From assembly GCF_018143015.1 (NCBI RefSeq), contig NC_054740.1, positions 45,439,422 to 45,503,421 of the forward strand: DNA of 64,000 nucleotides, read 5' to 3'. The notes below the pieces were generated by a model. The model made no database searches. It was not told the DNA's origin and worked only from the letters and a program-made list of their open reading frames with translations. This stretch comes from Lytechinus variegatus. Taxonomy: Eukaryota > Echinodermata > Echinoidea > Temnopleuroida > Toxopneustidae. Both the position numbers and the translations under genes were made by a program. Within the stretch, counting starts at the first letter, position 1. Every line of letters starts with the position of its first letter. Below, in pieces: positions 1 through 64,000 of this stretch.

Positions 1-330
1 CAATAAATGTACATAAAAGGAGTGCAAATTGTTTACCGGTGTCTTCGTTTAAAAGTTAAGGTTCCAAAGATTCATCCCGTATCTTTATTTTCTTAAAGTT
101 AATTATTTACTCCACAGTGGGCATCGTAACAGAGAGGACGGTTCGTGGAATAGATACAGTGCGCTATCGCGCCTCGCGATTTCACCACGAACCGTCCTCT
201 CTGTTACGATGCCCACTGTAGCGTAAATAATTCACTTCAAGAAAATATAAAGATACGGGATGGAACTTTGAAACCTGAACTGTCGAATGAAGACACCGGT
301 AAATAAGTTGCTCTCCTTGTAGGTTCACTT
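1..330. repeat. Large imperfect palindrome (foldback)
   Basis: The first ~149 bases recur in inverted orientation at about 184-330, around a ~35 bp centre. The best-matching inner arms (about 71-148 and 185-262) differ at only a few positions; the outer arms (for example the ACACCGGT region near 36 and 292) are more diverged. A 19-base stretch of the arms (130-148 and, inverted, 185-203) also occurs once more at 400-418 inside the adjacent transposase relic, so the palindrome probably arose from, or captured, that transposase region. The left arm reaches the window edge, so its true end is unknown. It may be a foldback MITE or the product of an inverted duplication. Confidence 0.8.
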
Positions 331-331
331 A

Positions 332-1049
332 TTGCTGGTTTTAAAAAAGCTGTTCTTTAAATGCGTTTTCTGCCAAACTAACTTTCGCATCGAAGTGCGC
401 AGAGAGGACGGTTCGTGGTGCGTGCGACGCTATGTCTGGAGGAAGAAAGGGGAAGCCTTTAACCCAAAGATCACGGTGCCCACAGTAAAACATGGTGGAG
501 GGAGCATAATGCTTTGGGGCTGTTTTTCAGGAAGAGTCTACTGAACCACTCCAACTTGGACCCGATCGGATCTTCCAACAGGACAACGATCCAAAGCACA
601 CTGCCAAGAAGGTCTAAACATGGTTTCAGAAGCATATAGTCAACTGGAGTGGCCGAGCCAAAGTCCTGACTTAATCCCAATCGAAAACCTTTGAAAAGGT
701 GAAGGTCATCACAAGGAAGCCCAGCAACCTGAAGGACTTGGAGAGGATTGCATGGGTTAAATCCCTGTAGAGACATGCAAGAACTTAGTAAAACAAACTA
801 TCATTGCAAATAAATGCTATTCAATTTATTATTAACTTATGATTCATGACAAGGGTATGAATACTTTTGGACAGCAGAAAATCCAGGAAAGTTATCTATT
901 CTTTTGATATGCCAATGAGGTGAAAATAAAATGGCATGCTTTTGTACATGGTACCTGATTTGTAACCGACTCCTACTCTTATTTTTATTAAAAATGCAAA
1001 AAAAAACTGATTTTCCAAGGGGGTATGAATACTTCTGAGTTTAACTGTA
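332..1049 (+). pseudogene. Truncated Tc1-like transposase and right terminal repeat
   Basis: An open stretch at 332-544 contains the Tc1-family block [14 protein letters not shown]. After a frameshift/stop, 576-611 encodes QQDNDPKHTAKK, the region around the second catalytic Asp, and about 670-694 encodes IPIENL, the region of the third catalytic acid. The N-terminal DNA-binding part and the first catalytic Asp region are not seen, and several stops interrupt the rest, so it is inactive. The 3' end reads GGGGGTATGAATACTTCTGA up to a TA at 1048-1049, typical of a Tc1 terminal repeat. An internal sequence near 849-875 has the same word (GGGTATGAATACTTTTGG). The left terminal repeat is missing; its place is taken by the palindrome. 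Confidence 0.85.
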
Positions 1050-1138
1050 CATTTCACAAGTTATAAGAGCAGTTGATAACAAATCACTCAAATAATGGGA
1101 AATCGATGTGCAGTTTTATTTACCGATCTTAGAAGAAT

Positions 1139-2557
1139 GTGAAAAGTTTGGGGATCAACAATAGACTTTTGTCACATCGGGGTAACCTTTGGGGAATCAG
1201 AAAGCGACCACAGGTAAAGTTAACCCATATTGATGCACCACATGGGTCGTTGGTGAAGGAAATCACATGGTTCAAAAGGAGTAAACAAACTAAAGCTAAA
1301 CAAAGGATATCTACGATTAGGACTCTTTCAAAAATTTCCTTAGATTACAAGGATAGGCAAGTTGTGAAACTGGCTGTTTGGAATGCCAGATCGATGAAGG
1401 CGAGAGGACGTGCTACGGCAATATACGATTTTGTGATTAGTGAGAAGATAGGTATTCTTTCTCTAACAGAGACTTGGTTGACAGATTCCTCACGTGATGA
1501 TTGTGCTCTTGCAAATATAGGCTCGACGCTTCCTAACTATGTATTCCATCACGTCCCGCGCTCTAGGACCTCTGGCGGTGGCGTTGGAATCCTTGCTCAT
1601 CGGGGCTTTGATCTTAAGCTTCATCAGTGCTACCAAGTGAATTCCTTTGAATACATGGACATTTGTGTTACGTCCCCTAACTCGCCATCTCATGTCATTC
1701 GCCTACTTGTCATATACCGCCCTTCATACAGCCGGAAGAGGACGGGAAGCAGACCAGCCGTTTTCCTAGAGGAGTTTACTTCCTTACTTGAAAGTCTACA
1801 AGTAGCTTCACAAAGAATACTCTTCGTAAGAGACTTAAATTTCCATATGGATGTTAAAGACAACCCTGACAGTTTGGCTTTTAAAGATCTCTTAGACCTT
1901 TTCAACCTCCAGAACCATGTGACTTTTCCAACCCACTTGTCAGGCCATACATTAGACCTTGTTATATCCGATGCAGGTGATCATATCGTCTCCGGACTGG
2001 AGAAACACAGTCATCTGCCTTCGGATCACGCAGCGGTTATATGTACCCTTCGTCTAGGTCGGCCTCAAGAGGTTAGGAAACATCTTCTCTCACGCAACAT
2101 GAAAAACATTAACTTCAATCTACTCCAGCGGGATCTGTCCAAGAGGCTCGAGGGGAACTATCCAGATGGTATCGATCTGTTAGTTGACCTGTATAACATG
2201 TCTCTGGAGGATGTATTGAAACAGCATGCACCAGTGAAAGATAGACATGTCATTCGTCGCCCAAACGCTCCCTACTACAATGAATCTCTACGGCTTGCAA
2301 AGCAGGAGCGACGTCGTTGTGAGCGGCGAATGCTGAAGTCTAAAACTGAAATTTACAGGACTAAGTGTAAACGTTCCTACGAGAAATTAGCAGTCGTGCA
2401 ATCATCATACTTCCGTGATAAGATAGAGTCTTGCGATTCACGTAAATTATTTCAGACTGTGCAGAAGCTAACTACCGTAAAACCAAACGTTCTGCCACCC
2501 CATACATGTGCAGAATCATTAGCAAATGAATTTGCTGACTTTCCATCAGAACTCTAA
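1139..2557 (+). pseudogene. LINE endonuclease domain (APE type)
   Basis: This is the apurinic-endonuclease-like domain that nicks target DNA for reverse transcription. Visible motifs are LAVWNARSM (catalytic Asn region, residue ~80), LSLTETWL (catalytic Glu), SGGGVGILAH, YRPSYSRK and LPSDHAAVICTL (C-terminal Asp-His). The usual GDFN motif reads VRDLNFH, so its Gly is replaced by Arg. The open frame begins with GTG behind a stop at 1130, so the native start is not preserved. After the endonuclease there is a basic linker and the conserved ANEFADF segment just before the RT, where the frame ends at 2557 and coding continues in another frame. Degenerate, not expected to be functional. Confidence 0.85.
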
Positions 2558-4205
2558 TCTGTTGCTTGAAGTGGATACGGCGCAGTCAGGGGATCATGGC
2601 TGTATTGAGCTCAATGAAACATGCCATTCTTCACTGACTAAATTTGAAACTCTCATTGAAGCTGATGTTTTGAAACTGATTAAGTCGTCATCATCTGCAA
2701 CGCCCCCTCTAGATCCCATGCCGACTATTATTACCAAGAAGTGTGCCCTTGTATTATTACCATTGATGAAGAAGATTATTAACACTAGTCTTGATACCAG
2801 AGTTTTTCCTACTTCATTAAAAAGAGCAGTCGTGACACCACTCATCAAGAAATCCAATGTTTCGGCCGATAATCTGTCGAACTATCGTCCAATATCTTAT
2901 CTCTGCTTCGTGGGAAAATTAATTGAGAAAGCTGTTTTCAAACAACTCCAGGAATACCTGTCCGAAAACGATTTGCACAACCACTTTCAGGCAGCTTATA
3001 AACCACACAACAGTGTTGAAACTGCTCTGCTCAGGGTACAGAATGACATATTGGTCTCTCTGGACGATAGAAATGAAGTTCTGCTAGTGCTCTTAGATTT
3101 TAGTGCTGCATTTGATCTGATCAACCATGACATTTTGACAAATCGCTTGAAACATTGGTATGGTATCGATGGGTCTATACGGAAGTGGATATCATCCTAC
3201 CTCTCACAGCGTACACATGTCGTAAAGGTGAAGGAAGCCGTTTCTAAACCAATCACTGACTTATGTGGGGTGCCTCAGGGATCGATAATTGGTCCATTGC
3301 TGTACGCGCTATACAGCTCTCCAATATCAGCAATTATCAAGTCCCATGGCTTGGAAACAATGCTATATGCTGATGACATTCAAATGTATTTAGCATTCAA
3401 ACCACATGACCTACACAATGTTACAAGCAGGATTAATGTTTGTCTCGCTGAAGTTCTGAGAAATAGTTTGAAAATCAACCCACAGAAGACTGAAGTGATT
3501 CATTTTTCATCTAGGTTTAATCCTGCTTTAACACCAGCTTGTATTGAAAAAGATGGGGTAGATGTACATGAGACAACCAAAGCACGCAACCTGGGTGTTC
3601 ACATGGATCAACACCTTCAATTAAAAGAACATGTTAGGATTATGACTTAATCTGCAATGTGTTCACTGAGAAGAATTGCAAAAATTCGGAATTACTTGTG
3701 TAAAAAGACCACTGAAATGTTGATTCACGCTTTTGTTTCTTCCAGAATTGACTTTTGCAATTCACTTTTATATGGCCTGCCTGAAAAAGATATAAGAAAG
3801 ATACAAATAATGCAAAACAGCGCAGCCAGACTTATCATGCGTGCTAAAGGTAAAGATCCCATTACGCCCTTGCTGTCGCACTTGCATTGGTTGCCTGTAC
3901 AGAAGAGGATTGTTTTCAAGATAATAGCGATCTGTCACAAAACATTAATTAGTAAGTTCCCATTGTACCTATATAATCTGATTACTGAATATGTCCCACA
4001 AAGGAATCTCCGTTCTTCTAGCCAGAATTTGTTAACTGTTCCAACATCTAAAACATGTTCGTTTGGTGATCGTGCCTTTCAGTTAGCAGCACCTGTACTA
4101 TGGAATAAACTGCCTAATAATCTGAGGGCCATCACATGTACTTCCACCTTTCTCAAATCTTTAAACCATACTTGTTCTCATGTTATATTATTTGGTTTAG
4201 GATAG
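2526..4205 (+). pseudogene. LINE reverse transcriptase and C-terminal region
   Basis: RT of the same element, in a different frame from the endonuclease part. Motif A is LVLLDFSAAFDLINH, motif B is GVPQGSIIGPLL, and the catalytic box is LYADDIQMYL. A TAA at 3648-3650 interrupts the frame after HVRIMT; the same frame continues from 3657 with the thumb/C-terminal segment (RIDFCNSLLYGLP, LHWLPVQKRIVFK, APVLWNKLP), the conserved CR1/L2 C-terminal signature, to a stop at 4203-4205. Apart from the stop and the junction frameshift, the copy is well preserved, suggesting moderate age. Confidence 0.88.
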
Positions 4206-4489
4206 GTATGTTGCAATGTTTTGTTAATCTTTCATTTAGTATTAATGTATTTTATTCTAAGTATACCTGTATTAGACTTGATTACCTCCTTTGCAAAGCG
4301 CATAGAGATTCTGTATAATATTATGCGCTATATTACATCTACTATTATTATTATTATTAGTTCCATGTGTTTTACTTTGGAGAAATATCTGCATATTTAA
4401 ATATAGAGGCAATGTTGTGATTTTTTACCATTTAAAGTTCAATTTTCCCAAGTTTCTCCATAACATTCCAGATATACGTGGCACATGAT

Positions 4490-4653
4490 ATCATATGTAT
4501 AATAACTGACTGGAATGGAGGATATGCACACATTGTGTGCGGGAATGACTGATTGAATCCGATGACCGGGGTAATAATATATCTGTAAAGCGCTTAGAAA
4601 CGTCGTTCCGATGGATTAAGCGCTATATAAAAGCGGATTATTATTATTATTAA
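4490..4653 (+). mobile_element. SINE or LINE 3' tail with L2-like hairpin and (ATT)n end
   Basis: A second tail sits ~290 bp after the first: GTAAAGCGCTTAGAAACG followed by GATTAAGCGCTATATAAA and (ATT)n. It has the same design as the tail of the preceding LINE (complementary GCGCTTA/TAAGCGC words, then ATT repeats). The sequence before it (4505-4575) has no reading frame and no clear A/B boxes. It is most easily explained as a SINE or truncated LINE that shares the 3' recognition hairpin of the LINE. Confidence 0.55.
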
Positions 4654-5083
4654 CATGATTGTGTATCTCTCAATGTTATTCAGGTCCTTATGTGTGAGCG
4701 GTAGTTATCATATTTTAATTTATATAAAAATCGTCTACTTCTCAAGTTTGCTGCTCCATATATGAAGCATGTTGACTAAACGGCACATGCTGAAACAGGG
4801 TATCAGCCAACATAAGTAAAGGCCGGGAAACTGTTCCGTCTTTGATAATTGATCAGATACCCTTAGTAGTCATGGTAGTTGTTATTGTTACAACACCTGT
4901 ATGTTCTCATTAATATGCGCAAAACCAGGTGACGGTGACTATCATTGGATCAAGCAAATGCTCGCGTTGATCGTCCATCTCTTCATAGGTCCATGGTTCA
5001 TGATTGCGATCTCTGTTGCATTCAATACAATTAGTACACCGGCCAAAAGTAAAAAAGTGCTCTAGATAAGGATTCGACGGCAA
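4654..5083. other. Non-coding spacer
   Basis: No reading frame, RNA gene or clear repeat is visible. It contains only short AT-rich sequence between the SINE tail and the inverted-repeat element. Confidence 0.5.
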
Positions 5084-5350
5084 AATTTGTTAATGCTTGG
5101 CATCCCAGCTAAAAGTCTTGCAAAAATACCCAGGAATAGCGTACGGCCGGATGCCAAGCGCAATTTTGCGTGAAAGTGTCATTTTTAGCGTAAAATCTGA
5201 AAGAATTTCGAAAATCACGCATTTTGATATTTTGACGGCCATATTTTTTTTTACTCTGATAATCCAATAATTGAAGTAAAATGTAGATTGACAGTAGTTT
5301 AAAAATGCTAATTCGATCGTTTTATTCATGCATGTATATTTTCTATGCAC

Positions 5351-5521
5351 TAGCGTACCTACGGGGGGGCAGTCTGCCCCCTGACGAGTCCCAACCCATG
5401 CAAAAGATGTATCCATGCCCCCCCCCCCCCCCCCGACGAGCTTGAAGACCTTTTTTTTTTGCTTGTCAAATTTTTTGGCCGACGGTTTTGCCTCCCGCTG
5501 TGGAAAATCCTAGGTTCGCTA
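5351..5521. mobile_element. Short MITE with C/G homopolymer centre
   Basis: Ends TAGCGTACCTAC and, inverted, TAGCGAACCTAG form imperfect inverted termini around a core with a G run and a long C run (5417-5434). This GC-rich core with short inverted ends resembles the other hAT-like MITEs of the window. No clear target duplication. Confidence 0.45.
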
Positions 5522-5764
5522 TACTGTTTCTATGATTTTGGATATAGATATTCCTACAAAATTAATGTTACCATGGTAACGGCAAATTGAATATCAGACC
5601 TATTTATGAATATTGCCATAGGTAGATTTACGTTCAGCATCCATTAATTCGCGGAAATAGCAAGAAGATCGCACTCTACAAAAGTAAACATAATCCTATA
5701 TAATGACGCACTGATTAACAGTATATAATTTATGTGCAATATAGATGTGATATTGTGCGCGGTT

Positions 5765-5880
5765 TTTTTATCAGAAATGCGCATCCGATAAATGTACATT
5801 GTTATCTTTCGCATAACATAAAATGATATATCTTGCATCTTATTTCAATTTTTTGCTATATGTGTCATGACAACAATTAT
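5765..5880. repeat. Diverged direct repeat, copy 1 (partner at 6390-6505)
   Basis: About 110 bases containing AAATGTACATTGTTATC, AAATGATATAT and TTGCTATATGTGTCATGA recur at 6390-6505 as AAATGCACATTGTCTC, AAATGAGATAT and TTAATATTTGTGGCATTA in the same order and orientation. Copy 1 lies inside the inverted-repeat element and copy 2 just outside its right end. Confidence 0.6.
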
Positions 5881-6274
5881 TATGTATTTATTAGGTTAGC
5901 GCTAAAATTTACGAAATTAGGATGCGGAACACAAACATTATACTATTGATAGTTTTCACAAACTATTATTTTTAGTAAATCACGATTTTATATTTCATAT
6001 TGCCATATATGTGTGTGTAATATTCCAAATTGAAATGCATATTTACCAGACTTATGATTTAAAACTTTGAATAAAAATAATTCCAAATCAAAGAAAACCA
6101 AAAATATGATGATAATCCGTCAAAATATCAAAATACGTGATTTTCAACAGTCTTTCAAATTTTACGCAAAAAATGATACTTTCACGCAAAAGTGCACTTG
6201 GCATTCGCCCGTACGTTATTCCTCAGGATTTCCACAAGACTTTTAGCTGGGATGCAAAGAATTGACAAATTGTG

Positions 6275-6360
6275 CTATTTAATTAAAAAATCGCTTTAGA
6301 ATTCACTTATACATGTAATTAAAAACTCGCTTTAGTATGTACTTATACATGTAATTATGT
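6275..6360. repeat. Two-copy ~36 bp tandem repeat
   Basis: AATTAAAAAATCGCTTTAGA followed by a TACTTATACATGT-type word is repeated twice. No gene; it lies between the inverted-repeat element and the next LINE. Confidence 0.6.
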
Positions 6361-6546
6361 ACATAATGTACGGTATTTTCAAATTTTCTTTCAAAATGCG
6401 CTCCTGGTAAAATGCACATTGTCTCTTTTCGGATAACAGAAAATGAGATATATTCCATCTTACTTGAAAATTCTTTTAATATTTGTGGCATTAGGACATT
6501 TACTATACATTCGATAGATAAACGCATTTAGATCGAAGAATTTAAG

Positions 6547-7021
6547 TTGCATAAAAAAACTTCTTTTTTAAAAAACTTTAATCTTGCGAAATTTAAATCT
6601 TTATTATCTAATGCATTCATGAACTTATCAAATATTGCAGAAAATCTTTATACTGATGTTAATTATTATTTGCATGAGTGGAAATCACTCTTTATGAAAG
6701 TTGTTGATGTTATTGCACCTAAAAAACAACTGAGAGTTCGTAAAGAATCTAATCCTTGGATAAATGCTGATATCCGTGTATTAATGTCAAGGCGAGACAA
6801 AATTCATAAAAAGATTTTTGTCTGCCAAAAAGAATATAGATCAGGATAATATAGAATCAGATAATGAAAGCAACAAATTGTGGTCCGAATTCAAAACTTT
6901 AAGGAATGAAGTAACCAGTGCTCTCAATCATAGTAAAAGTGAGTACTTAAAATCTGAAATAAGCAAATGCAAAGGCGATCCAAAACGTATGTGGAAATTG
7001 TTACGATACTGCAACAAATAA
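6547..7021 (+). pseudogene. LINE B linker region
   Basis: The frame 6547-6849 contains VRKESNPWINADIRVLMSRR, the conserved pre-RT linker of CR1/Jockey-type elements, then shifts frame near 6830. The continuing frame reads KLWSEFKTLRNEVTSALNHS and ends in MWKLLRYCNK at 7015, immediately before the insertion. At least one frameshift inactivates it. Confidence 0.75.
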
Positions 7022-7025
7022 CAAA

Positions 7026-7931
7026 GAAGATTTTGAAATATAAAGTTTAAATTTTCCTTTTTTATTACAGAAAATAATTATACATAAATAAAACAAATAA
7101 TGATCTTACATAAATCTCTTGAAGTGTCTAATGTACAATCCAGGGTTATAGTTCACTGTTATAGTCCAATATATATTCCAGGTAGGCTGGGAAAATTTCT
7201 TATTGATGATGGCGATGATGAAACTGATGTTGAAGTCCGATGAATAATAAAAGGCACTGTAACGAATTAAAATGTCCGTGAAGACGATGTTGATGATGAT
7301 TAACAGTCAAATTCAGCAATCCATGCGTTGAAGAGTGTTCATTGAACAGGTTGATGATATTGATGATCTCGATGAGAACTGAAAATTCCTCTCTCAAAAT
7401 AACTGCAAACGGTTCATTGATGGTGGGCAAATAATTCCACACAATATAGATATTCCAGGGAGAAATAAACTGCTCTGATCTGATCTGGTGAAGTGATCTC
7501 ATATGATGTGGTGATCAAGTGATCTAATATGATGTGATCTCCTGCTCTCATGTGATGTGATGATGTGATGATGATCTTGAAGAATCTGCCAGCTTTTATA
7601 CTCATTACAGCTATCCTTCTAGAATTCACTATAATGGAAAGTTCTAGCATTGTCTTCCAAAAGAATATTCTCCTTTCAGGAGCAGTCAAAATCCAGAAGA
7701 CTCTTGAATGACCTCATTGAAATCAGCAGTGTCAATAACATAGCTAAGCCTATTGTTCCTAATCTCTATTCAGAAATAACAATAAAACTCCTTGGCCTTT
7801 TAAATAGGCATGGCCTGAATAATAAAAAGACATTCTGGAAAGTTCTTTAAAATTCTTGGCTATCCTTAAAGGGAAATAACTAATAGATGAATGTAATTGC
7901 TTTTAAAATTCTTTTACAATTATTCTTATAT
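7026..7931 (-). mobile_element. ~0.9 kb insertion in LINE B, possible solo LTR
   Basis: LINE coding sequence stops at about 7020 and resumes near 7965. The word ATAACAAA occurs at both edges (7018-7025 and 7932-7939), a possible 8 bp duplication. On the minus strand there is a TATAAAA box (7594-7600) followed by GATG-rich sequence, and an AATAAA near the low-coordinate edge (about 7066-7071), a layout resembling a long terminal repeat. The edges do not show the usual TG...CA, so the LTR reading is tentative; no protein frame is convincing. Confidence 0.45.
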
Positions 7932-7964
7932 ATAACAAAATGTCTGCGCTCATTTATACCCAAG

Positions 7965-9705
7965 ACAAAAAAGGAATTACCACAAACTTTTCATTTGAAT
8001 GATAAAACGTAGGATTGTGATACTACTATTGCTGATGCATTTAATAAATATTTAATTGAAATAAACTATAAAGACCTAGTATACTGCGACGACGCAAACG
8101 GTAGTTTTAATCCATCAAATATCCATTTTGACAAGAATAATTCTACCTCTGACAATACTTTTGAATTTGATGTTGTTGAATCTGATTCCGTTAAGAAAAT
8201 TATAACCAATTTGGATTTAGCTAAGTCTACTGGTATTGATGAAATAAAATAAAATCTGCTGGTGATGGCATAGTCCCCAGCATCACTCACTTAATAAACT
8301 TGTCTTTATCGTCTGGCACTTACCCGGATGATTGGAAACATGCCAAACTTCTTCCTTTGTATAAAAAAGGAACATCAGTGCAATTCCCAATTATCGCCCT
8401 ATTTCCATACTCCCAATTCTTAGTAAAGTTTTAGAGAAAATTGTACATCGGCAGCTTTATGATTATCGCGTTTCTAATAATGTGATATCGAAATCTCAAT
8501 TTGGATTTAGATCGGGTCACAGTACTTCCAAAGCACTTGCTGCATTAACCGATACCTGGATACGTGCTATTGACGATGGTAAAATCATTGGTGCCATTTT
8601 TATTGATCTAAAACAAGCATTTGATACAGTTGACCCATCAATTATGTTAGCAAAGCTGAAGAAAATAGGTTTGTCTGATGGCTCATTGTCTTGGTTTAAA
8701 TCCTATCTTACGAATAGAAACCAACAAGTTTCAATTAGACAATCTATATCAAACGAACGTTCCCTTTCAATTGGAGTTCCCCAAGGCTCGATCTTAGGAC
8801 CCCTTCTTTTTTAATATTCATTGACGATGTGGTCCATGTCCTAAAAGATGGAAATGTAATAATGTACGCTGATGATACCCTCTGTATGTCACCGGTAGTT
8901 CTATTCAAGAAGTAGAATATAAATTACAACTTGAATTTAATTCTATATGCAAATGGATTTCAGATAATAGACTATATCTGAATACAGAGAAAACAAAAGT
9001 CATGGTCTTAGGGAGTAAACAAAAAAATTCATATAAATTATTGTATTCACATAAACCTTTATGGTGACGAGATAAGTCAATGCTCTAGCATCAAATGTCT
9101 AGGCGTTGTAATCGATAGACATCTCTTGTGGCATGATCAAGTAGATTCTGTTTGTAAAAAAAATATTTGCTGGACTTGCTATGTTAAAAAGAATTCGTCC
9201 CTTTGTAGAAAATGATACCCTGAAATCATTATATATGTGCCTTATTGAATCACAAATGAATTATTGTTGTGAGATATGGGGAAATCGTTTTCATTGTCAT
9301 GTGGATCAAATTACCAAGCTCCAAAAAAGAGCAGCCCGTTTGATCCTTAGATGTCACATATATACCCCATCTAAAGAAATGTTTTCAAATCTTGATTGGA
9401 CGGCCTTCAAATGCAGAATCATGTATTTTCTATATATATTTGTTTATAAATGTGTTCATGGACTCGCACCTGAATACTACTCAAATTATTTTCAGGATCT
9501 TAACAAAACCCATTCGAAAAATACGAGGCAGTCCGTCAGACACGGTCTTGTTATTCCAAGGTGTCGTTCTGATTATTGCAAACATTCCTTATTTTACGCC
9601 TGTCCAAAACTGTGGAATAGCCTGCCGGTCATCATACGTGGATCGTCATCTTTACAGTCACTTAAATACAATCTTAAAAAGCATCTCAGGTCGATTGATA
9701 ATTAA
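7965..9705 (+). pseudogene. LINE B reverse transcriptase, frameshifted
   Basis: From 7965 the pre-RT segment is recognisable (KKELPQTFHLNDKT, then ADAFNKYLIEI). The main RT frame 8482-8814 has FRSGHSTSKALAAL, FIDLKQAFDTVD (motif A) and IGVPQGSILGPLLF (motif B), then a frameshift; the catalytic box MYADDTLC follows at about 8863-8886. The C-terminal part 9181-9705 contains LQKRAARLILRC and CPKLWNSLP, the usual CR1-group ending, and stops at 9703-9705. Multiple indels make it inactive. Confidence 0.85.
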
Positions 9706-9965
9706 GGTTTTCGATGGCACCCGCTACTTTGTAAAATCTATGTATTTGAATGTTTGAAATAATCTCTCTAATTTTACAATGTTCATTATTGATGTATTCG
9801 CGATTCTGCTTATATTGCATTTATTTTGCATATTTTATGTCATTTTGAATGTTTTTATCTGTAAATATTTTTTGTTTTTACCTTCTTGTGTATAGGGGCC
9901 CCATGGGAGATCAACTGATGTTGAATGGGCTACCCCTTGTTGAATAAACAATAAACAAACAAACA

Positions 9966-10442
9966 GGCAATACGTGCGCCGGGGGAGGCCCTAAGCAAAT
10001 CTTGTTTGAACAAATTGTAGAAAAAATATGTATTGCCTTTCCACTACGATACTCTTTCTTATCCCCCTCCCTCCATCCAATTTCTTTTTTCCTGCCTTCC
10101 CCGTTACGGCACTGGCACCTTATTGTGAGTTTCTGAGGACGCATATATTTCAGTATCGTGTATATGATAGAGGAAGCAATTCTTTTTTTTAAATACTACT
10201 TTGAAAAATGCCGTCAGCAAAAAAGAGAGAGGGAAACGGAAATAAGTGGAATAACAGAAAACAAAAGAAGGACGCCAAAAAAGAGGAGAGGAAAAAGAAA
10301 GTTTTCCTCTTTCTTCTCCCATTTCTCTTTCTCTAATATTACTTTCATTCATCTTATTTCCCCTTTCGTCCTTTCTCCATTCTTTCTGCGTTTTTTTTGT
10401 AACTCCCCTTCTTTCTTTGTTGTCTTTTAAATTTGCCGACAA
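9966..10442. other. Non-coding spacer, low complexity
   Basis: Pyrimidine-rich (CCCTCCCTCC) and A/G- or T-rich tracts; the overlapping Lys- and Phe-rich frames on both strands are composition artefacts. I see no gene. Confidence 0.5.
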
Positions 10443-10933
10443 GAATTAAATGGCTAAAGTGTTTAAGTTAAAGTGTTTAAACACTCGAACAGCTCGGATA
10501 TCACTCGAATGTTAAGTTATTTTTTGCTGTTTTATTTATATATCCATCTATAATCATATGATTAAATCTGTGTAGAATATATCGTATTTCTACTTCTTGT
10601 GCAATCAGGATTGGCAGGATTGGCAAACTTGTGAATATGATGAAGTTATGGAATTTGTTTGAGTGAGACCTAATTATTTTGTGTGTACTCTGTGGGAACT
10701 ATACTGCACCATAGTCCCGTTTGTACAATACTGTGCTGTGCTGGTCTTCTTTGATCGTCGCAATAAACTTCTTTAATCATAACACAGGATAAACTCGTTT
10801 GTATCCTGTTTATTTTATATGGATGGTATTTTACTCCGTATGTTTGTTGGAATCATCAACCTGAATTTTTTTTTAATTCCTTGGAATAATCAATGTTGCG
10901 TGATATTATACAGCCTTATGTTCCGGAAGGATT
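10443..10933 (+). other. Probable LINE A 5' UTR
   Basis: No reading frame or RNA gene is visible between the low-complexity spacer and the ORF1 start. By position it is the likely 5' untranslated, internal-promoter part of LINE A; nothing in the sequence proves this. Confidence 0.35.
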
Positions 10934-12205
10934 ATGGCGCCTAGTGTTACCACAAACAAATGCAAAGGCAACCCAGGTACAAACTCATTCTCATTCAAAC
11001 TCCCTAAAGGAATAACAATTTCGAGCATTGGTTTTGCCATAAAGCTTATTTATGACTCAGGATTGCCCGGCAGTGATTCAGATATAGACAATGAAATTGT
11101 TGAAAATAACCTGGTGAAAGTTTACCCTAACTTGAATCGTACAATCTGCCGCCATTTTAGTTTGGTTCATAGTGAGCATGAAGAGGTAACTCATGAAATC
11201 AACTATGCCACGAAATGGGACGTAAATTCTATGAAAAGCATTGACTTTGGAAGCTGCTTGATATGTAAAAAGGAGGTGACAATCAGTAACAATGTAGTTT
11301 GTGAAAATTGTATGAATCTGCCAAATAAAATGCAATCACTGGAATCCGCAATCATTGACATTACATCTAGATTGGACGACCAGCCTTATCATGAATCAAA
11401 AGATGTGAACTCAAAGTCAATCGATACTCCTGCCAAAGACGAGAATACAAACAAAAACGTAACGCTCGTGAATATGATGAAGACCTAGTCTTCAGAGTAC
11501 CTCAAACTGTCACCGTTCCCCTACAAGATCAACTCGATGAGTATAAAATCAAACAAAAGAAACTTCACGCTCTGACGAAGAACAGCCGAATCGAAGAAGA
11601 TGACAATGCTTCTCCTAATACTAACATTGACACTGGAATAGACACCGTGATGAAGAATTACGAAACGTCTAACAATGAAAGCCCAATGACCATAAATGAA
11701 CACCATGATAAGTCTACCCTAACAAAGACTCCAATGAAAGCAGACGTGCTAATCATCGGAGATTCAATGACAAAACAGATCTGACCATCTAAACTCTCAC
11801 GAAGGAAAAAAAGTAATCTGTAAAACTCTGAATGGAGCCAAAACAGAAGACGCCTGCAGTGATGCATGTAATATTGCACATCAATGCGAAGTCAGCGAAG
11901 TAATCGTACATCTCGGGACGAACAACTTGAAAAGTGACGAGTCTGATGAAATAATTGCAAAGACATTCTCACTTCTTGATCAAGTCCATCAAGTCCCTGG
12001 CGTGAAATCAATCGCTGTATCAACAATCATACATAGGTTAAATGAGACGAATCGTCAACATGCTAAAGTTGAGGAGGTGAGTGACGCAATTAAACTTTCA
12101 GCCAATCAGCGTAGTTGGTCGGTAATCGACTACAGTAATATCGACCCTGTCCTCCATCTGAACGCAGATGGCGTACACCTCAATCGGCGGGGAATGATAA
12201 TAATA
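10934..12205 (+). pseudogene. LINE A ORF1: zinc-knuckle-like segment plus SGNH hydrolase domain
   Basis: Starts with ATG at 10,934. Around residues 95-115 it has CLICKKEV...CENC, a CxxC/CxxC zinc-binding pattern as in CR1-type ORF1 proteins with PHD-like fingers. After a frameshift near 11,480 and a stop near 11,782 comes an SGNH (GDSL-like) hydrolase domain: IIGDSM (Ser block, 11,755-11,769), VHLGTNNL (GTN block, 11,912-11,926) and ADGVHLNRRG (Asp-x-x-His block, 12,164-12,190). Esterase domains of this kind are known in ORF1 proteins of CR1/L2 LINEs, where the lipolytic activity is thought to aid mobility. Coding stops at the SINE; the Pro-rich C-terminus resumes about 4.45 kb later. Confidence 0.8.
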
Positions 12206-12209
12206 GGTA

Positions 12210-12401
12210 GGTGCCGTGGCCGAGTGGTCTAAGGCGCCTTGCTATACATGGAAAGTCCGGAGTTCGATCCCCGGCTGCGGCACCTATGCCTGTGAGCAAG
12301 GCGTTTAATCTACAATGCTCTTTTATCCTGCTTTCAAATAAATGGAAATGCTATATGCATTATTGGTAACTAGGTGTGCACTTGTTTAAAAAAAAAAAAA
12401 A
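12210..12401 (+). mobile_element. tRNA-derived SINE with poly(A) tail
   Basis: The head (12,210-12,284) is tRNA-like: perfect 7 bp acceptor-like pairing GGTGCCG/CGGCACC, an A box TGGCCGAGTGGTCTAAGGC (tRNA-Leu/Ser type) and a B box AGTTCGATCCCC. The anticodon and T stems do not pair cleanly and there are extra bases before the acceptor 3' strand, so it is a SINE head rather than a working tRNA gene. The body contains AGCAAGGCGTTTAATCTAC, and the element ends in an A run at 12,387-12,401. It lies directly at the break in LINE A ORF1. Confidence 0.8.
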
Positions 12402-13125
12402 AATTCCATTATTTCCACTTCCTTTCTTTTGATCTTCTTTTTTTCGTATGAATGGGAATAATTTTATTTTTATTTTCTGTAAAAAAAGAGTAAGTTTAAA
12501 AAAAATTAAGATATTGCATAAAGATTTTAGATATTATATGAAGAGGAATAAAAGTCACAAATATTATTATTTATTTCATTTTATCTTAATTACCAAAAAA
12601 TAGTCAAGGAGTTTGCATATATATCAAAACCAATTTTTAAGGAAAAAAAGGAAAACAGTTGTTATATTTAGTATAAATACTGGGATGAGTGAGGTAATTT
12701 AGTTTTTTTTTTTATTTAGGAGGGAGTGATAAATTTTGTGAAAATAACTTTGAATCTTTAATTTTAGTTTTTCAAATCACAGGAATGATGGGAGAGGCCT
12801 CTAAATAGGCCTATTCGTATTTTGAAATTGTTTTTTTTTTAGGATATGAAGAAAAGTCTTTCTTGTTTGGGTTTCATAGTAGGGACAGTATATGGGAATG
12901 TGTTTGAGTGTGTTTGTAGAAGTGTATGTGTTGTGTTTGTTGGGGTGAAGTGGAATGATATGTTGGGTGTTGTGTTTTCCAGTTCTGGTGTCTGTCTGTA
13001 TTTATCTTATCCCCATTTTAGTTTAACAGGTTGTTCTGTCATTTTAAAAAAATCGAGCTATTTTGCAGTAACATCCTTATCATTCATATCTTTGTTCCAA
13101 AGTTTTTGTCAGAGGTTTAGACTTT
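12402..13125 (+). other. AT-rich 5' part of the L1/Tx1 element or spacer
   Basis: T- and A-rich sequence without a credible gene. A weak 97-codon frame at 12,846-13,139 has no recognisable domain. By position it could be the 5' UTR or a truncated ORF1/ORF2 spacer of the following L1/Tx1 LINE. Confidence 0.35.
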
Positions 13126-14410
13126 TTGATGTCGGGTAACTTAAAACTAATTTCGGTCAATGTCAGAGGGTTGAGAGATAGAATCAAAAGGAATAAAATA
13201 TTTCAGTGGTGTCAGATGATGGGTGATATAATATTCCTGCAGGAAACTTTCAGCACAAAAGACACTGAAGTTGGATGGAAGGCTGATTGGCAGGGGGAAA
13301 TGTTTTTCAGTCATGGGAGTAACCACAGTAAGGGAGTTATCATAATGTTTAAATCCAAGGTTGATTTTCTCAAAGAAAAAATTATAATTGATAAAGAAGG
13401 ACGATATGTTATAATCAAAGGAAAATGTCAAGGTGAAGATTATTTTGGGCAGTGTATATTTCCCCACAGGGAATAAAGAAAACTCACAATGCAATTTTCT
13501 GTCTGATCTAGATAAAATTTTATCTTCTGTTGTCAGTCAAGAATATTCTCTTATTGTTGGAGGAGATTTTAATATTGCTATGAATCGAAACTTAGACTAT
13601 ATGGGTGGAAGTAATATTTCGAAAAATAGATATAAAGATTCATTGGTTGATTTTCTTGATAGGCTAAATCTAATTGATGTGTGGCGGAAGCGGCATCCTA
13701 ACAAAAAAGAATTTACCTTCAAACAAAATAATCCCTTCGTTCAGAGCCGACTAGATTATATTTTTATCTCCTCGAAATTAGAAAAAGACGTGAAAATTTT
13801 AGACATTTTACCCTCTATCACTCCTGACCATGCTGGAGTTCAGGTCGTGTTTAGTAATTTAGTCGAAAGCTTTGTATATGGGAGATCGTACTGGAAGTTT
13901 AACAGCAGTTTATGCTCTGATAAAGATTTTGTAGACGGGGTAAAGATGAAGATTTCTGAAATCGAAAGAATATGGCGGGACCAAATAATAAGCAAGATTA
14001 AATTTTGGGATTTTATGAAAGTGAAGTTAAGAGAATATATAATGGCATTTTCCCGTGAAAGAGCAAAACTCAGAAAAAATCACATTGAAAAATTACAAAA
14101 AGAAATTAAAGATTTAGAATATCGCTTGACGATCACTTTTCATATTGACATCCAAAACGAAATTAAATTTAAAAAAGAGGAACTAGATAAACTTTTCGAC
14201 TATTCTCGTCAAGATCTAAAGGTCCGTTCAAGAGCCCAATGGTCTGAAGAAGGAGAAAGAAATTCACAGTTCTTTGAACAATTACTTAAATCCAATAAAA
14301 GGAGAAGTGCGATTAAGGAGATTTATAATAAAAATCAGGAAACGGTGCGAGATTGCAAAGGAATTATAAAAATCATTCGGGAGTTTTATAAAAAAATTAT
14401 ATGCATGTAA
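13126..14410 (+). pseudogene. L1/Tx1-type endonuclease, frameshifted
   Basis: Frame 13,126-13,476 begins MSGNLKLISVNVRGLRD (catalytic Asn) and has IIFLQETFS (catalytic Glu). A frameshift near 13,440 moves coding to 13,433-14,410, which has VGGDFNIAMN (Asp-Asn), FVQSRLDYIFIS, ITPDHAGVQVVF (Asp-His), then a coiled-coil-like linker ending RSRAQWSEEGERNSQFF, the conserved pre-RT motif of L1/Tx1 elements. All catalytic motifs are present; only indels spoil it. Confidence 0.88.
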
Positions 14411-14441
14411 AAATCTAGAAACTAGTGATGATATTGAAAAT

Positions 14442-16659
14442 ATGTTTTTTAATGATTTACCTAAACTGAGTAAAGAAAATAGAGAGTTTTGTGAATATCA
14501 AATAACACATGAAGAATGTTTTCAGGCTTTAAAGGAAATGAAATGGAATAAATCGCCTGGCAATGATGGTTTTACCGCAGAGTTCTATTTTACATTTTGG
14601 CCACTTTTAGGGAAAATCATAGTTGAAGCTTTCAATGAGAGTTTTGAAGTTAAAATGTTGTCAAATTCGCAGAGACAGGGGGTAATTACTTTAATTGAAA
14701 AAGAAGGCAAAAATCCTTTGCACATGAAAAACTACAGGCCGATAACTCTTTTGAATGTAGATTATAAAATTTTGTCAAAGGTGATAGCGACAAGGGTGAA
14801 AGAGGTCTTGGGAGATATTATTCATTGTGATCAAGTGGGTTATGTTAAAGATCGTAATATTGGGGAAGCAGTTCGGTTAATTGATGATATGTTTTTTCAG
14901 TCTTTGTATCAACCCTTAGGTTTTTTAATTGCAGTGGATTTTGAAAAGGCATTCGATTGTATCTCTCATAAACTTTTATTCAAAACTTTAGAACATTTCG
15001 GGTTTGGGAAAAATATGTGTTCTTGGGTAAAAACTCTTTATAATAATGTTAGTAGTTGTGTGTTGAACGGGGGGCATTCTACGGGATATTTTGAAGTTAA
15101 TAGAGGAGTAAGGCAGGGGGATCCACTCTCTCCATATTTATTTATCATAGCGATTGAATTATTAGCTCATTATATTAGGAGAGATGTTAATATTAAAGGG
15201 ATAAGTTTTGGGAAACGGGAAATAAAACAAGTTCTGTATGCAGATGACATTACATTGTTTTTAAAAGATATGAATTCGATCCATAGAGTAAAGAAAATAT
15301 TCTCAGATTTTGAAAATTTAAGCGGATTGAAGATTAATATGGATAAAACAAACTTTTTATGGTTGGGAGAAGAAAGAGATAGACCAGGTTTACCACTTCT
15401 TGGACATTGGTTACAACATATCAAAATTTTAGGGGTATATTTCGCACGAGATTGTAAAGTCAAAGATGATTTGAATTATAAGGAAATCTTGAGTAAAATT
15501 AAAAGACTTATTGGTTGGTGGAAACAAAGAGATCTTACAATGTATGGTAAAATAAAACTTTTGAAAATGTATGCATTTTCAAAATTAAATTATGTTTCTT
15601 CACTGATGACAGTCCCAAAAGACGTTTTTAAGGAAATAGAAAAAATTTCTTTCAATTTTATTTGGGGAGGAAAAGATAGAATAAAACGCAAGGTCCTATA
15701 TCAAGACTATTCTGTTGGAGGACTTAGAGCTCCAAATTTTGAGGTCTTTGTTAAAACCCAACGGATAATGTGGATTAAACGTTTACTAGATGGAGGGGAA
15801 AGCTCGGGTTGGAAAGCAACCTTCGAATATTTTTTTATTTTTTTAGGTGGTCGAATCATATTTCTGTGTGATTATGATACGAGTAGAATGAATTTGAAAG
15901 GTATACCATTATTTTACATAGATATGCTGAAGGCATGGCACGAATTGGATAAGTGTAGACATTTTGGTGGGAAAAGTAATCCCATTATTTTTAATAACAA
16001 GCGTATATGCCTCAATAATAAGACCATTTTTTATATTGAATTATTTCAGAAAGGTATAGTTAAGGTCTCGGATATAATAGTTGGAGGTCAATTAAGACCA
16101 GTTTCATACTGGTATAATAAAAAATTTTCATCTGAAAACTTGCTCAAAATTGAAAAGATATTTTCAGTAATAACAGAAGAGTGGATACAAGGTGATTTTA
16201 TGGAAATAGATACAGACAACTTTGAAATTCAATTGATGATATGTGGGCATGTTCAGAAACTATGTGATATAAAATCTAGACGAATATATGACCACTTCAT
16301 TGAAAATTTTCAAATTGATTATGTATTTCATGTTACAGATGGGCAATCCGAATATGATTTGGGAATGGGGGAACTGAAAGAAGTATTTCTGAGACTGAAA
16401 TGTGCAATGCTATGCAATAAACACAGAGAATTTCAATACAAACAATTACAAGGGGTTTTTTCCTTAAAAAGGGAACTTTTTAAATTTGGTTTTGAGACAG
16501 ATAATTTGTGCTCCTTTTGTAAAAAAGAAGTTGAGACTTACCAACATCTATTTTTGTATTGTCCTGAAGTTAAGCAATTATGGGAAGAGATGAGTAAAAT
16601 ATTTCAACTGAATGAACTTGACGCTGACAATTGGAAAACAATTTTCATGGGGATATCTG
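14442..16659 (+). pseudogene. L1/Tx1-type reverse transcriptase
   Basis: Long intact frame. Pre-RT MKWNKSPGNDGFTAEFY, NYRPITLLNVDYKILSK, motif A LIAVDFEKAFDCISH, motif B GVRQGDPLSPYLF, catalytic box LYADDITLFL, then LSGLKINMDKT and WWKQRDLTMYGKIKLLK, the thumb typical of L1/Tx1. A C-terminal zinc-binding motif CSFCKKEVETYQHLFLYC follows (CxxC...H...C). The RT core has no stop, so it is younger or better kept than its host LINE A. The frame runs on to 16,691, but the last ~10 codons belong to LINE A. Confidence 0.9.
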
Positions 16660-17061
16660 GAAATACTACAAGGGTAGCTGTAATAAACTGATCCAAAATT
16701 AGCTCTCTATCCTATAATCGATCCTGAACGAGGAAATCAGATGAACCAGCCTCCCCCTTTTCCGTGGAATGAGTATTATCCGAGGTCTCGACGCAAAGCA
16801 GCAGAGAATTTCCGAGAGACTGGGTAGATTGTCTGTCCACGGCGAGGAAGCTCTTGAACCCCAGACACCAAAAGATAACCCAACAAATGAATCCACTACA
16901 ATCTTAAATCAACAACCCACTCAGAGAATTAATTCCGTTGAAAATGATCCTGAGGAACATACATGTATGGATAATGAATCATTTCCACCCTTCGAACCCG
17001 ACGGTGGAATCTCTCTGAACAAATGTCAGACTGACAGAAATGAGATCATGTAATATAAAGG
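16660..17061 (+). pseudogene. LINE A ORF1 C-terminal tail
   Basis: After the L1/Tx1 similarity ends, a Pro/Arg-rich tail reads QPPPFPWNEYYPRSRRK, then shifts frame at about 16,810 into the frame ending at 17,053 (RLSVHGEEALEPQTPK and onward). Such tails follow the SGNH domain in CR1-type ORF1 proteins. The next segment is the LINE A endonuclease, which fixes its place in the element. Confidence 0.6.
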
Positions 17062-17166
17062 AAAAGAAACATGGCTTTAGAATAGCACAATTAAATATCA
17101 GAACTTTATTATCAAACATCGACAATCTACAACTTATGGTTGAAGATCTTAAATTAGACCTGATTG

Positions 17167-17280
17167 CAGTGGCGGACCGTGACCCTGAGGAGACAAAGCA
17201 TTGGAGGGGCACAGCATAGTTCACAAACAATACAGTGCCCCTCCAATGCTTTGTCTCCTCCGGGTCACGGTCCGCCACTG
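17167..17280. mobile_element. 114 bp hAT-like MITE with 8 bp target duplication
   Basis: Inverted arms of ~45 bases (17,167-17,211 and 17,236-17,280) differ at one position and begin CAGTGGCGGACCGTGACC, a classic hAT terminus. It is flanked by CCTGATTG at 17,159-17,166 and 17,281-17,288, the 8 bp duplication expected of hAT. Removing the MITE with one duplication restores the LINE A endonuclease frame (DLIA followed by LNET). The near-perfect arms suggest a fairly recent insertion. Confidence 0.95.
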
Positions 17281-17316
17281 CCTGATTGCATTGAATGAAA
17301 CTAGATTAAGCAGTGA

Positions 17317-17495
17317 TGTGTGTGCGTGTGTGTGTATTTGAGTTTTGTCAGACGTGTATCAATGAGATATGATTATTTACGTCTGGGACAAACCTTTAAC
17401 GTCACCATTCGAAAGACGTGACCAGGGCTCGAACCTCTGCATCAATTTGTAACTTTCCCACAGCTTGGATTACAGGCGCACGCCACAACGCCCAG
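17317..17495 (-). ncRNA. 7SL (SRP) RNA-derived SINE or pseudogene
   Basis: Read on the minus strand from 17,495 it starts CTGGGCGTTGTGGCGTGCGC, then CCTGTAATCCAAGCTGTGGG, strongly like the 5' Alu domain of 7SL RNA (GGGCG..GTGGCG..GCCTGTA.TCC.AGCT). Later come AGGTTCGAGCCC (B-box-like, matching the 7SL TTGAGCCC region) and GGTGACGT, the 7SL S-domain entry. It ends in a (CA)n-rich tail at 17,317-17,338. It is inserted in the LINE A endonuclease, whose frame resumes right after it. Truncated in the S domain, so it is a retroposed derivative, not a working SRP RNA. Alternative: a tRNA-type SINE with chance likeness. Confidence 0.65.
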
Positions 17496-18638
17496 TTGAT
17501 ATTAATGATGAACAGTTACGCATTCAAGACTTTTGTATTTATAGGAAAGATCGGAATAACAAAGGTGGAGGAGTGGCAGTATACGTCAATGAAAATAAGC
17601 TTAGCCACAAATTAAGACCCGATCTTATGAACAAGGATATTGAACTTATAGCTTTAGAAGTAAAACAGCAAACTTCCTCGTCCATAATTGTTTTGGCATG
17701 GTATAGACCACCTGGATCAAACATTGAATTGTTTAATGTTATTGAGAACGTTCTATCTAAAACTGATGAAGAACAAAAGGATGTCGTATTTTTAGGAGAT
17801 TTCAATTGTGATATCAATGGAAACCCGTTGTCTTGTTATACAAAAGGATTACTTGATATTTGCCAGAATTATTCTCTTACTCAAGTGATAGACGAACCAA
17901 CAAGGGTAACTCTTCATTCATCCACACTCATTGATTTAATTTATGGTGCCATGAGCCTAATTACATCAGGAGGGCTCAAGATATTCGTTCGACCCAACCC
18001 ATTCAAATTTTTTTTAATTTGATGTTGCTGATTGACAAAACTGTATGAATATGATTCAAAATCTAACACTGATTCTAGAAATGGTAACTAGTGAACTTCC
18101 TTCGACCAAATTGAGAAGATAAAAAAGTGACTTGGAACTATTTTTTTGACTGGCGGACTAATTAGGGCTATTTTACTGTTTGAGTCGATAAATTTGATCC
18201 ATTCATAGTTATCTTCATAAATGGCAATTTATTTTTAAAATGAGCTGGCTACGCTACCCTTTCCTGGTCAGATATGGAATGCCAGATATATACACAACAA
18301 AAAAAGTAAGTCCCCCCTAAATCAAACTGCTGTAACTTTTGAACCGAATTATTTTGAGATATATTTCATGGGTGGTTTTATACACTCATTAAGCAACTCC
18401 TAGGGGAAAATGAGATTGATCGGTTGAGTCATGCATGAGTAATTAAAGATTGAATTAAAAATGACAATTTTTGAAAGTCACAAGAGTCGTTTTTCAGATT
18501 GTGCAAATACAAAGTTGGGGCAAAAATTATTTTTAGGTGAACTTTGTGGTGTAAATGCTGTTTTACTATCCATCTTTTAACAATTATAGACCAAATTTTG
18601 ATATCGTATGTTCATGGTTGAGTGAGCACGATGTATTG

Positions 18639-18786
18639 CAGGGGCCGCGGAAGCGGGGAGGGGGCTGGGGGCTTCACCCCCCCCCCACTTTTTTCCATAA
18701 GCAAGTACAAAAACGTAATACGATTGTGATTTTTGGCATGGTCAGCCCCCCCCCCCCCCACTTTGAAAGCTGCTCTGCGGCCCCTG
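18639..18786. mobile_element. 148 bp hAT-like MITE
   Basis: Ends CAGGGGCCGCGGAAGC and (inverted) CAGGGGCCGCAGAGC are inverted copies, with two C runs inside. TATTG flanks both sides (18,634-18,638 and 18,787-18,791), shorter than the 8 bp normal for hAT, so one flank may have changed. No coding capacity. Confidence 0.75.
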
Positions 18787-18859
18787 TATTGTGACGTGTC
18801 ATCATAGGGTTTTGGGGGTATTATCTTTTACAACTTGTTAGATCATGTTAAAATTTGAA

Positions 18860-18922
18860 AATGTTGATGGCTCCCTCGATTATAGGCCCCTCCCCCATTT
18901 AAAATTCTGGATCCACCACTGA
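18860..18922 (-). mobile_element. hAT-like terminal fragment
   Basis: On the minus strand it begins CAGTGGTGGATCCAGAATTT followed by a G-rich stretch, a typical hAT MITE end. No partner end is visible nearby, so it is a fragment. Confidence 0.5.
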
Positions 18923-20480
18923 TCTGTCCATACATTCAACTGATCCTGAGAAATTGTTAGGAAAAGAATACATTTATGCAGTATAAAGAGTATTCATTCC
19001 TAAATTTTCGAATGAGCTCGCTCAACCATGAAATGGCTAAAGTTCGGAAAGTGTTTGGTGATAGAAATGATGGATGATAAAAACAACAGCAATTAAAGAC
19101 ACCTTTCAAACCAAATTTGCCCCCAATATTCACTTTATTACCCTTTAAAATGAGTCTGTGACATTGAAAATACCAATTTTCCCACTTTGATGCGTGCTCA
19201 CTCATCCATAAACAAACAAATCGATTTCATTTTTGCACAGAATTCTGCCCATAGGTTGATAAACATTACTGCCAAACGACATTGCCAAAGACAGTCTTGA
19301 AAAAAAGTTCCACCATATTGAATAAGGGGTTTACGTATGCTTAAACATATGCACCCATAATGTACACAAGTCTATGAGAGAGGAAGTCAAAATTTTAACA
19401 AATATGAAATGAGGGTTTGTTTCATGGACGGTTTTTGTTACTTCTGCCAAAAGTTATTTCATGAAACTTCGCACATGGCTTCAGAGTAACACTATCCAAA
19501 ATGTGCGCACACCAAAATAACCATTCGATTCGATACAGAGTGGGGCCAAGGCCTTGAACTTTCTTCTCATTTGCATAATTTTCGAATATTGGGTGCTCAC
19601 TGATGCATTAAACATCGGGATTTTCATAAAAATCAAATCAAATGAACTGTGCAAGGAGTTGTGTGACAGATATCCATAGTTACAAATTGCAGTTTTTCCA
19701 ATAACGTAAAAAAGAGCTAATCACATTCCACATGTTCATTCAAGCGTAAATGTTTAATTTGACACCTTTGAATCATTGAAGCATGTTAATTGGTCATGAA
19801 CATAACAAAAAAGTTGAGAAAAGATCATTTTCAGTTAGAAAAATGAAGCAATACTTGCCTACGATATTTGAAAATCGCATTTTTTGTTTCCAATAAATGT
19901 TCATTGAACCGTGAAACGGTGAATATTGTTGGAGATAGTCTTCCCCAAAATAACTGTCATCATATTCTAGCATTTTTTATTGAAAGAAATGTGTAAAAAT
20001 CCAATTATAGCAAATTTGGACTTGAGTTTATTCAACCGTGAAATTTAGCTTAAAAAGTTGTATCGTCTTTTAGAAAGTACCCTTTCCAAGCCTTCTGACT
20101 AGTTTTCATGATGAGAATGTGGAATTAGTTCCAATACAGTGGAATCAAAGTCGTGATATTTTGCTTGTGACTTTTGAAAAGTGACATTTTTGCCTTCTGA
20201 CGGTGCTCACTGAAGCATGACGTAAGATACATCCACAACATTTACTCATAGGGTAGCTTATAAAATTACCTACACGCTCATGTAAAAATATATCAAAAAC
20301 TCGCATTGGTTCGGAAATTATTAATGTTTGTTTAGGGGGGGGACTTACTTTTTTTGTTGTGTATATATCCTATCCAATGGTAGTAAACATTCCACCCTCT
20401 AATTTCACATTTATTTTTTATGAATTTTTCAAAAGTTTTGACACACAAGTCTATGGGGAATGTTTTACGCACGTGACACC

Positions 20481-20990
20481 TTATACCTCTAACTGTATGA
20501 AAGTTGTCGAAAGTGGCGTCCTTCACATAGGAATGAGCGACCACTCCCTTGTTTATATTGAATGGGGTAAAATCCGGAAACTATCTCCAAGGCATGTGTA
20601 TAGAACCTATAGAACTTATAAGAATTTCGATGAAAATCTTTTCTTTTCTGATCTACAAGCCATCGATTGGCAAAGTGTATATACATGTAGTGATGTTGAT
20701 CATTCTCTTCATCAATTCCATACAACATTTTCTTCATTATGTAATTTTCATGCCCCTATTAGGAAAAGCCGTATTAAGAAACACCGAAAAGCTTGGATAA
20801 ATACTGAAATTATTGATCTAATTCGTAAACGAGACAAATTGAAAGATAAAGCGACTCGAAAGCGTACGCGCGCAAATTGGAAAGATTATAGAAAGAGTAA
20901 AAATTATGTCACTTACAAAATAAAGCAAAACAAACGTAAAACATTCCAAAAGAAAATTAAAGATTCGAAAGGGAATGTAAAGAACACGTG
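20481..20990 (+). pseudogene. LINE A endonuclease C-terminus and linker
   Basis: It resumes with TSNCMKVVESGVLHIGMSDH (catalytic Asp-His) and SLVYIEWGKIR. Then comes the linker with RKAWINTEIIDLIRKRDKLK, the conserved pre-RT block, and a Lys/Arg-rich stretch ending in a stop at 20,988-20,990. Coding then continues in other frames. Confidence 0.85.
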
Positions 20991-21006
20991 AAAAAACCTT
21001 AACATA

Positions 21007-22700
21007 TTGATACCACGTAAGAATAAAAATACAAAAATTCAATGTTTGATAGTAGATGAGAAAGAAATTCATGAGTCTACAAAAATTTTACAGACATTGA
21101 ATTATTTTTTCGTAAAGGTAGGCCCTAGACTTGCCGATACAGGGTCTGCAAATGAAAATAATAACGTAATGCAATTTTACCCGCAATCGCTAGTCCATAT
21201 CTTTCAACTTGTCCCAGTAACTATAAGCGAAATAAAGAAACAATTATTGAAAATGTCTAGTGGCAAAGCGATGGGATGTGATATGATACCAATGAAACTT
21301 ATAAAGATAGCGATACCATGTATAACTGAACCCTTGGCACATATCATAAATATGCATGTGTACCTACGGAGTGGAAAAAGGCAAGAGTTATAGTGCCTTA
21401 CATAAAGGCGGTGCAAATGAACCTTCTAATTTCAGGCCAATTTCGATATTACCTATTTTATCTAAGCAACTAGAACGTATAGTGTTTGATCAATTGTATG
21501 AATACTTGAACAGGAACAATTTGATTAATGACTACCAATCTGGCTTTCGGCCATTACATTCTACTGCAACGGCATTACTTAATACAACAGATGAATGGCT
21601 AAAAAGCTTTGATGAAGGCAAAATAGTATGCTCTGTCATGCTAGACTTAAAAAAGCATTCGACACGGTTGATTTCGAATTGCTTATCCAAAAATTAAAGC
21701 AATATGGAATTGGGGATCACTCAATTGAATGGTTTACAAGTTACTTATATGGAAGATGCCAGAAAACGACAGTGCATGGTATATCATCTGGTTTATTACC
21801 CATTAAATCTGGAATCCCTCAAGGGTCCATTTTAGGGCCGCTTCTTTTCATTTTACATATTAATGATCTGCCTTTAGTTCTTATAAATTGCAAAATAAGT
21901 ATGTATGCAGATGACACTATTTTATATTATGCAAGTAACAACTACTCTGATCTAGAAAACAAAATCAATGAAGATTTGCAAAATGTGAAACGATGGCTTG
22001 ATCACAATAAGCTTAGTTTGAATTAAAAAAAACTGAATATATTTTCCAAGGAACTAGAAATCGACTGAAACTATTCAAAGATGAATCGCTAAATATTCGC
22101 ATTGATGGAACCCCCTAACAAGAGTTACCCAGTGTAAACATTTAGGAGTAATTCTAGATGAAAATTTGTCATGGGGAAAACACATTCAAAATGTACAGAA
22201 GAAATGTAGTAGCGGTTTGTTTATGCTAAAATCGATACGAAGTATGGTTGACAAGGATACCATGATCCTAGTCTATAACGCCCTGATTTCATCTCCTTTG
22301 TCATATTGTGATATAGTACGGGGAAATTGCGGCAAATATTTAAAAGATAGCCTCCAAAAGATTCAAAATCGGGCAGCACGCGTTATCAATAATACCGCCT
22401 GGGATTCATCCGGAAACGATAATCATAAAGAAAAGGAATGAAAGTGTTGCAATAATGATGTTTAACATACTCAATAACTTCGCCCCTTCATATCTAATCA
22501 ATAGATTTTCCCTTAAAGAAAGATCACATAACACAAGAAGTGGGAATCTCAATTTGGAAATAATGCAAATGAAGTCTGAATCTGCAAAGCGCATGTTTAT
22601 GTACAGAGGCGCCAGTATGTGGAACTCATTGCCCACGAATATTCAAGCGGCACAAACCAAACACAATTTCAAAACAGGTCTTAAGAGAATATCTGTGTGA
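21007..22700 (+). pseudogene. LINE A reverse transcriptase, frameshifted
   Basis: 21,007-21,360 has the pre-RT GKAMGCDMIPMKLIKIA. A frameshift leads to FRPISILPILSKQLERIVF and YQSGFRPLHSTATALL (from 21,415). Another near 21,650 falls inside motif A (CSVMLDLKK / KAFDTVDFELL). 21,628-22,026 has SGIPQGSILGPLLF and the box MYADDTILYY. Later pieces (22,166-22,441 and 22,455-22,700) give the thumb and ending (LQKIQNRAARVI; MWNSLPTNIQ). At least four indels. Confidence 0.88.
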
Positions 22701-23428
22701 TATGGATCACAATGACTATTTTTTCTGTTTAATTGTTTTTATCAAAAATCAACAGTTTCTATTTTCTGTCCCCAGTACGTGTATTATTTTCCAATCATTT
22801 CATATGTTTTGCTTTTATATGGCATCAGTATTAATCAAGCTTTGTAATTATTTTCAGTGCATATTTAGTTATCATAAATTTTCCAGTCATTTTTATATGT
22901 TTAGCTTTTATCATTGATAAATCATGACTTGTATTCATTTTTTGTGCTCGATTATCCATTACAGAAACATGTATTTACTTTGACATTTTACTGTACCATG
23001 TACATATTTACTATTACCATGTATGCACCGCTCTGTTCCAATTTACAGATAGATATTTCATGTTGCAAGTCATTGATGTTTTTGAGAACGGTATGTAATT
23101 TATTCGTCTTTTTCTTACTATCATTATTATTCTTTTTCTTCTTCTTTTCTTCTTCTGTTATCTTCTCTGACTGTTGTCTTTTTCTTCTCCCTCTCACTTT
23201 TCCCTTCTTCTTCTTCCTTTTTTTTCTTCTCCTCCCCTCCTCTTCACGTTTCAATGATTGCCTTGTAATATTTAATTGATGCTTAATTCTGTTCCATACA
23301 TATTGTTCGTTAAACAATGATTTTAAAATGTTTACTTTGTCAATGTTCGACACGGCCCCAATGGAAATCAGTCTGTGAACTGTTTGGGCTTTTTAACCGT
23401 GTATAAATAAAATAAATCTTATCTTATC
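22701..23428 (+). other. LINE A 3' UTR and tail
   Basis: AT-rich with a long T/C tract (23,100-23,245) whose Lys- and Phe-rich frames on both strands are artefacts. It ends ATAAATAAAATAAATCTTAT plus a TTATC repeat at about 23,428, likely the polyadenylation signal and simple-repeat end of the LINE. Confidence 0.55.
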
Positions 23429-23571
23429 TACATCACTTACTGCGCTTGGTCGCGGCTCGGTCGCTTTTTTTCTTAATTAAATATCTCTTCCTATATGTTT
23501 ATTGGACACAGATGAAATAAAAGAGACAAAGAGGTAATGGTAATGCATTATAGTTTCATCATTTAGTTTAT

Positions 23572-23703
23572 TTCCAAGTCCAAATTTTCGAAGTAAACCT
23601 CGATCACGTCTTCTTCAGGGATACAAAGCTTACAATATCTTGTCACTGTGAGCTTTGTATCCTTGAAGAAGAAGAGGTTTACGTCGAAAATTTGGACTTG
23701 GAT
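23572..23703. repeat. ~130 bp hairpin MITE
   Basis: The left arm (23,573-23,634) and right arm (23,647-23,702) are inverted copies: CCAAGTCCAAATTTTCGAAG pairs with TCGAAAATTTGGACTTGG, and TTCAGGGATACAAAGCTTAC with GTGAGCTTTGTATCCTTGAA. The right arm lacks ~6 bases near GATCACGTC. No coding capacity. Confidence 0.8.
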
Positions 23704-23828
23704 AAAATCTTTGTCCAACACGCAGAAAGTAATATCGCCATATTATGGACAACAGACCGCCTGAAGATCGCTTTACGCGTGAAACCGAGGGTAGCGGATC
23801 CAAGGTACGTTCAACACTCTACTTGCTC

Positions 23829-25202
23829 CCGGGGGGGAGGCACTCGACCAAAAAAATGGTGGGGGTGTGCCGCAGGCGAGACAAAAAAAAACGGGGGCCT
23901 TGGAGCCGGCTTATTGTAAAAAGGAGGGTCCTCGGAACGGGCTTCGCAACTACAAATGTTTGTGAAAACGGGGGTCCTTGGAACGGATCGCCAGCGTGTG
24001 AGTGCGTATGCATCCCCGCATCCCTATGGAACGGTCATGCGCAGAGCTGAGGCGATGGTCGGACAGCGCTCTGCGGCCGCTTTTCACCAAAATTGCAGCT
24101 CATTGCAGCAGATCGATGCGATCGGAACGGCGTAACGAAAAATATGCGAAGTTTTGGAGCGGATTTCTTTCTTCTTTTTTTCTCGATAAGAAGAGAATGC
24201 TATGCTTTGGAGGAGCATAAGGAAAACTTCCGCTCCTTAGCGCCGTGTGTATACGCATACACTCGCTACAACACGTGAAACGCAGTGAAACTTGGGACAT
24301 TTTTGCACTAAATTGTTCATATCTCCGCGTTCGGGTGGTATTTCCCCAAATAGCACGCGGATTCTGCAAGTTTATTTCATTCTCTTTTGAATAGTATACA
24401 TTTTATTCAATTACAATATAAATCCAGTGATCACTTTTTCTTCAAAGATGTCTAGTACAGGCAGTTTGTCTTTGGGAAATGTCAGAAATCGCGGGTTTTT
24501 GCTTACACTGAGCTCTTTGTTCGCAGCTGGCGGGCGATCCAAAGTTCGTTGAACTAAAATGCAGACGGCTTTTGACAGCTTGATAAATTTTCTATCATGC
24601 GATATCAAAATGTTTGTGATTGGTCAGAAATCCAGTGATTATTTTTTCTTCAAAGTTTGTCGTCGAATCACAAGAAATGTACCAAAACTACAACAATGAC
24701 GTCATGTTTATTGCTGTGAAATCGTGATATGGACTGAACCATTACAACAGAGGTAAGGGAGCTTGACAATACCCATTACAACTCACACTATGGAGTCTTC
24801 CGCAGTGGAGACTGGTGCCATTACGATCGTTCACTTTAGCAGATGTTTGGCTCACTATTTCATGAGGTAGAGAGAGACATCATTTTGTCGAGCGAACACT
24901 GCAATGCAATTATTAACCAACTTAATTCCCCTGTTTACATTGTCCACCCCTATTCACGCATAATGGATCAGTCCGCACTCGGCTGGGTAGGTGCTCGCAC
25001 TGGCGCGTCAGTGCTCCACGTCCTGTGTGTATATATTCTCACTCAAAATTATCGTTTTGGCCCGTAAGTTTTCCTTATGCTTTCTTTTTCTCAATAAGAC
25101 AAAAATGCTATGCCTTGGAACGTAAATTTGAGTGTAAAAATAGGAGTCCCCTCCGCGGCACATACCCACTATGCATTATAAACTGAGTGCCCCCCCCCCC
25201 GG
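23829..25202. mobile_element. 1.37 kb non-autonomous DNA element, 8 bp duplication
   Basis: It is flanked by ACTTGCTC at 23,821-23,828 and 25,203-25,210. The inverted ends both read CCGGGGGGG..GGCACTC, and ~30 bases further in both have GGTGGG/AGTGGG followed by TGTGCCGC. The interior has G-rich pieces (GGGTCCTTGGAACGG) and two direct copies of a CTTTTTTTCTC.ATAAGA..ATGCTATGC..TGGA block (24,172 and 25,083). No transposase frame. An 8 bp duplication would fit hAT, P or Merlin-like families; the terminus is not a standard hAT one, so the superfamily is left open. Confidence 0.75.
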
Positions 25203-25210
25203 ACTTGCTC

Positions 25211-25488
25211 TACCCCAGGGTATTGAGCACTTTCCAATACTCCAATTAACGAAATTATTTCTCTATCTATCCATCCATCCATCCATCTATCCTTCTATCT
25301 ATATGTATATGTATAAATATGAGAAATTATACAACTCTTATATCTGGCAACTCTTGTATTTAATTATTTTGAGAAAGAAATGAATGAAGAAAACGACGGT
25401 AGGCGTAGCTTAAATCACGGTTCCCCTAGCTACCTACCCTTTTGGAAAAATTGATGATGAGGTCACTTGTATAGCTTATAAACATTTT
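25211..25488. other. Spacer with (ATCC)n/(ATCT)n microsatellite
   Basis: Contains CATCCATCCATCCATC at about 25,270-25,293 and a TATG-type stretch. It is the downstream region of the minus-strand host gene; no clear AATAAA is seen on the minus strand. Confidence 0.5.
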
Positions 25489-26123
25489 TTAGACCGTCTT
25501 TAGCTCAAAATCAAACTTTCGCCACTCCCCACGATCTAAAAAAATTGCAAACTGGTCAATATTCAAAGCAGCCGGTTCAGTATTTCGTCTTATATACCTC
25601 ATGCCTTTTGCTACCGAAATCCCAGACCCTGCTGGCACCGCTTTCGAGGCATGTATCTTGGGCAACTTCAATCTGTTGTTTGGAGGTTCAATTAGCTTGC
25701 TTCCTTCATCTTCTGGAGGGATCAAAGAGAATTTCTTGGATGACATCCCAGAAACACCTTTCTGCTTGTTTTTCAATGTCATATCTGCTAATGGGTCTGT
25801 GATCATGGCACGAAGGTCGACTTCCTCGTCATCATCGTCGTCACTCACCACTTCCTTATATGAAGGTTCTTGGGTCAACACATTAGGTGAAGTGTTAGAA
25901 ACAAATACAGCAGAAGCTGTCTTTCGGACGATTGCATTTCCATTCGGATAACTATCGGGATCGTCCACGTTATCTCTTTTGCTTGACGATTCGCACAAGA
26001 TATCTTGACATCGGAGACAAAGAGAGCACTTATGACACCATCCTTCTAGGCCAATGAGAGCATCGTCAGCTAGACAGTCGGTGTGCTTGCATCGCCAACA
26101 GTTGGTTCTGAACAAAGCAGTTT
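25489..26123 (-). CDS. Host gene 1, last coding exon; unknown protein with Cys-rich segment
   Basis: On the minus strand a splice acceptor (TTTATTTTTCATTTCAG) precedes this exon at 26,124. The first two bases complete a codon split by the upstream exon, and the frame then runs 210 codons to a stop at 25,489-25,491. It begins TALFRTNCWRCKHTDCLADD and continues WCHKCSLCLRCQDILC, a dense Cys pattern (CxxC, then CxxCxxCxxC) that probably binds zinc. The rest is low-complexity and acidic (DDDDDEEVD) with a basic C-terminus. I do not recognise the family. The phase match, acceptor and long frame argue for a real host exon rather than transposon sequence. Confidence 0.65.
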
Positions 26124-26916
26124 CTGAAATGAAAAATAAATGTAATTCACACACAAGCTGATATTTAAAGAAACCAACATTATCTCATAATGTAACCTAT
26201 TTTAGTTCTGGTAAAAAATAAATACCTCTTTTCTACCTTACTATAAGATTCTTCAAATCTTCAACCATACATGATTCTGAAATTTATAATGCGACAATAT
26301 TTGTTATGATGGATATGCTATAAAATCGCCCACCTCCCTCGCCTGTTCGCCAATTCATCTGAACGGTAAATTGCTAATTCGTCCACTACCAACTCGTCCA
26401 CTCACCACATGGTCTTCCTTCATTTAATCTGATGCCATTTACTCTTAATCCATCAACACTTCGTCTATCAACCATTTGGCCCAATAACCATTTGGTCCAA
26501 TCATCACTCGTCTAATGACCGTTTCATCTGTGACCATTTCGTCTCATAACCAGTTGGTCTAATATTCGTTTTATTTTAATTCATTTCGTCCCAAATTAAC
26601 ACTCAAACTAATTAGACCAAATGGTATATCGACTTAATGGCTATTGGACCAACTGGTTATTCGACGAAATGATGAGTGGACGAATTGGCAGTTAGACCGT
26701 GTGGATATTGGACGAACTGATAGACTAAATGATATTAGACGAGTTGGCAACTGGACAATTTGGCATTAGACACAATGAAAATAAACCATCTGAGCTGATG
26801 TTCCTATGCAAAATAGCAACTTTGACAAGATACCTGGGATCTCCTTTCTGCAAAAATGACACAAAATGGAACATAGATATCACTATCAGATAAAGGAAAG
26901 TCAGAAGTACTTTTAC
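26124..26916 (-). other. Intron of host gene 1
   Basis: 793 bases bounded by a GTAAAAGT donor (26,916 downward on the minus strand) and a TTTCAG acceptor. Most of it is a peculiar palindromic array of short words (26,330-26,775). Confidence 0.6.
26330..26775. repeat. Degenerate short-word array with mirror-image (inverted) halves
   Basis: The first half (to about 26,590) is built of words such as CATTTGGTCCAATAACC, TTCGTCTAAT and CTCGTCCACT. The second half uses their reverse complements (TTAGACCAAATGG, TTGGACCAACTGGTTAT, GACGAAATGATGAG, GGACGAATTGGC). Each word is ~10-17 bases with single substitutions. No coding capacity. Confidence 0.8.
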
Positions 26917-27262
26917 CATTCTCACGTTTTTCATGAGGTTTTTCGTAGATAAAGAATCGTCCGACATCTTTGTAACAGACGCCTTTTCCAAGAACATTGG
27001 TGAAGCAACATAGCTGTGTCCCTCTGATGATACCATACACATTGTGGTGAAGGTATTTCTTGTCCATGGCCAATTCTGTGATTGTTACTTTCTCTAACTG
27101 TATTGACATGGGACCTTTACTTTTCTCCACAAAGTAGGTTCTTATGGCGTTGGCTATAGTGTTTTGCATGCCATAGAATTTATGTTCGTGAAGGAGAAAA
27201 CTCTCACTGATATGCTCTGGTACAGACACGATCTTCCCGTACCGTCCGTAGTTGAAAAAGAC
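26917..27262 (-). CDS. Host gene 1, internal exon; unknown protein
   Basis: Acceptor TTACAG ends at 27,263 and donor G|GTAAAAGT begins at 26,916. The 346-base exon is open throughout (115 codons plus one base) in exactly the phase needed to join the next exon. It encodes VFFNYGRYGKIVSVPEHISE, AIRTYFVEKSKGPMSIQLEK and CYKDVGRFFIYEKPHEKREN. Mixed hydrophobic/charged composition suggests a folded domain, but I do not recognise it. The first exon(s) must lie at higher coordinates; none is obvious. Confidence 0.65.
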
Positions 27263-27955
27263 CTGTAACATTATGTAAATATTAGAAGTTACATTAATGT
27301 CATGAGAGGGCTAAATAGTGTTTTTTACACACTGGCCTTAAACATTTACCTGATCTGATGCTCGTCGCAGAAAGAATTGCGATTATCGCAACTCAAAAAA
27401 AGTTAAGCACAGGTCCTGCTAAATACGCGTATTTCATTGGTTGCATATCAAATATCGGTTGTTGTTTTTTATTTCTGGTGTAGTGGTTGAAGGGGGTGTC
27501 TTGGTGATTTGACCGCCCCCCCCCCCCACACACACACACACACTTTAATCAGTGACCATGTACTGAGCTTGAAAGTGATGATCATATAGCGATGTTATCC
27601 TAAAAAACACACGCTTTAAAAAAGATCGTTCTGCAGCTCCTGACTTTAATGAAAAAGCCCGTTACAGAAATCTTGCCAATCTCAAACAAATATTTCAACA
27701 TCTCTATTACATGTATATTACATTGTATATCGAAAATTACGTCTCTGTACCGTTAGTCCTACACACCACCAATTAGTGAAATGTATTACTGTAGAATAGG
27801 CATTATACCTTCATACCTTCATGACCTAGAGCTTAATAAAGAGACGATTATTTTTGTGAGTCATCATTGTCGGAAATCTCTCCTTGGAGGTAGGGGGACG
27901 CAATTGAGTTTTCCGTTTTCATGTTCTACAGAATTACTAACTCAAACACACCCGT

Positions 27956-28029
<74 letters not shown>

Positions 28030-28111
28030 TGACATTTCATAAATTGTGACCTGGAAATTGAACATTCTGAACATCTTTGATCATGAATTAGATACGAACC
28101 TACCTAAACCA
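27263..28111. other. Spacer/intron with microsatellites
   Basis: Contains a C run with (CA)n at 27,515-27,543 and a (CA)n(TA)n tract at 27,957-28,024. The frame over the latter is a repeat artefact. If host gene 1 extends upstream, this is its intron. Confidence 0.5.
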
Positions 28112-28115
28112 TTAA

Positions 28116-28538
28116 AGGGGAAGTTCACCCTGACAAAAATTTTATTGTAAAAATAGCAGAAAAAATAATAAAAAATATTGCCGAATGTTTGAGAAAAATT
28201 CATCAAATAATTAAAAAGTTATTAGAAATTCAATTATTTGATTTGTGACGTCATATGCGAGCAGCATTCCTACATAGCGAATGGTAAACAATAAATGAAA
28301 TGTCATTTTCTCAGAAAATTGAAAATGGTTTTCACTGTAACTTTTGTATATTAATAGACAAATCATTTCAAACCCGATCATGAAAAGAAAACAAAATTAA
28401 GTCATCAGGAACCATACAAAATTTGAAATTCATACATTTTATATTACATAACACATGGGGCAAAACCTTCACCAATATTTTTTACTATTTTTTTCTGCTA
28501 TTTTTACAACAAAGTTTTCTTCAGGGTGAACTTCCCCT
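28116..28538. mobile_element. 423 bp Kolobok/piggyBac-like MITE, TTAA duplication
   Basis: Flanked by TTAA (28,112-28,115 and 28,539-28,542). The inverted termini AGGGGAAGTTCACCCTGA extend for ~65 bases with few mismatches (both continue through GTAAAAATAGCAGAAAAAA). No transposase. TTAA targeting together with AGGGG-type ends fits a Kolobok-like family better than piggyBac, but the sequence alone does not settle it. Confidence 0.9.
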
Positions 28539-28542
28539 TTAA

Positions 28543-29215
28543 TGCGAGCTCGAAGTGCGAGCTGAAAGTTTTTGATTTTACTAGACATTGAAACTAGACA
28601 TTCGTAACAACTAACACTTTTCAAATCATGAACAGAATAGAAATTCAACTTAATAAAAGATGCGCCGGAGCGAGCTGAATTTTTTTTCCACCCTAAAAAC
28701 TGGACATTCTTAACAGCTTTATAAAAACCATGAACAAGATAGGAATCTAATAAAATAATGTTAGCGCGAAGTGTGAGCTGAAGGTTTTGATTTTCCAACC
28801 TAAGAACTGGACATTCGTTACATTTTATTAAATCATGAACAGGATAGGAATTTAACTAAATAATAGATGCGAGCGCGAGCTTAAACTTTTTTTATTTTCC
28901 ATCCTAAATACTGGACATTCATAGCACTTCATAATGAACGGACCATGAATCTAAACAATGAAAGCGACCGCAAAGCATAGGTGAAAGTTTTTGATTTTCC
29001 AACCTAAATACGGGACATTCTTAGTACTTGAAAAAAATGAACAGGATAGAAATCTAAACAATTAATTCGGGCGCGAAGCGAAAGCAGAAAGTTTGTATTT
29101 TCCAGCCTAAAAACTGGTAATCGTAACACTTTTTCAAATCATGAACAGGATAGGAATTTTACTAAACAATATTAGACATGACGTTAGACTCGAGCGCGAA
29201 GTGTGTGCTGAAGGT
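28543..29215. repeat. Tandem array, ~100-120 bp unit with GCGAGCGCGAAG word
   Basis: About seven diverged copies begin near 28,543, 28,663, 28,760, 28,868, 28,965, 29,070 and 29,190. Each has a GCGAGC(GCGA)AG-type word, TGAAAGTTTTTGATTTTCCA, a CTGGACATTCTTAACAC-type word and AATCATGAACAGGATAGGAA. The array directly follows the TTAA MITE. A related array is at 59,930-61,235. Confidence 0.85.
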
Positions 29216-29219
29216 GTAT

Positions 29220-29548
29220 GTCATTTCCAAAGACCTTATAATATATTACTAGACCGAAAGCTGCGCGCGCGTTCAACACAAAACAAATGAGATTGGGCTC
29301 CGCCTACCGCGATCATTTGAAGACAAAAATAAGCCCTCATTGACATTCATGAGCGTAAATATATTCATAATCCGGCCTTTTCATTGGCTAAGAGCGTCAT
29401 TAATACGCGATTTCCCCGATTCTTTGTCATCGATACTAGCGGTATCGTGTTACAGAATTAATTATTCATTTGACCTCATTACGTCATCTAATTTATTCAT
29501 TCTGAAACTTTTCTTTCCACACACAAAAATGGACCTATGAACACTCTG
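29220..29548 (+). promoter_or_regulatory. Possible promoter and 5' exon ending in a splice donor
   Basis: The tract has an inverted CCAAT box (CATTGGCTAA near 29,382), a CRE-like ATTACGTCATC (about 29,475) and a strong donor CTCTG|GTGAGTACG at 29,549. No long frame precedes the donor, so it would be a non-coding or very short first exon. Downstream, TTTTTCAATCTGCAG at 32,176-32,190 could be an acceptor. Speculative without RNA data. Confidence 0.25.
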
Positions 29549-32465
29549 GTGAGTACGTATAAATTGATATAACCACATGAATTCAGTGGACTATTTACAA
29601 ATTTCACACTGTATTTTGTGATCTTACGTTATTTCTCTACCAAATTAGAGAGTTTGCTATCATTCTTCGTTTTAAGGAAAGCAGAATTTGGTCCTTGAAA
29701 TTGAAGTTAGATTGTCATCGTCGCCCAGTGCAGTCTGTATGTTGCTTGCACTAGTTGCAGTGTTGCGGTTATGCCCCTGTGATAACCACGTGTATTTTGA
29801 TGTACGGGCCGGCTCCTACCCGATTGGGCATCGAGAGAAATTCGGGCCGGTTTGGTTCACCTCCAATTAACAAGCACCAACCCCCACGATTGATTAAAAC
29901 AAGAAGAATGAAGCTTCTTTTTGTACACTGTAACGTTAGATCTAGAGGGAGATGGAGGGAGATCTGAATCTATCTTCAGTAGATCGAGACTCGGTCAGGA
30001 ATAAACTGTGAAGTGGAGTGTGGATGGAGATATATTGCCTGTCATTGTGTCAATCCTCACTTTCAGTCTCAGATATCAAATTCATTTTGCGTAACTTCAG
30101 GCTTCTGCATTAAGCCCCGGTCCATTTTAACTTATTTATAAATATAGTTAGACACTGTCTTAGAAATAACTAGACCAAAAGCTTCAGTCTCTCTATTTTG
30201 GTTGTTCCGCTGAACTGCGTTGGCTAACTCACGAACAGGTAAAATGTCAGAAATAAATCCCCAGAAACGACGGTTATTTCTGTCTAAGAAATAACATGCT
30301 GCTCTGCATGTTTGTTTTATTATCAATAGATCTAGGACCTAGATCTAGATAGGCCTAACGTTAGATCTAATTTCTAACTTGGTTAACAGAGGATCTAGTG
30401 TTCCTTCTTATTGTACTATTTGTATTATTCATCGATGCTTTCTAATTCTAGGCCAACCTTATTCAAATCTAGTCATCTAACTTATACTTTCCCAGCCCGC
30501 AACACTTACCCCCAGGGCTTATGATCCAGGTATGTAATTTAGGCCTAGATCTAGGTCTGGGCCTAAACGACTCCATTTACATGTAGGAGTATGACTGTCA
30601 GTGGGCCAAGGACTAGATCTAGATCTACTCTTGGTCAATAATGGCAATGAAGTTTAAACTTTTAGCCAGGAATAAAAGTCAGAGTCAGACATCAAATCCA
30701 TATAGATCTCATTTTAGAACCAAAGCTTTACTTTCTAGGTCTAGATAGATCGAGAGTCCATCGATACTATCTAGATCTAGACCTACGAGTACCGGTAATT
30801 TAGATACGCGAATGCTGTTCCACAGCTCTGAATCTTGGACTAGATCTATACTTTCTTACAAATAGATCTAGACCTAGTGCATGAGATGAAATTATGTTAA
30901 AGTCAAATGAAATAAGATTCGGAAATAAAAAGATGCAGATGTGTTTTTTTGGGGGAGGGAGGGGGCAGACATGTTGGAAAAAAAGTAGATAAACCTAAAA
31001 TTCAGAAAGCGAGGGCCAGAAGTGACCAATATTACCTGGGGCCGTTTTGTGCATTTTCTAAATAAAATTGAAGGATGTCATGCAATTATTTTTTTGATGA
31101 AGGTTTTCACATTTCGGCTCTTACAAAAATCCCTCCCCTATAATACATACAGCCATGAAAAAGATCACTTCTTATTATTGCACTCTCTTTTTCTTTCACA
31201 AACAGGTTGAGTTTGAAGAACACGAAAAGCAGTATAGAGGTCTATCTATATATATATGGTTCAAGATGATGATCATTGCAGATTTTCATCCAGGTATAAA
31301 GGTTAAACTAACCCATTCAACATTACAGATACATTACATGCATTGAATGTTAACCATGTTTACAATAAATAAAAATAACCTGATCCACAAAGTCAAAGGT
31401 TATGTACCTTGGGCAAATTTATAAAATAACGTCGTGTCCTTGATCTACTATTAAATTGCTTTTTTTTATTTCCTATTTGTTTATAAACAAAGCAATAATT
31501 ATTTTTCAAGAGTTATATTTTACAAAATTCATTTTATTCATTCTTTAGTGTGATAATGTTTCCTATTTGTAGATTTACAATTTTTTGTTTTACATTTTGT
31601 CTAATAGGATGATGCAGTTTGACAATTTCCATGGAGGTGATTGATGATGATAAATAATTGGTAAAGTAGGCCTAATAGAACAGTGACCACAAAGAGAAAT
31701 ACAAACTACAGCAGTTAATGAGTTAGTGAGTTAGTTAGTGATTCTATTTTACAATGGAGGTTGTTCACATTTTTTTTGCAACAAATAGACCTGCCTTTGA
31801 AAAATCCATTTCAATTTTGTTTTTAGATTATAGTTAGTGTCGTTTTTAATTACAGATCAAAATATTTTGTGCAACAAAAGATATCAACCTTAATTCTGAC
31901 TATTTATATAACTTACATATGTTAATTCATATTTACGAGAATTCTCTGACATTTTTTCATGGAGTACATGTAGTTATGATAGAGAGTGGAATGTAAACTG
32001 CATAGAACAGGTTTAAGTGATATGCTTTATAGAAGTACAAGTTTATAATTACTAGAAGTCAGATTTCCTATGTTATGTGTTGAAGAAACATATATATGCA
32101 TAGTATCACTTTTCTTAAGACATTTATGTTTTATGAATCATGACAAATTTAAGTTAATTGATTTTCTTTCTCTATTTTTTTCAATCTGCAGGACTGGTGT
32201 AACAGATGTTTTCATTCAAGAAATCCAACAATTCAACATTTAAGACTTAGGAACCACGTGATGAAGATCGAAAAGGTTTTTTTTTTCCAAGTCCAATTTA
32301 AAAAAAGAAATTATTATCACAACCCAAATTTATGACGTATGAAATTTCTTATTGACTTTCATTAAAACTGGTTGCAAAAAGAGAAGCTATAAACACACAA
32401 ATAGGATTGAAGATGAAAGTGGGGGGCTCAGGGAAAATGCTGTTTTATGCGAAATTTTTAAAAAG
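29549..32465. other. Non-coding region with a cluster of AGATCT palindromes
   Basis: No convincing gene. Between 29,930 and 30,880 the word TAGATCTAGA or its parts (AGATCT, CTAGATCTAG) occurs a dozen or more times in otherwise ordinary sequence. From 30,880 to 32,465 I see only AT-rich DNA and isolated splice-site-like words (near 31,204 and 32,191). Confidence 0.5.
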
Positions 32466-32919
32466 TTTTTTTTTTTAATGAGTTTTATTTGTAATTCACA
32501 TTTTAACAAACATATCTCAAAAAAGATACAAATTATTTTACATTCATATAAACACCATGCTAGGTTGAAGTAACATAAAACATATCTATTTCAAAACAAC
32601 AAAAATATATATATACCCTTTATTCTTTCATAGTAATTATATTCCACTTTTTCCTGTGAAACTCTGAACGATTATGTTTAAAAGAAATGAAGCGTTCTGT
32701 TTTTTCTAACTGTGTTAGACTGCATAAAAATGATTTAAAAAGAGGAATTGTTTTACTATATTTACATGAAAAAAACGAAATATTTGCCGTATAGTATAAT
32801 TGTATTGACCAAATAAAAATGTTCTTTTTTCAACGTTCCAAAACAAATTTCTAAATTAGATAACTTATAAGAACGGATATTTTTTAAAGTCAACGAAATA
32901 CACAAATCGTTCCAAAAGT

Positions 32920-34747
32920 TGGAAACAAATTAGCATTCAAAAAACAGATGCATCAATGTTTGATTTTGTTCATTACAAAAATCACTTATGTCTTGATTAA
33001 TAATTCCGATTTTATGTAAATAACGATTTGTCGACACTTTTCTGTGTATGAATTTAAATTGGAAATTTCTTAGTTTGTTATCTATTGACGATTTGTATAT
33101 CAGGGTAAAACGAGAATCCCAAATTTCATTGTTTGATAATTGGAGTGAAAGGTCGTTTCCCATCTGTAACATTGATCTGTCTCTGACACGTCCAAAGTAT
33201 AATTATTTATAAAATGAGAGTTACATAGCTTAGAAACTTTTTTGTGTTTAAGGAAATTACGTAATCGATCGTCGTGTGGTTCAAAACGTGTATTCTGTTT
33301 TATGTATTTGTTTCTGATAACTCTTTTCCATTCATTTGGTATGGCAGATAATAATGAATTATACATCATGATGCATGTGTAACCGTAGTTTTCAACTATT
33401 ACCTCAAAAGATTTTAAAAGTCCATCTTCTGTTAAAAAATCGTAAATAGTGTTTAAAGAAGATTCGGACCATCTTTGAATATAAAGAGGTTTTCCATCGA
33501 CTAAAATGTGTGAATTGAACCACAGAGGTTGCGACAGTATTTCCTTAAACTTAACAGGATTAAAGTATCTGTAATATGACCATGAACTCAATACATCATT
33601 CCAAAAAGTTTCGGTACATGGATTGAATAATATATGATTTTTGCTAATATTCCAAATCGTAAATTTGCTCTCACCAATGAAACGAACAGATTCTTTAAAA
33701 AAAACACTTCCATTTCCCATTGTTATCATCTAAAAATCTTTTGACCCATGATACTTTAAGTGCTTGATTAAAACATGACAAATGTAACATTTTTAGACCA
33801 CCATCTTTGTAGTCATTGTATAAAAGAGAACGCTTAATTTTGTCACCTTTCTTACTCCACAAAAAACTAAATAATAGCTGTTGCATTTCGATAAAGAAGG
33901 TCGATGGTGGGTCTGAAATAATGCTTAAAAGATATATTAGTTTTGGAATGACCAACGTTTTTATTACTACTATCTTGCCATACAATGTAAGAGATCTACC
34001 ATTCCAAATGTTTAACAGAGATTTGATCTCATCCAGTTTTGGTTTAAAGTTTAAATAAAAAAAAGTATGTTTATCGCTCAATGGGATTTTTATGCCTAAA
34101 TAAGAAAAATAATCTACAGGCCATTGAAAAGGAATGTCTTGGCATAAATACATCGTACAATTCACAAGTTGAATAACATTACACTTTTCAACATTTACTT
34201 TCAATCCAGACATTTCTTTAAAAGTATTTAATACAGATATGCATTTTCTTAAGTTTTGTTCGTTGGGTTCAAGGTAAATGGTTGTATCGTCTGCATATTG
34301 ACTTATCTTTATTTCAGTATAATCATGTATTTTTAAACCACGGATTTCTTGATTTTCTCGAACTAAACAACCTAAAATTTCAACCACTAAAATAAAGAGA
34401 TATGGCGAGAGCGGACAACCTTGTCTTACTCCGCGGTGTATTTCAAAAACATTGGAGGAGTAGCCATTATTTATTACACTTCCTTCTATATGAACATAAA
34501 GAAGTTGAACCCAACGAACAAATTTTTCACTGAAACCAAACCTTCTTAAAGTTTTGTATATAAAAGACCACTCAACTGTATCGAACGCTTTTTCAAAGTC
34601 AATACAGAGTGCAAGACCACGAACATTATTCTTTTCACAATATTTTTGAATATCAATAAAAAGTCTTATATTTTCGCCAATATAACGTCCTTTGAGAAAA
34701 CCACATTGATCATGATTTATGAGAAGTGATATCACTTTTTTTATTCG
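32920..34747 (-). pseudogene. LINE 2 reverse transcriptase and C-terminus
   Basis: Frame 34,735-33,695 holds HDQCGFLKGRYIGENIRL, LALCIDFEKAFDTVEW (motif A), GVRQGCPLSPYLF (motif B), the box QYADDTTIYL, MSGLKVNVEKC and WNGRSLTLYGKIVVIKT. Further frames 33,729-33,100 and 33,172-32,930 carry the thumb and a zinc-like CNEQNQTLMHLFFEC. Three frames are needed to read it through. Confidence 0.88.
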
Positions 34748-34755
34748 GAAAGAAA

Positions 34756-35786
34756 TTATTTTTGCGAGAATCTTATAATCACTATTAAATAAAGAGATTG
34801 GGCGCCAATTTTTGAGTGAAAGTAAATTTTTCCCTTTTTGAGTGTAATAATACTTCTCCTCATTGAATGAGGTAATATATTCTTTTCAAAACTTTCATTA
34901 AAAACTAAGCATAGTAAAGGATTTATTTCATTCCAAAAAGTCTTGTAAAACTCAATTGGCAACCCGTCACTTCCTGGTGACTTATCATTTGCAAAAGACA
35001 TGATCGAATCATAACACTCCTTCTCTGTTATCGTTGATCCCAACATATTTATGTCACTCTCATTTACAGTTGGTATATTTAAGTTGTTCATTGATATATT
35101 CCTATTCAGAATGTTCTCTTGAGATGAATAAAAATTAGCATAAAAATTTCTTTCTTCTTCAAGAATATTTTTTGAATTAAAAATAATACCTGTATCTGTT
35201 TGGAGCCGAAATATACATTTCTGTTGGTAATTTCTTTGTTCTAAGTTTGCAAAGTATTTGGTATTTTTCTCTCCCTCTGCGATCCATCTCACTTTCGATC
35301 GCACGATTGTCCCACGTACAACACCTTCATGTAATATTTCAAATTCTCTTTTTTTCTCTTCTAATTTGTTTGCTAATTCATTATCCACACAACTTTGAAT
35401 GATGTCATTTAAATAATTGATTTCTTTTTCTAAACTTTTCATTTTCTCCTGGTCTTCCCTTTTCTTTTGTTTTGAGATTTGTATTATCTTCTGCTTTATT
35501 TTGTACTTCAAAAATTCCCAGCGTTGTAAGGGGTAAAGATTATCATTTTCATTCAAAATTGAAACGATTTCTTTTTTAATTTTCTCGACAGTATCAGTAT
35601 CAGCTAGAAGAGAAGTATTCAATTTCCAGAAACCTGGTCCCCTTTTAGTAATTGATTTTGTTAGGACTAGTGATACCAACGAATGATCTGATTTATAACC
35701 ATAGGTAATGTCACTTGTTACAACAGAAGACAATAAGGTTTGAGAAATGAGGAAATAATCGATTCTACTTCTGAATCTTAGAAATC
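34756..35786 (-). pseudogene. LINE 2 endonuclease end, linker and start of RT
   Basis: Begins FLRFRSRIDYFLISQ, the pre-C-terminal endonuclease motif, then YGYKSDHSLVSLVL (catalytic Asp-His), a coiled-coil-like linker, VRWIAEGEKNTKYF (pre-RT motif) and DKSPGSDGLPIEFYKTFW. The frame breaks just before NYRPISLFN-type sequence near 34,790. The first residues at 35,786 continue the endonuclease that stops at 47,844, with the same spacing between the TW and RID motifs as in the 13.1-14.4 kb element. Confidence 0.85.
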
Positions 35787-35879
35787 GTAGAATCGTAGAA
35801 TTTTGAAAAGGACTGCAAATTCTTAAGATGGAAAGCTTTCATGTTGTAATGTGTTTAATAGATACTTGAATAGCAGGAG

Positions 35880-37230
35880 TGTGTATGCTTAAGTGTCTGT
35901 ATGTTTGGTTATTAAAAAGGAACAACAAAGTGTTTCCTTTTCTTCTCCCCAATTGATGCAAGGATGACTTTGAAATAAAAGAGTAGCCTGAAATGTATTA
36001 AGAAATGCAAGTTTATTGTCTTGAAGCATTGATTGGGAACACAAAGTATTGTATTGCTTGCTATAAGCAAGCATTTTTTGTTCTTCATTACACAAATTAG
36101 GCCAATAGAATTAGAGAAATGGCCATCAGCATGCTCACATGCTTTAGGAATGTTGCACAAATACCAAAGGAGAGACACTGACGTTTTTTTTTTTTATTAT
36201 TAGGAACATGAGGCATTGATTGAGGTATGGTGACTTGCGGTAGGAGATGCGCTTGGTCGCATCTCTTGTTCATGCTTGCATCAGTTGGGTAAACCAAAGT
36301 GAATTCAAACAAGTAAGTAACAGTTTGGATCTCTATTTTTTTCAGCAATATGAAAAAAAAATCACAATTCTTGAGAGTTTCTTAGAAACAACAACATTTG
36401 CAACATTACTGCAACTTTGCAATGATATATATACTGAGCATAATGGAAGTAGAAATGTTATTTCTGACGATGGTCCAACAACCATAGGTTTGAAATTTGT
36501 CTTGTGATAATGTTACTTGAATACTTTCTGTATATTACAAGTGCTTGTTTAGATTTCAAAAGGGAACAATAAATATTTTCTTATTAATGCAGGTTTGAAT
36601 CTGAAACAATCAAAGGGCAATGCCATGATATATCCTCACCAACCATGCCAACGAGAGGATTGTTGTGTAATATTGAAAAGAGGGACACGATGATTGCTTT
36701 TGTGTTTATGATGGAAATGGAGTGATTGATTAGTAGGGGTATAAACAACAATATATGAAAGCATTATTGGTGAGTTGAGCAAGATGTATCTCATTTTCAC
36801 CCTTGCATTAATTAAGTAAACTAAAATGTGTATACAACTTGGTGAAATTATATCAACGAGCAATACTGACTTTGTTTCTCACATTCACAAGAAGAAAGGG
36901 AGTTTTGAGTCTTGAGTTTCTTACAAAAGAACAGCATGTTGAATACCGCAATTCAGACATTTTGTATAGAGCATTCATACATTTAAAAAGGAAAAGTTTA
37001 GAGAATGTATAACAATTTCAAGATGTGGAACGGGCCTATTATTGAAATAGTTTGCTTTTTCATATTTTTTGGCTCGTGTATGCTCCAAGTGTTTGTTTGC
37101 TTAGTTTTTAAGAAAGAAAAGAATACCAGGTGTTCCTTTATGTAAGATGGAACTAAATAGTCAAAAGGAGGATATCCTCGATACAATATCCAAAAGTGCA
37201 TGGTTTGTTGATTTGAACCAATGATTAGGT
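35880..37230. repeat. Highly diverged tandem repeat, ~500-600 bp unit
   Basis: Three stretches starting near 35,850, 36,510 and 37,030 share the order of features: a TTACTTGAATA...AGTGTCTGTATGTTTGGTT-like start, AAAAAGGAACAA, and (first two) a later GCATCAGTTGGGTAAACCAA / GCATTAATTAAGTAAACTAA word and a CTTGAGAGTTTCTTA / CTTGAGTTTCTTAC word. Many indels; no coding capacity. Confidence 0.5.
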
Positions 37231-38040
37231 ACATTACCAGCAGTGGAATTTATTGCCACATAAGTATTTTGTCCTTTATTCCTGGCATTAATATGGAAAC
37301 TAGTATAACACCTTTAATATGCTAATATGGAATCCAATATCAGGACTAGCTTTTGTACATTGTTATATAGGGATTGGGTATTTAGTTACAGAAAGGTGAA
37401 TCTCAGGACTGTTTGATTTTTTTTTATCTATAGAGACAAGGGGTTGGGAGTGCCTTGGGGCCTTGTTTGGCTATGTTTCAATGGAGCAATTGTCATTGTT
37501 TACTTGTGTTGTTTTTGTCGGGGATATAGCCTGTGTATCCCCGGCGGAGGCAATGCGGATGGGGTAGTGGTGCGTGTTTGAGTTGGTGCGGCCGAGCAGG
37601 GTCCCGGGGCGTTCCCTTTGTTTCTATCATATAAGTTCTTATTAACAGGACAAAATATTCTGGCTTAGTAGATATAAGTTTAAAATTTAACTTATTAATG
37701 TGGTATATGCTGATTGAATGCCAGTTTTTTTTTCATTATTAATTTTATTTACAGCTATTTCTTTATATTTAATAAGACAAAGAAAAAAAGTCAAGAAGGG
37801 GTAGATTTTTATTATTGGAAATACTACAGCAACCTGTAAAGTAGGGTGAGCTGTGAGGGAGTGCTGCTTTGGAGAGGGTCGTATAGATGGGATTCCTTCC
37901 CTTCTTTTTTTACCTGCAGGAATTACGAGCAATTTATTTAGGATTTTTTGAGATAATGTTCTACATGGAAGGGATAACAATACTCGAATTGATCGACATT
38001 CATTTTTGTTTTAAACAATGGCGTAATAAATTAGATTTTA
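37231..38040. other. Non-coding spacer
   Basis: No gene or clear repeat; a short GC-rich patch lies at 37,500-37,620 (GTATCCCCGGCGGAGGC). Weak short frames are not credible. Confidence 0.4.
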
Positions 38041-38049
38041 TCATTCAAT

Positions 38050-38620
38050 TACACTCTAAAAACTGAAATGTTAAATCCAACATTTTAAGTGTTAGATTTA
38101 ACATTTAGCAAAGGTTGGAGGAGTGACAACCTTTTAAATGTTAATTCAACATTTCCAAAAATGTTGCAAATCTAACATTTTTAAAGTGTTAGATGTAACA
38201 TTAGGAAAATGTGTAAATGCAATTTGTAAAATGTTGAAACAACATTCTAAAAATGTAATTTACTATTCGGAAAGGTTGCTTTCATGCGTTTTTAACTGAA
38301 TGTTAATTTACCATTTTGGAAAATGTTACAAGTCTAACACTTTAAAGTCTTGAATATAACATTTGGAAAATGTTGAAAAATTATTTTTAATATGTTAAAA
38401 TAACATTCCCACAAGTGTCATTTACCTTGCCAAGGGTTGCTTTGGTGTGCATTTATCACATGGTGACCTCCATTTCTGAAAATGTTACATGTAACAAATG
38501 ATACACATAACATTTTCAGAATGGTGTATTAACATGTGCAATTTGATGAAATTACATATTTAAATTGTGATTTGCCTTTTGCGAGGGTTGATAGGAGACT
38601 ACTTTTTATACTTGGGATGG
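38050..38620. repeat. AACATT/AATGTT tandem array, ~150-170 bp unit
   Basis: Four GGTTG anchors (GCAAAGGTTGG 38,108; GGAAAGGTTGCTTT 38,268; CAAGGGTTGCTTT 38,440; CGAGGGTTGATAGG 38,582) mark diverged units. Between them the palindromic words AACATTT and AAATGTT recur every 10-20 bases, giving many small inverted repeats. No coding capacity. Confidence 0.7.
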
Positions 38621-39800
38621 GAAATCGTACAAAAGGCAAAAATCAAACTTTCAAAATGCAAAATTGACAATACATCTGACTAAATGGAAGAAACCTTTGG
38701 CTATAATGGAATAATTAAACTTGAAACATGCACAACTGGAATGATTGAAAAATAATGTAGTAACCTAAATGCACCAAGGCAATTGTAATTCATTTTCTTT
38801 ATTGCAAAATCAGTTTGATAACACAGAAACAATTAACTTGCATAGATCAAATAGACTGTATTATCACTGAATTATATTTTAATTTGTAAGCAATTCACAT
38901 ACATAGTCAAATGAGGAATAATTGATCAATCGAATCTGTAATAGACGTCCAAATAATACAGCATATTATGTACAATATTATAAAACAATTGATTGATTTG
39001 AATTATTCTTGAATTGTTTGAATTGAAACTAATTGAATTAATTCAGACAAGTAAAATATATATACATGTCTCTGGAAAAGCTAAAAAGGTTTTTTTTTAA
39101 CCCATACAGGTTTGCTTCCTGGATAACAAAATAAAAATGTATGACATAAACATAATTACACACAATATAAACATAAAAACTGTGAAAGGAAAATTGCATT
39201 ATAAATAGATGAGGATTATTTCTAAAATTGAATATACCATTTACAAGTTTATAAAAACAATTGGTGTTATTAACGTCTGATTCCAAATGTATTCATACTC
39301 AGTTTTTGTAATAAATCACTGTTAACTTGTGTTCCAGTCTTTACAAATAATTATTATATACCGTTTCTGCATCTTGTTTAGAGGGCCTCTGAACAAATCT
39401 ATATAGTGTATGCATTGTTATCTAACTTAGGTTCAAAGTATAAATGAAAATTGTTCCGAAATACTTTGGATATAGTAGCCTATCAAATGTAGATCAAGTT
39501 CTATTTTTAAAGTTTTCTTTACCAAAACCATGAAAACTATCTTTGTCTATCTTTATCTTCTTACATCATCTAATCTATCATTACCTGCCCTTGATTACTG
39601 TAATAGCGAATATTTTGTAATGAAAATATGAGTGAAATAAAGATCCTTACTCCATGGTGTCTAGGACAATGTTTGCTAAAACACTATAACATCTTCATGT
39701 TTATGAAATATCCCTGATTACTGCTTGGTTGTTAAAGAAGGTATGTACATACCAAGAAAGAAAAAGTAGTAAGTTCAATTAATTTTATTTATATTATCAG
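38621..39800. other. AT-rich spacer
   Basis: I see no gene, RNA or clear repeat; weak T/A-rich frames only. Confidence 0.4.
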
Positions 39801-39854
39801 CTTGACATTGTCTATTTATTGGTGGGTACTTTCATGAATGAAATCATACTTCAA

Positions 39855-40170
39855 GAGAGACCTAGGGTCGCACAATGCAGTTGTGATCTATTCCCTGGCT
39901 ATGAACTGTGGGATCATAAATATGGAAAATTGAAGTGGGACCCTCCCCCCAACAATAGCAAGAACATTTATCACTGCTATCACAGATTACCTCCAAATCT
40001 AAGATACCTATTAGAAATCGAACTTCACCACCCTTCTGAATACCGAGACACCAGGATAATTGCACAATGCAGTCGTGAACACCTATTCCCGGATCAGGCT
40101 TTGTCAGAAGTGGGACACCCTCCCCCTAAAATGAAGTTATCATTTCAATTAAACACCCCCCCCCCATTCT
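39855..40170. repeat. Two-copy ~190 bp repeat with C-rich ends
   Basis: GCACAATGCAGTTGTGA..CTATTCCCTGG with GTGGGACCCTCCCCCC recurs as GCACAATGCAGTCGTGA..CTATTCCCGG with GTGGGACACCCTCCCCC. The 120-codon frame across it is a product of the repeat. Confidence 0.6.
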
Positions 40171-40181
40171 TCCAAGGTTAG

Positions 40182-40787
40182 GAAAGTTATCCATTTCTAA
40201 AATGATCATAAATGTACGCAAAAGAGCAAGTGATTTGAGTATGAATCCTAACCAGACTGCTAAATTAATTTTTCCTTTTCTTTCAATTTTGGCGCAAAGC
40301 ACTTTTTGACACTCTGGACAAAAATGGTCACCGCTCGCTCAAGCAGCATTTGATAGAAGAGACTATAGAGTACCAAAAGCCATTAAAAAAAATCATCTTC
40401 ATATTTTCAAATGTGATTGTGAAAATTATTTTCAAAAGGGTTATTTTTTATATATGCACTGTAAGAGATGTGTTCAAGGTAAATTTATTTAACATACAGT
40501 ACTGACCAAGATTTTTTTCTTTTAAAAATATGAGAATATCCTGGAATATTCGAGGATGAATAAACCCAAATTTATTCAACAGTGATCTTCCATTGATTAT
40601 AGAATTGTTCACATTTAAAAAGTGAACATCCTCTATCAACTTAAACAGGGAAGAATGTTCCAAGTGGGAACAGAAAAAATATCAGCCAGCACTTCATGAA
40701 TACAAACGATCTTTGATCCTACCATGTGACCTCCACACCCTCTTGAGTTAATTACGCTCGTTTGAGGACAGGCAATACTGAAGTCAG
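40182..40787. other. Spacer next to the gene relic
   Basis: AT-rich; a minus-strand frame at 40,448-40,663 is open but has no recognisable features. It may be 3' flank of the relic gene below. Confidence 0.35.
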
Positions 40788-41139
40788 TCATTTGTTTGCA
40801 TTCACTTCCAAGGCAGTGATGCTTGCCATCATTTCTCTGGCATGGGCTGGAACTGCTTCTTGTTCACTTATGCCGTAAACAAAGTTCTGTATGAATGCAA
40901 AAAATCCTCGGAAAAAATCCATAGACTTCATCTGCGTAGTGGATGTTGAACAAGAATTGGACCTTAAACAGTTTGTCAACAGCCTCTGTGATGTCACCTT
41001 CACAGGGGATAGCTAGATCATCCACAACAATGAAAAACTGAGATGAGTAGTTGCGTTCTCCTATGCCCAAATGGTATGGTCGTCTCCGCTTCTTGTCATT
41101 CCTCTCTTCAGCCAGGTGGGATTCCACACTTGTACTGAT
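40788..41139 (-). pseudogene. Relic gene, last exon (frameshifted)
   Basis: Minus strand, preceded by acceptor CCCCCTTTAG at 41,140. It encodes ISTSVESHLAEERNDKKRR, YSSQFFIVVDDLAIPCEGD and LFKVQFLFNIHYADEVYGFF. A run of six T near 40,910 has one base too many and shifts the frame; after it AFIQNFVYGISEQEAVPAH continues to a stop at 40,788. The pattern of a short IP(C) segment, then V/L-F-N-hYa-E and F-hQ.f.y.I resembles C-terminal regions of uncharacterised animal proteins of unknown function. Function unknown. Confidence 0.6.
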
Positions 41140-41574
41140 CTAAAGGGGGATAATACAGGTAATATAAATGGAGACAAAAAGCAATTAGTCAAATGTGAAA
41201 GGCAAGAGCTCCTAGAAAATGCCAAAATCAGAAATCTAGATGCATTTCTGTATTACACACATTTCAATTTTTGCAGGAGGAAAAGAAAAAGAACCTGCCC
41301 CCTTCATCCGAAACTGCTGCATACCTCTACTTTACAATTCATTTCCGACCAAAGCATCTTCACCTATCACTGGCACACAAAAATAGGGGGAAAATAAACA
41401 TTATTTCCCCATCACTTGGCTATTATTTTTGGAAGACCCTATTCAAATTTTCAGGCTTATGATGGCACCAAATCTGTTATCAATTTTGTTTTTATTTATG
41501 AAATTTATTGATTGATGTTGTCTTTAGGGAGACAGGTACATGTAAACATATTCTTTTAATCCCCTCTATAGCAT

Positions 41575-42263
41575 TCATTTTCAAGAATGTGGCGTACGTC
41601 ACTGGGGGACTCCAATAATTGCTAGGAACCCCCCCCCCCCCTCCCCCAACATACAAGTAACTTTGAATCCTTCTCCTGTTAAGGACGATTCCTAGAAAGT
41701 TTAAATCTGCCCATTGTTTCTGAAGAATATAGAAATGTAACCCCCCCCCTTTTGTAGGAACCTAAGGGGGCCACCCTACATAGTTGCAATGAACAGCTTA
41801 ATATATTCTTCAACAATAAAATATGGCTCAACTGTCATAATACAGAATAATTTCTCTCCCTTTTTCCCTTGGGGGTGCATGGTCCTTTCAAAAGACTCGG
41901 TCCCATACCATAAGAATGATTCTCACCACTTTGGGGTACAATCTGCACACTGGTTCTGAAGAAGATGAAAATGGAATTTACCCCCGCCCCCCCCCCCCTC
42001 CCAATTTCATCCATCTTTACGGGCCCATTCCCCCAAGGTGGTTTACCTAGGTATTGTCACATATTCTTTATCTATAATGTATCTACACAAAACATATCTT
42101 GACTGTAATGCTCCTGGGGCTGGAGGATATTTTTCTCCCCTACCCCCCCCCCGGCCACATGACCAACCAGTTGTAGAGAAGATGAAAATGTAAAAGAAAC
42201 ATAATGACGACAGACAAGAATCGCAATAGCTCACTCGAGCCTTCAGCTCAGGTGAGCTAAAAA
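41575..42263. repeat. Diverged repeat with GTTCTGAAGAAGATGAAAATG unit and terminal hairpin
   Basis: Three copies of a unit with a C run, an AATCTGC..A.TGGTTCTGAAGAA word and GAAAATGTAA occur near 41,705, 41,950 and 42,165. The last is followed by CAATAGCTCACTCGAGCC and a short loop to GGTGAGCTAAAAA, a hairpin ending with an A run (42,228-42,262). This layout is shared by abundant repeats of marine invertebrates; the class is unclear. Confidence 0.55.
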
Positions 42264-42356
42264 GGTGCTTAAATGTAAATTTTCTATTAGATTCCAATAT
42301 TGTTTATAAAACCTTTTTGATTTATTAATTCAATGTAAACTTACTGGTCTAGTCAC

Positions 42357-42457
42357 CAAAAAGTATCCCATGGAGTCTGCCAGTGAACTCTTCCTTCTTG
42401 CTGTCTGAGCTGGAACCATGTATATTGCCATGATGAATGAGAATAGTGCTATCTCGC
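42357..42457 (-). pseudogene. Relic gene, internal exon
   Basis: Minus strand between an acceptor (CTTTATCTCCCCCTATCATTTTGCAAG) and a weak donor G|GTGACT. The 101-base exon reads EIALFSFIMAIYMVPAQTAR then ADSMGYFL and is phase-compatible with the last exon at 41,139. Similarity to no family is claimed. Confidence 0.45.
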
Positions 42458-42775
42458 CTTGCAAAATGATAGGGGGAGATAAAGAAAAAGAAATGAACCA
42501 CTAAATGCTAACAGATTGAAGAGTTTCAATGAGCTTATTCAATACTTTGTAGGCATACCTTTTCATTATTTTAAGGAATCTAAACATCACATAAAATATA
42601 TGTACATTCTGAACTTTTCACTGCTTTGAGAAGAACTTTTTGCACAGTAACATACATGTAGATGTCATAACATGTCACATTGCAATGGTATAATGATATT
42701 TTGATAGTGCATTATAATAATAATAAGAAAGGGGTAGGGGAATTTGTTTTAAATGTGCAAATTGGAGCTACTTAC

Positions 42776-42921
42776 TAGGTGAAAATCTTGACTATTTCCG
42801 CAAACACAAAAGTTGTCAGAAGGCATCTGGTTTCTGTCGTTATCGTCGAGTTTGTGTTATACTCTTCATCTTTTTCTTTCCCACGGGGATGCCTTTGGAT
42901 AATATCCTTCACATTGAAGCA
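42776..42921 (-). pseudogene. Relic gene, upstream exon
   Basis: Minus strand, acceptor TTTCTTTCCAG at 42,922 and donor A|GTAAGTAG at 42,775. The 146 bases are open in one frame only: CFNVKDIIQRHPRGKEKDEE followed by TRCLLTTFVFAEIVKIF. It ends in a phase that does not match the next exon, so either an indel has occurred or an exon is missing. Confidence 0.5.
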
Positions 42922-43486
42922 CTGGAAAGAAATACAAGACAAAATACAGCAAACATAGAAATATTAAGACAAAGTAAAGCAAACCTAGAAATATAAAACC
43001 AGGATTTACCCAGTTTTGCATAGCAAAATGCTTATATTTTGAACCTGCTAAACAAATTTCAGCTTGTGTCGCAATTTTCTGTGAACGTATAGAAATTTTA
43101 TCAACAACTTCACTTGAACGATTTTTTCAAAAATTGCGCCTAAGCACATCTTTAAAGGTAAATCGCATCCTGAAGACCACAAGATGTACAACGTAGTGAA
43201 TGCAAAAAACAGCATTAGTCTACTCTTTTAAAATTCATAACATGGCCTAGCTTTATTTATTGTGGTCTTTTAGAGGACAGGGGAGGTTGTTCCAAGCTCT
43301 CACCCTTTATGTGTTTGTGTGTGTTCTGTGAATCGCCTTCTCTCCATTGGACTAGTAGGTCTTATGCTTTAACTCCAGTACAAGGGTTTATTAACTAGTG
43401 AAAAATCCCCCACATGATCCAATCATAATTTCAAGAAAAGTAGACACTCGTCAGTTTTGGCAACACTTTAATGGTAGGGCACATAC

Positions 43487-43589
43487 CTTTGAAGATCCAT
43501 TTACTTATGCTGTCAGAATTGATCTCATGGGAGCTGCTAGTGGAAGCCACTTCTTGCCCACCACTGACGTTCCCTCGTTGGGCATCCTC
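43487..43589 (-). pseudogene. Relic gene, possible further exon
   Basis: Minus strand, acceptor TTTGTCTTGTAAACAAG and donor CAAAG|GTATGTG. The single open frame reads EDAQRGNVSGGQEVASTSSS and SISKWIFK. The splice sites are good but the phase does not fit the next exon; tentative. Confidence 0.35.
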
Positions 43590-43799
43590 CTTGTTTACAA
43601 GACAAAATCAGTCCAGGGCCATCAAACAAAGCATGGCATGATGTACATGTAAGCGAGAAAAGAGTTTACAAACACCATAAAATATCATATGACACAAAAA
43701 CATTTCAAATTCATGTCTCATATGTAGCTCCCTATGCAAGAACATGATCAAATGCTCACCTTGTTAAGCCGGTACTTCAGCATTTGGATGGCCACACCA

Positions 43800-44255
43800 A
43801 GCCCTAGTATTAGAATTTAGATAAAACAAACAGAATAAAAAAAAGAAATGTAGAAGTAGCATTTTTGTGAATCTTAAATAAATTTGCATATCTAGTGAAT
43901 TTGATAATTCTGTGTAGAAGTTTGGAAGCCCCCCCCCCCCCCTCCAGCCCTATTCGATAAAACAGAATAAAAATCTGCTAAGGAATGCTTTGAATGTGTC
44001 GTAGATTTGCACATCTACATGTACTTGTACTGAATTTGAGAAATCTGTTTGGATGGACCCATTAAAATAAGCTCTATTAGAATTTAGATAAAACAGCATA
44101 TAAAAGTAGAAGTAGATTTTTTGTGAATTTTCAATAAATTTGATTAAATTTGCATATCTAATCAATGTAGAAGCAGCATTGTTTATGAACTTTGAATAAT
44201 TTTTCATAAATTTGCATGTGTTTGAATCTGTGTAGAAGTTTGGTGGAGGGAGAGA
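43800..44255. repeat. Two to three diverged copies of a ~130 bp AT-rich unit
   Basis: TATTAGAATTTAGATAAAAC, GTAGAAGTAGCATTTTTGTG and TAAATTTGCATATCTA, with CTGTGTAGAAGTTTGG at the end, recur at 43,806-43,930 and 44,068-44,240. No gene. The repeat abuts LINE 3. Confidence 0.65.
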
Positions 44256-44261
44256 AATCCA

Positions 44262-45850
44262 TTGAAAAGACAATTTACCTTCACTAAGAATAATCCATTT
44301 ATGCAAAGCAGATTAGATCATTGGCTAATATCAGATGATTTGGTAAATGTTGTTATTAGGTGCAAAATTTTACCATCTATAGCTCCTGACCATTCAGCTA
44401 TATTTTTGTTTTTGCATGATAAAACTGAGAAGGAAATGCGTAAAAAGAATGGTTCTTATTGGAAATTTAATAATAGCCATTGTGGTAATGTAGAATATGT
44501 GAAAAAAATGAAAATAGAAATACTTACATTAAAGGAGAAAATAAAAACAGAAGTTAGAGATAGAAGAGTTGTATGGGATTATTTGAAAATGAAAATAATG
44601 TCTTTCACAACAACTTTTTCGAAAAAAAACTGGCTAAGGAAAAAAAATAAAAAAAAGAATCTCTCGAAAAGGAATTGGAATGTTTAGAAAGTAGTTGCGT
44701 AAATTCAGTAGATGAAGAATTAATTAAAAAGAACTTGCAGACAGTTACGATTACATTAATGAAGGTATTAAAATTCGGTCTCGTGCGACATGGTACGAAA
44801 GTGGAGAAAAGGATACAAGGTACTTTGGTCAACTATTACAATCTAACAAAAAGAAAAGTACTATAACAAAATTAGTTAAGGTTAACGGAGAAATTACTGA
44901 AAATGAGAAGGAAGTTTTAAATGAAATTAAATCAATTTATACCCATCTTTATGCTAGGGAATACACGGAACATTTTAGGGATTTCTTTAAAAATGTACCA
45001 TCGTTATCATCTGAAGATTCTGAAAGCTGTGAAGGGGATATACTAGAAGAGGAGTGTATTTCGGTACTGAAAGAAATGAAGCAAAATAAATCCCCTGGAA
45101 ACGATGGGTTAACAGTTGAATTTTATTGTACATTTTGGGCTGAAATAAAGGATGTATTGATTGGGGCATTCAATGAAGCTTTTGTTCTTGGAGAACTTTC
45201 GGCATCACAAAAACAAGCAATTATTATTTTATTAGCTAAAGAAGGGAAAGACCCACATTACGTAAAGAATTATAGACCCATTTCGTTATTGAATACAGAT
45301 TATAAGATCATATCCAAAGTTTTAGCAACATGAATTAAAGAGGTTTTGGAGAGCGTTGTGTTAGCAGATCAAATAGGATTTATTAAAAACAGGAATATAG
45401 GAGAAGCTATCAGATTAATTGATGATATGCTTTTTCATACGTTATATAATAATATCCCTGGGTATATGATAGCAATTGATTTAGAAAAAGCCTTTGATTC
45501 GATATCCCACAAATTTTACATCAAACATTAGGTTCATTCGGTCTTGGCCAGCAATTTCGCAAATGGGTCAAAATATTATATACAAATAGCCAAAGCTGTA
45601 TTTTTAATGGGGGAGATTCTACTAGCTATTTTCATGTTGAAAGAGGGGTAAGGCAGGGAGATCCGCTTTCACCATATCTTTTCATTTTATGTATTGAAGT
45701 ATGAGCGCATAATATAAGATATAATAATGATGTTAAAGGAATTTCCTTTGGAAAGGAAGAAGTAAAACAGGTTATGTATGTAGATGATATGTCTATATTT
45801 GTCCGAGATCTAGATTCAGTAAAAAAGTAATAGAAATTTTAGAAAAATTC
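44262..45850 (+). pseudogene. LINE 3 endonuclease end, linker and RT core
   Basis: RQFTFTKNNPFMQSRLDHWL and APDHSAIFLFL are the end of the endonuclease. After indels at 44,630-44,690 the linker continues; RT reads MKQNKSPGNDGLTVEFY, NYRPISLLNTDYKIISKV (stop at 45,331-45,333), ADQIGFIKNRNIGEAIRL, motif A MIAIDLEKAFDSIS, motif B GVRQGDPLSPYLF and the box MYVDDMSIFV, where the usual Ala is Val. Inactive through stops and frameshifts. Confidence 0.85.
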
Positions 45851-45856
45851 AGAAAA

Positions 45857-47410
45857 GTGTCAGGACTCAAAGTTAATAACGATAAGACGAAGGTTTTATT
45901 ATTAGGTTCCTCCCAAGGAAAATCATATGATTTATGTTTTGGCCAAAAGGTGGATTTTATAAAGATTCTCGGTGTATTTTTTTCTTTAGATGTAGAAGTA
46001 AAAGAAAGATTGAATTATAAAGAAATATTAAGTAAAATAAAGAAGTTGTTAAACTGGTGGAAGCAAAGAGATTTAACTTTGATGGGCAAAATACAACTAT
46101 TAAACCAGTTTATCTTTTCAAAATTCATATATGTGGCATCTCTCACACCAATTCCAGAATGGGTTTATGTTGAGCTTGATCAGTTGACTTTTACTTTTTT
46201 GTGGGGTGGCAGAAGTAAGATTAACAAAAGAACGATGTATTTAGATTACCATCAAGGTGGCTTGAAAATGATGAATTTTCAATGGTTAATAAAGGCACAG
46301 AGAGTTATGTGGATTAAAAGACTAAAAGAAAATAATGCAATGAAATGGAAAAAATATTTCAATTATGCCACAAAACATCTGGGAGGAAATTTTATATTTT
46401 CATGTGATTACTTGCTTGGATTGTTGGAGATAGCATTGCCGCAATTTTATAAAGATTTGTTAGAAGTATGGATAGAGACGAAGGATTTTCGTTTCAAATC
46501 TGAAACATTTAAAGGAAATGAGATATTTTTTAACAATAAATTTGTACGAATTGAAGGGAAATGCATATTTAACCAAAAAATATATGAAAAAAATATTTAC
46601 AGATTGAAACATATTATGGATTATGATGGAAACGAAAGGCCATTTTCGTACTTCCAAAGACAGGGTTTAAACATAAATGATTTTCATTTGATAGAGTCAA
46701 TTTATAAAACTTTTCCAGTCAGCTGGAAACGAAATATGAAAATAGATAGCAAAGAGGCTTCTCTTAGGGAAGAAATATCATTTATATCTGGAAAAAGAAT
46801 TTTGTCAATGGAGGAGTTAGTATCTAAAAACGTTTATGCAAATTTTATGAAATGCAACTTCTCACTACCTGATGTTTTCGAAAGATTAAAAAACAAATAT
46901 AGTTTCTCTTATGAAAAGATTGAACACATTTTTATGAGACCAAGACAATGTACTCTGAACAGTAGATTAAGAGAATTTCAGTTTAAAATGTTACACGGCA
47001 TTGCTTACACAAATCATCACTTGTTCCGTTTTAAAATCTCACAAAATAACCTTTGTTGTTATTGTAAAAAAGAGGAGGAAACATATCGCCATCTTTATTT
47101 GGAATGTGCATATGCTTGTCTGGTTTGGGATAATTGTAAGGAGATGTTTGGTTTTATTTCTACGGGCAATTTAAGCTGGGAGGAAATTCTTGTAGGGGTA
47201 GAATTAAAGGACGAAGGAAAAGAACGCCTAATCAATCACTTTTTAATCTTTGTTAAATTTTTAATCTTCAAAGGGAAGGAAAAGGGTGCACATATAACCA
47301 TGGATGAAATTAAAAGGAAATTTAAAGAAGAAGAATGGGAAGAAAGAAGGCTGGCGCTAGGTAGAGGCAAGATGTCTCTTCATTTAAGGAAATGGGAAAA
47401 TCTTGATTAA
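45857..47410 (+). pseudogene. LINE 3 RT thumb and C-terminal domain
   Basis: A 517-codon open frame: MSGLKVNNDKTKVLLLG, WWKQRDLTLMGKIQLLN, the zinc-binding CCYCKKEEETYRHLYLEC near residue 400, and a Lys/Glu-rich end to the stop at 47,408-47,410. It shows the full-length C-terminus missing from the related copy at 16,659. Confidence 0.9.
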
Positions 47411-47830
47411 AAGAATAAATAGAGAGAGTGAGGCAAAGGTATACATACGAGAGACAAAGCCACAAAACAAAATAAATAAAAACACAGAAAAAAAACCAAT
47501 ACGGAGAATTGCAGTCCCTTCCATGTAGAGTATAGGCATAAAGGGGAGAATGCTCCTAACCTGGGGACGGAGGGGGGGTGGGAGGTGGAACATTTTTATA
47601 TTTTTTTCTCTCTGATCATGTCATATATTTTGTTAATATTTCATTTTGTAATTGCTGAAACGCATTAGTATTAATTTCTAGTATTTTTGAAGTTTGATGT
47701 ATAAGTTGTATAATTATGTTGTAAAGGATTTATTGTATAATTTATGATTATGTTTCAAATAGTTTGTACAAATTGTTTATAGAATCTGATTGTGTATTTT
47801 GATTTGAGAGGATATAATAAAACATCCTTT
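47411..47830 (+). other. LINE 3 3' UTR
   Basis: A/G-rich start, a G-run segment (GGAGGGGGGGTGGGAGG, 47,569-47,585) and an AATAAA before the poly(A). G-rich 3' UTR tracts are also known in mammalian L1. No other feature. Confidence 0.6.
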
Positions 47831-47843
47831 AAAAAAAAAAATC

Positions 47844-48441
47844 TCATATCTTTTGACATCCATGTATATTTTTTGTCTGGTAGATGAGTATGACGCCAAA
47901 CGTCCAGTAAATCAAAATCATCAATTATTTCCATTATTGCCTTTTTACATCTTGGATGGTTTTGGAAAGCTTTGGGGAATTTATCTTTTGTGGGTTCCAA
48001 AACCGTGTTAAAATCTCCTGCTAACCTATATGGTTCTCCACAGTGTTCAAATATCAGAGAATGTAAGTCTTCGAAAAAAGAACTGTCGTCGTTGTTTGGA
48101 CCGTATATGTTTCCGACTGTTAACATCATTTCATTTATTTTTAATATGGTAAGTAGTATTCTTCCGTGGTCGTCTTTAACAGTCTTTACAACGTCAAATG
48201 AAGCAGATGGTTTGAAGAGAATGCACACTCCGGCACTTTCGGATCTTCCGTGATTAAATATTTTATATCCCCATTCGTGTTTCCATCTTCGTTCTGATCT
48301 CGTTGTCGAGTGGGTTTCTTGTAAAAGTATTAGATGAAAGTCTAGAGTCCTGATCCAGTTAAAAATGCACCTTCTCTTAAAATCATTTCTCAATCCCCTT
48401 ACATTCAGGGAACAAATTTTTATATCTATAAAATTGTTCAT
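47844..48441 (-). pseudogene. LINE 2 endonuclease, N-terminal part
   Basis: Minus strand. ATG at 48,441; IKICSLNVRGLRNDFKRR (catalytic Asn), LILLQETHS (catalytic Glu), SAGVCILF, VGNIYGPN, LAGDFNTVLE (Asp-Asn) and KKYTWMSKDM. Coding ends where the LINE 3 poly(A) begins and continues at 35,786 with RFLRFRSRIDYF. No internal stop in this part. Confidence 0.88.
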
Positions 48442-48905
48442 AATAATGATAGGTTATTATGTGTTGATAACAACCGTATAATTAAGTATTGAGATATCTT
48501 CACAAATACAAACATGAAAAGTAAAATATATTGTGAATTACTTTCAGGCCTAGATTTATAGGCAAACAAACAAAAACATAAAAACCGGACTGCCCGTACC
48601 AGACACAAAAAATAAGGGTAAAAAAGAGGTCGGAGGGTCGACCGCTTATCATGATCGAAAAACAAAAGGAGTGCAGGGACGGGAGCTCCTGGCAGTAAAA
48701 AAAAGTTGTCGGCACAGACATTCGTATGATGTAAAAAGGGAGATATAGTCGCATCGTTTATCTCTAAAAACACTTTATCAGACCGTTTTAACATTTCCGT
48801 TATCAAGATCGGCCAACCTCAATGTTTTAAGGGGGCCGGGTACATCTTTGGGGGCCATCTTTATACTTAATAACACGTGGTACTGAGTTTGGGATGAATG
48901 AAAAT
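48442..48905 (-). other. LINE 2 ORF1-ORF2 spacer
   Basis: Non-coding linker between the ORF1 stop and the ORF2 start of LINE 2; overlapping weak frames are not credible. Confidence 0.5.
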
Positions 48906-49420
48906 TTATTTTGTGATATCTTTCACTTTCATCATTAGCCTCGTGTGTTCTTTTCTTGTATCCATGTGAACATCATCGCTTATTCCAACACGTGACCCCT
49001 GAATTTCAACTGCTTTGAGTTTGCCGCTTTCTTTCAAGATTGCCACTCTATCTGTATATCGGAGCAGTTTAACGTGCATTGGGCGTGGCCGACTCGGTCT
49101 CTCGCTTTGCTGATCTCTGGCGCTGGCGGGGGTTCGATGGGCACGTTCTATCTCACCATCATTGATATGCAAATACTGCCTGAAGAAGTCACGTGCAAAT
49201 GTTATGCAATTGCTCGGTGCGCCTTCTACCCCTTCTGGAATCCCATGTAGGATCACGTTGTTTTGCTTGCTACGGTTGACCAGATCTACTATGTCTCGTC
49301 TCAGCTTATTAACATATTCATAACTCGCTTTTGTTGCTTGAATGTTTTGGATTTCTTCCTTCATTTCCCTCATTTCATTTTCCATAAACTCTGTCGCATC
49401 GTCGAAGACTCAGAGATAAC
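48906..49420 (-). pseudogene. LINE 2 ORF1, RRM-like and C-terminal part
   Basis: Minus strand L1-type ORF1 protein (RNA-binding chaperone). Coiled-coil MREMKEEIQNIQATKASYEY, then NNVILHGIPEGVEG (start of the RRM), GEIERAHRTPAS, RPRPMHVKLLRYTDRVAILK and GISDDVH, the C-terminal domain. The order matches L1/Tx1 ORF1. The coiled coil extends upstream to FDDATEF at about 49,410, where the 1.6 kb insertion begins. Confidence 0.85.
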
Positions 49421-51055
49421 AGACACCAGAAAAGGCCGCTTTAAACTGTATAGTCAGGCAGGCTCACTACCTTATTTTATTCAATCTGTAAAGACAGAAA
49501 ACGGAAAAGCATCATAAACATATGTCCAATGATTTGACACAAAGAATTATCTGTTGTCATTACATACCAGAAATACTTCTTTTCTTCTTTAAAACAACTT
49601 GAAATATAAATATAAATATTCATCTGTATATAGTGGATGATGTAAACAAATACTAAAACCTCATCTATATAAGAAAAAACGGTTTATAATTAATCCACAT
49701 AATCTTTAAAACGTCTTGAAAAGAGACTAGAAATAAACCTCATTTGCATATGTATTTGCATTAAGTCTTAGTCAAATGCTTCATAAATTTCCAATAAATC
49801 AGCTTTCCGTTTACAATATCATATTTCTTAACTTACTATTAAATAACACAACAAACAAATATATCCGTTATTAATTTCAGTTATATCATGAATGAGCCTA
49901 ATGATAACTTGCCAAAAAGCTTTATTAACCAGATAAATAGTTAAGCCCGACTAAATTTATAAGAAACCCTTTAAAAACATTCAATATATATTCTCAACTT
50001 AACAGGCATCCTTCTTAGCTAGCGTTTGCAAACTAACATTAAAAACACAAAAGAAAGGCAACGGGTGACCCTGAACTGACCTTGCATAAATTAAAGCTTC
50101 GTTTGTTTGACAAAACTACTGAACTAAAAGTTCCTAAAAATCGGATAATTACTCAAACTGTCATTGTACAACCTTTTAAATGTGCCTTTATACAACTCAC
50201 CTATCTTTGGTAGAATTAAAACGAAAACAAACGTCAATCAATACATGAGACCACGCCCATATGCCTGCCCTAACGAATCTCGCCTATGACGTCATCACGC
50301 CGCTAAATTCAACATTTGTTCCCTTCAAAAACTCAAATATTCATACGACTCTCATATTACTTTTCCTGGCCAAATCGTGGTTTTGGGAACCACTCGTAGA
50401 TTTGTGTACGCGCACTTGTGTACAAAGTGAATGGAGGTGGAAATAGGGAACCATGCGTGTGACTGAATAAAGCGCTGCTGTATGAAGTGAACGGTGGTTC
50501 CCAGTATCACGATAATGCCCTTTTCCTGAATTAATCTATCAAGCTTATGTCTTTATAACGTTCAAATATACTCTTAAAACTTCACACTTCGGCTCATAAA
50601 GTACAACTACCTTGCCGAATCGAGTGCGCACCGCAACTCAAGTTCATTTCACATCCATTTACTGTACATTACACAGACACGCATACTGCGAGCGTTTATT
50701 ACACGCCGCACGTGTTTATTATAGTTCAAGAATCTCTACACTACCTTAAACGTACTTTTTCTTAATACTCTGTGGAAATTATCTTTATATCTTATTACTT
50801 ATATAATATATAGTATTTTAATCATCAAACTTACTTCTTGGGCGGCATTTCCTAGCCAACTTGATACAAATGAAGAGACTTTCGTCCCTCGAACGTCAGT
50901 GCTTGACAAAATCAAAAATGGCATCTAAAATTTACACATTCATGAGCAGAATCGGCAAAAGATAAACAAAAACTTCATGGTAGCACGAAAGTGACAAAAT
51001 CGAACTTGAAAAATACAAGGAGCAAAAATCGACAAATTACAAAATATAGTTTCAA
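49421..51055. mobile_element. ~1.6 kb non-coding insertion in LINE 2 ORF1
   Basis: The ORF1 coiled coil is interrupted between FDDATEF (below 49,420) and RIQDVE (above 51,056). The inserted sequence is AT-rich without coding frames. It contains a perfect CRE (TGACGTCA, 50,287-50,294) and, on the minus strand at about 50,835-50,853, ATG for MPPKK followed at once by a splice donor GTAAGTTT. It might be a solo LTR or a captured host promoter/first exon. The right end has a short palindrome GGTTTGCTCTGCAAACC. Confidence 0.45.
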
Positions 51056-51269
51056 GGTTTGCTCTGCAAACCATTCCACATCCTGAATCCTTGTATCCAT
51101 CCTCTCAAACTTAGTTTCAATCCTGCTCATTCTCTCTGATATGGTATTTATATCAGTTTTAATCTCATCAAGCACAGACACCTTCTCAAGAATGTTACGT
51201 AACATCGTATCTGTATCGACGTTCGTACTTGCAGTACGTACCTTTTCCCGGGGCGTGGCAGTCGTGTTA
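51056..51269 (-). pseudogene. LINE 2 ORF1, coiled-coil start
   Basis: Minus strand. TLRNILEKVSVLDEIKTDIN-like heptads, SERMSRIETKFERMDTRIQD. Upstream the frame is open (TATPREKVRTASTNVDTD) to the edge of the DIRS-like element at 51,274, beyond which it resumes at 56,685. Confidence 0.7.
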
Positions 51270-51274
51270 GAATT

Positions 51275-51432
51275 CTATTACGTAACATTCGTATAAGTCT
51301 TCAGAGGATAGCATTTCCCAGGTGTTAGGCAGTGAAATTCACACAATGGAATTCAAAGCAATCAAAATTCCACACAGGACCAGTTCTCTATAAAAGGCCC
51401 TAACCAATGAATAGGAACCATCTTTTTCAAGT
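51275..51432 (+). repeat. DIRS-like left inverted terminal repeat with TATA box
   Basis: Outer 40 bases (CTATTACGTAACATTC...) then the shared inner part. CTCTATAAAAGGCCCTAACC at 51,387-51,406 is a TATA box, so transcription would start here and run rightward. Confidence 0.85.
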
Positions 51433-54400
51433 GTGACGGCAGTGACTAAACATCCTTATTTTCATGGTGAGTATTGAGGAGACGTAAGCTTACGGTCTCC
51501 TTCAGCCCTGCTCTCCGCTGGGGAGCAGGCATGGAAAGCCGCCTGGAGTTGAGTTAAAGCGGCAGCTATCATGGCAGTCTGATATTTTAAGACATGCCAG
51601 TCATGCTGACTTGGGCAGGAGGGCTCCTCCACCCATATTTTTGGTATGTGAGCCATACCTTTCTACATCAGGGCGCTGATGCCCTACACTGTTTCTTCAT
51701 TAGGGCGCTGCCCTATCTTATCTACTAGAAATTTCGCTGATTCAGCACACCTTCACATCATTTTTAATGATTACAATAATTACTCTGTAAACTCTTTGGT
51801 TTATCGAATTAAGCCGTATGCTGCTTTGACATCGAACCATTATGGATTGCGATCCTTGCCCTTATTTCAACCTGATTTTGACTTTGATTCATCCGAATAA
51901 TTGCTTCCAACTTTTCTTATTTGGCATTGCCATATATTTCTACAATACTCGCTCTAATGTGTGGTTATACCAACCAATAATAGCAAATGAGTTGGACCAA
52001 GGGATTTAAATTAACCCTTGCTAAATTTGTCGTCGAGTAATTGCTATATACGCCTATATGCCAATCGCATTGTGTACAGAATTTTTCAATACAACCCCGG
52101 AGCACCGATAATGCTGATGGCAGTATTTATTTCCATATTAAAATCACAATTATATAATAAAATACGGTGGATAGCCCACATTCAGCGTGACTGTGCCAGT
52201 CACGCTGGTCTTCCATGGGGTCTAAAACATTTAACATTAACATATAAGTTAGACACAGTATAACCAGATTAAAATAACAGATGTACAGAGGATCATGGTC
52301 ATGGCCAACTGTGTACTGGATTTACTTTTTACTGCTCTGACAGTCGATTTTGTTTTGACCATCCCAAAAATGGAGAGTTTCTTACTCTATAGATGCTACC
52401 ATTCGTTTGCCATAGAATGACATGAATCTTTCGCCATATCATAATGGGTCGACATTATGAACATGTGTATCTATGTATAAACATTGTTATGCCTACATTT
52501 TGAATTCTCTCTCATATGGATCCTTTACAAGAAACATTTTCGTTTAAACATGTTTAAAAAGCATCGATTTGGAGTATAAACTGACATTGTTATATAACAT
52601 GGACTGGCGCAGGCCTCTCTTTATATCTTAGAGTACATTGTACACAAAAGGCATTTTGCACAACGCAAGGAATCTTATTCACTGTTTGTAAAAATGATGA
52701 TCGATATGCTCTTGTGTTAAATTTTAAACAAGTTCATCAGTTATACCAAGAGCTTCACAACAGCGATATTATCACTAGATATCTCACAGCTCGCATGGAC
52801 AATGCTTAGACTTACTACTGTGCCATTATACATTTTGGCATAACCCGATTTGTTAGTGGGCAATGCATAGTCATTTGATATAGGTTGCTGTTAATCTTGG
52901 AAAAGCCAAGTTTTGACACGAAATTCAACTATCATCCATTTCTTGCTTGTAATATGAAGCCTTACATTCCTAAAAGGAAAAAAGCATGATGAAAAATGTT
53001 TCATTAATACATATTAAATGATTATGGATCTGGAAGGAACTTCATGTTGAAATGAAAAAATTGAATTGCCAAGATGCAAATCTTGTCTGAGGTTTACCAG
53101 ACAACAATAGATAATACAAGCAAATTCATTCCAATTAGTAGTTCATCCGTGCAAGGCGCTTTAATGAATAGCTCACTACTATTTTTACATTAAGAGGTAG
53201 CTAGTATATTTTCACCAGACTTTGTAAATAGGATACATGCCCAAGCATGAACATTCTTTTGCTGATAGACCTTCCCATTCATTCATGTTGTCCTTGACAA
53301 CCGACATAGAAGATTTGTCAGACCGTGGACCTAAATACATGTACATGCATGTACATTATTATTGTTATCTATTCATTGAACAAAGAAGAAACACAATTTA
53401 TACAGATCGGATTCTCTAACTTAGTGACAAAACACCTAATTATCCTTTCCAACGCAAGCGGTTGATACAGAATATTCCAAATTCTCGAACTGTACAACAA
53501 GTTGGATTAAGTAATCTTTAAACCTTTCAAAAAATTAGAATGTATGCGGACATGCATTCCGCCACTTTTGGTATTTGGTAAAAACACTGAACAGAGATCC
53601 ATTGTTAGTCTAATCAAAGTTGAAATTTCTTTCACCCTGTACTCATCTTGTACAAGACTATCAACTATGAACCATCATCCTTATGCCATGCAAAAATATG
53701 ATATACATGGATTCTCCAGAGAACGTATTACTGAATGTTAACAATCAGCCATCTGATATAAAAGATTGCATTAGCCATTATGATCCCTAGAAGATGCTAC
53801 TTTTATTTGTGCATTTGTATCGCTAAAATTGATATTTTTTCATTAATAACTCCTCGTTCATGAGGGTAATACCAAAAAATGAATTTGTGATGATAAATAG
53901 TTTGAAAAAAAAAGGAATAACAATAAAACTGGGATTTCTGAAAGCGAGCTCTCGAGGTCTGTTTCACAGGGGAAAGAAACATCCTACTTACGAAAGCGAC
54001 TGGCGCGTATAATCTGGAGAGATTGAAGAGCCCATCATATTCAACAACAACAACAAACACCTGATTTGGCACTTCTAGGACCTAACCTGGTTGGTTCTAT
54101 TACCGTTTACATTTTATTATTCAATCAGACGACAATATTATGTCATGTATCAAAATGGAGATCGAAGTGTCATCATTTTTGGACTCGTATTCTCAAATTA
54201 ATTTCTGACAATTATCAACATTAAGATTTATTACTTATTTTGCCAGTCAACTATGCATATACTCCAACGGATACTCCACAACCTATGATTGATCTCAATC
54301 ACTGCTAATATCGTTAGCATGTTAATAGGTGTCGCGATCATGTTTTGTAAGGTATCTGACCTGCTAACTACCAACATAAATGTTTAGGAATGGATTTCTT

Positions 54401-55885
54401 GCACGGCTTCTATGCCCTATAACAATAATTTTTTAAAACATGTTTGCTTTTCACAAACAAATGAATACCAATATCATTAACTATTCAAATTGATACGTAT
54501 GTTTGATTAGAAGAATAACCTCCAATGTATCTTTGTCAGCTGTGCAGTAAACTACATCCCCGATCTCGACCACCACTATGCTGATAATCAAGTATTATTG
54601 AATTAAGGCAATTTACTGCCTACAAATCCTTGTTGAACTCCTTGTCTCAGTTACAGTGTTTGACAGCAATAAAACTCTTTATCATTTGTAATGATAAAAT
54701 TTATTAATCGAACAAAATTTGAAAACATGAAATTTCATTTAATCTAAACCATGGTTTTCAAGTAATCCTTTAGGAAGCTTTTCTTTTCAAGTACGTGTAT
54801 TCTTACAGCTATATTCATTACAGCCTTTTTTATGGACTTCCAATTCGGGAGAATATGCTTTTACTTGGCACACCAAATTACAAGGAAGTTTGATTCAATT
54901 TCATTGTACCATTGTTGAATGTTAATCTTTCTTGGACAATCATAAATTATATCTTCTTATTTTGACGTCAATAATTCTGCTCTTCCATGCTGACAGCAAT
55001 TACATCCAACGTACTCAAACGCTGAATGATCCATCCAAATTTTACTTTCAAGAGTTGTCATGAAAGTTATTGTGTATGATGAGAGAAGTATTTGAACATC
55101 ACTACTTTGTTCCCTTCAAGTATGAATTCTTTTTTGTTGATTGCTTTTTCTAAACTACTCTTCTCAAGTTTAATGTGCACAACCATGACAGGAGTACTTT
55201 CTAGTACTCACCCATTGGAACCCCCTAAAAATATCTATTAACCTTGTCTCATATAAAAAACTTAGAGTTTTTACACTCATACCATCTGACCATGATGCCT
55301 CGGTAATTGTACCTCGTTTCATCATGAATTAACTATCTCCTTCACCACTTAACTTTTTGATTTGATCATAGAAAAATATTTTGACTTTTGATATCTGAAG
55401 CAAGATATTATTTTCATCCTACGATGAATCTTCCAACTTTAGTAATTCTTATCTTAACGTCGATTTTTATATATCTGGCTATTCCAGTGAGACAATTTTC
55501 GCCTCTACTGCAGCTGATGCAGAAAACCTTAAAATGATATAAAATTATCTGAGAATATTTCACTTTTATATCAATGGATTATATAGAAGTATGATATGTA
55601 CTTGATTGGAGATAATTTGCAAGATGAATCGATGAGGAATATTCCAATGATTAATTTCCTCGAATTGTTCATTGAGAAATAATTGATTAATAAATCGTTG
55701 GCTGATTCAGTCTTCCTTAATTACATTTTCATAATGTCAATTCATTCTGAAGTGTTATAAATATTTCTAATTTGGCAAGTGGCAACATCGTATGACCATA
55801 TTAAGATAACACGATCTTTATGAGATCATTATGGGAGATAACTTTCAAATTGTTTGAAATTGACTTCTGATGTGTGGCTTTGAAC
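51433..55885 (+). other. DIRS-like element interior, no recognisable ORF
   Basis: AT-rich with only short frames, none with RT, RNase H, gag, methylase or recombinase motifs I can recognise. A GC-richer stretch with small inverted words is at 51,470-51,720 (GGTCTCCTTCAGCCCTGC; AGGGCGCTGATGCCCTA and AGGGCGCTGCCCTA). Confidence 0.5.
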
Positions 55886-56002
55886 ATGCTATCCTCTGAA
55901 GACTTATACGAATGTTACGTAATAGAATTCGTAAATTATACAAATAGTATGAAGTATAATTGGAATTCTATTAGTAATAATGAAGTATAAGTCGAGGAGG
56001 AT
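55886..56002. repeat. Internal complementary region (ICR)
   Basis: 55,886-55,925 is the complement of 51,275-51,314; 55,926-55,930 is AATTC; 55,931-56,002 is the complement of 56,613-56,684. By eye there is no mismatch. In DIRS replication the ICR templates the joining of the two ends into a circle. Confidence 0.9.
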
Positions 56003-56127
56003 CCCACCCTGCATCAAAACAATTTTATTCCCTCCCGATTATACAGAAGTCAATTTTGAGATGCAGAACTTATTTTGTGGGAATATAGCGCCATCTATCT
56101 AGAAATACTCTATTCTGAGGCACATTG

Positions 56128-56349
56128 TTATTATCATTATTATCCCCGACTTAAGCACGAGCTGCCTTTTAGCGCTCAGTACAATCAAGGGGTTGATCCT
56201 GTCGGATATACCCATTCGTCTCACCTGGGTTGAGTGCAGCAGATGGTGGGTATATTTATTGCAGAAGGAAAACACATCATGCCTGGAATTCGAACCCAAG
56301 TCCGTCTGATTGAAAGACGAGAGTCTTAACTACTAGACCACGGCGCCCC
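56128..56349 (-). mobile_element. tRNA-derived SINE inside the DIRS-like element
   Basis: Minus strand head GGGGCGCCGTGGTCTAGTAG with A box TGGTCTAGTAGTTAAGAC (56,323-56,340) and B box GGGTTCGAATTCC (56,285-56,297), tRNA-Glu/Asp-like. The central domain contains CTGCACTCAACCCAGGTGAG (about 56,217-56,236), and it ends in an ATA/AT-rich tail (GATAATAATGATAATAAC). Shares the central domain with the SINE at 62,361-62,666. Inserted between the ICR and the right terminal repeat. Confidence 0.85.
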
Positions 56350-56484
56350 ATTAAAACACATACAACAAATTTCTACAAACCAAATGATTATTTGGTGTGT
56401 ACATCTTGAAAAAATTACTTAAGTGAATTGGGAAGTAATCCTGTTTTTAGTTGTTTACAAGATCTTTGTGTTTTGTATGACCTT

Positions 56485-56684
56485 AGCCGTCTTTGAAAAG
56501 ATGGTTCCTATTCATTGGTTAGGGCCTTTTATAGAGAACTGGTCCTGTGTGGAATTTTGATTGCTTTGAATTCCATTGTGTGAATTTCACTGCCTAACAC
56601 CTGGGAAATGCTATCCTCCTCGACTTATACTTCATTATTACTAATAGAATTCCAATTATACTTCATACTATTTGTATAATTTAC
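56485..56684 (+). repeat. DIRS-like right inverted terminal repeat
   Basis: Reverse complement of the left repeat across the 122-base inner part; its outer 72 bases (56,613-56,684) are longer than and different from the left outer end, as in DIRS elements. Confidence 0.88.
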
Positions 56685-56775
56685 GAATTGTTCGCTTTTC
56701 CCGTTTCGACGTCACATTTTTCCTCAGAAGTTGCTTGTCGTTGTCTCTTAAGTCTCACTTTTACCCATCTTCAGT
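56685..56775 (-). pseudogene. LINE 2 ORF1 N-terminal fragment
   Basis: Minus strand: an open frame reads RLKRQRQATSEEKCDVETG up to the DIRS-like element and joins in frame with TATPREKV at 51,269. An ATG (MGKSE) lies a few codons upstream but in another frame. Beyond 56,775 no LINE sequence is recognised. Confidence 0.5.
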
Positions 56776-57043
56776 TATTTTATGACTCACGATGCAGAAA
56801 ATAGACTTTTGGCCGAAATTTCAAAGTTAAAAACGGAGCTCAATAAAAAAAAACCCTGCTACTTAGCTAGACATCAAGGGCGCCCTCGAATTTTTTTAAA
56901 AGTTGCGAGCGAGCATTTTAAAAAAGAAAAATCAAATTTTGTGATAGATTTCGACAAAATATTCAAAATGATATATTTCACCCTTTACTTTCCTTTTCCT
57001 TTTTTTTCTTGGTCGTGATTTTTTTTTTTTTTTTCAGGGAGGG
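56776..57043. other. Spacer (possible LINE 2 5' UTR)
   Basis: No convincing gene; ends in a T run (57,020-57,034). Confidence 0.35.
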
Positions 57044-57051
57044 GGCAAGAG

Positions 57052-57339
57052 CATTGGCGGCGGAAGGCAAAAAAATTAGGGGGGTCCACCTGAATTTATC
57101 CACCTAAATCTTAGAAGGGACCACAAAAATTTCCATTAAAAAAAAATGTTGTCAACCACAATTTTAGGGGGGCCACAACAATTTTAAGGGGGGGTTCTAC
57201 CTGAATTTAGGAGGGACGCAGGAAAAAAATTGACAAGCAAAAAAAAAAAAAAAAGATTCTCATCAAAAAATTTAGGGGGGGACTGTCCCCCACCTCAAAT
57301 TTAGGGGGTCCCCCTATCCCCCCGCTTCCACCGCCTATG
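57052..57339. mobile_element. 288 bp hAT-like MITE, 8 bp duplication
   Basis: Flanked by GGCAAGAG at 57,044-57,051 and 57,340-57,347. Inverted ends CATTGGCGGCGGAAGG and (inverted) CATAGGCGGTGGAAGC. The interior consists of G-run/A-run words (TTTAGGGGGG), repeated several times. No coding capacity. Confidence 0.9.
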
Positions 57340-57479
57340 GGCAAGAGTCCTTCAAGCCCCCCCCCCCCTCCATCTGTACGAAACTGCTTATATACCCCCA
57401 CTCACACGAATTATCAAACTTAATGCACAAAGGATTTCCTTCAGAAGTATATTATAGAAATGAACATATTGTTTTCTTG

Positions 57480-57835
57480 TTTCAAAGGGCACTCGTCATG
57501 GTGACCATAAAACAGATCCTCAGGTGAAAGGGGCACAAAACAAGTTCTTTAGGAGCACTTTTCTTGGGTAAAAGGGGCCAGTGATTCAAGAAAGGGCACT
57601 TTCAAGAAGGCGAGGGGGCACTTTGTAACACATGAAACGGGCCCTCAGGTGGAAGGGCACAAAACACGTTTGGGGGGACATTTTGGGGTAAAAAATTGCA
57701 TATAAGGAAGAGCACTAATTGGTAACACCTAAAAGAGGTTCTCATCAGGTGAAAGGGACACAGTACACGTATGTGAGGAGGCATTTTTCTTGCATAAAAA
57801 GACACTTTTTAGTGCTTCAAAAAGTAGGGGGAATT
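57480..57835. repeat. Three-copy ~115-130 bp tandem repeat
   Basis: Units contain CCTCAGGTG(G)AAAGGGCACA, a CACGTTTGGGGG-like word and CATTTTTCTTGGGTAAAA, starting near 57,518, 57,640 and 57,738. Similar G-rich words occur in other hAT-like MITE interiors here. Confidence 0.7.
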
Positions 57836-58757
57836 TTGCCCCCCTCCCCCAGCTTCCAAAAAAAATTCTTTTGGTACAAAGTATAAACTTACGCTTAAGA
57901 AAAAGGTAAAGCTTAATCCTCTGATAATGTGATTTTATTTTTTCTGGATAATTAATATAATTCACCACTAACCAGAGAATTCCTTCATGTCTTTCATTTG
58001 TGTCCATATATTATTTGTACAGAGCTAAAATGAAAGGGATTTGGAATTGGCAAAATTCAAAATGAGACGGAGATCGAGAGAGGGAAAGAGTGATGAGAAG
58101 TGGGTTGAAAAGAGAGGAGAAAGAAATGAAGGGGCACATATGAAGAGATAATTTATAGGGGGTGGAAAGAGAGCTGATGTTGGAAGTAGGAACAAAAGGG
58201 GTGGAAGAGAAATAAGACGAGATTTTTGGAAACCAGGAGACAGATAACAAGTGGGAAAAGAAGAAGGAAATATATGAAACGTTAAGTTGCAAAAGGGACC
58301 AGGGCCACTCCATGAAAATCATTTTTTTTCTCCCATATTGCAATATTTTTATGCGAAAATGAATTTTCATGATACCCTACCATGAGAAATTTAAAATTGG
58401 GTGTAAAAGAAATCTACTCATCTTCATATTTGTTAAGATATTATTTTCCAGAAAAATTATATATATGGACCTTACCCCTTTTGAAAAAAGGTGAATTTTC
58501 TCTTTTTAGTTCACTTTTTATGGGAATTTCAACTTTTCTATGGTATCATCTTACAGAGCTACTAAAAATCAATTAAGACATAAAAATCAAATTTGATTAA
58601 AAATGGACCTAACCCCTTTTAAAAGTGAGCTCTTCATATGTAGGAGAAAGGCGGCACAAAAGAACATGTGTGGGAAAATGATTAAATGGAAAAAGAAAAC
58701 AGAGTACCAAATGCTGGAGAATAAAGGGGACAGGAAACATATTGAACATGATAAACT
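57836..58757. other. Spacer: C-run fragment, purine-rich tract, AT-rich sequence
   Basis: 57,836-57,865 has a C-run word like MITE cores. 58,060-58,280 is strongly purine-rich (GAGAGAGGGAAAGAGTG). ATGGACCTTACCCCTTTTGA at 58,465 recurs diverged as ATGGACCTAACCCCTTTTAA at 58,602. I see no gene. Confidence 0.45.
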
Positions 58758-58886
58758 GGGGCCTATTTCATCATGAGTTACAAGTATGGTAACTACGAAT
58801 ACCAATCATAATCAAGGTTCCCACGGTTATCACAATTATAGCGATGTTTAAATAGCTCAGTGTAATTCATTAATGAAACGGACGCC
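58758..58886. mobile_element. Small hairpin MITE
   Basis: GGGGCCTATTTCATCATGAGTTA and, inverted at the right end, GGCGTCCGTTTCATTAATGA form imperfect inverted termini of ~25 bases. Confidence 0.5.
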
Positions 58887-59238
58887 AGAAGAAACCAGGC
58901 ACGGGGATCCATGAATTTTTTTTTTTTTGCTTCTCGAAATTTGTAACAAGAAATGACTCTTTTAGTGGTGAAAGTTATTTTTTCAGTATTTATACTCAAC
59001 CAGTGAAATGAATACCATCATTGTAATAACCATGATTTGCCCCCACCCCCCCCCCCCTCCCCCCAATAAGGAAGAAAACAAAACTTTTGGGTCAGTACAA
59101 CAGCCACCTTTGATATTTCCACGTTCTCTGCCGGCTATCTAGAGTTGAGATTCTTTACAACTAAGATTGCTGGTATATCTTAACATGTGAAAATTTGAGG
59201 ATGGCAAAAGCACTAGACCTTTTTACCTAATCGCGACT

Positions 59239-59398
59239 TGGGTCCCGTAACACAAAGTTTGGCGATTAATCGCTAATTTCAAAGGACGATTCTGATTAGT
59301 TCATAGTCAGTCTACTTAGCAAAATGCGCATTCAACGATGATCTTGATTGGTCATTTCATTTAGCGATTAATCGCTAACCTTTGTGTTACGGCGCCCT
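59239..59398. mobile_element. 160 bp hairpin MITE (CGTAACACAAAG ends)
   Basis: The left end TGGGTCCCGTAACACAAAG and the inverted right end AGGGCGCCGTAACACAAAG both continue to GCGATTAATCGCTAA, itself a palindrome. The arms are ~40 bases. No gene. Confidence 0.85.
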
Positions 59399-59929
59399 AA
59401 TCTACTCTTTTCATCTTCCCCTTTAGAATTAGCATAGGCCTATAAGACGCAATACATACATTGTTTTGTTTTTAAGTGATATCGCTTGTGATATCGATAC
59501 TTTATAAAGCGCAACGTATCGTCTCAGATTTGCGCTTCCTTGATTCGCTAAATCCTTCGCGTCACGAGCGCGTAACAAAATGAATACATTAATGAATTTT
59601 CCAAGTTGACCTTTGTCATTGCGCTGATGTGCGTATTGTCTAATACACGTACAAATCCACAGTTGACGAGGGAGCATCATACGAAATTAATATTAATGAG
59701 GGCTTATTTTAGCTTCTAATGGATTAAACAAAATGGCGGTAGCTTCGGGGGCCTGGTCATTTCCGGCCTAAAAATTGTTATTATTAGCATACTTTAAAAT
59801 CAAGTGCAGGATAGCTATCTAACTAAATTTAAATTAATGTAAGCCCGAATCATATTTTCCGACCAAAAAAGTCATATTTTTTTCACCTTATAGCAATTAA
59901 TAGGATAGTATCCGACTCAACCATATTAC
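59399..59929. other. Non-coding spacer
   Basis: No gene seen. It contains the word ATGAGGGCTTATTTT (59,696-59,710), whose complement also occurs at 29,326-29,340 next to the first GCGAGC array. Confidence 0.4.
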
Positions 59930-60486
59930 TGATGTGAGCGCGATGCACGAAGTGATTTTTTTATATTCAGATCTGGAAACTGGATCTTTCAAGCACTTTT
60001 GAAATAAAAAACAAGCAGTTTATGTCAATCAGAAATGCGAGCGCAAAGCGCGAGCTAATTTTCTTTTAAAGATTTAAACCTACAAATTATGAAAAAATTA
60101 TAAAAAATTATTTGATTTATATATTTCGATCTAAAAAGTGAAAACAAATTTAAACACGTTTTGAAATAAAGAAATGGCTGTGTATTTCTGCAAAGCGCGA
60201 GCGATTTTTTTTTATTTTTATACTATGACCTGAAAATTTTGCTGTTTTTCCAATTATTCCCCTCCCTTCCATCATTTGTTTTTCTTCCTCGTCCTATTTT
60301 TTTTCCTATTTTTCTCCTCACCTTCCTATTTAGCGCCGCCAATAGGGAGTGGGCCACCGCTTCGCCCCCTTGATCTACCAATGATGACCCCTCCCACGGC
60401 AGGAATTTTGTGCAAAAATGGAATATCAGTCTCGTTAACAGAGTATTTAAAAATAATTTTTGGGGATTAAACATAGTTATAATTCA
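59930..60486. repeat. Degenerate GCGAGCGC tandem repeats and C/T-rich tract
   Basis: Units with a GTGAGCGCGATGCACGAAG or ATGCGAGCGCAAAGCGCGAG word plus TTTTTTATATTCAGATCTGG occur at 59,935, 60,050 and 60,190. 60,245-60,335 is pyrimidine-rich and 60,335-60,470 contains a hAT-core-like stretch (GTGGGCCACCGCTTCGCC). Confidence 0.6.
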
Positions 60487-60494
60487 CTGCGAAG

Positions 60495-61832
60495 CAGTGG
60501 CGTACCGTGGGTCATGGCGTGGGGGGAGGCACCATCAAAAATTTTGAGTCACCTAGTGAGCGCGCGAACCGCGCTCAGTTGCCAGGTATACTGACCTAAA
60601 AGAGACATTTTAAGGACAGTGCCATTAAATGGATATGTATCACACTGACCAAATAATGGGAGCGCGAAGCACGAGCTGATTTTTTTTTTTATATTCAGAT
60701 CTAGAAAGGGACATTAAAGCAAATTTTTGTTATTATGTTACATACCTGTGTCGCTAAACAAACAATACGAGCGCGAAGCACAAGCTGGTTTTTTTTGTAT
60801 ATATTGACTCCAAACAGGGACATTTTAAGGACTATATTTTAGTAATCAATTTAGAGTATTCTTATCTCACCATATTCATCCAATGCGAGTGCCAAGCGCA
60901 TACTGATTTTGTTAGAATTATATCTAAACACAGAAAGCACTTGTAGTCATTGTAATCATGATTATCATACGCATCTCATGAATGAAATATTGCGAGAGCG
61001 AAGCGCGAGCTATAAATATAGGAAATTTTTTCCTGAAGAGGGGCATTCTAGGCTTGTTTGTAGAAATTCACTAAGACCACACGCATTTCACTAACCAAAT
61101 GATGCGAGCGCGATCTGAAAATTTTTGATATTCAGATCAGAAAAAAGGGAATTTAAGGACTGATTTTAGGAATTCATTAAGAGCAGACATATTTCACCAA
61201 TCCTTTAATACGAACGTAAGCAGGGACAAGGAATGTTTTAAATAAGACCTTGGGCCCGTTTCATAAAACTCTTTACCTAAAAAAAACTCGGGTTGTTTTT
61301 TACCGGAGTTTTGTCCTGTGTTAAAGTCAATGGCAGAAATCAGACTAACCTTACTTTTCAGTTTTTACCAGAGTTTTCTAGGTAAAAAGTTTTATGCGGG
61401 GTGATGTAGTCATGAATAGAAGCATATGTCACTACACAAAACAATAACAGCTCGAACTGCAAGGAAACATATTTGGTATAAATTGAGTTTGATTTGACAA
61501 CGTCATGTCTCTCAAATATACTGGAAAACAATAAAATTCCGAACCAAATATTTGATCTGTTACATCTAGTTACATCAAGTTACATCAGACAAAGTGAGCA
61601 CCAGGAACAATGAAGCCATATGCCCTGAGGAAATTATGTTTCATAAAGTTATGAAAAAAATGTTTATTTATGTAATATACAGTAATATAACATAATTATA
61701 ATATCATTTACAATTAATAATTTCTTCTTTCCCACTACGTTTCTCTTCCTTTCTCCCTCTTTTTATCCCTTTTCCCGTTTTTTTGACAACCGATGGGGGG
61801 GCACGTGCCCCCCCCCCGTAGTTACGCCACTG
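60495..61832. mobile_element. 1.34 kb hAT-like element carrying the GCGAGC tandem array
   Basis: Flanked by CTGCGAAG at 60,487-60,494 and 61,833-61,840. Ends CAGTGGCGTACCGTGGG and (inverted) CAGTGGCGTAACTACGGG. Inside, 60,540-61,235 is an array of ~110-130 bp units with GAGCGCGAAGCACGAGCTGA and TTTTATATTCAGATCTA...GGGACATTTTAAGGAC. Then come a nested hairpin MITE (61,252-61,402), an AT-rich part and a T/C tract. No transposase. Confidence 0.88.
61252..61402. mobile_element. ~150 bp hairpin MITE nested in the hAT-like element
   Basis: GGGCCCGTTTCATAAAACTC followed by TTTACCTAAAAAAAACTC is mirrored at the right end (inverted: CACCCCGCATAAAACTTTTT, ACCTAGAAAACTC). Confidence 0.75.
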
Positions 61833-61840
61833 CTGCGAAG

Positions 61841-62184
61841 GATTAATCATAACTCATGAAAACTATTTACTGAGTACGCGAACAATGAACAATATTCTTA
61901 TGCTCCAAGTGAAATTGGAATAAAGGGAAAATGAATTGGTTTAACAATGGTATGTTTTTACGGGGTATGGACCATTCTCGTCTACCATCTATGCACTCAA
62001 TTTACTTATAAGTATCCAGAGGCGATTTTCTTTTTTCGGCATTTTTATTAGTTATGAAATTGACAATGGCCATCGATGTCACCAATGTCATCATTCTTTG
62101 GCTGGCACATGGGGCTAGATGCGAGATCGAGAATTGTCGGGCCGATATGCCCTTTTTTCCTATCCAAGTTCTTAACAAAAACTA

Positions 62185-62235
<51 letters not shown>

Positions 62236-62360
62236 TTATTTATTTATATATATACATATATATTTCGAAATTCGAGGATACATGTGCATAATTTCGATTT
62301 TGAATTATGCATTTTTTTCCATAATAAAAGACCACAAATAGAAGGGGGGACATTTGATAT
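61841..62360. other. Spacer with (TA)n microsatellite
   Basis: A (TA)n run at 62,190-62,231 followed by TTTATTTATTTATTTATA. The frames across it are repeat artefacts. No gene. Confidence 0.55.
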
Positions 62361-62666
62361 TAATAATAATAATAATAATAATAATAGAGGTATATTTACC
62401 CAGGGTAGCCACTTCAGTTCCGAAAACTGTTCTCCCAGCGGGCCCTACTGTTATTATTACCCGGCTAAGCTAGGCTACCTATTCAAGTGCACACAGCTTT
62501 TTGAGGAATAACTTCCTGCCGGTACCCATTTACCTCACCTGGGTCGAGTGCAGCACACTGTGGATGCATTCCTTGCTGAAGGAAATTACGCCATGGCTGG
62601 GATTTGAACCCACGACCCTCTGTTTCAAAGTCCGAAGACTAATCCACTGGGCCACGACGCTCCACC
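62361..62666 (-). mobile_element. tRNA-derived SINE with (ATT)n tail
   Basis: Minus strand: head GGTGGAGCGTCGTGGCCCAG, A box TGGCCCAGTGGATTAGTC, B box GGGTTCAAATCCC (62,599-62,611). The central domain CTGCACTCGACCCAGGTGAG (about 62,537-62,556) is followed by AAATGGGTACCGGCAGGAAG, and a unique part leads to the (ATT)n tail (62,361-62,386). Same superfamily as the SINE at 56,128-56,349, different head and 3' part. Confidence 0.88.
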
Positions 62667-62740
62667 TTCCCCCCCCCCCCCCACCTTTCCAAAATGGTAA
62701 GGGGGACGCGTCCCCCCTGTCCCCATGGATTCCGCCCATG
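62667..62740 (-). mobile_element. hAT-like MITE end fragment
   Basis: Minus strand from 62,740: CATGGGCGGAATCCATGGGG, then G- and C-run words with GGGACGCGTCCCCC. No partner end identified; the SINE begins directly at its other side. Confidence 0.5.
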
Positions 62741-64000
62741 TTAGTTTTACATAATTATAAGGCCTTTGTTCGTATTATATCAACGGAGTGTCATTGGTTG
62801 AATACAACAGTATACCTGGAGAGCTTGTGGGTCTCTGTCTATACGATAGATCCCATCGATAGGGGCGTGGTCATCACCTATACCTCGAACTTGTAGGGTC
62901 CCCAATACCTACGGCATTTTCTCTATCAAAATCCCTACATACCATTGCGAGTGCGTCGCGCGCGTCCGTTGATCCTACGAAGCCCCGGATGATGCTTCCT
63001 CTTGACTGATAATTTCACCCTAAATTGGGTTATTTCAGGTAGCTACGAATATTTTGGTATCTAAAGGATCGGTAATTATTGGTCAGTGGTTCTTTAGATC
63101 TTTATTTTTTCGAATGGCTTACCTCTACTTGTCCATTGAATGGGAAAATATCGTACTTTGTCCTTGTATTCCACATGAATTGTGCAGAGTTTGTATGTGT
63201 ATAAAGTCAATGGGAAATTCAAAGTTTTGCACACGAGATCCGTTACCATGACGTCACCACGATTGCGTGTGAGCGAGCCAAGTTCTTGATTTGGGGCGGC
63301 GCCCTCCAAAATTTGACCAATAAAAATTCTGCATTTGCTGCATCTTTGGGGATTTTCCCGAAATTCTTGTCTCAGGGGCCGTCTTGGAAGTTCATGCAGA
63401 GCTGTATAATCTTTTTGAAGGACCCGCCCTTTTCTACTTCAAGATATTCACTAAAAACATCTTGGGGTCCGTTTTGGGACTTTTCATTCTTAAAAAAGAT
63501 GGTTTTGGGACGAAGTCTTGCATCTAGATTAATTTAAGAAAAAAAAATGAGTGAACTGACTTATAAATTCCAAAATGCAAAGCAAAAACCTCCATATGAC
63601 GTGTACGTGACGTAATTTTCGTCATGAAGTTGAAGATCGCCCGAAGTGATGGGAGGGGCCTATCACGACCGTAGACCATGTGATAGTCTTGATTCAGGCA
63701 ATTTTTATGATTTGTAGAATTTGTTGAAACTCTGTAACGTTGTGAACGAATATCATAAAAATAAAATTCATAAAAATAATTTTAAAATGTGAAAGGATGA
63801 AGGCTAGCACAATTGTTCTCTTGGGAACATTCACCCCCCCCCCCAGTTACCTGTACAAATGTTAATCACGTGTAATCGCCGTGATTTTGAAAGGTCGTGT
63901 GTATGAGATATTGTACATGGCATAATGGCGGTATACAGTTACTGAGTGGTGTGGTGTGAATTCTGTGCAAGGATGTTTACATTTGCGTGAGGTCTGTGAC
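62741..64000. other. Non-coding end of the window
   Basis: No gene, RNA or clear repeat; one C run at 63,834-63,844. Short frames (63,054-63,309; 63,286-63,537) have no supporting features. Confidence 0.45.

Follow-up and report, generated by a model that had tools for sequence, protein, structure and literature searches.

The locus examined here raises the question of how a sequence with the ends of a DIRS retrotransposon and no gene between them came to be, and whether it is an old relic or a form that has multiplied as such. It lies in a window of 64,000 nucleotides of Lytechinus variegatus (C1:45439422-45503421; host assembly of 869.6 Mb in 33 contigs), whose numbering is used below wherever no contig is named. 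An earlier note on this DNA had proposed a DIRS-like element that still moves although it has no coding capacity. This proposal is supported by ORF-less copies elsewhere in the genome, by a closely similar sister copy and by empty target sites, and we consider the element to be, in all likelihood, a non-autonomous DIRS1-like retrotransposon from a long-lived ORF-less lineage, in which this copy and one other are the youngest known.

None of the cis parts of a DIRS element is missing from the window copy (Table 1). As first described, its inverted terminal repeats (ITRs) carry unequal outer ends of 40 and 72 bases, and alignment confirmed this base for base. The 117-base internal complementary region (ICR) equals 40 + 5 + 72 bases and, as had been noted, is the complement of the joined outer ends: outside the inner ITR the left end matches it at 34/34 positions and the right end at 77/77, and exact inverted matches as long as those listed far exceed chance. 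The inner repeats, previously given as identical over about 122 bases, are complementary at 126/128 positions, and the inference that the copy is not old holds. The same ITR/ICR layout was found again at an unrelated place of the genome. The element thus shows two marks of DIRS1-like elements: inverted terminal repeats with an extension, and an ICR that is complementary to each outer end, the two being joined on a 3-bp circular junction.

Table 1. Features of the element, in window coordinates
Feature	Position	Strand	Basis or remark
Whole non-autonomous DIRS1-like element, ATT to ATT	51272..56689	+	repeat alignment and copy junctions
ATT core at left edge, inside GAATT 51270-51274	51272..51274	.	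the 2 bases preceding ATT differ among copies
Left outer end	51270..51314	+	exact complement of 55886-55930, 45/45
Left inner ITR	51304..51431	+	126/128 complementary to 56491-56618
TATAAAA in left ITR	51389..51395	+	shared with C17 (L033), family B (L047) and the C1:29.68 copy (L031)
Remnant of leader and gag start of a C17-type coding element	51475..51680	+	alignment score 101
Interior without recognisable coding capacity	51681..55859	+	genome matches, frame searches, Pfam
Dispersed repeat of about 172 bp	52119..52293	.	at least 35 other places among the matches listed
ICR: right and left outer ends joined at GAATT, complement	55886..56002	-	
SINE-like insertion between ICR and right ITR	56139..56360	.	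tRNA-like look by eye
Right inner ITR	56491..56618	+	complementary to left inner ITR
TATAAAA in right ITR	56533-56527	-	
Right outer end, terminal ATT 56687-56689	56613..56689	+	exact complement of 55926-56002, 77/77

The pentanucleotide GAATT stands at both edges (51270-51274 and 56685-56689) and, inverted, in the ICR, and it had been taken as the crossover core of the recombinase. A shared core does exist, but it is ATT and not GAATT. Indeed, other copies have AAATTC, CAATTC, GCATTC, TGATTC and GGATTC, among others, at the left edge and GAATT followed by varied bases at the right, so that the GA of the left edge belongs to the target. As the copies share only ATT, 51272-56689 are the best limits for the element. 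The ATT core is present in unrelated targets, and the edges that depart from it are AAGTC on the left of one old locus (L048) and GAACT on the right of the copy on C6.

Empty sites, whose search had been suggested, were found. The joined flanks of the window copy gave 11 genome matches, and seven of these spanned the junction uninterrupted. Among the five empty target copies that were fetched, four have a single GAATT and one has GAGTT, and both flanks are continuous, which indicates a precise insertion with no target duplication beyond the core. The window copy therefore entered at ATT, without further duplication or loss, into a repeat whose empty copies remain. The element thus carries the same trinucleotide at both ends without target duplication; empty sites document this for the window copy and junction reading for the others.

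Coding sequence was then sought in the interior. The longest listed ORF within the element has 89 amino acids, and no stop-to-stop frame of at least 120 amino acids occurs in it. Pfam searches of the six frames of 51433-55880 gave nothing above the curated cut-off (best DUF551, E 0.15), and 22 frames from three coding DIRS loci detected no relic in the same stretch by tblastn (best E 0.023). The relic tests also took in seven ORF-less relatives (L035, L036, L039, L041, L042, L056 and L057, with L058, L059 and L060 outside the set), in which the frames of a coding family of the same genome, family B, matched nothing at E 1e-3; as a positive control, these frames detect the coding C17 locus (L033) at 3e-141. 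At L031 and L032 the matches of these frames are confined to a nested insertion that itself holds another DIRS. Indels in multiples of three are not in excess (54/225), and codon periodicity is absent in 8/9 interior comparisons and present in 3/3 coding controls (p 8e-9, 2e-4 and 0.010). The exception is the copy on C3, with substitution phases of 26, 53 and 41 and a p of 0.010 uncorrected for nine tests; as this equals the weakest coding control, the phase test alone is not decisive. Altogether, tblastn, Pfam, the indels and the even phases in eight of the nine comparisons led us to reject hidden or decayed frames, and the possibility raised at the outset, that the interior is a decayed standard set of DIRS ORFs, is not borne out. 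The gag, RT/RNase H/MT and YR coding regions are absent, and the element is hence not an autonomous member of the group.

The description of the interior as free of recognisable frames needs one amendment, namely a short, broken remnant of a leader and gag start at about 51475-51680. Its alignment score exceeds those of 300 shuffles (mean 29.4, maximum 46), the aligned C17 part being assigned as gag start by eye from frames. A conserved RNA structure in the leader was considered and rejected, as its z of -2.39 is no better than those of two other interior stretches (-2.86 and -2.46). Genome matches to the roughly 4 kb of interior consist of ORF-less relatives, the 172-bp repeat and two short pieces, with no source sequence among them. 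Rfam and ARAGORN gave no match on the window.

The genome was queried with 51270-51432, 52000-53500, 54250-55850 and 55860-56150, with 51433-51999 and 53501-54249 outside the queries. The best 40 of 51, 40 of 102, 13 of 13 and 40 of 407 candidates were scored, so that copy counts are lower bounds. The left end has at least 40 matches (best 40 of 51 candidates), and the interior recurs, in whole or part, at at least nine places, and ORF-less copies, whose search had been proposed, are among them. A second complete copy, at C1:29679556-29693537, has taken up 8.57 kb of inserted sequence near window 54137-54144, and the halves on either side are 98.75 and 98.5% like the window. On C6 (5.287-5.313 Mb) insertions have broken up a nearly full-length copy. 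C13:30.65, C3:24.26, C2:18.67-18.68 and C10:12.34 each carry part of the element, C10:4.60 and C19:3.80 short pieces of its interior, and other loci hold end or ICR fragments only. Among the places found, a nearly whole-length element thus stands at only three. In other copies, too, the internal region is accompanied by the terminal repeats, so that it is not an independent insertion, as had been conceivable.

Outside ITRs and ICR, substitutions relative to the window number 36/4856 in the second C1 copy (0.7%), 244/4491 in C6, 188/1758 in C13, 100/982 in C2, 171/1367 in C3, 240/1275 in C10:12.34, 51/401 in C10:4.60 and 52/259 in C19, that is, 5 to 20% for the seven copies other than the two on C1. 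Six of the nine places (window, C1, C6, C13, C3 and C10:12.34) were compared in an unrooted tree built on 54351-55727 plus 55764-56484. Its tips measure 0.4% for the window, 0.3 for C1, 3.8 for C6, 6.0 for C13, 7.3 for C3 and 16 for C10:12.34, where any root branch is counted in; the internal branches are 1.3 and 4.2% (support 100) and 0.9% (support 51). Such unequal tips indicate that the source gave off insertions at various times and remained ORF-less throughout. In addition, the SINE-like insertion is common to the window, C1:29.68, C6, C13 and C3 copies and the 172-bp repeat to the window, C1:29.68 and C6 copies; the C2:18.68 copy runs uninterrupted across the place of this repeat. Unlinked places therefore hold copies that agree in their non-coding interior and in their passengers. 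From the unequal tips and the shared passengers, an ORF-less source was copied over time, and the element multiplied in its non-coding form.

Coding relatives with similar termini and with RT and tyrosine recombinase frames, for which a search had been suggested, are also present and carry RVT_1 and Phage_integrase. The C17 locus (C17:821437-828239) has the same ends and ICR together with gag, RT and YR stretches in broken frames. It matches the window in register at 51271-51454, 55860-56011 and 56485-56689, with likeness of 90% in the left ITR, 93.5% in the ICR and 89% in the right ITR. The remaining matches come from the reciprocal pairing of ITR and ICR and from a SINE-like copy that lies beyond the C17 element. 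A more sensitive alignment showed that the leader/gag-start remnant is common to both, and C17 sequence beyond these parts is not alignable to the window. The cis parts are thus shared with a coding DIRS of the same genome, and the lineage probably goes back to a C17-type DIRS in which about 4 kb of unrelated sequence took the place of most of the coding part.

As genes are missing and copying was recent, we infer that the lineage is probably mobilised by enzymes supplied in trans. An intact close helper was not found in the assembly, in which the closest coding family has one RT-bearing copy, and a broken one: the C17 RT region has no other match above 69% (17/17 candidates scored), and gag or YR remnants of this family, 84-91% alike, stand at C9 and C16. 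Family B may be the helper rather than a C17-type element, a possibility that we rate somewhat below even. It occurs at four places with YR 98-100% alike and free of stops; one of them (L050) has open RT and YR frames (RVT_1 2e-24, Phage_integrase 8e-8), and near the core the family differs at 2 of the 20 outermost bases on the left and 1 of the 19 outermost on the right. However, the window termini are only 85-87% like family B, against 89-94% for C17, and their first 60 left bases are identical to C17. A likeness of the leader to family B was rejected (score 42, shuffles up to 54). More tentatively, and rather doubtfully, the ORF-less lineage might have outlived its C17-type parent and kept transposing with the enzymes of another DIRS family whose termini are about 86% alike; if so, DIRS reverse transcriptase and recombinase would act across families, given ITR, ICR and ATT core.

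A route for such mobilisation can be drawn from the published DIRS model. In DIRS-1 both ITRs function as promoters, according to PMC4482531. In four loci the distance of TATAAAA from the left edge is 118 to 127 bases, and with the TATA box inside the left ITR, RNA would begin downstream and lack the outer left end, which the ICR could restore. A DIRS reverse transcriptase supplied in trans would copy this RNA, the ICR would join both ends and template the missing outer ends, and the circle would close with a single ATT where right and left end meet. Also in trans, a DIRS tyrosine recombinase would then exchange the ATT of the circle for a chromosomal ATT. That DIRS replication restores the ends by way of the ICR is, according to PMC5633606, experimentally not fully proven. 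In family B, in keeping with templating, end and ICR share every difference from the window, at 7/7 right and 4/4 left sites (11/11). Joint change was found at 3/5 sites in C17 and 3/6 in C9 (6/11), and at 2/17 in the ORF-less copies (C1 0/2, C13 1/5, C6 0/3 and C4 1/7). Decay after insertion could explain this rarity, which gives templating no support among the ORF-less copies.

The low count in the ORF-less copies would also fit a Crypton-like mode, in which the tyrosine recombinase alone moves the element as an excised DNA circle without reverse transcription; the window insertion has a recombinase-type junction, and an excised circle would carry the same ATT. We nevertheless hold this to be very unlikely, because copy number increased and because the perfect match of the ICR to both ends, together with the joint change seen in family B, would be difficult to account for if there were no templating. 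Even less credible is the independent decay of several coding DIRS copies, with the window as one old relic. Coding relatives with similar termini do exist and the C3 comparison is uneven; however, the copies have non-coding interior and passenger insertions in common, the two on C1 are barely diverged, and no DIRS coding similarity is detected even in L056, which is 19% apart. Just as improbable is a single insertion from which segmental duplication or DNA-level recombination produced the two young copies. Both are on C1, at a distance of 15.8 Mb, but 500 bp of flank on each side gives only 10 to 21 base matches, the left junctions are unlike (GAATTC and AAATTC) and the window copy went precisely into a repeat with surviving empty copies.

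Against the reading as a trans-mobilised, non-autonomous lineage stand the broken state of the only RT-bearing copy in the closest coding family, the uncorrected p of the C3 copy, the weak joint change in the C17 family and its rarity in ORF-less copies, and the non-ATT edges of L048 and the C6 copy. The C3 phases and the 2/17 count leave our assessment as before, since the shared interior, the shared passengers and the empty sites are untouched by them.

According to PMC3266345, ATT is the most frequent end trinucleotide of DIRS1-like families, the circular junction has 3 bp and integration occurs without target duplication; the window element is alike in its ATT ends and lack of duplication. 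It also has ITRs with a right extension, as do DIRS-1 of Dictyostelium and the families of that source, and an ICR like theirs, which are 85-130 bp in sum. It differs in that those elements were detected via RT, MT and YR domains, of which it has none. Another parallel, in PMC6681497, is SIRE, the non-autonomous form of VIPER in Trypanosoma cruzi and likewise a YR retrotransposon cut down to its ends; unlike the window element, VIPER has split direct repeats and SIRE is about 0.4 kb. PMC6681497 leaves open whether VIPER helps SIRE move. No non-autonomous DIRS family with ITR and ICR was found described among the papers listed in the literature search, which lay outside subscription papers, Repbase and Dfam, and the element may already be catalogued there. 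Large non-autonomous LTR elements (LARDs; Dasheng) likewise have a long non-coding interior between functional ends. They differ in using LTRs and a DDE integrase, where the window element has ITR and ICR and, in the proposed mechanism, would use a DIRS tyrosine recombinase.

The element can be regarded as a parasite of a parasite, a mobile element of the rare DIRS type with no recognisable protein, with DIRS ends and internal template retained, and with repeated copying, the latest of it recent. If mobilisation in trans is true, DIRS proteins are not limited to their own RNA. A gene-less lineage with retained ends can also be read as a deletion experiment of nature, one that points to the cis parts on which DIRS mobility depends: the left ITR and leader persist in the C2 copy at 10% divergence, and the ICR and right ITR in the C13 and C3 copies at 11 to 13%.

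When one DIRS recombinase was used as query against the whole host assembly (869.6 Mb), at least 136 matches were found (136 of 487 candidates scored), and many of those listed are without stops; DIRS elements thus look abundant in this genome and in part young. A further DIRS lies in the second complete ORF-less copy, within an insertion of 8.57 kb that has the 8-bp direct repeat ATTATATC on both sides. In this nested element, frames for both RT and YR lie on the minus strand; its YR matches that of family B, the more distant coding DIRS family, at 43%.

Seven copies of the target repeat spanning the junction were found. By eye, a frame in this repeat resembles a LINE ORF1 coiled coil, and long frames in three stretches of the window look like putative LINE endonuclease/RT proteins. 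The dispersed repeat inside the element has at least 35 further places among the matches listed (82-92% identity), with no clear target duplication at this site. Elsewhere in the window, another copy of the SINE-like sequence is 73% alike.

Coordinates of the repeats, frames and insertion (window positions unless stated)
Feature	Position	Remark
Target repeat	50975-51205; 56690-56837	Either side of element
Long frames	13072-16691; 33100-35838; 44226-47410	
Dispersed repeat, ~172 bp	52119-52293	From genome matches
Insertion in second copy	C1:29682424-29690990	Locus L031 3424 to locus L032 4490
SINE-like sequence, other copy	62514-62664	Compared with 56139-56360
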